NCBI GenBank assembly: GCA_025358085.1
Contig: JANYKT010000082.1
Span: 1-49,324 of the forward strand
Length of the DNA stretch: 49,324 nt
DNA from: Deltaproteobacteria bacterium
GTDB taxonomy: Bacteria > Myxococcota > Myxococcia > Myxococcales > 40CM-4-68-19
Direction: 5' to 3'
The notes under the pieces were generated by a model. That model saw nothing but the letters and a program-made list of their open reading frames with translations, did not search any database and was not told the DNA's origin. Both the position numbers and the translations under genes were made by a program. Of the stretch, positions 1 through 49,324 are shown one piece after another (the first letter of the stretch is position 1; each line of letters opens with the position of its first letter).

Positions 1-179
1 AGGAGCAGCAGCACGCGCTGCTCCTGCTCGACCCCGAGCTTGACCAGTGCATTGGCGGCACGGTTCACGCTGCGCGAGAGAGCTGCATAGGTGACCTCGC
101 GGCCGTCGGCGCGGAGCGCGACCTTGTCAGGGCGAGAGCTCAAGTTGCGATCGATCAAATCGACGGCGGCGTTGTACAT
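1..179 (-). CDS. AMP-dependent acyl-CoA ligase (benzoate-CoA ligase-like), N-terminal part
   Basis: Only the first 59 residues lie in the window; the gene runs off the left edge. The protein opens with NAAVDLIDRN, then RPDKVALRADGREVTY and a helix ending LVKLGVEQ. This is the usual N-terminus of the ANL superfamily, nearest in style to benzoate/acyl-CoA ligases, which adenylate a carboxylic acid and transfer it to CoA. The ATG at 179 is preceded by a GAGG ribosome-binding site. It starts 28 bp after the stop of the preceding minus-strand gene, so it is probably the last visible member of the oxygenase operon at 207-2484. The ATP-binding and lysine motifs are outside the window, so substrate and subfamily are inference. 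Confidence 0.75.
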   Translation of the reverse strand, partial: MYNAAVDLIDRNLSSRPDKVALRADGREVTYAALSRSVNRAANALVKLGVEQEQRVLLL

Positions 180-206
180 GCTTCGACGATACCTCGCGCG
201 CGACCA

Positions 207-731
207 TCAGCGCAGCGGATAGGTGACGCGCATTCGATAGATGACAGCACGACCCAGCGAGTGCGGCAGGTAACGCTCGTAGCGGAAGGTCGCCGGCGCG
301 CGGACCACGGCGGACAAGAGTCCGGGCAATTGTGGAATGACCAGCTCGTCGCTGCCGGTATAGACGATCTCGCCCTCGCCGGTGGCGCGCGCGGAGAGAT
401 CCAGAATCAACTCGACACCGCGCTCGAGCCGCCGCTGGGCATCGTCATAGACGAGCGAATAGTCGCCGCGCTCGAGGCGGAAGAGCCGCGGGCGGGCGTC
501 GGGCGAGAGCGGCAGCTGGCAAAACTCTTCGGCGAAGCGGTGGAGCGCGGGGGCGCGCGGAAGGTCGGCGAAGGCATAGTGGCCGCGGTGCGCGAGATCG
601 AAAATCTTCCAGGCGCGGTGTTTCCGGAGCGCGGCGGCCTGCTCCGAATCAATCGCTCCGGGAATGAGCGCGCCGAGTGGCCGCAAGGCTTGGATGATTT
701 CGGGCCTGGTAAACGCGCTCTTGAGGATCAT
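207..731 (-). CDS. Hypothetical protein, possible degenerate 2OG-Fe(II) oxygenase fold
   Basis: This 174-residue protein starts at an ATG that overlaps the stop of the upstream 2OG oxygenase (ATGA), so the two are probably translated together. The second half follows the strand order of a 2OG-Fe(II) dioxygenase: GDYSLVYDD, RGVELILDLS, GEGEIVYTG, a P..PGLL strand and a final Arg-rich strand RMRVTYP. The expected iron ligands are not conserved: the HxD position reads YDD, and no clear distal His is seen near YERYLPHS. It may be a non-catalytic partner of the neighbouring oxygenase or a diverged enzyme. The fold assignment is inference from pattern only; the reading frame itself is well supported by the coupling. 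Confidence 0.6.
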   Translation of the reverse strand: MILKSAFTRPEIIQALRPLGALIPGAIDSEQAAALRKHRAWKIFDLAHRGHYAFADLPRAPALHRFAEEFCQLPLSPDARPRLFRLERGDYSLVYDDAQRRLERGVELILDLSARATGEGEIVYTGSDELVIPQLPGLLSAVVRAPATFRYERYLPHSLGRAVIYRMRVTYPLR

Positions 732-1324
732 CGGCCGTAATACCAGCCGGCAATCGACATCCGCGCCCCGCGCGTGACCTCGCGCACGGCATGCAGCGTC
801 CTCGCGCCGACATCGAAGAGCACCAGTCGATTGGCCCGCGGGCGGATGCGGCGGGCGCTGCGGGTGGAAATAATTTCGCCGCGGCGCGTGCGACAATCGA
901 ATAGCTCCAGCTCGCCGCCCCGCTCGGGCGCCGCCAGATAAAACGCGAAGGCGACCGCGCGGCCCTCGGACTCGCGATGATCAGAGTGCGGCAATAGATA
1001 TTGACCCTCTCGATAGACGTAGCCGTTCCCGTCGCCGCGAGCGATGCGCTTGCCACTCAGCAGCTCCACCGCCGCGCGCACAGAGGGTCCGGTGAGTCCG
1101 TCGCAGAAGGTTTGCACGAGCGGCTGCGAGGGCGGTTGGGCCGAGCGCATCTGCGAATAGAGCTCACCGCGCAGATGCGCATGCGGCTCCCAGGCGAAGG
1201 ACTCGCGGACCCGCGCGAGGTCAGCCGCAAGCAGGACCTGGTCGATGACGACATGCGGAAAGGGCTGCGCCTCGCGCCAGGCGCGGCCCAGCGCGGGCAG
1301 GTTCCAACCCGACGGATCGATCAC
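728..1324 (-). CDS. 2OG-Fe(II) oxygenase (prolyl hydroxylase-like)
   Basis: A 198-residue predicted iron- and 2-oxoglutarate-dependent hydroxylase. The HxD metal motif is H113-S-D115, the distal His is H178 in RTLHAVREV, and the 2OG-binding Arg is R188 in the terminal GARMSIAGWYY strand; GGELELFD marks the core barrel. This arrangement is typical of the prolyl 4-hydroxylase/Tpa1-like branch. HxD rather than HxG or HxA argues for hydroxylation and against halogenation. I chose the GTG at 1324 because it overlaps the stop of the upstream HDO-like gene (GTGA) and gives a normal N-terminus; the open frame continues further upstream but only inside that gene. Substrate unknown; the HDO neighbour suggests both act on one small molecule or peptide. 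Confidence 0.85.
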   Translation of the reverse strand: MIDPSGWNLPALGRAWREAQPFPHVVIDQVLLAADLARVRESFAWEPHAHLRGELYSQMRSAQPPSQPLVQTFCDGLTGPSVRAAVELLSGKRIARGDGNGYVYREGQYLLPHSDHRESEGRAVAFAFYLAAPERGGELELFDCRTRRGEIISTRSARRIRPRANRLVLFDVGARTLHAVREVTRGARMSIAGWYYGR

Positions 1325-2061
1325 CGCTCGATCCCGCAGGCCTCGGCGACGCTGTCGCGGAAGGCGAGCCAGAGGTCCAGCGCCCGCTCCACCGCGGCCA
1401 CGAGCGGCTCGTGTTGGTCGAGACGGACATAGTTGAGCACCCCCTCCCAGGCGTCGCCGCGGTGGCCGCCTTCGACCAGCTTGTGCACGCGGACCAGCGA
1501 GAGCGCCGCCGGGTCCACGCCGTGAAAGCGCACCAGCGGATGCTGCCGCACGCTCGCCTCGATCTGCGCGGGCCCAGGCGCAGGCTGCGACAGCGCGAGA
1601 AGCTCGCGCCGCTCGTGGGCGGAGCCCTCGACGAAGAGCGTGAGCACGGCGGCACCGATGATCCACGGCTCGTCGCGGCTGGTGCGGTCGAGGTGCTCGC
1701 GATAGGCCGCGGCCGCGGGCAGGAGCCGCACTTGCTCAAATTGCGCTCGCGAGAAGTGACATCCTTCCATCATTTGCAGAAACAGCTCCGGGTGCGGCGC
1801 ACTGCCAGAGATGCCGCCGGTCTGTTCCTCGTAGAGGTTGGCGGCGAGCATCCCGCGCACGCGCGCTGGAGGGCCGTGGCCGAGCACGCGCGCAAGCAGC
1901 ACGGGGAAGTCGCGGACATAGACTTCCCATTCCTGCTGGAAGTGCGGCAGGAGCTGCGGCAGCGGCACTTTCCCCTGGGCGAAACTCGGCCAGGCCCAGT
2001 GCTGCTTGCGGTCGAGGACGCTGAGCAGGCGCTCATTCAACGCCGCGGTTGAAGGATCCAT
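1321..2061 (-). CDS. Heme-oxygenase-like diiron oxidase (HDO)-type / PqqC-CADD-like protein
   Basis: A 246-residue, largely helical protein with the carboxylate/histidine pattern of the heme-oxygenase-like diiron oxidase group: LYEEQTGG with E78/E79, H90, EGSAHER with E145 and H149, and HKLVEGGHRGD with H193, H200 and D203. Characterised relatives include UndA, BesC and SznF, which use O2 for decarboxylation, C-C cleavage or N-oxygenation; CADD and PqqC share the fold. The ligand list is my reading of the motifs and needs structural alignment. The gene overlaps the 2OG oxygenase by four bases and lies 18 bp downstream of a small membrane protein gene. Which reaction it performs cannot be told from sequence. 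Confidence 0.75.
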   Translation of the reverse strand: MDPSTAALNERLLSVLDRKQHWAWPSFAQGKVPLPQLLPHFQQEWEVYVRDFPVLLARVLGHGPPARVRGMLAANLYEEQTGGISGSAPHPELFLQMMEGCHFSRAQFEQVRLLPAAAAYREHLDRTSRDEPWIIGAAVLTLFVEGSAHERRELLALSQPAPGPAQIEASVRQHPLVRFHGVDPAALSLVRVHKLVEGGHRGDAWEGVLNYVRLDQHEPLVAAVERALDLWLAFRDSVAEACGIER

Positions 2062-2079
2062 CGCGCGATACTACTGCTG

Positions 2080-2484
2080 TTAATGCTTCAGGATGTCCTG
2101 GAGCGGCACGGTGAGGTCCGGCGAGGCGTTCTTTTCCATCCGGACCACGACGATCGGCTTGTGGGTCGCCTCGTCGCGTACGCGTTTCTCGGCTGCCTCG
2201 CGGCGCTCAAGAGCATGCTGCTTCTTGCGGCTCAGTGGGGGCGGGCCGTAATGGTCCGCGATTGGCACGTACAACTCGCTGCCGTCGGGATCGCGAAAGA
2301 GGCCAGCGATGTTTTCCCGGAACAGCCAGGCCACGACCATCCCCGCCACGAAGACGATCCCGCCAGCGTACGATGCCTGCGAGCGATGGCGCGCGTGCGT
2401 CCGGCGTTCCATCCGCTTCTTCTTCAGAAGCTTCCAGGCCACCGTGCCCAGCACCGCGTTCCTCACCAGTTTGCGCAGTTTCAT
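2080..2484 (-). CDS. Small single-pass membrane protein, hypothetical
   Basis: This 134-residue protein has a strongly basic N-terminus (KLRKLVRN, KKKRMERRTHARHR), one hydrophobic segment at about residues 41-55 (GGIVFVAGMVVAWLF) and a charged soluble C-terminal half containing PPPLSRKKQHALERREAAEKR. No family is recognised. It ends 18 bp before the HDO-like gene and is divergently oriented from the lipoprotein at 2637, so its upstream region (2485-2636) probably carries the promoter of the whole minus-strand operon. A longer open frame exists on the opposite strand over the same stretch, but it lacks a sensible protein composition, so I prefer this one. Confidence 0.55.
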   Translation of the reverse strand: MKLRKLVRNAVLGTVAWKLLKKKRMERRTHARHRSQASYAGGIVFVAGMVVAWLFRENIAGLFRDPDGSELYVPIADHYGPPPLSRKKQHALERREAAEKRVRDEATHKPIVVVRMEKNASPDLTVPLQDILKH

Positions 2485-2636
2485 GCGGTCAACGTAGGCA
2501 GCGAATGTGGGTCAAGCTCGCTCGGCCGGCCGCTTGACGGGACGGAGGCGCACGGGTCCAGATGCGAGCGAGAGACCGCTACGCCTGTCGCGTATTCGTT
2601 GCGGCGAAACCCCAAAGCCGCGTACAGAGGTTCGGA

Positions 2637-4283
2637 ATGACTTTCACCAAGGGTCGAGCGCTCCGGTGTTTCCTCGCTGCAGCGGCCCTGGCGGCATGCG
2701 GGAGCGGCTCGAAGACGTTGGGCGTTCCCGACGCCCGGTCCGATGCGGGCGCCGACGCAGGTGCTGACGCAGGCACTGACGCCGGCACTGACACAGGCAC
2801 CGACGCAGGCACCGACGCCGGCACCGTCCCCACTCTCGACATTCCCGCGAGTGTCCTTCAGCACCACAAGCACGCCTCGCGGGACGGGCTCACCGTGGAC
2901 CCGTCCTTCACGCACGCCATGGCGCAGGCGCTCTCGCGCGACAGCTCGTTCGACGGCACGCTTCCTCTCGTCAATGGCGTTGCGCCAAACGTCTACGCGC
3001 AGCCGCTCTATGCGGCGAGCGCGAGCGGCGGCACGGACCTGATCATCGTCGCCACCGAATCAAACCAGGTCCTCGCGCTCAGCGCCAAAACCGGCCTACC
3101 GGTCTGGCAACTCAGCGCCGCGACGCTGGGTGCGCCTGCACCGCAGAACTCGCTGGGTTGTGGAAACATCACCCCCACCGTCGGCATCACCGGCACGCCC
3201 ATCATCGATGCTGCCTCTCGCACGCTCTTCTTCGACGCCCTGACGACGCCCGACTCCGGCGCGACCACGCATCACCTGGTCTATGGGGTCTCCCTGGACG
3301 ACGGCACCACGCGCCCCGGCTTTCCCGTCGACGTACAGGCGCAGCTTGCGGCGAGCGGCTTCTCGTCGAAATTTCAGGGTGAGCGCGGCGCGCTTTCAAT
3401 CGCGGGCAACACGCTCTTCATTCCTTATGGCGGCTATTATAGCGATTGCGGGACGTACCATGGCTGGGTGGTCGTGATTCCGCTTGCCTCTCCGCAGTCA
3501 ATCCTCTCCTGGTCCACGCGCGCAAACGGCGGCGGCATCTGGGCGCCCGGCGGGCTCTCCTCGGACGGCACGTCCGTCTTCGCCTCCACCGGCAACACCA
3601 TGGGTGTCACTTCCTGGTCGGATGGCGAGGGCATCTTTCGTTTTCCTTCGGCGGGCCCGCTCATTCCGGCCGATTCCCTTGCGCCTTTGAACTGGCACGA
3701 TCTCGACACCTACGATTTGGACTTGAGCGGTGTCAGCCCGCTGCCCGTCCATATCGAGGGCGCGACGCCCGCAGACGTCATCCTCGCGCTGGGCAAGGAC
3801 GGCAATGCCTATCTCCTCGATCAGGGCGCACTTGGAGGTATCGGCGGACAGCTTTCGAAGAGGTTGGTGTCGACCCGCGAAATCATCAATGCTCCCGCCG
3901 TCTACCTCGCGCCCGGCGGCACGACCGTGGTCTTTACCGGCGCCGGCCAGGGCAACGCTCCCGGTTGCCCCGGTCCGCTGACCGCACTGCGACTGTCAGC
4001 GACCGCGCCACCCGTCGCACAAGTCGCGTTCTGCATGGGTCTGAACGGCAACGGCTCGCCGATGGCCACCAGCGCGGGTGGCAGCGAGACCCCGGTCGTC
4101 TGGGTGGTCGGCGCCGAGGGCGACAATCGGCTTCACGCCTTTGACGGGGACACCGGCGCGCCCATTTACGCCGGCGGCGGGGCGGCCGAGGCAATGGGAA
4201 CCGTGCAGCACTTCCAGACGCCTGTCGCCGCGAAAGGAAGGATCTTCGTGGCGGGGAACGGCAAGGTCTACGCGTTTCATTAG
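2637..4283 (+). CDS. Lipoprotein with PQQ-like beta-propeller domain
   Basis: A predicted 548-residue surface or periplasmic lipoprotein. It begins MTFTKGRALRCFLAAAALAAC, with a lipobox LAAC, then a low-complexity Asp-Ala-Gly/Thr linker, then a long domain with repeated short blocks such as NQVLALSAKTGLPVW and DNRLHAFDGDTGAPIYAG. These are typical of PQQ-like or outer-membrane-assembly-type beta-propellers, in which each blade reads as a value displayed against a quasi-WxG strand. No catalytic motif was recognised. The ATG at 2637 has an AGAGG site in front and gives a complete lipoprotein signal; an upstream in-frame start would bury the signal sequence. It is monocistronic, with divergent and convergent neighbours. 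Confidence 0.75.
   Translation: MTFTKGRALRCFLAAAALAACGSGSKTLGVPDARSDAGADAGADAGTDAGTDTGTDAGTDAGTVPTLDIPASVLQHHKHASRDGLTVDPSFTHAMAQALSRDSSFDGTLPLVNGVAPNVYAQPLYAASASGGTDLIIVATESNQVLALSAKTGLPVWQLSAATLGAPAPQNSLGCGNITPTVGITGTPIIDAASRTLFFDALTTPDSGATTHHLVYGVSLDDGTTRPGFPVDVQAQLAASGFSSKFQGERGALSIAGNTLFIPYGGYYSDCGTYHGWVVVIPLASPQSILSWSTRANGGGIWAPGGLSSDGTSVFASTGNTMGVTSWSDGEGIFRFPSAGPLIPADSLAPLNWHDLDTYDLDLSGVSPLPVHIEGATPADVILALGKDGNAYLLDQGALGGIGGQLSKRLVSTREIINAPAVYLAPGGTTVVFTGAGQGNAPGCPGPLTALRLSATAPPVAQVAFCMGLNGNGSPMATSAGGSETPVVWVVGAEGDNRLHAFDGDTGAPIYAGGGAAEAMGTVQHFQTPVAAKGRIFVAGNGKVYAFH
2742..2825 (+). repeat. Asp-Ala-Gly/Thr linker-coding short repeat
   Basis: This in-frame array of imperfect units (GAC GCA GGC, alternating with ACT/ACC GAC) encodes the flexible DAGADAGTDAGTDTG-type tether just after the lipid-anchored Cys. 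Such linkers are common in myxobacterial lipoproteins and are prone to unit-number change. Confidence 0.8.
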
Positions 4284-4300
4284 ACCGCGCGGGCGATACG

Positions 4301-4699
4301 TCAGCTCCGCCCGCGCAAGTGCCAGAGCGCGAGCGCGACCACCGCGCCCAGCAGCGCGAGCGTGATCCAGAGCCAGCGCTTGCCGCCTGTGCCGGTGGCG
4401 AACAGAACAGACGCGGTCCAGGTGGGCGCGAGGGCGAGGCCCGGAACCAGCTCGGCGGCGGCGGCGGGCAAGAAGGCCCAGTGGAAGCCGACGAGCTTGA
4501 TCAGCGCCGCGCCCACGGCGAGGTCGAGAACGTCATTCACCGGCGATGCGAAGCCTTCGCCGAAGAGGGGGAAGACGAGGATCTGCAGCAGGTCGGCTCC
4601 GAGCGCGATGAGGCGGGCGGCGCGTCGGCGGGCTGGAGACACATCGGCGCGCACTGTCGCTTCTGCGTTGTCCGCGCGCTCAGCCGCGGGGGATTTCAT
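4301..4699 (-). CDS. Small polytopic membrane protein, hypothetical
   Basis: This 132-residue protein has a charged N-terminal 30 residues followed by three or four hydrophobic stretches: LIALGADLLQILVFPLFG, the LDLAVGAALIKLVGFHWAFL region, ALAPTWTASVLFATG and WLWITLALLGAVVALALWHL. It ends in a basic tail. It overlaps the end of the PhyH-type dioxygenase gene by 20 bp, so it is probably co-transcribed with it and with the aldo-keto reductase. No family is recognised. Conserved Pro/Gly positions in the hydrophobic regions fit a small integral membrane protein, not a signal anchor. Confidence 0.6.
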   Translation of the reverse strand: MKSPAAERADNAEATVRADVSPARRRAARLIALGADLLQILVFPLFGEGFASPVNDVLDLAVGAALIKLVGFHWAFLPAAAAELVPGLALAPTWTASVLFATGTGGKRWLWITLALLGAVVALALWHLRGRS

Positions 4700-5474
4700 A
4701 GAGACGCTGGAAGGTGCGCGGGGTGCGCTTCTTGCGGGTGCAGCGCGTTTCCGCGCTCATCAGGCAGATAGTGAGCGCGCGCCGGGGGCGGCCGGTCGAA
4801 TTCATCCCGGACCGGTGCCAGGCGTGGTTGTGGATCAGCACAACCTCCCCCGCGCGGGCCGGCAAGAGCTCGCCGCGGATACCGCAGGAGACGTCGTCGG
4901 GAATGACCCCGCCGAGCCGCGTGGCGAGGCCGCGCAGATGCGTCTCCGGGACCAGCTCCAGGCAGCCAGACTCGACCGGTGCATCGTCGAGCGCGGTCCA
5001 GATCTGCAGCACCGGCGCGCGGTCAAGCCCCCAGAAGCTGCCGCCGTCCTGGTGCCACGGCAAGTGCGTGCCGCCGTCCTTCCCCTTGGTAAACAGCACC
5101 GCGCGATAGAGCGCGACCGCAGGCCCGATCACTTCGTGCGCGATGCGCGCGAAGAGCGGGTTTTCGATGAAAGCCGCGAAGAGAGGATCCAGCTGGAGCT
5201 TCTCCATCTTTCGATAATCCAGCCCTGGACCGGTCCATCCGCTGCCGCGCGGTAACGTCTCGTAGCGGCCGTCCGGCGCGTCGCGCTGGAAGAAATAGCG
5301 CGGGTCTCCTTCGAGCATGATCTGGTCCGCGCGCGCCCGCAGCGCCGCCAGCAAGGCCTCGTCGAATTGCACGCCCAGCGAGGCGAACCCGCGCGCGCGG
5401 TACTGGTCAATGCCGCGGGCGCAGGTGTCTTCGACCGCGCTCTCGCTGTCTTTCTCGAGGCCAAAGGCGGTCAT
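4680..5474 (-). CDS. Phytanoyl-CoA dioxygenase (PhyH) family protein
   Basis: A 264-residue predicted 2OG-Fe(II) oxygenase of the PhyH group. The iron motif is H141-Q-D143 in LPWHQDGGSFW, the distal His is H220 in HAWHRSGMNS, and the following Arg residues (R229-R232) fit the 2OG-binding Arg. SGCLELVPETH between them is the characteristic PhyH strand and turn. Its ATG overlaps the stop of the upstream aldo-keto reductase (ATGA), so the two form a coupled oxidoreductase pair. The substrate is unknown; PhyH members hydroxylate acyl-CoAs, amino acids such as ectoine precursors, or natural products. The start is fixed by the overlap. Confidence 0.88.
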   Translation of the reverse strand: MTAFGLEKDSESAVEDTCARGIDQYRARGFASLGVQFDEALLAALRARADQIMLEGDPRYFFQRDAPDGRYETLPRGSGWTGPGLDYRKMEKLQLDPLFAAFIENPLFARIAHEVIGPAVALYRAVLFTKGKDGGTHLPWHQDGGSFWGLDRAPVLQIWTALDDAPVESGCLELVPETHLRGLATRLGGVIPDDVSCGIRGELLPARAGEVVLIHNHAWHRSGMNSTGRPRRALTICLMSAETRCTRKKRTPRTFQRLYEIPRG

Positions 5475-6391
5475 CGCGCGTACGAGACATCGGTGCCGAC
5501 ATAGGAGCGATGTACGGCGTCGATCTTCTCGAGCGCCCCCGGCGGCAACGTCCTCGCTGTGCCGTCGATGCCGGCGTCCAGCTGCTCAACCGACGCCGGC
5601 CCCAACAGGATGGAGTCTACTTCCGGCCGCGAGGCAAGCCACGCATAGGCCAGCTCCACGGTGGACAGTTCGAGTTCGGCGGCCAGCTTCCCATACGCCG
5701 CGACCAGCTCGAACATGCGGTCATTGAGATAGCGAGTCTGGTACATGCGATTACCTTCGAAGCGCGCGCCCGGCTTGCCCGCCAATAGACCTCCGGCGAG
5801 GGGATTATAGACGGTGGTGTGGATTCGATATTGACCGGCAAAGCGGAAGTATTCGAGTTCGAGCTGCCGGATCAAAAGGTTATAGATGACCTGCGAAACG
5901 CGCGGCTTTCCCCAGCGCGTCATCTCACCCAGCTGCCACGAGGCGAAGTTCGATGCGCCCCAGGCGCGGACCTTGCCTTGCTCCACCAGCTTCTCCATCG
6001 CGTGAACCGACGCCGAAAGCGGTCGCGCGTGATCCGGCTTGTGGAAGTAATAGAGGTCGACGTGGTCGGTGCCCAGGCGCTGCAAGCTCTCGTCGATGGC
6101 CGCGGCGATGCGCTCGGGCGCGAGGCCCTCCGCGTCACTCATCTTGCCGATGCCGACCTTGGTAGCGATCTGCGCTTCGCCGCGCTGCTTGCCGAGCGCG
6201 CGGCCGAGGATGCGTTCCGACTCGCCGTCGTTATAGACGTTGGCGGTGTCGAAGAAGGTCAGTCCGCGCTCGAGCGCCCGCGCCACGATGCGCCGCGACT
6301 CGGCCTCGGTGGTTCGCTTGCCGAAGTTCATCGTGCCCACCACCAGGGCGGGCCGGCTGCCAGGTTCTTTAGGCTCGAGATAGCGGTTCAT
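5471..6391 (-). CDS. Aldo/keto reductase
   Basis: A 306-residue NAD(P)H-dependent oxidoreductase of the AKR superfamily. The catalytic tetrad is visible: D48 and Y53 in FFDTANVYNDGESE, K78 in IATKVG, and H117 in LYYFHKPD. The C-terminal cofactor region contains SILLGPASVEQLDAG. I placed the start at the ATG at 6391 (MNRYLEPKEPG), because the open frame upstream gives an unlikely Cys/Arg-rich extension and overlaps the start of the opposite-strand metallophosphoesterase remnant. It is the first gene of a three-gene minus-strand operon with the PhyH dioxygenase and a membrane protein. Confidence 0.9.
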   Translation of the reverse strand: MNRYLEPKEPGSRPALVVGTMNFGKRTTEAESRRIVARALERGLTFFDTANVYNDGESERILGRALGKQRGEAQIATKVGIGKMSDAEGLAPERIAAAIDESLQRLGTDHVDLYYFHKPDHARPLSASVHAMEKLVEQGKVRAWGASNFASWQLGEMTRWGKPRVSQVIYNLLIRQLELEYFRFAGQYRIHTTVYNPLAGGLLAGKPGARFEGNRMYQTRYLNDRMFELVAAYGKLAAELELSTVELAYAWLASRPEVDSILLGPASVEQLDAGIDGTARTLPPGALEKIDAVHRSYVGTDVSYAR

Positions 6392-6422
6392 AGGCCGGCA
6401 GTATGCAACGCGGCCCATCACT

Positions 6423-6920
6423 GTGCATCCCCAGAGCATTTCTTTCGAGGTAACCAACACCGCCCTCGCGCTGCGCGGTCTGGACCCGGCGCACGACGGC
6501 TTGCGCATTGCGCAGATCTCCGATGTTCACATCGGCGACCGCACTCCCGTAAGCCACATCGCCGAGGCAGTGCGAATGGTGAACGCCGCCCGGCCGGACG
6601 TCGTCTTCCTGACGGGCGACTACGTCACGAGCTCGCGCGAGCCCATCCAGCGCCTGCCGCTGCTCGCGGACTTGAAGGCGTCGATGACGATGTCTCCGGT
6701 CACGCCGACGTTCCGCGCGCTCTCCACGGCGCGCTCTCCACGGCGCTCAACGACGGCACGCGGCTGGTTCTGGCTCACGCGCCCCCCACCGCCGACGGGC
6801 TGCCCTCTCGCCAGAACCTGATCTGTTTCAGCGGACCTACCCACGGCGGGCAGTTCGATATTCCGCTCGCGACGCGTTTCTTTTTTCGCCTGGCGGCCAA
6901 GCTGCGCCTTCGCCGTCTAA
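6423..6920 (+). pseudogene. Metallophosphoesterase, frameshifted and internally deleted
   Basis: The first part (from a GTG at 6423) encodes a calcineurin-like phosphoesterase N-terminus: LRIAQISDVHIGDRTP with the D-x-H motif and VVFLTGDYVT with the GD motif. The frame is lost near 6690. The end of the same family then appears in another frame from about 6740: RLVLAHAPPTAD, then SGPTHGGQFDIP, which corresponds to the usual SGHTHGGQ but with the first His replaced by Pro. The GNHD/E block that should lie between them is missing, so roughly 60-80 codons are gone. A 14-bp tandem duplication (cgcgctctccacgg, 6716-6729 and 6730-6743) sits at the junction. Loss of metal ligands plus the frameshift argue for a dead gene. 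Confidence 0.75.
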
Positions 6921-6968
6921 ACGGCTGTAAACTTGGGAACACCCTCCGCCCTGCGGTACGGTCGAACC

Positions 6969-8288
6969 ATGTGCTTCTCTTTCCTGCTCGCCCTGATTCC
7001 CGCGGTCGGTCTCGCCGCCGTGCCCAGCGCTGACCTCGAGGGCGACGCGCGACCCGCGGAGATCGCCGGAAGCGGCACCAGCTATCGCCTCTCGCACGGG
7101 AAGTCGCTGACCTTGCGGCTTGCTGGCCCCGCCTCGCTCTCCTTCGAAGTGCGCGTGGAAGGCCGTGCCCCCCATCCGGTCGCGCCGCTGATCGATCAGG
7201 ACGGCAAGCCGGTCTTTGCGCTGCCCGGGGACGCCGCAATTGATCCGTCATTGCGCTCAGAGAACGGGACGGCCCTGAGCCGCGCCAGCATCGTGCACAT
7301 GGAGGTGGCCGCAGGCCGGCATGCGGTCACGGTTCGGTGGCCTCTCGCTGCGTCGGGCGACGCGCTCGTGGCCATCCGCGGTGTGCAGGTGGCGCGGCTG
7401 CCCGAGCTGGGGTTGCCGCCGTTGACGGTCGCGGAGCTTCTGCCGCTGGCGCTGCCTGCCGCTTCGAGCGCTCATCCAAACGCGGGCCCCGCGATTCAGG
7501 TTTACTCGAGCGGATCTTCCAAGGCCCGGGTCACCAATTCACCTGCCCCCGCAGCACGCAGCGACGGGCTTTCGCTGGCACCGCTCGCGTTGCAGCCCGC
7601 CGGGAGTCAGCCGCAGACGCGCTCGATGACCGCCCTCGCTGTGCAACCCGAGCCGGATTTCTCCCGGGTCAGCTTCGATCTTCATGCAGGCGCCCAGCGC
7701 AGCGCAGAGTCCGACACTGCCGCGGCGACGCTCGGCGCGCTGGGCGTCGACCTCTTCTTCCACCTGAGTCCGCTGTTCTCGATCGTCGGGTCGGTCGACG
7801 GTCGCCTTTCGCATCAGGCCTACCAGGCCCGCCAGACAGCGCTGGACGGGCGCGGCCTCGCGCACGCTGACCTGGACGAGCGCCGGCTGGACGCGTTTCT
7901 CGGCGCCGGCTGGGACCTCGGGCCGTGGCTGGTCAAGAGCGGCCGCCTCGAGCTGGTGCCCATGCTCGGTGCACAGACCACGCTGGTCCGCAACGGCGGG
8001 TTTCCTCTGGACCTGGCAGGCCCGTCGGCGGGCGCACGCGCCCGGTTCGCGCTCTCCCGCGCCTTCGGTCTGCAAGCCGGGGCCCGCTTCACTTACAACC
8101 TCCTCAAGCGCGACACTCTCTCCGTGGTGGGCACGCCGGTGAGCGACCTCGCGCTGCAAGCTGGCGTGTCGCTCCCTCTGGCGGGTCAATATTCATTCGA
8201 CGTCGGCTACCAGGGCGACGTGCTCGCGCTTCACTACGACACGCGGGTAGCTCACGGCTTCGCGGTCGGCTTCCACGCCGGTCTCTAA
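6969..8288 (+). CDS. Secreted protein, predicted outer-membrane beta-barrel C-terminus
   Basis: This 439-residue protein opens with a signal peptide, MCFSFLLALIPAVGLAAVP. Residues about 20-170 form a soluble beta-rich domain. A Ser/Pro/Ala-rich linker follows (about 175-235). The last ~200 residues alternate hydrophobic and polar residues and contain Gly/aromatic strands such as SRVSFDLHAGAQ, GAGWDLGPWLV, LQAGARFTYNLL and YSFDVGYQGDVLALHY, a pattern typical of small outer-membrane barrels. It ends with the short polar tail FAVGFHAGL. No named family is recognised. The ATG at 6969 was chosen for the signal peptide; the upstream in-frame start adds 12 residues that would spoil it. Confidence 0.65.
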   Translation: MCFSFLLALIPAVGLAAVPSADLEGDARPAEIAGSGTSYRLSHGKSLTLRLAGPASLSFEVRVEGRAPHPVAPLIDQDGKPVFALPGDAAIDPSLRSENGTALSRASIVHMEVAAGRHAVTVRWPLAASGDALVAIRGVQVARLPELGLPPLTVAELLPLALPAASSAHPNAGPAIQVYSSGSSKARVTNSPAPAARSDGLSLAPLALQPAGSQPQTRSMTALAVQPEPDFSRVSFDLHAGAQRSAESDTAAATLGALGVDLFFHLSPLFSIVGSVDGRLSHQAYQARQTALDGRGLAHADLDERRLDAFLGAGWDLGPWLVKSGRLELVPMLGAQTTLVRNGGFPLDLAGPSAGARARFALSRAFGLQAGARFTYNLLKRDTLSVVGTPVSDLALQAGVSLPLAGQYSFDVGYQGDVLALHYDTRVAHGFAVGFHAGL

Positions 8289-8292
8289 ACTC

Positions 8293-8679
8293 TTGGACCT
8301 CAAACAAGCCCAGCAGGTGGTTCAGTTGATGGTGATGACCGCCTGGGCCGACGGCCACGTGGAAGGCTCCGAGGCGCTCACCATTCACAAGCTCGTGGCG
8401 GCGCACCCGGAGCTGCGCGAGGTGGGGCCCACCTTTGACTTGAGCCGGATTGCTCGCGAGCGGTTGCTCCAACTGGGGTTGAAGGAAGCGGTGCGCCAGT
8501 GCGCCCTCGCCCTGACCGATCCACGGTACCGGGAGCTGACTTTCCAGTGCTGCGCCAAGGTCAGCGGCGCCGACGGCGAATTCGTCCCCGCCGAGGCCGA
8601 GATCTTGACGCAGCTGCAGGAGCTTTTCGGTTTTTCCGCGGCGCAAGTGAGCCGGTTGCTGGTCCTCGCGACCCGCTAG
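8293..8679 (+). CDS. TerB-like domain protein
   Basis: This 128-residue all-helical protein contains MTAWADGHVEGSEALTIHKL and CCAKVSGADGEFVPAEAEIL. These two acidic helix-loop elements (ADGHVEGSE and ADGEFVPAE) are the hallmark of the TerB/DjlA-N-like domain associated with tellurite-resistance and stress proteins. The only start giving the complete first helix is a TTG at 8293, four bases after the previous stop; an ATG at 8329 would remove part of helix 1. The gene directly follows the predicted outer-membrane protein and probably shares its transcript. The function is unknown beyond the domain. Confidence 0.75.
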   Translation: MDLKQAQQVVQLMVMTAWADGHVEGSEALTIHKLVAAHPELREVGPTFDLSRIARERLLQLGLKEAVRQCALALTDPRYRELTFQCCAKVSGADGEFVPAEAEILTQLQELFGFSAAQVSRLLVLATR

Positions 8680-8783
8680 CTCAGCCACCCGCCCTTCAGC
8701 CGAGTTGGATTAAGTCGCTCCAGCTTGCAAAAGGTCGTACCGTTCGCACTACGGGCGGGTGCCGCCTGGACTGCACTCTGTAC

Positions 8784-8797
8784 AAGTAGGGCTACTT
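8784..8797. promoter_or_regulatory. Short palindrome upstream of the giant kinase gene
   Basis: The 14-bp sequence AAGTAG-GG-CTACTT has perfect 6-bp arms. It lies in the roughly 210-bp gap before the GTG start at 8890, in a stretch noticeably richer in A/T than its surroundings. It could be an operator or part of a promoter; there is no direct evidence for either. Confidence 0.3.
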
Positions 8798-8889
8798 ACT
8801 TCGTCCGCTTCTGCACAGCCGCTCCGCACCGGCGGTCCGTGCGACGCGATATCGACGAACCTCATCGCACTTCTGCAACGGAGCACACC

Positions 8890-16227
<7,338 letters not shown>

Positions 16228-16229
16228 GC

Positions 16230-18335
<2,106 letters not shown>

Positions 18336-18345
18336 TGGGGCCTGC

Positions 18346-18999
18346 ATGAAGCTGCGCGCAATCGATCTTCCTCCGCGGCAGCCCGGCCTCGCGCACACCC
18401 TGGTGCTGCTGCACGGCTATGGCGCCGACGAGCACGACCTGCTGCCCATCGGCCACGAGCTCGACCCGCGGCTGCGCGTGGTCAGCCTGCAGGGTCCCCT
18501 CTCGATGGGCGGCTCGCAGCGCGCCTGGTACAGCCTGCGGCAGGACGGCCGCGGCATCTCCATCGACGCCGCGGAGGCGCGCGAGGGAGCGCGGCTCGTG
18601 GCCGAGGCCGTGGCCGGGATTGTTGAGCTCGGGCACGGAGCGCCTGCGCCGTTCCTGCTGGGCTTCAGCCAGGGCGCCTCGATCGCGCTCGCGGTCGCCT
18701 TGACGCGGCCGCAGCTGTGCAAAGGGGTGATCTCGCTCTCGGGCGTGCCCGCGAGCATCGAGCCCGAAGATCTGGCCGCGCCCGCCGCATTGAAAGGCTT
18801 CCCCGTCTTCGCCGCGCACGGCACGCAGGACCCGGTGATCCCCATCGAGATGGGCCGCGCCAACCGCGCCGAGCTCGGGCGGCTCGGGTGTGACGTCTTC
18901 TGGCGCGAGTACGAGATGGGCCACATGGTGCTGCCGCAGGAGCTGACCGATCTGCGCGCCTGGCTGCTGCCGCGGTTGACGCCGATTAAAATCTCTTAA
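18346..18999 (+). CDS. Phospholipase/carboxylesterase (alpha/beta hydrolase)
   Basis: A 217-residue serine hydrolase of the small carboxylesterase/acyl-protein thioesterase-like group. The oxyanion region is LLHGYGADEHD, the nucleophile S108 is in LLGFSQGAS, the acid is D162 in AAHGTQDPVIP and the catalytic H193 is in YEMGHMV. It begins 10 bp after the kinase stop with GGGG upstream of the ATG. Its last ~20 codons (about 18927-18979) recur in diverged form at 22587-22639, beyond the IetAS genes. The 3' end therefore looks like the integration target of the defence island, and the present C-terminus (LLPRLTPIKIS) may be either the original or a version replaced on integration. Confidence 0.9.
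   Translation: MKLRAIDLPPRQPGLAHTLVLLHGYGADEHDLLPIGHELDPRLRVVSLQGPLSMGGSQRAWYSLRQDGRGISIDAAEAREGARLVAEAVAGIVELGHGAPAPFLLGFSQGASIALAVALTRPQLCKGVISLSGVPASIEPEDLAAPAALKGFPVFAAHGTQDPVIPIEMGRANRAELGRLGCDVFWREYEMGHMVLPQELTDLRAWLLPRLTPIKIS
18927..18979 (+). repeat. Esterase 3'-end repeat, copy in the intact gene
   Basis: This 53-bp stretch inside the carboxylesterase 3' end has a partial copy 3660 bp downstream (22587-22639). By eye about 46 of 54 aligned positions match, including a perfect run of about 20 bases (ggtgctgccgcaggagctga). Confidence 0.7.
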
Positions 19000-19278
19000 T
19001 CCTTTGGTCTTGGAACATCCCGGGGAAAGTGCACCGGCGGGCACGATGTCGCGATCTCCTCCCGGTCCACCCCCTGCCAAGCAAGCCACGGCTTGCGGCG
19101 CTCTACCTCAAATCGACGAAGAACGTTTTTCCTCCACGAGTGGTCTGGTCGACATTGATGCGATTCCGGCGAGATGTGCTGTCTTTTATCACCCAGAGTC
19201 GGCGCCGACAGCCGAGCGAAACCCCATGCCGCGTATTCCTCACTGCCCTCCGGCAAGTCACGCTATCCTTGCGGGGCC

Positions 19279-20160
19279 ATGGCCAACCAGGATCCGCTGC
19301 GAGAGCTCTTCTCCGCCATAGCCGGCCGGCGATGGGACTTGATCACCGTAGCCGCCAGGAGCCTCGCCACGCAGGAGGATCGGAAGGGGCGGCACGCGCT
19401 GGCCCGCGACCTCTATCGGGCGCTGGAGGCGGCTGATCAGGTTGCCCAGCCGATGCTTCCGTCAGGCGGGGCACTGGCGCAACTCGGCTCCTCGCAGGTC
19501 AGCGTGGCCGACGTGGTTTTGACAGGCGTTGCCACTAGGGAGTTGCAACAACTCTTGAGCGAGCACCGCAAGGCGGGGAGCCTGGCGCGGCAAGGACTGC
19601 GTCCACGTCGCAAGCTTCTCTTTTTCGGTCCTCCCGGGTGCGGGAAAAGTTTTACTGCCCGCGCGCTCGGGCACGACTTAGAACTGCCGGTGGCCCTAGT
19701 CCGCTTCGAGCAGTTGATTGGCTCTTGGCTCGGCCAAACTGCACAGCGGCTTCAGGAAGTCTTCACTTTCGCGCGCACGGTCCCGTCGGTGGTCGTCCTC
19801 GACGAGATCGACGCTCTAACCCGCAGCCGTGGCCGGCCAAACGACGTTGGCGAGATGGACCGCACGTTGATCTCGATGCTCCAGAACCTCGAGCATGACG
19901 AGCCCGCCGGCCTCTTGGTTGCCAGCACCAATGTCCCCGAAGCGCTTGATCGGGCGTTATGGCGTCGTTTCGACCTCGTTATCGAATTCCCTCGGCCGGC
20001 GCGCGCCGTCCTCGAGCGTTTCGCCCGCGGGCGGGCGGCAAAGCGGCAGGTGCCTCTCAACGGGAATTTGCGCAAGGCGTCTGCGGGGTGGTCGTCCTAC
20101 GCTGACGCAGAGCGATTCCTCGACGATTTAGTCCGGCGGCGAGTCTTGGAGTCGGAGTGA
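19279..20160 (+). CDS. ietA: AAA ATPase of an IetAS-type anti-phage system
   Basis: This 293-residue AAA+ ATPase has Walker A G117-PPGCGK-S124 (GPPGCGKSFTARAL), Walker B VVVLDEIDAL with D175-E176, a sensor-1-like ASTNVPEALD and arginines in LWRRFDLVIEFPRP. About 110 residues of unassigned sequence precede the ATPase core. It is followed four bases later by a subtilisin-like protease gene. This AAA ATPase + S8 protease pairing is the two-gene IetAS defence system described by Gao et al. 2020. The ATPase presumably controls or feeds the protease during infection; the mechanism is not established here. The ATG at 19279 was chosen because upstream sequence gives an unlikely Cys/Pro-rich extension. 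The 280 bp between it and the esterase hold no gene and presumably contain its promoter. Confidence 0.82.
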   Translation: MANQDPLRELFSAIAGRRWDLITVAARSLATQEDRKGRHALARDLYRALEAADQVAQPMLPSGGALAQLGSSQVSVADVVLTGVATRELQQLLSEHRKAGSLARQGLRPRRKLLFFGPPGCGKSFTARALGHDLELPVALVRFEQLIGSWLGQTAQRLQEVFTFARTVPSVVVLDEIDALTRSRGRPNDVGEMDRTLISMLQNLEHDEPAGLLVASTNVPEALDRALWRRFDLVIEFPRPARAVLERFARGRAAKRQVPLNGNLRKASAGWSSYADAERFLDDLVRRRVLESE

Positions 20161-20164
20161 ACCA

Positions 20165-22546
20165 GTGGCGAAAGACCCGCCTCCTCGCAACTATTTTCTC
20201 AATGAGAAGCACGAGCTGACACCCACGGAAAAGCCGGGAGGGGGACAGGTCCGGCGCTTCAACGGGATCGATTGGGCCGCGAAGGGTCTCGCTCTTTATC
20301 GCTCGTTGTCGGCTGCTCGTAAGATGATCTCGGAGTCCCCAGATCCCTGCCGCGAGAGTCGGTTTTTTCTGGCTGTGCTGCCTGAGAAAGAGTTGCGGCA
20401 GCCGAGCGGGGCGAAGAAAGCCAAGAACAACGAACGGACCATGCGCCCCGACTTCGCTAGCGGCGCGGACGCGTCCAGCCTGCGCCGACTCGGATTGGAC
20501 GTGCTGGGCGTCGCTCGCACTGGCGAGGCGATGGTGCATGCGACGGTCGAGCGGTTAGATCAACTCACCGCCACGAGCCAAAGGCTCGATGACGAAGGGA
20601 TTCGGGAGAAAGCCCTCTGGGCAGCCTTGGCGTTGGTGAATCCAATCCCGATGAGGTTCCGAGTTGATGAGTCGTGGTTGGCTCGGCTGGCCGCCAACGA
20701 GCGCTTCCCCGTCGTGTTCGAATTTCAGCCGGTGCTGAAAGTTGTTGAGGCCGACGCGCTGGCCCGCGAGATCAGGCGGGCGGCGGCAACGCATTCAGCG
20801 TTCGAGTTCGACGCAGCGGGAACACTGTATTCCGGCCGCAAGTGGTATCGCGCGAAGGCGACTCCACAGCAGATCAGGCGAGCGGCAGAAGCCTTTCAGT
20901 CGGTTCAGCGGATCCACCAACCCCATCTCACGCCGGTGAGCGTAGTTGGGCGCGGCAGGCCAGCAAGCGTACAGCCTGTGACTGGCATCGCGCAGGAGGT
21001 GTCGATTTCGCAGCTACCGACCGTGGCGCTGATCGATGCAGGCGTACCGCGTGAGCATCCCGCCCTGAAGCCTTACAGGCGCGGGGGATATGCAAATCAA
21101 GATGGCGTCACCGAGGCGATCGGTTCGCATGCGTCGTTCGTGGCTAGTCGACTGGTGTTCGAAGGTTTCCACGCCGGTAACGAGGCCGTGGACGCGCGCT
21201 GCCGTTTCTTCGACGTCAACGTTGCATCTCCGGAGACGCATGAGGAATCCAGACCGCTCATCGACGATCAGGCGCTGGTCACGTCGATGCTCGCCATCAC
21301 GAATATTGCTCCGGACATTCGCGTCTTCAATCTCAGTCTTGGGGCCGAGAGATCTCTGGACTCAGAGAGCGAGGTCGATCGGCTCGAGAAGCTCGCGAAG
21401 CTGAGCGAGCTTGATAACTTCACGGCCCAGCGCGACCTAGTGGTCGTGGTCGCCGCTGGCAACTCCCCCGCGGGTATCGCTCCCGGCTCCGGCTATCCCG
21501 ACCATCTGGACGACCCCGCGTGGAGGCTGGGCCACTGGGCGTGCGCATTCAACGCGCTGACCGTCGGAGCATATGTTGGCCAGGCGAACACTGACGGCGT
21601 CGCGCGCGTGCGGGGTGCGCCGAGCCCATTCACGCTTGCAGGACCAAGTCCGATCGCACGGGCTCCTAAGCCGGACCATGCGGGGCCAGGCGGTGACGGC
21701 GGAGCGAAATACAATTGGAAGTCCGGCTTGGGCGTTCATGGTCTCAATGCAGAGGGGCTTGTCGAGGACATGTCCGGCACTTCGCAAGCCGTGCCGGTGG
21801 TGTCACAGGTCGCTGCGAGAACGCTGACGTTCCTCGGGGGTCATTGCCCTCCGGGTGCGCGCCCATTCGCAGCGCTCTTGCGCGCCGCCCTGGCTCTTGC
21901 GTCGGAGCAGCCCGCCGAATTGTCGCCAAAGCTTGTTAAGGCCGCAAAGCGGACCCTCGGGCGCGGGGTGCCCCGTCTTCGACGCCTGACAGAGCCGCAG
22001 CCGAGCTGCGCATTGCTGTTCTGGCAGGGAAGCATACCGGACACAAAGCGAGTGGCGCGTGTGCGAGTTCCGCTCCCGCGGGAATGGGTCGCGGATGCGG
22101 CGGAGCCTAGGCTTCGCCTCGTCTTCGCCTGGCTCTCTCCGACGAACGATGCCTACTCGGGATGGGCTTGTCGAAAGGTTAGCGCGGCACTTCGGCCTGC
22201 ATCACCAGCGGGCGCGAAGGGGCTCAAGTTGTTCAAGCGGGTGCTTGCCCATGGGCACTATCCCGTCACAGAGCGAATCTATGATCTGAACCAAATCAAG
22301 GCAGGCATTGACGAGGCGATTCTCGAGCTCAAGTACGACGAACTGCACGAGCCGCCTATTAGCGCTCGGCCGTTCACAGCAGAGACAAAGGTTGGTGTCG
22401 TGATCGAGCTGATCGACGCATCTCCCTCACCACTCAGCCCGCACGCTGCGCTCAGGACACATCCCCTTATTCAAGTAGCGACGCAGCTATCCGTTTCTGC
22501 ACCGGGCATCGCCGTGCCACTATCCTCTTCCCGACCCCTGATCTGA
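20165..22546 (+). CDS. ietS: Subtilisin-like (S8) serine protease of an IetAS-type anti-phage system
   Basis: This 793-residue protein has a complete S8 catalytic triad: D291 in PTVALIDAGVPREHP, H322 in AIGSHASFVASR, and S540 in EDMSGTSQAVPVVS. The oxyanion Asn is in VVVVAAGNSPAG. About 280 residues of N-terminal sequence without a recognised domain precede the protease core, and a beta-rich C-terminal region of about 200 residues follows. No signal peptide is seen, so it should act in the cytoplasm, which fits a defence protease and not a secreted subtilase. It starts with a GTG four bases after the ietA stop. GC content is lower and codon use more mixed than in the flanking genes, consistent with horizontal transfer. 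Confidence 0.82.
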   Translation: MAKDPPPRNYFLNEKHELTPTEKPGGGQVRRFNGIDWAAKGLALYRSLSAARKMISESPDPCRESRFFLAVLPEKELRQPSGAKKAKNNERTMRPDFASGADASSLRRLGLDVLGVARTGEAMVHATVERLDQLTATSQRLDDEGIREKALWAALALVNPIPMRFRVDESWLARLAANERFPVVFEFQPVLKVVEADALAREIRRAAATHSAFEFDAAGTLYSGRKWYRAKATPQQIRRAAEAFQSVQRIHQPHLTPVSVVGRGRPASVQPVTGIAQEVSISQLPTVALIDAGVPREHPALKPYRRGGYANQDGVTEAIGSHASFVASRLVFEGFHAGNEAVDARCRFFDVNVASPETHEESRPLIDDQALVTSMLAITNIAPDIRVFNLSLGAERSLDSESEVDRLEKLAKLSELDNFTAQRDLVVVVAAGNSPAGIAPGSGYPDHLDDPAWRLGHWACAFNALTVGAYVGQANTDGVARVRGAPSPFTLAGPSPIARAPKPDHAGPGGDGGAKYNWKSGLGVHGLNAEGLVEDMSGTSQAVPVVSQVAARTLTFLGGHCPPGARPFAALLRAALALASEQPAELSPKLVKAAKRTLGRGVPRLRRLTEPQPSCALLFWQGSIPDTKRVARVRVPLPREWVADAAEPRLRLVFAWLSPTNDAYSGWACRKVSAALRPASPAGAKGLKLFKRVLAHGHYPVTERIYDLNQIKAGIDEAILELKYDELHEPPISARPFTAETKVGVVIELIDASPSPLSPHAALRTHPLIQVATQLSVSAPGIAVPLSSSRPLI

Positions 22547-22584
22547 CATTGGTTTTCTGCGCGGCGCTGCGTAGCACGCTGGCA

Positions 22585-22650
22585 TGGGTGCTGCCGCAGG
22601 AGCTGATTGATCTGCGCGCGTGGCTGTTCCCGGGTTTGAGCGCTGACTAA
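22585..22650 (+). pseudogene. Partial duplicate of the carboxylesterase 3' end
   Basis: This fragment encodes WVLPQELIDLRAWLFPGLSAD and a stop, parallel to MVLPQELTDLRAWLLPRL in the intact esterase. It has no upstream coding part. It lies directly downstream of ietS and is interpreted as the displaced end of the target gene left after an insertion. Confidence 0.65.
22587..22639 (+). repeat. Esterase 3'-end repeat, distal copy
   Basis: This copy pairs with 18927-18979; together they bracket ietA and ietS in direct orientation, 3660 bp apart. Confidence 0.65.
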
Positions 22651-22808
22651 AAGCCGAGCATTCGACTCAAGGCTTCGACTCGCGCGGGCTCGATTTGCGC
22701 AGCCCAACTTGGATCAACCCCGCAGCTTGCCCATTCGCGATGACGTAGACCCAGCCCGCGCCGTTCGGTCGAGACACCACGAGAAAAGCCCTTTGGCGCG
22801 ATAGGTTC
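22647..22808 (-). pseudogene. Decayed T5orf172 / GIY-YIG-like domain fragment
   Basis: On the minus strand, one frame reads RPNGAGWVYVIANGQAAGLI and then QVGLRKSSP. After a one-base shift a second frame continues ARVEALSRMLGF and stops at 22647. Put together this matches the usual T5orf172/GIY-YIG-like consensus of the form GYVYVLxNPxMPGLxKIGxTxxxPExRxxELS. The domain is common in phage and mobile-element genes. The frameshift and missing remainder indicate a relic. The identification comes from motif memory only. Confidence 0.45.
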
Positions 22809-22958
22809 TTATGTTAGCGGTCGCCTGCTAATAGAGACCGTGGGAGTCCCGAAGAAAGGTCGCTTGATATCAACATCGCCGCGAGAGTACGCCTCAAGCA
22901 GAGCGAGGCCGTGGGACGGCGTGATTCGTCCGCAGTCGAGACAGCGATGAATGCGCAT
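22809..22958 (-). CDS. Possible small CxxC protein, uncertain
   Basis: This 49-residue open frame starts with an ATG at 22958 and contains RCLDCGRITPSHGLALLEAY and KRPFFGTPTVSIS. The composition looks protein-like and CLDCG could bind zinc, but there is no clear ribosome-binding site. The same frame stays open upstream to a stop about 50 bp away, so it may instead be another gene fragment in this decayed patch. The rest of 22959-23167 shows no gene. Confidence 0.25.
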   Translation of the reverse strand: MRIHRCLDCGRITPSHGLALLEAYSRGDVDIKRPFFGTPTVSISRRPLT

Positions 22959-23167
22959 GCCGTCCACTGCCAAGAAACACGTTGTGGGCGCTGGCTGAGC
23001 TCCCTCCGTCTCTCATCGAGAGCAGGACGAGAAACGTGCTTGCTGCCCACCCGAGAGCAGCGAGGCCAACGGTCCGCGAAGCGCTGGCGTACGAATGAGG
23101 CCCTCGGTGGCGAGTGGAACTCGTCGGCGCATGGTGCCTGGGCGAGCTTGCGCAGCTCGCACGCATG

Positions 23168-23184
23168 CCTTACAGCCGGTAAGG
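23168..23184. promoter_or_regulatory. Inverted repeat in front of vapB, possible VapBC operator
   Basis: CCTTAC-agccg-GTAAGG, with perfect 6-bp arms, ends 15 bp before the vapB ATG. VapB/AbrB antitoxins usually repress their own operon by binding such palindromes near the promoter, so it is a natural candidate operator; this is inference from position. Confidence 0.5.
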
Positions 23185-23199
23185 AAAGAAGGAACCGCG

Positions 23200-23439
23200 A
23201 TGCCCAGCGCCAAGTTGACGAGCAAGGGCCAGATCACGATCCCGAAGGAAGTGCGCAAGGCCCTCGGATTGCACACCGGAGACCGCCTCGCGTTCCGCGT
23301 CGACGACAACGGGACCGTTGTCGTCGAGGCCGAGAAGGTCAGTCTGACCACGCTCCGCGGGGCCGTGCACACGACTGTCAAAGGCGTGACCGTGGGTGCG
23401 ATGAACGAAGTCATCCGAGGAGCCGGCGGGCGCGGATGA
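23200..23439 (+). CDS. vapB: AbrB-family (SpoVT-AbrB/VapB-type) antitoxin
   Basis: A 79-residue DNA-binding antitoxin. The N-terminal swapped-hairpin domain is typical: AKLTSKGQITIPKEVRKALG, then HTGDRLAFRVDDNGTVVVEA. The tail after residue 50 would wrap around the toxin. The ATG at 23200 follows an AAGGA site and the inverted repeat at 23168-23184. Its stop overlaps the toxin start (ATGA), the standard coupled antitoxin-toxin order. An upstream in-frame start would add 35 residues of unrelated sequence and was rejected. Confidence 0.9.
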   Translation: MPSAKLTSKGQITIPKEVRKALGLHTGDRLAFRVDDNGTVVVEAEKVSLTTLRGAVHTTVKGVTVGAMNEVIRGAGGRG

Positions 23440-23831
23440 TCGCTCTCGACACGAACGTGCTGGTCCGCTTCCTGGTGGTGGACGACAAGGCGCAGTCGGC
23501 GAGAGCAGCCAGGCTGGTCGACGGAGCGGTCGCGAGGAACGAGACGCTGTTCGTCTCGGACGTGGTGATCTGCGAAACCGTCCGGGTGTTGCTCTCCGCC
23601 TACCTGGTTTCGCGAGCGAAGGTTGGCGAAATTCTCGATCAACTTCTCAAAGCCACTCACCTCAGCTTCCGGGACGTCGACAGCCTGTTGCGCGCTCTCG
23701 AGGCGTTTGTCGCTGGCAGAGGCGACTTCGCCGACTACGTGATCAAGGAGCACGCGCGCAGGGCCGACTGTGAAAAAGTAGCGACATTCGATCGCGCGCT
23801 CTTGAAGGAAGACGGCTTCCTGGCGCCCTGA
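23436..23831 (+). CDS. vapC: PIN-domain ribonuclease toxin (VapC-like)
   Basis: A 131-residue PIN-domain protein with the acidic catalytic set: D5 in ALDTNVLVRFL, E47 in VICETV, D97/D100 in GRGDFADYVI and D119 in ATFDRALL. VapC toxins cleave tRNA or rRNA and are held inactive by the cognate antitoxin. The gene overlaps vapB by four bases. Length and motif spacing are normal, so it looks intact. The pair lies inside the accessory region next to the IetAS genes, where it may stabilise the island; that role is inference. Confidence 0.9.
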   Translation: MIALDTNVLVRFLVVDDKAQSARAARLVDGAVARNETLFVSDVVICETVRVLLSAYLVSRAKVGEILDQLLKATHLSFRDVDSLLRALEAFVAGRGDFADYVIKEHARRADCEKVATFDRALLKEDGFLAP

Positions 23832-23906
23832 GTCCAGTTAGTCGCTTGCCCGCCTCGCGCTCAGACACTAGCAGCCCAACCGTTACTGCATGCCGTTCTC
23901 CAGCCT

Positions 23907-24104
23907 GCGAACGATCTCTCCCTGGCGGCTCTGCTCTTTTGCCGTGCACCCGTTCCCAACGCGGGCCCCTCAGCAGGAGGGGACGGCGGCGCGACGGGAG
24001 GCGGCCTCGACGCCGGCGGGACGGGAGGCGCGGGCTCCGATGTCGGGTCGGGCACGGACGCAGGCGGATTCAGTTGCAGGAGGATTCGACCAATCGTCTC
24101 GTAG
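23907..24104 (+). pseudogene. Truncated lipoprotein start with Gly/Asp-rich linker
   Basis: A plus-strand frame reads DLSLAALLFCRAPVPNAGPS, followed by a long GGDGGATGGGLDAGGTGG-type linker, then FSCRR and a stop at 24102-24104. This resembles a signal/Cys plus the flexible tether of a myxobacterial lipoprotein, but no folded domain follows and no good start codon is seen. The break is close to the 3' end of the foreign-looking esterase (24162-25724), so that segment may have cut the gene. A minus-strand open frame (23861-24199) covers the same stretch but is Pro-rich and probably a shadow. Nothing else is seen in 23832-24161. Confidence 0.4.
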
Positions 24105-24161
24105 CTTGCTTTTCGGTACATGAAGTATTCGATACCGGCCTGCCGGGCAATCGAGACAAGT

Positions 24162-25724
24162 CTACCGCGCAAGGAACGGACTGCCGCGTATGTTCGCATA
24201 GACCACGTCGAAAATTTTCAGCCTGTCGAGACTGTATACATCCCCGACACGGATTGGATTGTCGAGATACAGCACGTCCTGGGCACCTGCTAAAAAAGCA
24301 GGCCAGTTCTCGAGGCCCTTGCCATTCGGATTCCCTGATTGCGCGAAGTTGGTCCAGTAACGGGACATATCATTCGCCAGCTTCCTGTCGGCAGCGCTCC
24401 AGTGCCAGGACGTCTGATCCAGATGGTCGAACATGTACCAGAGTTCGGCAAAATGGCTGGCACCCCAACCCGCGTACACCGAATTGGCTGGAAACGGCGG
24501 TCGCTGCTGGAACGCGTAGTAAAACACCGGACTATTGCCCGCCGCCGCGTGCAACCGGGCCCAGGCCCACATGTCCCAGCCGAATCGCAAATCACGTTCC
24601 AGCCCAAGGCGTGCTTGTCGCGCTTCATCATCGGTGTGGTGGGGATATGCGTCCAGCAGTTGCGTCGGCAATGCGCCGAAGTGCTGTTCAATGTCGGCGT
24701 CGAAGCCCAATGCCTTGACTGCACTGACGTCGACCAGGGAGCGTGCTTCCTCGGTATTGGATCCGAGCAGCAATGGCACATCATATTGACGTCCGAGAAC
24801 GTAGGCTTGATAGGGCGACATCGGCAGCACATAGGGTTCGATGACGGGATGAGCCAATGCGTCGGCGCCGCCCCCCAGCAGGGCAGCCGCCAGCAGCTTG
24901 CGCAGTGCTTCGAGTGATTGCACGTTGAGCGTCGTCGCGAACTTGACACCATCGCGCTCCGCATTGGCGAGCAGGTAACCGGGCGCGAGCTGAAGCGGCT
25001 CGAAAATTCCGCCGCTCTGGCCGATGGCTCGCTGGAAGAGTCCATTCGCGCGCGGCGACACCAGCAGGGCGCTGACCGCCATCGCACCGGACGACTGCCC
25101 GGCGATGGTCACGCGCTGTGGGTCGCCGCCAAACACGGCGATATTGCGTTGAATCCATTCCAATGCGGCGATCTGATCCATCAACCCGTAATTGCCGGAC
25201 GAGTGATGGGCAGATTCTTTCGTTAGTTCCGGATGGGCCAGGAAGCCCAGTGCGCCAAGCCGATAGGCAAGTGTGACGACAATCACGCCCCGGTGCGCGA
25301 GCCGGGCGCCATCGTAGAGCGGCATTGAGGTCGCGCCGTTGGTGTAGCCGCCTCCGTGTATCCACGCGATTACGGGGAGGCGTGCGCCGCTACCGTTCTC
25401 AGGCGTCCAGATATTCAGATAGAGGCAATCCTCGCTGACCGGTGGTGGCGATTCGCCAGGCATCGACACGCCCTTTTGCATGCAGGCGGGCGCGAACGTC
25501 GTCGCCTTGCGCACTCCCCGCCAGGGCGCGACCGGCGCCGGTTCGCGCCAGCGCCGCTCACCCACCGGCGCGGCGGCAAAGGGAATGCCTCGGTAAACGG
25601 TCAAGCCGTTCTGCTGGGTTCCCTGCACTGCGCCGGACTCTGTTCGGGCCGTTCCGGCCAGGGCCGGACTCCCCAACTGGGCCGACAACGTCATCCAAAC
25701 CAATGCGCCATAGATCTTCTGCAT
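24162..25724 (-). CDS. Secreted type-B carboxylesterase
   Basis: This 520-residue alpha/beta hydrolase of the COesterase family has an N-terminal signal peptide (LVWMTLSAQLGSPALAG). The nucleophile is S211 in TIAGQSSGAMAVS, the acid is the Glu in LGSNTEEARSL and the catalytic His is in WGASHFAELW. The oxyanion motif is WIHGGGYTNG, and EDCLYLNIWTPE is the family signature. Its length is normal for bacterial members. Its GC content is visibly lower than that of flanking genes and the protein reads like a proteobacterial enzyme, suggesting recent acquisition. It sits at the end of the accessory region, opposite in direction to IetAS and VapBC. The ATG at 25724 is preceded by GGGG. Confidence 0.92.
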   Translation of the reverse strand: MQKIYGALVWMTLSAQLGSPALAGTARTESGAVQGTQQNGLTVYRGIPFAAAPVGERRWREPAPVAPWRGVRKATTFAPACMQKGVSMPGESPPPVSEDCLYLNIWTPENGSGARLPVIAWIHGGGYTNGATSMPLYDGARLAHRGVIVVTLAYRLGALGFLAHPELTKESAHHSSGNYGLMDQIAALEWIQRNIAVFGGDPQRVTIAGQSSGAMAVSALLVSPRANGLFQRAIGQSGGIFEPLQLAPGYLLANAERDGVKFATTLNVQSLEALRKLLAAALLGGGADALAHPVIEPYVLPMSPYQAYVLGRQYDVPLLLGSNTEEARSLVDVSAVKALGFDADIEQHFGALPTQLLDAYPHHTDDEARQARLGLERDLRFGWDMWAWARLHAAAGNSPVFYYAFQQRPPFPANSVYAGWGASHFAELWYMFDHLDQTSWHWSAADRKLANDMSRYWTNFAQSGNPNGKGLENWPAFLAGAQDVLYLDNPIRVGDVYSLDRLKIFDVVYANIRGSPFLAR

Positions 25725-25832
25725 GACGACCCCGATTCATTGTGCAGAGGCACCAGTGTCCGTGCCAGGCGTAGGCGGGGCAGGGGTGGCGGGCGTCATC
25801 TGCATTGAAATCTTTTCGCCGGTCAGGCGCGG

Positions 25833-26100
25833 TTATTTCAGCTCGCGCGCGATCGCGCGGCGGAGGGTCTCCTGGTCGATGTTGGCGCCCGCAACGACTA
25901 AAGGAATGCTGGTCCGCGCGGCGTGAGATCGACCTGGCCCGGCGCGAAGAAGTGCAGGCCTTCTCCGAAATCCTCCACGCGGCGGGGGTTCGTGATCGAG
26001 CGCCCAGAATTCTGCGTCGTCGATGCGCCCGATTCCTTTGAAGAGCAGCAGGGCCAGGATCACGCGAGCCGCCTCCGGGAGTGTCTGCGCGCGGCGAAGC
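25833..26100 (-). pseudogene. Frameshifted remnant, possibly the end of a CobW/G3E-type GTPase
   Basis: No intact gene is seen in 25725-26100. On the minus strand, protein-like segments occur in alternating frames: RVILALLLFKGIGRIDDAEF, then NPRRVEDFGEGLHFFAPGQV, then IPLVVAGANIDQETLRRAI and RELK with a stop at 25833. The ending is weakly reminiscent of the C-terminal strand-helix of CobW/G3E GTPases (LVFIGxxLDxxxL) or, alternatively, of the end of a PLP-dependent dehydratase. At least two frame changes would be needed. Treat it as an unidentified relic. Confidence 0.3.
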
Positions 26101-26835
26101 TCAAGGAAGCGGAGAGGCGGCGGCTGCACGCGCGCGGTGGAATTGCTCCAGCGCGAGGTTCGCCTGCGCAACGAGTGCGAGTTTTTCTTCGACAGCGGCC
26201 AGCGACGCGCCCGGAATGGCGAAGTATCCTTCGTCGTCAGGCGCGCCGGTATAGACGCGGTTGCCGACGCAGCCGAAGCTCGCCGAGGTCCGCGCGGAGT
26301 TGATGGCCTCGGGCAGCACCGCGCAGGTCGGGCGGCCCAGCGCGGGACCGTGGCCAGCCACGCCCGCGGCCTGCGCCGCCTCGGACAAGAGCATGAGCTG
26401 CCGCGCCGTGCCGCGCACCAGCACTACGTCCGGCGGCGGCTGCGAACCCGGCGCGAGCGGCGAGCCCGGCGGCGGCTGCGGATTCGGCGCGAGCGGCGCA
26501 TAGACCGCGACCTGCAGCGGTGTCTTTCGCGTCGGGATCCGCGGGACCTCGTCCGGCTTCAGATAGCTCATGCCGACCATCAGCTGCACCAGGCCCGACA
26601 GCTCCTCTTGCTCGCCCGCCGAGAGCGGCACGTTGTGCGTGTGCGCGCCGATGGGGCAGCCCTTGTGATCGTCCGCGACGGTATAGAAAGTCTCGCCCTG
26701 GGCGGCCCTTCGCCAGTACCCGCATCCGGCGGCCTCGCGCGCGGAGACCCGCGGCACGCCCGCGGGCGGGGCGTCGACGAAGGAGATAGCGACGGGCGCC
26801 GAGGACAGGCCGAGCAGCTCTTGCAAACGCATCAT
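26101..26835 (-). CDS. DUF169 family protein
   Basis: This 244-residue protein matches the DUF169 pattern. The N-terminal part is LGLSSAPVAISFVDAPPAGV, followed by AGCGYWRRAAQGETFYTVAD and DHKGCPIGAHTHNV with conserved Cys and His. LPEAINSARTSASFGCVGNR and DDEGYFAIPG come near the C-terminus. DUF169 proteins are uncharacterised; the conserved Cys residues could bind a metal or cluster. The ATG at 26835 follows a strong GGAGG site with 7-bp spacing; a second ATG follows at once. This same ribosome-binding site and first codons are copied in front of the methyltransferase at 27570, as part of the direct repeat. Confidence 0.8.
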   Translation of the reverse strand: MMRLQELLGLSSAPVAISFVDAPPAGVPRVSAREAAGCGYWRRAAQGETFYTVADDHKGCPIGAHTHNVPLSAGEQEELSGLVQLMVGMSYLKPDEVPRIPTRKTPLQVAVYAPLAPNPQPPPGSPLAPGSQPPPDVVLVRGTARQLMLLSEAAQAAGVAGHGPALGRPTCAVLPEAINSARTSASFGCVGNRVYTGAPDDEGYFAIPGASLAAVEEKLALVAQANLALEQFHRARAAAASPLP

Positions 26836-26837
26836 GG

Positions 26838-26910
26838 GAAGACCTCCGGGCGCGTTTTCTAGCACGGGTTATGCTCGGGCCATGGGGATTGAGATCGAGC
26901 GAAAGTTCCT
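26838..26910 (+). repeat. 73-bp direct repeat, left copy
   Basis: Identical at 72 of 73 positions to 27574-27646 (difference at 26867/27603). It spans the ribosome-binding site of DUF169, the intergenic region and the first codons of the CYTH gene. Confidence 0.95.
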
Positions 26911-26931
26911 GCTGCCGCGGTTGCATGCCGA
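26882..26931 (+). pseudogene. Duplicated 5' end of the CYTH gene
   Basis: It reads MGIEIERKFLLPRLHADQP, matching the start of the intact CYTH protein at 27618 for nine residues and then diverging. It runs into the opposite-strand methyltransferase end. It is a truncated duplicate left by the insertion, not a functional gene. Confidence 0.8.
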
Positions 26932-27570
26932 TCAGCCCTTCGGTGGAACATTCCAGGGCAGGGGCGTCGGCGGTTCCGCGTGGCCGTATTCCCATTTCGC
27001 ACGGCCTTCCACCTTGTTCCAGTCGACCCAGGGTTCAGCTATCTTTCGCGTGAGGACGGTGATGTTGCTCCCCGCCTCATTCAATCCGACGGAGGAGACC
27101 TCCAGGTAATGCTTCTGGAGGAAGCTTAGGACATTGCCGAAGTCTTTTTTCCTGCGGGTATCGTGAAAGAGCAAACGTCCTCCTGCCTTCAGCAGCTTCC
27201 AGGCATCGAGTGCGAAACGTTCACGGTATTTGTCGGCGCCATCGTCAAAGATGAGATCAAACGGCGCCTCCGCGGTGACGGCCTCCTGCCAATCGCGATA
27301 GGCGATGAACCTGACTTCCTTCTCGATAGAAAGGCGAGCGAGATTCTGCTTCGTCCGTTCAATCCATTTCGGCTCCGTTTCGACTGAAATCAAGGTCCCT
27401 TCAATCGAACCATTCTTTGCCAGGATTTGAGTTGAAGCTCCGGAACCGAACTCAAGGATCCGGGATGCATTCCGGGCGTAAACGGCCAGGAGCTCTGCGT
27501 CGGTGGCGGACAGGTCCCCGATGTATCTCAAAGGGAGTGGCTTGCAGGCCTGCTGTTGCAAAGTCGCCAT
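26932..27570 (-). CDS. Class I SAM-dependent methyltransferase (inserted gene)
   Basis: This 212-residue protein has the Rossmann methyltransferase motif I ILEFGSGASTQILA (about residues 38-51). A motif II-like Glu follows in LISVETEPKW, then PFDLIFDDGADKYRERF and LLKAGGRLLFHDTRR. This fits the Methyltransf_24-like group; the substrate is unknown. The gene is markedly lower in GC than everything around it. It lies wholly between two 73-bp direct repeats and begins just inside the right one, so its GGAGG ribosome-binding site is a copy of that of DUF169. Even its first codons (atg gcg act ttg caa) resemble the DUF169 start (atg atg cgt ttg caa). It ends 21 bp from the left repeat. Confidence 0.82.
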   Translation of the reverse strand: MATLQQQACKPLPLRYIGDLSATDAELLAVYARNASRILEFGSGASTQILAKNGSIEGTLISVETEPKWIERTKQNLARLSIEKEVRFIAYRDWQEAVTAEAPFDLIFDDGADKYRERFALDAWKLLKAGGRLLFHDTRRKKDFGNVLSFLQKHYLEVSSVGLNEAGSNITVLTRKIAEPWVDWNKVEGRAKWEYGHAEPPTPLPWNVPPKG

Positions 27571-27573
27571 GAT

Positions 27574-27646
27574 GAAGACCTCCGGGCGCGTTTTCTAGCA
27601 CGAGTTATGCTCGGGCCATGGGGATTGAGATCGAGCGAAAGTTCCT
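27574..27646 (+). repeat. 73-bp direct repeat, right copy
   Basis: Partner of 26838-26910, offset by 736 bp. In this copy the plus-strand part leads into the intact CYTH gene and the minus-strand part supplies the methyltransferase ribosome-binding site. Confidence 0.95.
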
Positions 27647-28064
27647 CGTGCTGCGCGAGCTACTCCCTTCCGATCTGCCGGCCGCGGATGAGATCGAGCA
27701 GGGCTATCTGAGCGCCAGCCCGACAGTGCGCGTGCGCACGCGGCGTAGAGGGAGCGGCGAGCGCAAGGGCGAATTGACCATCAAGGGAAGGGGCAAGCTG
27801 TCGCGGGCTGAGTGGAACTACGAGATCCCGGCTGCTGAGGCGGACGAGCTGCTGGAGCTCTGCGCGACCAGCCTCCGCAAGACGCGCCGCGAGCTGGGCC
27901 GTTGGGAGCTGGACTACTTCGCCGACCGCGATCTCTGGCTCGCGGAGATTGAATTGGAAACCGAGGACGAGCCATTCGAACGGCCTGACTGGCTGGGCGA
28001 CGAGGTGACGAGCGACGGCAGCTACTCCAACTCGCGGCTTGCCACCGGGAGGGTCAGACGATAA
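27618..28064 (+). CDS. CYTH domain (triphosphate tunnel metalloenzyme) protein
   Basis: This 148-residue protein begins MGIEIERKFLV, which holds the ExExK motif that defines CYTH enzymes. Further tunnel residues are seen in TVRVRTRRRG, KGELTIKGRGKLSRAEWNYE, RRELGRWELDYFADRD and LAEIELETEDE. Short bacterial members hydrolyse tripolyphosphate or nucleoside triphosphates using Mg or Mn. Length and motif order are normal, so this is the functional copy; the start is duplicated at 26882. It is followed 10 bp later by an M16 peptidase gene. Confidence 0.88.
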   Translation: MGIEIERKFLVLRELLPSDLPAADEIEQGYLSASPTVRVRTRRRGSGERKGELTIKGRGKLSRAEWNYEIPAAEADELLELCATSLRKTRRELGRWELDYFADRDLWLAEIELETEDEPFERPDWLGDEVTSDGSYSNSRLATGRVRR

Positions 28065-28073
28065 ACGGGCCCC

Positions 28074-29426
28074 ATGTTCCTGCGATCCATTGTCGCCGTG
28101 TGCGCCGTCGCGTTCGGCGCCCGCGCCGCGGCCGATCCCGAAATCAAGTTTGAGAAGTATCAATTGCCCAACGGGCTGACCGTGATCCTCAGCGAGGATC
28201 ACCGGCTGCCGCAGGTGGCGGTGGACATCTGGTACCACGTCGGCGCGGCCAACCAGACACCCGGCAAGAGCGGCTTCGCGCACCTCTTCGAGCACATGAT
28301 GTTCTCGGGCAGCAAGCACATCCAGCCCACCGCGTTCAAGTTGCTGGAGCAGGTCGGCGCCTCGCAGGTGAACGGCACCACCAACGACGATCGCACCAAC
28401 TATTTCGAGGTGGTTCCGTCCTCGGAACTGCCGTCAGCCCTGTGGCTCGAGTCCGACCGGATGGGCTTTCTCCTCGACACGCTCGACGAACAGAAATTGA
28501 AGGTGCAGCGCGACGTCGTCTCCAACGAGCGCCGGCAGTCGTATGAGAATCGGCCCTACGGGACGACGCAACTTGAGATCTGCGACCTGCTCTATCCGAA
28601 GCCGCACCCCTATTTTAATTGCGTCATCGGCGATATCGCCGACATCCAGAGCGCCTCGCCCGCCGATATCCGCGCTTTCTTCCGTCAATACTACGGACCC
28701 AACAACGCCTCGCTCGCCATCGTCGGCGACTTCGATCCGCAGGTGGCGAAGCAGCAGATCGAGCAGTTCTTCGGGCCCATCCCGCGCGGGCCAGAGGTGG
28801 TCCGGCCGAGCGTTCCGCAGCCGTTGCTCACGGGTGTGATCAGGAAGCGCGTGGACGACAAGCTGGCCGAGTTGCCCCAGCTGGTGCTGGTCTGGAACGG
28901 GCTCAAGCGCTTTGCCGACGACGAGGCCTCCGGTGATGTGCTGGCGGAGATCCTGGGCGGCGGAAAGACCTCGCGATTCTACCAGTCGCTGGTGTTCGAC
29001 AAGCGGGTGGCGAGCTCTATCTCGGCGAACAACCCGACGCTGGAACTGGGCGGTTACTTCGAGGTGACGGCGACGGCGAATCAAGGGCGCACGGTGGCGG
29101 AGTTGCAGCTGCTGGTGCAGGCCATCCTCGACGACGTGCGCAAAAATGGCGTGACCGAGCAGGAGGTCGAGCGCGCGCGCCGGAACATCCTTGCCAATAC
29201 GCTGCGCTCGGTGGAGCGCATCGGTGGATTCGGCGGCAAGGCGGACCTGCTCAATACCTACGAGACGTTCCTGGGTGACCCCGGGTTCCTGCCGCGGGAC
29301 CTCGCGCGCTATCGCGCCGTGACTCCTGCAAGTGTCCAGGCGTTCGCGAACAAATGGCTGCGGGACGACCGGCGCATCGAGCTCGACGTCGAGCCGCTCA
29401 CGGGCGCCGCGCAGGGGGAGAAGTAA
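28074..29426 (+). CDS. M16 family zinc peptidase (catalytic subunit)
   Basis: This 450-residue protein has a signal-like N-terminus (SIVAVCAVAFGARAAA) and the inverted zinc motif HxxEH as H70-L-F-E73-H74 in GFAHLFEHMMFSGS. A downstream Glu in NERRQSYENRPYG is the third ligand. A second, inactive M16-like half follows with YYGPNNASLAIVGDFD and GGGKTSRFYQSLVF. Such pitrilysin/insulinase relatives degrade short peptides in the periplasm. The stop overlaps the start of the next M16-like gene by one base (TAATG), the usual arrangement for a catalytic/non-catalytic pair. Confidence 0.92.
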   Translation: MFLRSIVAVCAVAFGARAAADPEIKFEKYQLPNGLTVILSEDHRLPQVAVDIWYHVGAANQTPGKSGFAHLFEHMMFSGSKHIQPTAFKLLEQVGASQVNGTTNDDRTNYFEVVPSSELPSALWLESDRMGFLLDTLDEQKLKVQRDVVSNERRQSYENRPYGTTQLEICDLLYPKPHPYFNCVIGDIADIQSASPADIRAFFRQYYGPNNASLAIVGDFDPQVAKQQIEQFFGPIPRGPEVVRPSVPQPLLTGVIRKRVDDKLAELPQLVLVWNGLKRFADDEASGDVLAEILGGGKTSRFYQSLVFDKRVASSISANNPTLELGGYFEVTATANQGRTVAELQLLVQAILDDVRKNGVTEQEVERARRNILANTLRSVERIGGFGGKADLLNTYETFLGDPGFLPRDLARYRAVTPASVQAFANKWLRDDRRIELDVEPLTGAAQGEK

Positions 29427-31240
29427 TGAAGACCTTCTTTGTTGCGCTTCTGCTTCTGGGTTGCGCCTCGACCTCGAAGCAGAGCAACACCAGCGTCGAC
29501 GAACCGGTTTCGAGCGCAAGTCCCGCCGGCTCGGCCGCGAGAGGCAGTCCCGCGGCTGCGGGCGCGGCTCAATCGGCTCAATCATCCAGCGGCAATTCGT
29601 CGGCCAGCGCGGCGGCGGCGCCCCCCGTGGTCGCGGCAAAAGCGCAGGAGAGCGCGAAAGTTCCCGAGCCGCCCCCGATGCAGGACGCGGACTACCGCCA
29701 GCAGAAGCCCGCGCCGCTCGCGGTGCAGCCGCGTTTCATCGCTCCCGTGCCGGTGCTGCGCAAGCTGCGCAACGGAGCGCGCCTGCTGCTGGTGGAGAAT
29801 CACACGCTGCCGCTGGTCGCGGTCAACGTGGTCTTCCTCAGCGGCACCGATAAGGAGCCGCTCGACAAGACTGGCCTCGCCGAGTTCGTCGCCGACACCG
29901 TTGACGAGGGAACCGCGTCGCGCACCGCCACGCAGCTCGCCGAGCAGATCGAAGATCTGGCCGCGCTCATCAGCGCCGGCGCCGGCCGCGAGACCACCAG
30001 CGTCCACCTCGACTGTCTCTCCGAGACGCTGCCGCAAGCGCTCGATCTGCTCGCCGACATCGTGCAGCACCCGGCCTTCCGCACGCCCGACGTCGAGCGC
30101 GTGCGGACGCTGCGCCTGACGCAGCTGCAGCAGAAGAACGCCAGCCCCGGCTCGCTGGCGGCCGACGAGGCGTCGCGCATCCTCTTCGGCCCGAAGCACC
30201 CCTGGGGCCAGCCCGCCGGCGGCACTCCCGGGAGCATCGCGGCCATCACGCCTGCGGACCTCGCGCACTTTCACCAGACCTGGTGGGTGCCCAACAACGC
30301 GGTCATTTCGGTCGCGGGTGACGTTACGGCGACGCAGCTGCAAAAGCTGCTGGAGGAGCGCCTTGGCGATTGGAAACCGCGCTCGCTGCCGAAGGTATCT
30401 TTGCCGCCGCTGCCCGAGCTGAAGAGCGGCATCGTCGCCCTCGACAAGCAAGGCACGACACAGTCGCAGGTCTGGGTGCTGGGCCGCATGTTCCCGGCAA
30501 GGAATCCGGATGCTCTTGCGATGCGCCTCGCCAACACGGTGCTCGGGGGCATCTTCACCAGCCGGCTCAACATGAACCTGCGCGAGAAGAATGCCTATAG
30601 CTACGGTGTCGGCTCCGGGCTCTCGCTGCAGCGCAACCTCGGGACCTTTCGCACGGCGGGCGGGGTGATTGCGAAGAACACCGTGGACTCCGTGCGCGAG
30701 TACGAGAACGAGCTGCGCACCTTTTCCGATGGCCGCGTCAGCGACGACGAGTTGGTCAAGGCAAAGGATGCATTTACGCGCGGGCTGCCGTCGGCGCTGG
30801 AGACGAACGGCGCCGTTGCCGGAGCGCTGGCGGGGCTCTATGCGCTGGGGCTGCCGCTCGATTACTACAAGACGCTGCCGGCGCGAGTCGCGCGGATCGG
30901 CAAGCCCGAGATCGCGCGGGTGGTGAAGAAGTGGTTCCATCCGGAGCAGTGGCCGGTAGTGATTGTGGGGCCGGTCGCGCAGAGCGAGGACGCCCTTCGC
31001 AAGCTCGGCGTGGGCCCGGTTTCGCTGCAGCCCGCGCCCGGCGGGAGTTCGTCGCGCCCCCCGCAGCGGTCTGCTGGTGCCGGCACTCCAGTCTCTTCGC
31101 CTGGTGCGGCTGGCGCGCCCGTCGAGCGGTCTTCCGCGGCAGACCAGCCGCTGCCGGTCGCTCCCCGCGCGCCGGTTTCAGCCCCACAGAACGCGCCAGT
31201 CGCCGCGCCGACTTCGCCGCCCGCACCTGCGCCGAAGTAA
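29426..31240 (+). CDS. M16-like lipoprotein, non-catalytic partner
   Basis: This 604-residue protein begins MKTFFVALLLLGCAST, a lipobox with Cys at residue 13, and a Ser/Ala/Pro-rich linker. The M16 fold follows: VPVLRKLRNGARLLLVENH, VVFLSGTDKEPLDKTGLAEF and later WWVPNNAVISVAGDV. At the zinc motif position it reads LAEFVADTVDEG, so HxxEH is absent and the subunit should not be catalytic. The last ~65 residues are a Pro/Ala/Ser-rich tail. It follows the active subunit with a GGGGAG ribosome-binding site and a one-base overlap. It probably forms a membrane-tethered heterodimer with it. Confidence 0.88.
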   Translation: MKTFFVALLLLGCASTSKQSNTSVDEPVSSASPAGSAARGSPAAAGAAQSAQSSSGNSSASAAAAPPVVAAKAQESAKVPEPPPMQDADYRQQKPAPLAVQPRFIAPVPVLRKLRNGARLLLVENHTLPLVAVNVVFLSGTDKEPLDKTGLAEFVADTVDEGTASRTATQLAEQIEDLAALISAGAGRETTSVHLDCLSETLPQALDLLADIVQHPAFRTPDVERVRTLRLTQLQQKNASPGSLAADEASRILFGPKHPWGQPAGGTPGSIAAITPADLAHFHQTWWVPNNAVISVAGDVTATQLQKLLEERLGDWKPRSLPKVSLPPLPELKSGIVALDKQGTTQSQVWVLGRMFPARNPDALAMRLANTVLGGIFTSRLNMNLREKNAYSYGVGSGLSLQRNLGTFRTAGGVIAKNTVDSVREYENELRTFSDGRVSDDELVKAKDAFTRGLPSALETNGAVAGALAGLYALGLPLDYYKTLPARVARIGKPEIARVVKKWFHPEQWPVVIVGPVAQSEDALRKLGVGPVSLQPAPGGSSSRPPQRSAGAGTPVSSPGAAGAPVERSSAADQPLPVAPRAPVSAPQNAPVAAPTSPPAPAPK

Positions 31241-31636
31241 AAACTTCGACTGGCCGTGCTCTTGCAAATCCTTCCCTCGGTTCCTTCCGTGGTGAAGCCA
31301 ATGCTGACTTTCCTGTCGCGATCAATTTATCGTTTACTGAACGTCGCCTCTTACGACGGCGCGCCGTCACTCTTGCCCGTGCCGAGACTGCGGTTGGTGA
31401 TCAGCGGGAGTTCGCGCGACATTCCGATCGCGGCAGCGCCGGTGGGCGCAGCCGCCTTCGTGGCCGGCCAAGGCGCGCGGATCTACTCCTTAGATGTTTT
31501 TCGCCGCCAACCCTTGCTGGACCCGCGCACGCCGCGCGCCGCCTGAGTCTTGCGCGCCTTGCTGGACCGGCGCCGCCCGAGTCTTGAGCGACGGGAAGCA
31601 GCCGCACGAACCTGCGACACGCTGCCGCTGCGTTAC
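31241..31636. other. Gap between convergent genes
   Basis: There is no supportable gene in these 396 bp between the M16 pair and the polyprenyl synthase. A short imperfect direct repeat is present: cttgctggaccc..cctgagtcttg at about 31513-31553 and cttgctggacc..cccgagtcttg at about 31558-31586. No clear terminator hairpin was found. Confidence 0.5.
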
Positions 31637-32650
31637 CTAAAACGCGCGACCCACTGCATATTTCGCAATCTGCTCGAGGTCCTCGCGCACGGCCGCGGGC
31701 AGGGCAACCTGTTGCAGCGCCGCCAACGCTTGCGCGCAGAGCCGACGGGCGTCCGCGCGACATTCCTGCTCGGCGCCGCTGCGGCGAAGGATGGCGCGCA
31801 AGGCGTCTACGTCCGCGTCGGCGTTGCCGAGTCCTCCCAGCAAAGCGGCAACATCCGCAACCGTGCCACCCGAAAGCGCGCGCGCCACCAGCAGCGTGCG
31901 TTTGCCCTCGCGCAGGTCGCTCCCGTTCGGCTTGCCGGTCACTTCCGGCGCGCCGAAGGTGCCGAGCAGGTCGTCCGCGATCTGGAAGGCCTGTCCCAGT
32001 GGCAGCGCATATGCGGACAGCGCCTCCAGCAACGGCGCGGCCGCCTGGGCCAGCGAGGCGCCGATGCGCAGCGGCAAGTCGAAGGTGTAGCTGCCGGTCT
32101 TCAGCCGCTGCAGCTCCAGCACGGCTTTCTCGGAAAGCGGCGCGCCCAGGGGAGCGCGCAAATCCGCCATCTGTCCCAGCGTCACTTCCTCGAGGGCGCG
32201 CGTCATCGCCGCCGCACCGTCCGCGCCGCCGTGACGCAGAACCAGCTCATACGCCCAGCCCTGGCACAGACTTCCCAGGAGCACCGCGAGGCTGCCGCCG
32301 ATGTGGTCGCCGCCGAGCGAGCGGTGCAAGGTGGGACCGCCGCGGCGCAGCTCGTCGCGGTCCATGAAGTCGTCGTGGATGAGCAAGTACGCATGCAGGA
32401 GCTCGATGCCGATGGAGGCGTCGAGCGCGGCGCCCAGGTCTTCCGCGCCGCCGGCTGCCCGGTATCCGACCAGCACCAGCGCCCCGCGCAGCCGCTTGCC
32501 ACCACGCAGGACGTAATCGCAAAGGAGGGAGTAAGTGTCGCTCAGCGCGACCGGAGAGGCCGCGAAAATGCGGCGCTTGCTCTCGAGGAATTCCCGCAGC
32601 CGGGGCTCGGCCAGGCGGGTGTACTCAGCCAGAAATGCCGGAGCGCTCAC
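31637..32650 (-). CDS. Polyprenyl (farnesyl/geranylgeranyl) diphosphate synthase
   Basis: A 337-residue trans-prenyltransferase. The first Asp-rich motif is at residues 93-97 in LLIHDDFMDRDELRRGGPT, the second is in FQIADDLLGTFG, and GGKRLRGALVL near residue 50 binds diphosphate. It condenses isopentenyl diphosphate with an allylic diphosphate; chain length cannot be read reliably here. The GTG start at 32650 overlaps the stop of the upstream HMG-CoA reductase (GTGA), so the two are coupled. The open frame upstream of this GTG lies inside the reductase gene and is not coding. The pairing suggests mevalonate-derived isoprenoid supply. Confidence 0.92.
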   Translation of the reverse strand: MSAPAFLAEYTRLAEPRLREFLESKRRIFAASPVALSDTYSLLCDYVLRGGKRLRGALVLVGYRAAGGAEDLGAALDASIGIELLHAYLLIHDDFMDRDELRRGGPTLHRSLGGDHIGGSLAVLLGSLCQGWAYELVLRHGGADGAAAMTRALEEVTLGQMADLRAPLGAPLSEKAVLELQRLKTGSYTFDLPLRIGASLAQAAAPLLEALSAYALPLGQAFQIADDLLGTFGAPEVTGKPNGSDLREGKRTLLVARALSGGTVADVAALLGGLGNADADVDALRAILRRSGAEQECRADARRLCAQALAALQQVALPAAVREDLEQIAKYAVGRAF

Positions 32651-33954
32651 GTCACTTCGGGGCGCGCCACGAGCTTGGCGAGGATCTCCTGCGCGCGGTG
32701 CAGCTTGATCTCGCCCGCCGCGATGAGCGCCCTCGCGACTTCTTCGACCGCGGTGCCCTTCGCGCCGGCACTCACCGCGAGGTTGCGCGCGTGCAGCGCC
32801 ATGTGGCCCTTCTGGATGCCGACGGTGCCGAGCGCGCGCAGTGCGGCCAGGTTCTGCGCCAGGCCCACCGCGGCCATGATGCCGGCGAGCTTGCGCGCGT
32901 TGGGGTTGCCCATCATGCGCAACAAGACAGGGACCAGCGGGTTGGCCTTGACCGCGCCCCCGACGGTGCCGACCTGCAGCGGAAGCTCGCAGCGTCCGTG
33001 GAGCGCGCCATTCTCCACCCACCAGCGCGTCAGCGGCTCGTAGCGCCCATTGCGGGCGCAGTAGGCGTGCGCGCCCGCTTCGATGGCACGCCAGTCATTG
33101 CCGGTTGCCAAAGCCACCGCGTCCACTCCGTTCATCACGCCCTTGTTGTGGGTGCAGGCACGGTAGGGGTCGGCGTCGGCGAAGCGGCTGGCCTCGGCAA
33201 TGCCGTGCGCCACCTCCGCGCCCGAAAAACCGAAGTCGCCCAGGGCCTCGAAGGGGACGCGGCACGAGGCGCGCGCCAGCCGGTGGTCGGCGAGGTTCGA
33301 AAGAATGCGCAGCCGCACCCGGCCGCCGCTCAAGCGCTCAAGAAGAGGCGCGACGCCCTCGCACATGGTGTTGATCAGGTTCGCGCCCATGGCCTCCTGC
33401 GTGTTCACCAGCAGATGGACGATGATTTGCGTTTCGGTGCCGGACCCCTGCCGGTCGCGCAGCTCGATGGTGCGAACCTCAAGGTCTTTGGCCCCGCCGC
33501 CGCGGCTCTTCATCGCCGGGTGGAGTGCGTTGGCAGCTGCGAGGATGCTGTCCTTCTCGCGAAGGATCGCGTCGCGCGCCTTGGCTGGGTCGGCGAGATC
33601 GGTGATTTGCACCTGGCCGATCATGATGGGCTCGTCGGCGTCGGCGGTGAACCCGCCACCCTGGCGCGTGATCTTGGCCGCCAGAGACACCGCGGCGATA
33701 ACTGAGGGCTCCTCAACCGCCATCGGCACCAGGACGTCTTCGCCGTTGACCTTGAAGTTCAGGCCGACGCCGACCGGCAAGCCGAGCACGCCGATGGCGT
33801 TCTCGATCATGGCGTCGGCGTTGGCGAGCGGCAGAGTCGCTGAGAGGCCCAAGCCACTGAGTTCGTCCGAGTGGACCTCGAGCATTTCGGCCACGCGACG
33901 TAACCGCTCGGCCATCTTCATCGTGTAGAAGCCTGGCAGCCTGCTCGACGACAT
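32647..33954 (-). CDS. mvaA: Hydroxymethylglutaryl-CoA reductase, class II type
   Basis: This 435-residue enzyme interconverts HMG-CoA and mevalonate. It carries the family starts and motifs of class II (bacterial) enzymes: SSSRLPGFYTMKMAERLRRV at the N-terminus, PMAVEEPSVIAAVS with the catalytic Glu, THNKGVMNGVDAV with the catalytic Lys and Asp, and GTVGIQKGHMALHAR with the catalytic His. I set the start at the ATG at 33954, preceded by an excellent GGGAGG site at 8 bp and matching the usual class II N-terminus, not the TTG further up. Coupling to a prenyl synthase favours a biosynthetic direction. The region 33955-34150 has no gene. Confidence 0.93.
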   Translation of the reverse strand: MSSSRLPGFYTMKMAERLRRVAEMLEVHSDELSGLGLSATLPLANADAMIENAIGVLGLPVGVGLNFKVNGEDVLVPMAVEEPSVIAAVSLAAKITRQGGGFTADADEPIMIGQVQITDLADPAKARDAILREKDSILAAANALHPAMKSRGGGAKDLEVRTIELRDRQGSGTETQIIVHLLVNTQEAMGANLINTMCEGVAPLLERLSGGRVRLRILSNLADHRLARASCRVPFEALGDFGFSGAEVAHGIAEASRFADADPYRACTHNKGVMNGVDAVALATGNDWRAIEAGAHAYCARNGRYEPLTRWWVENGALHGRCELPLQVGTVGGAVKANPLVPVLLRMMGNPNARKLAGIMAAVGLAQNLAALRALGTVGIQKGHMALHARNLAVSAGAKGTAVEEVARALIAAGEIKLHRAQEILAKLVARPEVT

Positions 33955-34150
33955 CTGGTCGACCTCCCGAAGTTTCAGTCTGCCCCGCGACCTCGCCCAG
34001 CGCTCGTCTAAATCGCTCAAACCGCTCGACTTGTGCGTGCGACAGGCTGCTCCCTCTCCAAGCGGAGATTGAGCTGTTATTAAATCATCTCTAACCGAGG
34101 GTCGCTCCGCTGGTCATGAAGTTTTCGGGAAGAGCGCTTAAAAGCGTTCG

Positions 34151-35572
34151 TCAGTGAGCGTCGACGCGCACGGTCTGCGTCAGGGTGTCTCGCCGCAAGC
34201 CGAAAAAGACTGCCCGGCCGCCCCTGCGCACGAAGACGCGCGCGACTCCCGTCTGTGCGATGCCGGCGAGCGCCTTCTTCCAGGCGGCGCGATCCGGCAC
34301 CGCCCTTCCGTCGAGCTCGGTGATCAGATCGCCCTCGCGCAGACCCGCGCGGTAGGCGCAGCCGCGGAGATCGATTGTCGCAATGCGCACGCCCCGGCCG
34401 GGCTCGACCGAGTCCTTGTTCGTCTCGTCCACCGCGAAGCCGAACGGCTCCTGCTCCTTGCGCAGCGCTGTCGGCGCCGCCTGGGCCTTCCACTCCGGCA
34501 GGTTCGGGTTCTCGCCCAGGGTGAGGGTCAGGCTCTCCAGCCGGCCACCTCGCCAGACGCCCAGCTTGACACTCTTGCCGGGGGCGCTCGACGCCGCCAG
34601 CCAACGCAGCCGATACGCCTCGATCAGAGGCTCGCCGTCATAGCTCGTGACCACATCGCCGGCCCGCAGGCCCGCCAGCGCAGCGGGGCCGCCGTCGAGG
34701 ATCTCCGTCAGCACTGCGCCCTTGCCGCCGGGCACCGCGAACGACTCGGCGAGCTCCGGCGAGATCGACTCCTGGATGGACGCGCCCATCCAGCCGCGCA
34801 CTACGCGGCCGCGGTCGGCGAGCTGCGGACTCACTTCCTTGAGCTGGATGATGGGGATGGCAAACCCAATGCCCTGCCCGGCGGGGTTGACTGCGGCGTT
34901 GATGCCGATCACCGCGCCCCGCGCGTCGAGCAGCGGACCTCCCGAGTTGCCTGGATTGATGGCCGCATCGGTCTGGATGAAGTCGTAGAAGCCGGGGCGG
35001 CCGGAGGGGTTCACGTCGCGTCGGCCTTTATACGAGACGATGCCCGCGCTGACCGAGCGCGAGAGGCCAAAGGGGTTGCCGATGGCGATCACCCACTCGC
35101 CCACTTCGAGGTGGTCGCTGTCTCCGAGCGGCAGCACCGGGAACGGCTGGGCGCCGTCGATCTTGATCAGCGCGAGATCGGTCGCGTCGTCCTTGCCGAC
35201 CACCGTGCCGCGGTAGGTGCGCTCTTCCTCACCGACCTGCACCGTGATGTCGGTGGCGCCCTCGACCACGTGACCGTTCGTGGCGATGAGCCCATCTTTG
35301 CGGATGAAGAAGCCGGTGCCGATCCCGCGCACAGGCGCCTCGCGTTGGCCCTGGCCCGCGCCGTACATCTTTTCCAGGAACTCGCGGAACGGGTCGTTCA
35401 GGTCGCTGCCGCGCGCGGTGGTGGCGACGATGCCGACGACCGCCGGCATCGAGGATTTCACCAGCTGCGAGATGGAAATGGGTGGCGCGGTCGGACGCGG
35501 GTTGGTGGCGGCCGCATCAGTCCAGAGTTTTTGTGGCGCAATGGCAGCAACGACAGCGAAGAGGGCCAGCAT
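34151..35572 (-). CDS. HtrA/DegP-type periplasmic serine protease with two PDZ domains
   Basis: A 473-residue Do-family protease with the triad H101 (ATNGHVVEG), D132 (DATDLALIKI) and S210 (AAINPGNSGGPLL). A signal-like N-terminus (MLALFAVVAAIAPQKLW) indicates export. Two PDZ domains follow, around residues 255-340 (GKGAVLTEILDGGPAALAGL) and 390-465 (GVRIATIDLRGCAYRAGLRE). The ATG at 35572 with AAGG in front was preferred to an upstream TTG at 35584. HtrA enzymes degrade or refold damaged envelope proteins. It stands alone, with small hypothetical genes upstream. Confidence 0.93.
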   Translation of the reverse strand: MLALFAVVAAIAPQKLWTDAAATNPRPTAPPISISQLVKSSMPAVVGIVATTARGSDLNDPFREFLEKMYGAGQGQREAPVRGIGTGFFIRKDGLIATNGHVVEGATDITVQVGEEERTYRGTVVGKDDATDLALIKIDGAQPFPVLPLGDSDHLEVGEWVIAIGNPFGLSRSVSAGIVSYKGRRDVNPSGRPGFYDFIQTDAAINPGNSGGPLLDARGAVIGINAAVNPAGQGIGFAIPIIQLKEVSPQLADRGRVVRGWMGASIQESISPELAESFAVPGGKGAVLTEILDGGPAALAGLRAGDVVTSYDGEPLIEAYRLRWLAASSAPGKSVKLGVWRGGRLESLTLTLGENPNLPEWKAQAAPTALRKEQEPFGFAVDETNKDSVEPGRGVRIATIDLRGCAYRAGLREGDLITELDGRAVPDRAAWKKALAGIAQTGVARVFVRRGGRAVFFGLRRDTLTQTVRVDAH

Positions 35573-35659
35573 GCGCACCTTCAAGGGGTCCGAGGGCAGG
35601 CGCTTGCCTGCTAAAGAACAAAATGGGTACTGCCGTTCCCGACGGCAACCGCTGTGCGT

Positions 35660-36040
35660 CTATTTTTCGACCATCCCCAGAACCAGCTCTTCGGCAGCGG
35701 GGTTGGCGGCGCGAGGGGGCTTCCTGCCGTCCAACAGGACGCGAAAGTCATATTCGATCGCGGGCCGGCCTGGCGTGTTGCAGCGGACTTCGACGTCGCC
35801 CAGCAGAGTGCTGAGCACCTTGCCGTCGCAGCGCGGGTCGCCCTCGCTCCGCGCCGCCAGTGCGTCGAAGATCGTGGGTCCGCCCGGCGTGGGCTTGTGC
35901 TGCAGCGCGAGCGCAATACCCTTCTTGACGTCTGTGGAATCAAAGCGGCCCTGCAACCAGCTGAGGGTGAGCGCGAGCAGGAGCAGCATCGCAATCGCGA
36001 TCGGGATCCGCTGCTTGGGGATGCCGAAAAAGTCCGCCAT
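35660..36040 (-). CDS. Membrane-anchored hypothetical protein
   Basis: This 126-residue protein has one N-terminal membrane segment (IPIAIAMLLLLALTLSWL, about residues 12-29) and a soluble domain with two Cys residues (PRCDGKV, EVRCNTP) that could form a disulfide outside the cytoplasm. VEVRCNTPGRPAIEYDFRVL looks like paired beta strands. No family is recognised. It lies 24 bp downstream of another small hypothetical gene on the same strand and 87 bp upstream of the HtrA gene's start, so the three may form one transcript. Confidence 0.6.
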   Translation of the reverse strand: MADFFGIPKQRIPIAIAMLLLLALTLSWLQGRFDSTDVKKGIALALQHKPTPGGPTIFDALAARSEGDPRCDGKVLSTLLGDVEVRCNTPGRPAIEYDFRVLLDGRKPPRAANPAAEELVLGMVEK

Positions 36041-36064
36041 GCGCCGCTTCCTAGCATGGCACGC

Positions 36065-36466
36065 TCAGCGCGCGCGAAGCAGCTGCTCAAGCCCTTTGCG
36101 GTCGTCCTGCTTCAGCGACTCTTTTGCCGGCTGCATGAGGATGCGGTCGGGCCCCGCGGCGAGTCCCGTGGCCCGCACCTGGACGCGGTCAGACACAGCG
36201 GCGGCCGTGGCGGTGCGCAAGGGCTCGGTCTTGCGCGGCCCGCGGCGCAAAGGTGGTGGAGGATGCGCGGGAGCGCTGGGCGTCCCCGGCCCGGCGCGGA
36301 AGACCAGGTCCCAGGCCGAGCGCAGCCCGCGCGCCGCCAGCCGCGCCGTAGCCTGCGGCAATCCGCGGTCCTCGGCGCGCTGCCAGAAGCTGCGGCCTCC
36401 CACGGGCCAGAGGAGCGCGCCTGCGACCAGCGCGCCGACCATTGCCATCGCAAGCAGGGCCTTCAT
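36065..36466 (-). CDS. Exported or membrane-anchored hypothetical protein
   Basis: This 133-residue protein starts MKALLAMAMVGALVAGALLW, an uncleaved signal anchor or signal peptide. An Arg/Ala-rich region, a Pro-rich stretch (PGTPSAPAHPPPPLRRGP) and a C-terminal part PAKESLKQDDRKGLEQLLRA follow. No family is recognised. It is divergent from the thioredoxin-like gene at 36544 and precedes the small membrane protein gene at 36040. Confidence 0.55.
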   Translation of the reverse strand: MKALLAMAMVGALVAGALLWPVGGRSFWQRAEDRGLPQATARLAARGLRSAWDLVFRAGPGTPSAPAHPPPPLRRGPRKTEPLRTATAAAVSDRVQVRATGLAAGPDRILMQPAKESLKQDDRKGLEQLLRAR

Positions 36467-36543
36467 GCGACGGACGCTGACACGCGCTACAGTTATCGGC
36501 CACTTTTTGAGCCACTTCTTGACGCGATGCAGGAGCGGCCCGC

Positions 36544-37140
36544 ATGGTACGCGCTCTCTCTTCCGGAGGTCTTTTGTCGCAGGCAGGTAGCAGCGATCGG
36601 TGGATGTGGCTGGTGGTGCTGGGCGCCACCGCGCTGGTCGTGGGGCTCGCCGTGCTCAAGGGCGATCACGGCGACGGCGTCCCGCAAGGCCTGGCCGGCG
36701 CAGGTGCCAGCGCCCCGCGCGTCAACCTTCCTCTGTTCGGCGGCAAGGGCAGCGTCTCGCCGACGCCAGGCAAGGTGACGATGGTCGATTTCTGGGCCAC
36801 CTGGTGCGGGCCCTGCAAAGTTTCCATGCCGCGGGTGCAGCGGCTCTACTCGGAGTACCTGCCGCGCGGGGTCGATCTGTACTCGGTGGACACCGACGAG
36901 CCGGGCCCCGACCGGGAGCCGCAGGTGCGCGAGTTCCTTCTGCAGTATGGGTTGACATTCCCGGTGGTGATCGACGACGAAGCCAAGAGCGGCTCGGCTG
37001 CCTTCGCGGTGGATAGCTTGCCGACCCTGTTCCTGCTCGACAAGGGCGGGAAGATTGTCTGGCGGCATGTGGGCGCGCTGACGGGCCCCTACGAGACCGA
37101 TCTTCGCCGCGCCATCGACAGCGCGCTGGCGCAGAACTAA
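36544..37140 (+). CDS. TlpA/ResA-like thioredoxin-fold protein
   Basis: This 198-residue membrane-anchored thiol-disulfide protein has one transmembrane segment (about residues 20-38, RWMWLVVLGATALVVGLAV). The active site is C88-G-P-C91 in DFWATWCGPCKVSMP, and the cis-Pro is in VDSLPTLFLLDKGG. TlpA/ResA-type proteins reduce periplasmic disulfides, for example in cytochrome c assembly, but no such genes are next to it. The central insert (SVDTDEPGPDREPQVREFLL) is the normal position for this subgroup. It ends 27 bp from the convergent fabI. Confidence 0.88.
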   Translation: MVRALSSGGLLSQAGSSDRWMWLVVLGATALVVGLAVLKGDHGDGVPQGLAGAGASAPRVNLPLFGGKGSVSPTPGKVTMVDFWATWCGPCKVSMPRVQRLYSEYLPRGVDLYSVDTDEPGPDREPQVREFLLQYGLTFPVVIDDEAKSGSAAFAVDSLPTLFLLDKGGKIVWRHVGALTGPYETDLRRAIDSALAQN

Positions 37141-37167
37141 AGCGCCATCTGGCTCCCACCCGACTGT

Positions 37168-38070
37168 CTATTTCGGGTTTTTGAAGGGCGAAGTGCGGCC
37201 CAGCGTGCTGTAGCCCTTGTCCACATGGATCGTCGCGCCGGTGATGCCCGAGCCGAGCGGGCTACAGAGGAACGCGGCGGCGTGCCCGACCTCCATGGCG
37301 TCAAGTTCCTCCGGCAGCGGCGAGACCTCCCGATAGTGTTGCACCATCTCCTGGATCATGCCGATGGCGCTCGCGGCCCGCGAGGCGAGCGGCCCGGCGC
37401 TGATGGTGTTGACCCGCGCGCCCCACTTGCGGCCCGCCTCATACGCGAGCGTGCGGGTGTCGCTCTCGAGCGCGGCCTTGGCCGACGACATGCCGCCGCC
37501 GTAGCCGGGCACGGTGCGTTCACCAGCCAGATACGTGAGCGAGACCACCGACCCACCGGGCCGCAGAAGGGGCCCCAGCCGTTGCACGAGGCCCACCAGC
37601 GAGTACGCGCTCACGCTCACCGCCGCCAGGTAGCCGCCGCGGCTGGTCTCGAGCAACGGCTTCTTGACCTCGGGACCGTTGGCGAGCGAGTGCACGATGA
37701 TGTCGAGCGGCTTCTCGCCGAAGTCCGCCGTCAGCTTTGCGACCATCCCCGCGATGGAGAAGTCGCCGCGCTCGGTGTAGCGTTTGTTGTTGCGAATCTC
37801 CTCGGGCGCCTGATCGAAGGTGTCGTACGCGGCGTCGAGCGGATAGATCTTCTCGAATTCGAGCAGCCCGCCAGAGCTCAACTTGCGTGAATCGTCGATC
37901 TTGCCGCGGCGGATCAGCGTCTCGAAGATGCCCAACGCGGGCGGCCAGGTGCCCAGGCAGATGGACGCGCCCGCTTCCGCCAGCGCCTTGGCGATGGCGA
38001 AGCCGAATCCCGCGTCGTCCGCGACCCCCGCCACCAGCGCGCGCTTCCCTTTAAGATCGATTCCGAGCAT
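37168..38070 (-). CDS. fabI: Enoyl-[acyl-carrier-protein] reductase, plant/chlamydial-type FabI
   Basis: This 300-residue NADH-dependent reductase completes each round of fatty-acid elongation. The cofactor region is [20 protein letters not shown]. The catalytic tyrosines Y180 and Y190 are followed by K198 in [16 protein letters not shown], a Y-x7-K spacing. It is longer than E. coli FabI because of an insert at about residues 55-100 ([20 protein letters not shown], then [13 protein letters not shown]). Both the insert and the Y-x7-K spacing are the known features of plant, apicomplexan and chlamydial enzymes. The ATG at 38070 is chosen by the normal N-terminus. It overlaps the ATG of the divergent frame at 38069 within one CATG. 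Confidence 0.92.
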
Positions 38071-38092
38071 GGCTGCGGGTATATCAAACGCG

Positions 38093-38521
38093 GTGCGATT
38101 GTCGCCCAGCCAGCGCGGATTCTTGTTCCTGGCCACGCTCGCCGCGGCCTGTGGTCACCGTGCGCAGACGCGGCCGCCTCCCGGTTTCGGCCTGACCCGC
38201 GCGGCGGCTGTGGAAGTCTGCCTCCCCCCGGGAGAGTCCGCCTTCTTCAAGGCGCTTCGCTGTCCCGGCGGCGACGCGCCCCGCATCGAGCGGCAGGGCA
38301 GCATCGGACCGCGAACCGAGGTCGGCACGGAAGACGGCGAGCGCGCGCTGCTGCAGATGGATCCGGGCCGGCCGCTTGCGCCGGGCGAGCGGGACCTGCA
38401 CGCCGTCGATGCCTTCAAAGTCGCATGCGGCGCCCGCGAGACGATGCTGTTTCTCGACATGTATCATTGCGGCGCGCCACCCCTGCACACGGCTCCGGAG
38501 GGGTTCACGCTGGACGACTGA
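38093..38521 (+). CDS. Small lipoprotein, hypothetical
   Basis: This roughly 142-residue protein has a lipoprotein-type start, [16 protein letters not shown] with lipobox LAAAC, and a short conserved-looking domain with four further Cys ([33 protein letters not shown]) that may pair outside the cell. The start is uncertain: GTG at 38093, TTG at 38099, or ATG at 38069 overlapping the fabI start on the other strand. I chose 38093 because it gives a compact signal peptide. No family is recognised. It is convergent with the HD-GYP gene. Confidence 0.6.
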
Positions 38522-38564
38522 CCTTGAAAGGCGCTGGCGACCCGGTTGATGTGTGAAAGGCATC

Positions 38565-38631
38565 GACTACTCGGTGCGAAACTGTCCCGAAGGGCGCCGA
38601 CTACTCGGTGCGCCACTGTCCGAAGGGCGCC
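38565..38631 (-). repeat. Imperfect 34-bp tandem repeat at the end of the HD-GYP gene
   Basis: gactactcggtgcg..actgtcccgaagggcgcc at 38565-38598 is followed directly by a 33-bp copy at 38599-38631. They differ by two substitutions and one base deletion. The second copy encodes the end of the HD-GYP protein (APFGQWRTE); the first lies beyond its stop. Confidence 0.85.
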
Positions 38632-39608
38632 GGCGGAGGCGGAATGTCTTCGTCGCGGATGCGCCCGAGGTTCAGGTTCTCCGCAGCGAGGGCGACCAGC
38701 TTGATGAGCTCGTGGTCGCGCCACCCCTTGTCGGCCTCGCCGTGCAGGAACTCGATGGCGCTCATCCGGGTTCGCGCGCGATGGTACGGCCGGTCGGTGG
38801 TGATGGCGTCGTAGATGTCTGAGAGCTGCAGGATCTGCGCGGGCACCGGGAACTGCGAGCCCTTGAGCCCGTCGGGATAGCCGGTGCCGTCGAGCCGCTC
38901 GTGGTGCCAGCGGATGATGGGCAGCAGATGCCGCAACGACTTGAGCGGCTCGCAGATGCGTTCCCCGATGAGCGGGTGCTTGTTCATCACGATGCGCTCC
39001 TTGTCGGAGAGCCGGCCCGCCTTGTTGATGATCTCGTTGGGGATGCCGATCTTGCCGATGTCGTGAAGGACGCCGCCTTGACGCAGCGCCTCCTGCGTCT
39101 CGTCGTCCAGACCGGCCAGCCGCGCTGCCTCGACCGCCAGCGCCCCCACCCGCTCGGTGTGGCCTTCGGTATACGCGTCCTTCGCTTCGACCGCGTTCGC
39201 CAGCGCGAAGATGACCTGCGTCGCGTCCTCCAGCCGGTCGGTGGCGGCGCGCGTGCGCAGGAGCGAACGGATGCGAGCGCGCAGTTCCCCAGCGGGCGGC
39301 GGGAATCCGATGACATGCTCGGCACCCGCGTCGAGAGCCGCCACGGTGGCGGCCGGGGTGGGGTCCGCACAGGCGACGATTGGCAGCAGCTTCATCGAGG
39401 CGGCGCCCCTGATGCGCCCGACGATGGCCATGCCGGTTGCCGAGCCGCCGCGGAGGTCGACGAAGACGATGTCCGGGCGGATGGCGAGCATCAAATCCGC
39501 TGCTTCAGCCACTCCGCCGGCCTCGAGCAGCGCGTAGCCTGACCCCAGCGCTTCCGCGAGGGCCTCCCGAAATCCGGCATCCCCCGCAAGCAGCAGCTGA
39601 ACGGCCAT
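38601..39608 (-). CDS. Response regulator with HD-GYP phosphodiesterase domain
   Basis: This 335-residue protein has an N-terminal receiver (acceptor Asp in DIVFVDLRGGSATG) and a C-terminal HD-GYP domain. The HD-GYP domain shows HTERVGALAVEAARL, LHDIGKIGIPNEII, HPLIGERI, IRWHHERLDGTGYPDGLKG and QILQLSDIYDAIT. These are the full set of metal and GYP residues, so it should hydrolyse cyclic di-GMP. Two starts are possible, GTG at 39617 and ATG at 39608; the ATG is listed. No partner kinase is adjacent. The receiver lacks a clear conserved Lys near its end (VIGFPPPAG), so its phosphorylation switch may be atypical. Confidence 0.92.
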   Translation of the reverse strand: MAVQLLLAGDAGFREALAEALGSGYALLEAGGVAEAADLMLAIRPDIVFVDLRGGSATGMAIVGRIRGAASMKLLPIVACADPTPAATVAALDAGAEHVIGFPPPAGELRARIRSLLRTRAATDRLEDATQVIFALANAVEAKDAYTEGHTERVGALAVEAARLAGLDDETQEALRQGGVLHDIGKIGIPNEIINKAGRLSDKERIVMNKHPLIGERICEPLKSLRHLLPIIRWHHERLDGTGYPDGLKGSQFPVPAQILQLSDIYDAITTDRPYHRARTRMSAIEFLHGEADKGWRDHELIKLVALAAENLNLGRIRDEDIPPPPAPFGQWRTE

Positions 39609-39713
39609 CGCCGTCACTTACCACCAACGCGGCATCTGATCATTGTCCGGTGCCGCCTCTCGCGCGGTCCGGTAGCGTGGAGACGACCCACCGCCTGGTC
39701 TGGAGCCTCCCCC

Positions 39714-39812
39714 CAACTCGGCGTCCTGGCGGTGAACGACGAGAAGGTCATCCCGCCTACCATCAACAACACCGGGCAGATCGGGCTGCGGATCGCAAAC
39801 ACGCTTAAATCA
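39714..39812 (+). pseudogene. Possible beta-ketoacyl synthase C-terminal relic
   Basis: This short plus-strand frame reads LGVLAVNDEKVIPPTINN and then IGLRIANTLKSN. VIPPTIN is a hallmark of the C-terminal part of KAS II-type synthases (LPPTIN), and KSN would precede the missing SFGFGG block. Without flanking domain sequence this is only a suggestion of a decayed gene. Confidence 0.25.
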
Positions 39813-39814
39813 AA

Positions 39815-40471
39815 TCAGCTGCCCAGGCCGACCCAGCTCTGTCCGTCGGGGTAGCTCTCGCGCTTCCAGATGGGCGCGTCGGTCTTGAGCTTTTCGATGG
39901 CATAGCGGCAGGCGTCAAAAGCACTGGCCCGGTGAGGCGCCGCCGCGGCAATCACCACCGAGAGTTCGCCGGGCAGAAGCGCGCCCACGCGGTGGTGGAT
40001 GCAAACCCGGGCCGCGAACTGTTCAAGCGCCGCGTGCTCGATCTGTTCGAAGACCCGCATCGCCATGGGCTCGTAGATCTCGTACTCGAGCCCGGTCACT
40101 TCCTTGCCGTGGCTGGTCGCGCGCACGATGCCGGTGAAGCTCACCACCGCGCCGCAGTCCTTGCCCGCCACGCCGCGCAGGGGCGCCTCCGCATCGAGCG
40201 GCGTGGAGGAGACGCAGTGTCGTTGGGCGCCGCCGGCGACCGGTGGGATGAGGGCTATCTCGGCGCCGTCGCGGAGGGGAGCCGCCAGCTGCACGAACTC
40301 CTGGTCCACCGCTACGCGGAGCTGTCCTGCGATGGCCCTGAGTCCGGGATGGCGCGCGCACGCCGCTTCGAGCGCCTGTGCAGCGGTAGCACCCTCGGGC
40401 AGCTCGAGGGTTTCGCTTCCCAGGCGAGTCTGCTCGCGGGCCGCGGCGAAATAGAGGAGGGTGACGCGCAC
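39815..40471 (-). CDS. moaX: MoaD-MoaE fusion (molybdopterin synthase, MoaX-type)
   Basis: This 218-residue protein joins both subunits of molybdopterin synthase. Residues 1-81 are MoaD-like, starting RVTLLYFAAAREQ and ending IALIPPVAGG, the Gly-Gly that normally must be free for thiocarboxylation. From about residue 85 it is MoaE: DCGAVVSFTGIVR, LEYEIYEPMA, HRVGALLPGE, AAPHRASAF and KLKTDAPIWKRE with the active-site lysines. In mycobacteria the MoaX fusion is cleaved after the internal Gly-Gly before use; the same may hold here, since Gly80-Gly81 is followed by AQRHC. The start is a GTG without a strong ribosome-binding site. Confidence 0.88.
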   Translation of the reverse strand: MRVTLLYFAAAREQTRLGSETLELPEGATAAQALEAACARHPGLRAIAGQLRVAVDQEFVQLAAPLRDGAEIALIPPVAGGAQRHCVSSTPLDAEAPLRGVAGKDCGAVVSFTGIVRATSHGKEVTGLEYEIYEPMAMRVFEQIEHAALEQFAARVCIHHRVGALLPGELSVVIAAAAPHRASAFDACRYAIEKLKTDAPIWKRESYPDGQSWVGLGS

Positions 40472-40589
40472 GCGCGCTTACTAGCAGAAGATGCCTCCGC
40501 CGGGGCCGCCCTGCGGACTTAGGCAAGCCAAGGATTCGCGCGCACGTTGTCGTTGCGTTTCGGCCGCGCTTCCCTAGAGTGCGCGGCCT

Positions 40590-41843
40590 ATGACGACCCA
40601 CAACCTGGGCGCCGACGAGCTGCTGGCGCTGCTGCGCGACCCCTCACTCAAGGCCGAGAGCATCGTCGAAGAGATGGAATGCGCTGGCTGCTCGCCCCCC
40701 TCGGCCGAGCAGGTGAGTCGCACCCGCGAGGCCCTCGCCCGCATCGCGCACGTCGAGGCGGAACGAGCGGCGGGTCTTGCGCCAGCGCCGACCGGCGAGT
40801 CTTCGCTGGCCGGGCTCTCGGACCAGATTCACGCGCTGCCAGAGGTGCTTGCGGTCGCCGCAACCCATGCCGCGGGGCAGGCGGGTCGCTCGGATCTGCT
40901 TCTTTTGCTGGCCAGCTCTGCACCGAAGTCCGTCGCCAAGGAGGCCAAGCGCGAGCTGCAGCGCCTCAAGCAGAAGGGCGTCCAGATCCCCGAGTTGAAA
41001 CAGCAGGGCACCGCGGTGGTGAAGGCCCCGCCCGAGGCCGAGGCGCCGTCCTGCTACGCCAGCTCCATCGACGCGTACGGCGAGCGCGCGGTGTGGTGGT
41101 CGCGCGCGGCCAAGGGAGGCGTCGAGGTCGTGCAGGCGGTCATTTCGGACGTCAAAGGCGTCATCGCCATCGACGCGCTGATGCTCTCACGCCGCTCGTT
41201 CCGCGAGTTCGTCAAGCGGCTCCCGCGTCAAGGCGTGGTCACCACCGCCGAGCTGCCCAGGGACCACGCACGCTGGCTGATCGCGGGGGCCGAGCATGAG
41301 GGCACGCGCAACGGCTTTTCTCCTCCCGAGTCGTATGGCGCCGCGCTGCGTTTGCTGGGTCCGGCCCCCTCCGAGGCGCCGCCGCATCCTGCCGACGCCA
41401 TCAACTTTGGCCCGGATGGCGAGTTGCCGCACGCGCTTGCTGGCGCGGCGCTCTTCGCCGATCCGCTCTTCCTTCCCTGGATCCCCGAGGAGGAGCCGCT
41501 GCGGACCTTCGCGCAGCGGGCCGACGAGATCGCGCAAAGCCAGCTCTATCTCGACAAGGCGCAGAAGCTCGAGGCCTTCGAGCGTGCCGCCGACGAGGCG
41601 TCCGAGACCTACTTCCAGCCGCCACGCAACCAGCGTTATGCGCGCCGCCTGATGGAGATGGCGCATGTGCTCGCCGGCGAGAAGCGCATCGACGCGGCGC
41701 GGACCGCTCTGGCGGTGGCCCGGCAGCTCCTGCGCGGAGACAAGAGTCCTTTCACGCGAGCCCTCTTTACCCATGCGCTCGAGGGTCGCTTCGACGAGCC
41801 CGCGCCCGCCGCGGAGTCACAGTCCGCCCTGATCGTCCCGTGA
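40590..41843 (+). CDS. Hypothetical protein, conserved-looking
   Basis: This 417-residue soluble protein of unknown family starts MTTHNLGADELLALLRDP. Its first third is helical with HEAT-like acidic repeats (KAESIVEEMECAGC, SDLLLLLASSAPKSVAKEAK, LQRLKQKG). A beta-rich middle contains SIDAYGERAVWWSRAAKGG and EVVQAVISDVKGVIAIDAL. The last third is helical (LAGEKRIDAARTALAVARQL). AVAKEAKREL-type helices resemble the solvent-exposed face of repeat proteins. It is coupled through GTGA to the Nudix gene. No catalytic motif is seen; I do not propose a function. Confidence 0.7.
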   Translation: MTTHNLGADELLALLRDPSLKAESIVEEMECAGCSPPSAEQVSRTREALARIAHVEAERAAGLAPAPTGESSLAGLSDQIHALPEVLAVAATHAAGQAGRSDLLLLLASSAPKSVAKEAKRELQRLKQKGVQIPELKQQGTAVVKAPPEAEAPSCYASSIDAYGERAVWWSRAAKGGVEVVQAVISDVKGVIAIDALMLSRRSFREFVKRLPRQGVVTTAELPRDHARWLIAGAEHEGTRNGFSPPESYGAALRLLGPAPSEAPPHPADAINFGPDGELPHALAGAALFADPLFLPWIPEEEPLRTFAQRADEIAQSQLYLDKAQKLEAFERAADEASETYFQPPRNQRYARRLMEMAHVLAGEKRIDAARTALAVARQLLRGDKSPFTRALFTHALEGRFDEPAPAAESQSALIVP

Positions 41844-42268
41844 CCGCGTACAAGAATCCTGCGCCCACCACCGACGCCATCATCGCGCGCGACGACGGCC
41901 GCATCGTCCTCATCCTGCGCAAGAATCCGCCGCATGGCTGGGCCATCCCGGGCGGCTTTGTCGAGTACGGCGAGGAGCTGGGCCGCGCCTGCGTGCGCGA
42001 GGCGAAGGAGGAGACCAGCCTCGAGGTCGAACTGGTCGCACAGCTCTTCACCTACTCGGACCCGACCCGCGACGCCAGGCAGCACACCATCTCGACCGTT
42101 TACGCCTGCCGCCTGCGCTCGGGCGTGCTGCGGGCCGACGACGACGCGGCCGACGCGCGCTGGGTCGCGGAAAGCGAAGTCCCCTGGAGCGAGCTGTGTT
42201 TCGATCACGCGCAGGTGCTGCGCGACTATTTTTCCTGGACCAGGACCGGCGAGCGCCGCGCGGTCTGA
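41840..42268 (+). CDS. Nudix hydrolase
   Basis: This 142-residue protein has a complete Nudix box from G39 to E58: GFVEYGEELGRACVREAKEE, with the metal-binding REAKEE core followed by T. It should hydrolyse a nucleoside diphosphate linked to another group, such as damaged nucleotides or ADP-ribose; GWAIPGGF just before the box is usual. The GTG start overlaps the upstream stop (GTGA). Length and motif are standard. The substrate cannot be inferred. Confidence 0.9.
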   Translation: MTAYKNPAPTTDAIIARDDGRIVLILRKNPPHGWAIPGGFVEYGEELGRACVREAKEETSLEVELVAQLFTYSDPTRDARQHTISTVYACRLRSGVLRADDDAADARWVAESEVPWSELCFDHAQVLRDYFSWTRTGERRAV

Positions 42269-42333
42269 GGCGTCGGAGCGATGCAACGTCCGACGCCCCG
42301 AGTATGGCGACGCCCGGGTCCGCGCGCTTCGAG

Positions 42334-43053
42334 CTACTTCGACGGCTCGCTCATCGCAGGCGCACTGACCGGAAGGTTCTCCGGCCGCGCCGTGGTCCTC
42401 ACCTGCGCGTCCAGCTGCTGCCAGCGATTGTAGAGATCCACCGCGCCACTGCGATGGTCCGCTGCCTCCTTCCGCAGCTCGCCCTCGCGGGTCTGCAACT
42501 CCGCCACGCGCGCGTCAATGTTGGAGCCGTTCATTGACTCGACCTGTGGCGCCTTGCCCGCCTTCATGGCGCGGAACTTGGCCTGCTCGGTCAAGGCCGC
42601 GGCCGTGTCCACGTGTCCCCCGGCCAGCTGGCGGTCGATGACGCTGACGTCGATCATGCTCTTCAGGTACTCCTGCTTCAGCTCCGTCGCCTTGATCCGG
42701 TCTTGCGCGCTCTTGATGTCGTTATCGGCGTGCGCCACCGCGTCGCGATCGGCGTACTGCTTCTTCAGCATGTCGCGCTCGGCATTCGAGCGCTTCAGCT
42801 GCGCCTCGGCGACATCGCGCTCGCTCTTCGCCACCTCGTAGCGGCTGCGCGCCTCGGCCTCATTCGACCTCGCCTTGGCGAGGCCGTCGCGCGCACGCCC
42901 TTCCTCGATGCGCGCGTCATCCACCGGCTGCATCTGCTGTTCGTCGAGCCGAGAGAGGCCCGAGTCATCAAGTTTCTGAATCGCCTTCGTGTTCCCGCAG
43001 CCGGCCGCCAGACCCAAGATCGCCGCCGACATCACTCCCCAACGCATGCCCAT
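42334..43053 (-). CDS. Coiled-coil lipoprotein
   Basis: This 239-residue lipoprotein has a signal peptide and lipobox SAAILGLAAGC (Cys at 19). A long charged, Ala/Glu/Arg-rich helical region follows (about residues 45-140: EGRARDGLAKARSNEAEARS, VAEAQLKRSNAERDMLKKQY) that should form a coiled coil. After it come QREAxLKTREGELRKEAADH-like helices. No family is recognised beyond the general pattern. The ATG at 43053 is preceded by a strong GGGAGG site at 5 bp, which decides the start over an ATG-less upstream extension. It is divergent from rseP. Confidence 0.8.
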   Translation of the reverse strand: MGMRWGVMSAAILGLAAGCGNTKAIQKLDDSGLSRLDEQQMQPVDDARIEEGRARDGLAKARSNEAEARSRYEVAKSERDVAEAQLKRSNAERDMLKKQYADRDAVAHADNDIKSAQDRIKATELKQEYLKSMIDVSVIDRQLAGGHVDTAAALTEQAKFRAMKAGKAPQVESMNGSNIDARVAELQTREGELRKEAADHRSGAVDLYNRWQQLDAQVRTTARPENLPVSAPAMSEPSK

Positions 43054-43071
43054 GATTGCCTCCCACACAAA

Positions 43072-43090
43072 GCCCGCTGTTCAAGCGGGC
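43072..43090 (-). terminator. Strong hairpin in the leader of the coiled-coil lipoprotein
   Basis: GCCCGCT-gttca-AGCGGGC forms a perfect 7-bp stem. On the minus strand it is followed by TTTGTGTGGGAGG and then the lipoprotein ATG. It may be a weak attenuator or a stabilising 5' hairpin; the short T run makes a true terminator doubtful. Confidence 0.4.
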
Positions 43091-43150
43091 GTGTCCAAGA
43101 CAGAACGTAGGGACTGCGCGACCTCACGGCATGGGCTATTCTGCGCTTCA

Positions 43151-44182
43151 ATGCTCTCCATCCTCGTGACCGTCATCGGGCTCGGCCTGCTCATCGCTGC
43201 GCATGAAGCCGGACACCTCCTGCTCGCGCGTTTGATGGGTATGCGGGTCGAGACCTATTCAATTGGCTTCGGACCACGCGTCGCCGGTTTTCGCCACGGC
43301 GATACCGACTACCGGCTCAGCGCGCTGCCTCTTGGCGGCTATTGCAAGATCGCCGGGTTCACGCCGGACGACCCCGCCGCGCAGGATCCGAACGACACCG
43401 GCTCCTATATGAACAAGCCCGCCTGGCGACGGTTCCTGGTCATCGCCGCGGGACCCGGCGTGAACTGGCTGGTCGCCTTCCTGCTCATCACTGCCCTCTA
43501 CACCACCTACGGCTTCACCGACTTGAGCACCCGGCGGGTAGCGGTCGTCACCGGCGGGCCGGCGGCTGCGGCGGGCATGCAGACCGGTGACGAAATGGTC
43601 GCGGTCGACGGCGTCGCGATCGGATCGTTCAGCGAACTGCAGCGCGAGCTGCACAAGGGCGTTGCCGAGCGGCGCATCGACGTCCTGCGCGCCGGAGCCC
43701 CGCTCTCCTTGCGGGTCCGCCCCGATCATGGCCGCATCTCGGTGACGCAGGATCGCGTGCTCGTGCGGGTGCCTCTCAGCCAGGCGATTCCGCGGGCTGC
43801 TTCCGATGTCTGGGTCTCGAGCGGCCAGCTGCTGGGCGGTCTCGCCGATGCCGTGCTGTTCCGCGGCGGCGCAGCGCTCTCGGGACCCATCGGCATCATC
43901 AAGCAGGCCTCCGCCGAGGTGAAGCGGGGCGTCGCCGACTTCGCTGCCGTGCTGGCGAACATTTCCATCGGCCTCGCCATCTTCAACTTCTTGCCGGTGC
44001 CCGCGCTCGACGGCGGCCGACTGGTCTTCCTGGGTATTGAGCTCGTCAGTGGCCGCAAGGTAAACCAGAAGTTCGAGACAGCCTTGCACCTGGTCGGGCT
44101 GTTGCTGCTGCTCGCGCTGGTGCTGGGGGTGACCGTCTTCGGCGATCTCCAGCTGGGGCAGAAGCTCTTCCACCACGGCTGA
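43151..44182 (+). CDS. rseP: RseP-type site-2 membrane metalloprotease
   Basis: This 343-residue intramembrane zinc protease has the HExxH motif H18-E-A-G-H22 in the first membrane segment (GLLIAAHEAGHLLL). The second motif is NFLPVPALDGGRLVFLG, and a PDZ domain lies between them (STRRVAVVTGGPAAAAGMQT, GDEMVAVDGVAIGSFS). The membrane segment FLVIAAGPGVNWLVAFLLI follows the usual order. Site-2 proteases release anti-sigma factors or process signal peptides. Just downstream, after an FHA protein, is a three-gene module with an anti-sigma-like membrane protein, a possible functional partner. The ATG at 43151 starts at the normal position before the HExxH helix. Confidence 0.93.
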   Translation: MLSILVTVIGLGLLIAAHEAGHLLLARLMGMRVETYSIGFGPRVAGFRHGDTDYRLSALPLGGYCKIAGFTPDDPAAQDPNDTGSYMNKPAWRRFLVIAAGPGVNWLVAFLLITALYTTYGFTDLSTRRVAVVTGGPAAAAGMQTGDEMVAVDGVAIGSFSELQRELHKGVAERRIDVLRAGAPLSLRVRPDHGRISVTQDRVLVRVPLSQAIPRAASDVWVSSGQLLGGLADAVLFRGGAALSGPIGIIKQASAEVKRGVADFAAVLANISIGLAIFNFLPVPALDGGRLVFLGIELVSGRKVNQKFETALHLVGLLLLLALVLGVTVFGDLQLGQKLFHHG

Positions 44183-44211
44183 ATCTGCAGGCGTGGTAGG
44201 AGAGGGCGCCC

Positions 44212-44802
44212 ATGGCCAGGAAAGCAGCCAAAGCAGCTCCCCGCAAAAAGGCGGTGCCGGCGCCGGTTGCGACGAAGAAGGCCAAGCTCCACCAGGCCCC
44301 GGCGACGCGAACTCCGCGCGCGAAAAAGGAGAAGCTGCCGGCCAGGCTTGCGCTCGCCGACGTCGATCGCGACTTGATCGAGCGGCTCGCCGACCGGACT
44401 GGCCTGCTGCCGCGCGAGATCATCGAGCGCGCTCTCGCGGGCTATGCCGCCGCGGTCGCTCCGGGGATGGCGCTGCACACGCAGCCGTTGCCGCCGCGCG
44501 GGGAGGGCGAAGAGCCGGCCCTGCGGCTCTTTCTCTCGGTGGACGGCAAGCCCGAAATCGAGATCGACAAGCCCGAGTTCGTGCTGGGCTCCGGTCCCGA
44601 CACCGACCTGCGGCTCGACTTGCCGCTGATCGCGCCCCGTCACGCTCGCATCCTCTGGCGCGAGGGCCGCCACGTCTTCGAGGACCTGCACTCGGCGCGC
44701 GGCTCGTACCAGCACGGGCAGCCGGTGGACGTCCGCATGATCCAGACCGGCGACGAGATCGATCTGGGCGGTTTCCTTCCGGTGCGATTCCGGCTGTCGT
44801 GA
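44212..44802 (+). CDS. FHA domain protein with Lys/Ala-rich N-terminal tail
   Basis: This 196-residue protein opens with a histone H1-like basic tail (ARKAAKAAPRKKAVPAPVAT and TRTPRAKKEKLP). A short helical region follows (LADVDRDLIERLADRTGLLP REIIERAL-type, about 45-80). The C-terminal FHA domain has the core phosphothreonine-binding pattern: FVLGSGPDTDLRLDLPLIAP, RHARILWREG, DLHSARGSYQHGQPVD and GDEIDLGGF. The basic tail could contact DNA or RNA; this is inference. It lies 30 bp after rseP. Confidence 0.85.
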   Translation: MARKAAKAAPRKKAVPAPVATKKAKLHQAPATRTPRAKKEKLPARLALADVDRDLIERLADRTGLLPREIIERALAGYAAAVAPGMALHTQPLPPRGEGEEPALRLFLSVDGKPEIEIDKPEFVLGSGPDTDLRLDLPLIAPRHARILWREGRHVFEDLHSARGSYQHGQPVDVRMIQTGDEIDLGGFLPVRFRLS

Positions 44803-44872
44803 ATCGTGCTTCTGAATTTCTAACCTTCGCGCGCGTCGCGGGTTGCCTCTTTCGGAAGGGGCACAAAAGCCG

Positions 44873-45241
44873 ATGAGCGACCGGATCCAGATCGACGACG
44901 AAGGGCTGCTGCGGGAGGCGCGCGAGGTCGTGCCGCCGCTCCCGGTCTTCGAGCCGCGCGCCGGGTTCGCTACCTCGGTAGCGCTGGCGGCGCGGGACCA
45001 GCGGCTCGGCGCCGGCTCCGGGTTTCACTGGCTGCGCTGGGCGGCGGGCGGACTGGCGGTGGCGGGGGTCGCCGCCGCTGCGCTGGTGATGGCGCGGCCC
45101 CTCCCGCCGCCCGTCGAATTGCTGCTCGCGCAGCGACTCGATCTCTACGAAGACATGGCGGTGCTCCAGCACCAGGACGCGCTCGAGGACCTCGAGGTTG
45201 TCTCGGTGCTCCACGAGTTGCAGCCGGAAGGGAAGCCATGA
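44873..45241 (+). CDS. Small membrane protein, anti-sigma-like
   Basis: This 122-residue protein has an N-terminal soluble part (IQIDDEGLLREAREVVPPLP), one membrane segment at about residues 56-75 (RWAAGGLAVAGVAAAALVMA) and a C-terminal acidic helix (RLDLYEDMAVLQHQDALEDL). The layout is typical of myxobacterial proteins found downstream of ECF sigma factors, but no sigma gene is visible here. It overlaps the next gene by four bases (ATGA). No domain is recognised with confidence. Confidence 0.65.
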   Translation: MSDRIQIDDEGLLREAREVVPPLPVFEPRAGFATSVALAARDQRLGAGSGFHWLRWAAGGLAVAGVAAAALVMARPLPPPVELLLAQRLDLYEDMAVLQHQDALEDLEVVSVLHELQPEGKP

Positions 45242-45771
45242 AGCCACTCCCTCTTCTATGGTGCCTGGGGCTGCTCGCCTCGGCGCCGCTGCGCGCGCAG
45301 GCGCAGGCCCAGCCTTCCTCGGACGCGGAGCGGTTCCGCAGCATGACGCCCGCCCAGCAGGAGGAGTTGCGCCAGCGCTTCCGCGAACTCAAGCAGCTGC
45401 CACCCGCGCAACAGGCTGAACTGAAGGCGCAGCTGGAGCGTCTCAACTCGCTGCCGCCGGCCGAGCGCCTGCAGGTGGAGGAAAACTATAAGCGCTTTCA
45501 ATCCATGGGCCCGGCGGAGCGGCAGGAAGTCACCGAGCGCTGGCAGAAGTTCAAGCAGCTGTCGCCAGAGAAGCAGGCCGAGCTGCGTGCGCAGCTGCGC
45601 ACGGTGATGGACGCCTCCCCCGAGCAGCGGAAGCAGACCTTCGAGAACATGCGACGCTGGGAGAAGATGGATCCGCACCAGCGGGAGGAGCTGCGCCAGA
45701 AGTTCCGCGAGCAGCGCATGGAGCGCAAGCAGCGGCTGCAGGAGCACCACGAGCTGCGGAAGAATCGCTAA
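45238..45771 (+). CDS. DUF3106-like periplasmic helical protein
   Basis: This 177-residue protein has a signal peptide (LLWCLGLLASAPLRAQAQ). It is then built of short helical repeats containing MTPAQQEELRQRFRELKQLP, LPPAERLQVEENYKRF, MGPAERQEVTERWQKFKQLS and MDPHQREELRQKFREQRMER. This [SM]xPxQRxxLRxRxxxW pattern is that of DUF3106 and resembles CpxP/Spy-type periplasmic sensors. It is coupled to the upstream membrane protein and followed four bases later by a small exported protein. Confidence 0.8.
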   Translation: MKPLPLLWCLGLLASAPLRAQAQAQPSSDAERFRSMTPAQQEELRQRFRELKQLPPAQQAELKAQLERLNSLPPAERLQVEENYKRFQSMGPAERQEVTERWQKFKQLSPEKQAELRAQLRTVMDASPEQRKQTFENMRRWEKMDPHQREELRQKFREQRMERKQRLQEHHELRKNR

Positions 45772-45774
45772 AGC

Positions 45775-46014
45775 ATGTGGGGACTCCTGCTGACCGCGCT
45801 TCTGGCACAGGCCGCGCCGCGCCCGCCGCAGCAGCAGCGGGTGTCGCCGCAGCCGCAACCTTCGACAACGAAGTCTCCGCGGCTGTCCGGCGAAGACGAG
45901 GAGCTGGTCAAGCAGCTCGCACTTCTCGAGCGCGTCGAACTGCTGCGGAATCTGGAACTCTTCGAGGGCGGGCTCAAGGACGAAGACCAGTCGCCGCAGA
46001 CGCGCGCCCCTTAG
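45775..46014 (+). CDS. Small exported protein
   Basis: This 79-residue protein starts MWGLLLTALLAQAAPRPPQQ, a short signal peptide. A Pro/Gln-rich linker follows, then an acidic helix LSGEDEELVKQLALLERVEL and LRNLELFEGG. It starts four bases after the DUF3106-like gene and clearly belongs to that operon. The helix LALLERVELLRNLELFE is common at the end of such envelope modules. No family is named. Confidence 0.7.
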   Translation: MWGLLLTALLAQAAPRPPQQQRVSPQPQPSTTKSPRLSGEDEELVKQLALLERVELLRNLELFEGGLKDEDQSPQTRAP

Positions 46015-46678
46015 ACCTTTTTGTCTCTGCCTGGGACCGCCTTATCCTCGCCTGAATCAGTCAAGACGCCTGCACGCGATCAATTCCTGCATCTCCGCCG
46101 TGACGGTGGCTGAGCTTTGCCGCCTGCGCCGCGGAGAGAGCGCGCTCGGAGGCCTGCGCTGACAAGCGTAGCCGGTGAGGCGCTGTCCTCACTGCTGCCC
46201 GGATGGGCGCGCCCGGGGCGTTAAGGGGGGCGGCGATAGCCCCCCGTACCAGCGGAGGCCCGCAGGGCCGCAGCGCCAAACCCAAGAAATGCAGTCGAAT
46301 CGCGCGTGGCGCCGACGAGTGCTTCGGCAAACTTTCAGGAGTCGCTGGGGCCGACATCACCGCAAGTACGGTGCATGTGATCAACGGCGAGGCGTTCGCA
46401 TCTCCTATCAGCGCAGTGATCAGGGTTCGGCTGCAGCACCGACGTGCCGCAAAGCGCAGGTCGAGCCGGTCAGGGCGATCGGACGTTCGAGCCGCAAGTC
46501 GGTCCGATGAGGTGTGATAACTCCACGTTTCGTCGCTGGGTGCGTTGGGTAGCCGAGGCAGCCTTGGTTGGGGCTGGGTTGACGGGGGCCAAGCGTTCGG
46601 GTCAGCCAGCGTGGGCGCGCGACCAACGAGCCCCTTGCCCGGAGCCAAAATCGCGTCCCCGCCGCCGCCACTCAATCC
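46015..46678. other. Long gap before uvrA with GC hairpins
   Basis: No gene can be supported in these 664 bp. At 46225-46245 there is a hairpin GGGGGGC-ggcgata-GCCCCCC, followed at 46257-46269 by GGCCC-gca-GGGCC. These could be terminators for the upstream operon or a small structured repeat. Short open frames on both strands look random. Confidence 0.5.
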
Positions 46679-49324
46679 TCAGGCCACGCGGGCTCGGCCC
46701 AGCACCTTGTTGAGATATTGCCCGGTATAGCTGCCCTTCGACGCCGCCACCTGCTCGGGCGTACCCACCGCGACGACGTGGCCGCCCTTGTCGCCGCCCT
46801 CGGGCCCGATATCGATGATGTAATCGGCGCATTTGATCACATCGAGATTGTGCTCGATGACCAGCACGGTATTGCCGGCATCGACCAGGCGATTGAGCAC
46901 CACCAGCAGCCTGCGAATATCCTCGAAGTGCAAGCCGGTGGTCGGCTCGTCGAGGACGTATAGGGTCCGCCCGGTATCGGTGCGTGCCAATTCGCGAGAC
47001 AGCTTGATTCTCTGCGCCTCGCCGCCGCTGAGCGTCGGGCTCGGCTGGCCGATCTTGATATAGCCGAGGCCCACGTCATCCAGCGTCTTGAGGATCCGGA
47101 TGATCTCCTTGTGCACCGAAAAGTGCTCCATGGCCTCGCGCACGCTCAGGTCCAGCACTTCGGCGATGTTCTTCCCCTTGAACTGCACGCGCAGCGTGGC
47201 GTCGTTGAAGCGCTTCGCGTGGCAGACCTCGCACGGGACATAGACGTCGGCGAGGAAGTGCATCTCCACCACCTTCATGCCGTCACCCTCGCATGCCTCG
47301 CAGCGGCCGCCCTTGACGTTGAAGGAGAAGCGCCCGGCTTCATATCCATACGCGCGCGCTTCCGGAGTGCGGGTGAAGACGTCGCGAATGGCGTCGAAGA
47401 CCTTGGTATAAGTCGCCGGATTGCTGCGCGGCGTGCGGCCGATGGGCTTCTGATCGATCTCGATGACCTTGTCGAGGTGTTCAATGCCGGCGAGCGCGGT
47501 ATAGGCCCCGGGCGCTTCGCGCGAGCCGTAGAGTGCGCGGCTCAAGGCGGGATATAGAATGCCATTGATCAGCGTCGATTTCCCCGCTCCCGATACCCCG
47601 GAGACCGCGACCAGCTGGCCGAGGGGAATCTCCACATCCACGTTCTTCAGATTGTTCTCGGAGGCGCCCTTCAGCGAGATGCGCAGCCCGTTGCCCCGCC
47701 GCCGCTGCGAAGGGATTTCAATCCGCCGGCGTCCCGAGAGATAGGCGGCGGTCAGCGACCTCTCCCCCGCGGCCATCACCTTGCGCGGCGTTCCTTCCGC
47801 GACGACTTCTCCACCCAATTCGCCGGCGCCGGGCCCGAAGTCGACGATCCAGTCGGCCTCTTCCATGGTCTCCTCGTCGTGCTCGACCACGATGACCGAG
47901 TTGCCCAGGTCGCGCAGCCGCTTCAGCGTCGCCAGCAGGCGCGCGTTGTCGCGCTGGTGCAATCCAATCGATGGCTCGTCGAGGATATAGATGACGCCGG
48001 TCAGCTCACTGCCCATCTGGGACGCCAGGCGGATGCGCTGCGACTCGCCGCCGGAGAGCGTGGGTCCGGGTCGATCGAGCGTCAGATAGCCGAGGCCGAC
48101 GTCGAGCAGGAACTTCAATCGATTGCCGATCTCTTTCAAGAGCTCGACCGCAATCACCTTGTCGTTTCCGACCAGCGGGAGCTCCTGCATGAACTCGGTC
48201 GCCACATCAATGGTCATGCCCGAGACGTGGACGATGCTCTTGCCGGGCTCCTCGCCGACATCGCCCACCGTCACCGCGCGGCTCTCCGGCCTCAAACGCT
48301 CGCCCTTGCAGTGCGAACAAGCCTTGTCGCTGAAGTAACGGAGGTAATGCTTGCGCATGCTTTCGGAGGTGGTCTCCTTATACCGGCGCATCAACATTGG
48401 AATGATGCCTTCAAAAGAAGTCTTATAGGTGCCGGTGCGGCCGCCTTCGCTCCACTTGATCGACATCGTGTCGTCGCCGCTGCCATGCAGAAGCAGCTGT
48501 TGCATCGAGGTGCCGAGATCCTTCCATGGCTTGTCGAGCGGGACCTTGAATGATTGAGCCAGCGATTCAATCATCCGGAAGGTCCAGCCGCCCTGCCGCT
48601 CCAGCGCGTGATTCCACGGCTCGACCGCGCCATTGCGGATGGTCTTGGTGACATCGGGAATGATCAATTCGGCGTCCATCTCCGGCCGGGTGCCGAGGCC
48701 GTTGCACTCCTGGCACATCCCGAGCGGGTTGTTGAAGGAGAAGCTGTGCGGCGCCAGCTCGGGAAAGCTGATGCCATCGATCGGACAACTCAGATGCTCC
48801 GAGTACATGGAGTGAGTCTCGCCGCCGCCCTTCAGGGTGGTCAAAGCGTGCAGCACGCCTTTGCCCTCGCGCAGCGCGGTCTCGACCGAGTCGTGCAGCC
48901 GTTGGTCGGCGCCGCCGGCCTTGATGACCACCCGGTCGACGACGATCTGGATGTCGTGCTTGCGCTTCTTGTCCAGCTCGATGTCATCGTCGAGGTCGCG
49001 GATGACCTCGTCGATGCGGGCGCGCGCAAAGCCCCGCTTGCGCGCGTCGGCCAGGACTTCCTTGTGCTCGCCCTTGCGCTGCTCGATGAGCGGCGCCAGC
49101 AGCGCGAGCTTGGTGCCTTCGGGCAGCCGCGAGAGCTCTTCCGCGATCTGCTGCGCGGACTGCTTTCCGACGCGCCGGCCGCACATCGTGCAGTGCTGCT
49201 TGCCGATGGCCGCGAAGAGCACGCGCAGGTAGTCGTGGATCTCGGTGATGGTGCCCACCGTCGAGCGCGGGTTGTTGGAGGCCGCCTTCTGCTCGATGGA
49301 GATGGTGGGCGAGAGGCCGCGAAT
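46679..49324 (-). CDS. uvrA: Excinuclease ABC subunit UvrA (N-terminus cut by window edge)
   Basis: 881 residues of UvrA are visible; the first ~90 lie beyond the right edge, including the first Walker A. Seen are SISIEQ-like and RSTVGTITEIHDYLRVLF, zinc-finger Cys pairs (CTMCGRR, CQECNGLG, CSHCKGERL, CEACEGDG and CEVCHAKRF), two ABC signatures LSGGESQRIRLASQM and LSGGEAQRIKLSREL, the second Walker A GVSGAGKSTLING, and Walker B sites YILDEPSIGLHQRDN and YVLDEPTTGLHFEDI. The dimer loads damaged DNA for UvrBC nucleotide excision repair. No SOS box can be judged because the promoter is outside the window. Confidence 0.97.
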   Translation of the reverse strand: MRGLSPTISIEQKAASNNPRSTVGTITEIHDYLRVLFAAIGKQHCTMCGRRVGKQSAQQIAEELSRLPEGTKLALLAPLIEQRKGEHKEVLADARKRGFARARIDEVIRDLDDDIELDKKRKHDIQIVVDRVVIKAGGADQRLHDSVETALREGKGVLHALTTLKGGGETHSMYSEHLSCPIDGISFPELAPHSFSFNNPLGMCQECNGLGTRPEMDAELIIPDVTKTIRNGAVEPWNHALERQGGWTFRMIESLAQSFKVPLDKPWKDLGTSMQQLLLHGSGDDTMSIKWSEGGRTGTYKTSFEGIIPMLMRRYKETTSESMRKHYLRYFSDKACSHCKGERLRPESRAVTVGDVGEEPGKSIVHVSGMTIDVATEFMQELPLVGNDKVIAVELLKEIGNRLKFLLDVGLGYLTLDRPGPTLSGGESQRIRLASQMGSELTGVIYILDEPSIGLHQRDNARLLATLKRLRDLGNSVIVVEHDEETMEEADWIVDFGPGAGELGGEVVAEGTPRKVMAAGERSLTAAYLSGRRRIEIPSQRRRGNGLRISLKGASENNLKNVDVEIPLGQLVAVSGVSGAGKSTLINGILYPALSRALYGSREAPGAYTALAGIEHLDKVIEIDQKPIGRTPRSNPATYTKVFDAIRDVFTRTPEARAYGYEAGRFSFNVKGGRCEACEGDGMKVVEMHFLADVYVPCEVCHAKRFNDATLRVQFKGKNIAEVLDLSVREAMEHFSVHKEIIRILKTLDDVGLGYIKIGQPSPTLSGGEAQRIKLSRELARTDTGRTLYVLDEPTTGLHFEDIRRLLVVLNRLVDAGNTVLVIEHNLDVIKCADYIIDIGPEGGDKGGHVVAVGTPEQVAASKGSYTGQYLNKVLGRARVA

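What the first reader, a model, noticed from the sequence alone, without database searches (positions are those of the whole stretch)
19279..22546. IetAS-type AAA ATPase / subtilisin protease defence pair
Two tightly spaced genes encode an AAA ATPase (GPPGCGKS, LDEID) and a cytoplasmic S8 protease with an intact D291/H322/S540 triad. This gene order and pairing match the IetAS anti-phage system reported by Gao et al. 2020. The protease has about 280 N-terminal and about 200 C-terminal residues with no domain I can name, which are likely target-recognition regions. How the protease is triggered and what it cuts remain unknown for the family, so a divergent myxobacterial example is useful.
Basis: partly seen in the sequence, partly recalled or inferred. 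Interest (0 to 1): 0.75.

Follow-up and report, generated by a model that had tools for sequence, protein, structure and literature searches.

The report
Divergent IetAS protease–ATPase defence pair
Two adjacent genes encode a cell-internal cutting enzyme and the ATP-driven partner that most likely keeps it in check; it is a distant but otherwise ordinary example of a known bacterial anti-virus / self-poisoning module, apparently acquired horizontally next to an esterase gene.

Summary
19279-20160 encodes a 293-aa AAA ATPase and 20165-22546 a 793-aa S8 protease with triad D291/H322/S540. The IetAS call is supported: PADLOC IetA E=1e-57, IetS E=1e-37. Of 95 IetA-type ATPases in the fetched loci, 87 are directly followed by an IetS-type protease, and 5 of the other 8 run into a contig end. 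The ATPase and protease trees agree (Mantel r=0.975). The window pair and one homologue (G126) form a deep lineage that no dedicated PADLOC profile fits.
The N-terminal region is not simply 'target recognition': residues ~181-252 look like an inhibitor-I9 prodomain, with moderate evidence. The pair lies in an 8.6-kb low-GC3 insertion, absent from five relatives, and is bracketed by a 53-bp imperfect direct repeat of the 3' end of the upstream esterase gene.
Likely mechanism: IetA restrains a toxic protease; infection or loss of IetA releases it. New member of a known kind.

The parts
19279..20160 (+). IetA-type AAA ATPase, 293 aa: helical N-terminal part (helices within residues 6-55), AAA domain 113-238, helical lid
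   Evidence: PADLOC IetA 1e-57; AF2 mean pLDDT 82.8
19627..19650 (+). Walker A GPPGCGKS (residues 117-124)
19723..19734 (+). pore-loop-1-like S-W-L-G (residues 149-152); aromatic at this position (F/Y/W) in 57/57 homologues, L and G 57/57
   Evidence: alignment with p97/VCP D2 'kWvGes'
19789..19812 (+). Walker B VVVLDEID (residues 171-178)
19963..19968 (+). two arginine-finger residues R229 R230, 57/57
20165..22546 (+). IetS-type S8 (subtilisin-like) protease, 793 aa, GTG start
   Evidence: (PADLOC IetS 9.9e-38)
20705..20920 (+). inhibitor-I9-prodomain-like unit (residues ~181-252; beta-alpha-beta-beta-alpha-beta in the AF2 model)
   Evidence: secondary structure; profile match to I9, P=3e-4, best only here along the protein
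21017..21829 (+). Peptidase_S8 catalytic domain (residues 285-555)
21035..21037 (+). catalytic Asp291
   Evidence: 83/83
21128..21130 (+). catalytic His322
   Evidence: 83/83
21782..21784 (+). catalytic Ser540
   Evidence: 83/83
22007..22417 (+). C-terminal beta-sandwich (residues ~615-751), like the C-terminal domain of subtilases KP-43 and ProN-Tk-SP
18927..18999 (+). left copy: 3' end of the upstream esterase gene (18346-18999)
22587..22650 (+). right copy: esterase 3'-end fragment (VLPQELIDLRAWLFPGLSAD*), 46/53 nt identical to the left copy
19000..27617 (.). 8.6-kb accessory insertion between esterase and CYTH gene; absent in five relatives; GC3 mostly 0.67-0.74 (0.84 in the DUF169 gene) against 0.82-0.90 in neighbours

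Best explanation
A two-gene module of the IetAS family. The downstream gene encodes a cytoplasmic subtilisin-like protease (IetS) that is harmful to the cell when free. The upstream gene encodes a single-ring AAA ATPase (IetA) that keeps it in check and uses ATP to do so, probably by engaging or threading IetS, or a segment of it, through its pore loops. When a phage disturbs this balance (in relatives, by its replication proteins), or when the cassette is lost and IetA runs out, the protease is freed, cuts cell and/or phage proteins and stops growth before the phage can multiply. It therefore works both as abortive defence and as a self-stabilising toxin-antitoxin cassette. Shown here: gene order, intact active sites, family membership by profile, obligate pairing, co-inheritance, conserved threading motifs, horizontal insertion. 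Shown by others in relatives: protease toxic, ATPase neutralising. Inferred: hexamer, threading of IetS, trigger, targets, anti-phage activity of this pair.
For: PADLOC IetA/IetS hits. 87 of 95 IetA-type ATPases are followed directly by an S8 partner; 5 of the 8 exceptions are at contig ends. IetA and IetS tree distances correlate at r=0.975 with 0 of 2000 permutations as high, and G126 is the window's nearest row in both. Triad 83/83. Walker motifs, aromatic pore loop and two Arg fingers conserved 57/57; closest solved relatives are p97/Cdc48/FtsH/26S threading ATPases. Experimental relatives: in SGI1, S025 protease cuts transformation 100-1000-fold in E. coli and S026 ATPase restores it (PMC5006074); mycoplasma AAA/subtilisin pair is a functional TA (PMC8562856); ietAS is listed as activated by phage core replication proteins (PMC10732053). 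Neighbours of homologues include type III DNA methylases, phage integrases, GmrSD, KwaB, AbiEi and Zeta toxin. Ten of 11 viral-contig relatives also carry the ATPase just upstream.
Against: The window pair is far from all tested examples (at most 36% identity for IetA and 22% for IetS to the genome contigs homologues; 40%/36% to G126). No PADLOC profile fits it at subtype level (127.9 bits, against 413-1203 for two typical IetS proteins). NCBIfam equivalog cut-offs are not met, though no PADLOC-recognised pair sampled meets them either. In the window no other defence gene lies nearby except a VapBC-like pair. No experiment addresses this pair. The neighbourhood survey had no background control.
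Confidence: 0.66

Rival explanations
1. Pure addiction module: the pair stabilises the DNA that carries it (plasmid- or island-borne TA) and has no meaningful anti-phage role here.
For: SGI1 SgiAT and pTiC58 IetAS were found as maintenance systems (PMC5006074; title of Yamamoto 2009 as cited in PMC8562856). A Bradyrhizobium plasmid homologue lies between a VapBC and a PrlF/YhaV TA near repA. The window pair sits in a mobile-looking insertion next to an AbrB/PIN pair.
Against: IetAS is listed among systems activated by phage replication proteins (PMC10732053); homologue neighbourhoods contain restriction and other defence genes. The two roles are not exclusive.
Confidence: 0.2
2. ATP-dependent protease machine: IetA is an unfoldase that feeds substrates to IetS (like the Rpt ring and 20S, or FtsH split in two), doing regulated proteolysis not tied to phage.
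For: Aromatic pore loop and Arg fingers conserved in all IetA; nearest folds are threading ATPases.
Against: In relatives the ATPase neutralises the protease instead of being needed for its toxicity (PMC5006074, PMC8562856). The patchy distribution and insertion in an accessory island do not fit housekeeping.
Confidence: 0.1
3. Decaying remnant without function.
For: Low-GC3 insertion with a gene fragment and non-coding stretches around it.
Against: Both reading frames are intact with all catalytic residues, and the gene pair structure is preserved.
Confidence: 0.04

Closest known systems
IetAS anti-phage system (PADLOC IetA PDLC04232/02196, IetS PDLC02197; Gao et al. 2020, from general knowledge)
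   Same: Gene order ATPase then protease, near-zero spacing, AAA Walker motifs, S8 triad, profile matches 1e-57 and 1e-37
   Different: Deep separate lineage with G126; IetS matches all IetS subtypes only at cross-subtype level (best 127.9 bits); IetA about 35 aa shorter than the sampled homologues
SGI1 SgiAT (S026 ATPase antitoxin / S025 subtilisin toxin), PMC5006074
   Same: Same domain pair, same order; SGI1 also integrates at the 3' end of a gene (trmE; PMC8409611 abstract). The S. Typhimurium ietAS studied in PMC9958689 is ICE-borne, and that paper names SGI1 among its elements
   Different: Found as island-maintenance TA; no direct sequence comparison was made here; the window cassette has no visible integrase
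Mycoplasma TA132/TA133 AAA-ATPase/subtilisin TA (PMC8562856)
   Same: Same pair and order; one genomic copy is also flanked by direct repeats
   Different: Tenericute lineage; no direct sequence comparison was made here
pTiC58 IetA/IetS (Yamamoto et al. 2009; cited in PMC8562856, PMC5006074)
   Same: Namesake pair: serine protease toxin, AAA-ATPase antitoxin
   Different: Plasmid-borne; sequence not compared here (not fetched)

Membership tests
IetAS (PADLOC) | IetA-type AAA ATPase | tested here: met
   PDLC04232 E=1e-57 over residues 1-292
IetAS (PADLOC) | IetS-type S8 protease | tested here: met
   PDLC02197 E=9.9e-38, residues 110-639; subtype-level score weak: 127.9 bits against 413-1203 for two typical members
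IetAS (PADLOC) | Adjacent genes, ATPase upstream, same strand | tested here: met
   4-nt gap; same arrangement in 87/95 homologous loci
IetAS (PADLOC) | Intact protease triad and ATPase motifs | tested here: met
IetAS (PADLOC) | Protects against phage | not testable with these tools
   needs an experiment
NCBIfam IteA/IteS equivalogs (NF042959, NF042956) | Score above curated equivalog cut-off | tested here: not met
   171 of 510 and 111 of 900 bits; the ten other sampled proteins (five IetA/IetS pairs) also fail, so it is not filed as an equivalog but this does not exclude the wider family
AAA-ATPase/subtilisin toxin-antitoxin systems (IetAS, SgiAT, TA132/133) | Protease toxic alone, ATPase neutralises | not testable with these tools
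   shown for relatives in PMC5006074 and PMC8562856 only
AAA-ATPase/subtilisin toxin-antitoxin systems (IetAS, SgiAT, TA132/133) | Antitoxin gene upstream of toxin gene in one operon-like unit | tested here: met
Subtilases with inhibitor-I9 prodomain | I9 domain before the catalytic domain | tested here: inconclusive
   No Pfam I9 hit in 29 members; profile-profile P=3e-4 confined to 181-260 and beta-alpha-beta-beta-alpha-beta topology; not found in another IetS clade

The most novel reading that the evidence does not exclude
The window pair and its G126 relative are an undescribed IetAS subtype in which the protease carries a built-in I9-like inhibitory prodomain that is never shed, and IetA is a pore-loop remodeller acting on that prodomain: it holds the zymogen closed with ATP, and phage interference lets the prodomain be pulled away. 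The module spreads as a minimal two-gene cassette inserted at gene 3' ends.
Probability: 0.15. Interest if true: 0.6.

Novelty: new member of a known kind. Interest (0 to 1): 0.33.

Why it matters
IetAS is one of several defence systems whose effector is a protease, and no chain in the PDB copy is recognisably similar in sequence to this IetS. A divergent pair with every catalytic and threading residue conserved helps separate essential features from lineage noise. It also ties one protein pair to both toxin-antitoxin and anti-phage literature. The I9-like prodomain gives a concrete, testable idea of how the protease is held inactive.

Tried and rejected
(1) P-loop cysteine (GPPGCGK) as an IetA hallmark or redox switch: invariant in the first set only because the search pattern contained it; other clades have T, S, V or N. 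(2) tblastn of the protease against plasmids (no hit), pattern scan of genome contigs with the protease alone (no hit), and blastn against phages (no hit): too divergent; homologues came through the ATPase and through profiles. (3) Second I9-like unit at 90-165: no profile support. (4) I9-like unit in the other large IetS clade: not detected. (5) Sigma-70-type promoter near the pair: none found (such scans say little here). (6) Other defence genes in the insertion: a few window genes scanned, only weak or generic hits.

Full report
Observation. Pfam finds AAA at 113-238 of the ATPase and Peptidase_S8 at 285-555 of the protease. D291, H322 and S540 are the catalytic triad; they and the oxyanion Asn433 are invariant in 83 of 83 aligned homologues.

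Family. PADLOC profiles IetA (1e-57) and IetS (9.9e-38) are the best matches. NCBIfam's IteA/IteS equivalog cut-offs are not reached (171 of 510 and 111 of 900 bits), but none of the five other pairs sampled reaches them either, so those cut-offs mark a narrow clade. Against PADLOC's several IetS profiles, two typical proteins score 413-1203 bits with their own subtype; the window protein and its closest relative score about 127 bits with the best one. They therefore belong to the wider family as a lineage without a dedicated profile.

Pairing and co-inheritance. A scan of genome contigs with the ATPase and a profile search of 195 genomes of the same phylum, plus two plasmid records, gave 95 IetA-type ATPases; 87 are directly followed on the same strand by an IetS-type protease, and 5 of the other 8 end at a contig edge. 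Path distances in the IetA and IetS trees of 74 pairs correlate at r=0.975 (0 of 2000 permutations as high), and the window is sister to the G126 pair in the ATPase tree (99% support) and nearest to it in the protease tree. The G126 pair is 40% (ATPase) and 36% over 790 aa (protease) identical, with start and stop overlapping. Ten of 11 viral contigs with an IetS relative also have the ATPase just upstream.

Anatomy. IetA: a helical N-terminal part, an AAA domain and a lid. Position 150 is aromatic (F 38, Y 18, W 1) and is followed by invariant L-G; T217-N218 and R229-R230 are invariant. The nearest solved relatives are p97, Cdc48, NVL/Rix7, FtsH and the 26S ring, all of which thread polypeptides (their activity from general knowledge). 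Threading by IetA is inferred from this. IetS: about 90 N-terminal residues of low model confidence; two alpha/beta units (90-160, 181-251); the S8 domain; and a C-terminal beta-sandwich (mean pLDDT 66). The best solved folds are ProN-Tk-SP, which keeps its propeptide and has a C-terminal beta domain, then KP-43 and SubHal. Residues 181-251 have the order beta-alpha-beta-beta-alpha-beta of subtilisin I9 propeptides. A profile of 24 I9 domains from related genomes aligns only with this stretch (best window 181-260, P=3e-4, probability 40%; everything outside the overlapping windows far weaker). Pfam's I9 model finds nothing in 29 members and another IetS clade gives no signal, so the evidence is moderate.

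Setting. In five relatives of the same family (L171-L175) the upstream esterase gene is directly followed by the CYTH gene (window 27618-28064); in the window 8.6 kb lie between them. Genes in that stretch have GC3 mostly of 0.67-0.74 (the DUF169 gene 0.84), against 0.82-0.90 in the flanking genes. The pair is bracketed by the 3' end of the esterase gene and a second, diverged, in-frame copy of it ending at a stop codon (46/53 nt; the best other match in the window is 33/53). No integrase was seen in the genes examined between the repeats. The rest of the insertion holds an AbrB/MazE-like plus PIN pair, a carboxylesterase, a DUF169 protein and a methyltransferase-like protein. The mycoplasma homologue also has flanking direct repeats (PMC8562856), and SGI1, which carries SgiAT, integrates at the 3' end of trmE (PMC8409611 abstract).

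What is known. AAA-ATPase/subtilisin pairs were characterised as toxin-antitoxin systems on pTiC58 (Yamamoto et al. 2009, cited in both papers read here), SGI1 (PMC5006074) and in mycoplasmas (PMC8562856). The same kind of pair is counted as anti-phage ietAS; its mechanism was called undescribed in 2023 (PMC9958689), and phage replication proteins are named as activators in PMC10732053. From my own knowledge, not checked here: the pTiC58 study reported that active-site residues of IetS are needed for toxicity and ATP binding by IetA for the system to work, and Gao et al. 2020 showed protection of E. coli. Neighbours of the homologues sampled here include DNA methylases, integrases, GmrSD, KwaB, AbiEi and Zeta toxin, without a background control.

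Mechanism. The best reading is a protease toxin held in check by an ATP-driven partner, released on infection or loss of the cassette. For this pair the domain content, intact residues and pairing are shown; toxicity, neutralisation, trigger, targets and phage protection are inferred from relatives. Verdict: a real, intact, horizontally acquired and divergent IetAS module; new member of a known kind, modest interest, with one testable structural idea.

Noticed in passing
window 18927-18999 and 22587-22650: Imperfect 53-nt direct repeat: a second, in-frame, diverged copy of the 3' end of the esterase gene lies just after the protease gene.
   Followed up: yes
window 19000-27617: 8.6-kb insertion between esterase and CYTH genes that are adjacent in five relatives; lower GC3 than the surroundings in most of its genes.
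   Followed up: yes
window 23200-23831: AbrB/MazE-type antitoxin and PIN-domain toxin genes (VapBC-like) overlapping by 4 nt, just downstream of the pair; a Bradyrhizobium plasmid homologue also has VapBC next door.
   Followed up: partly
window 8725-16227: 2500-aa hybrid histidine kinase with many near-identical HAMP-like repeats followed by kinase and several receiver domains.
   Followed up: no
window 26932-27570 (-): Methyltransferase-like protein matching part of the PADLOC mad2 profile (E=4.6e-13, partial); probably generic.
   Followed up: no
L157 (G126:C41), L207, L208, L195: A second, very divergent AAA/S8 pair lineage in related genomes, at the root of the IetA tree; three of the four have weak scores with the IetS alignment profile.
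   Followed up: partly
L242-L252 (viral contigs): IetA/IetS pairs on 10 of 11 contigs labelled viral, i.e. likely prophage-borne copies.
   Followed up: partly
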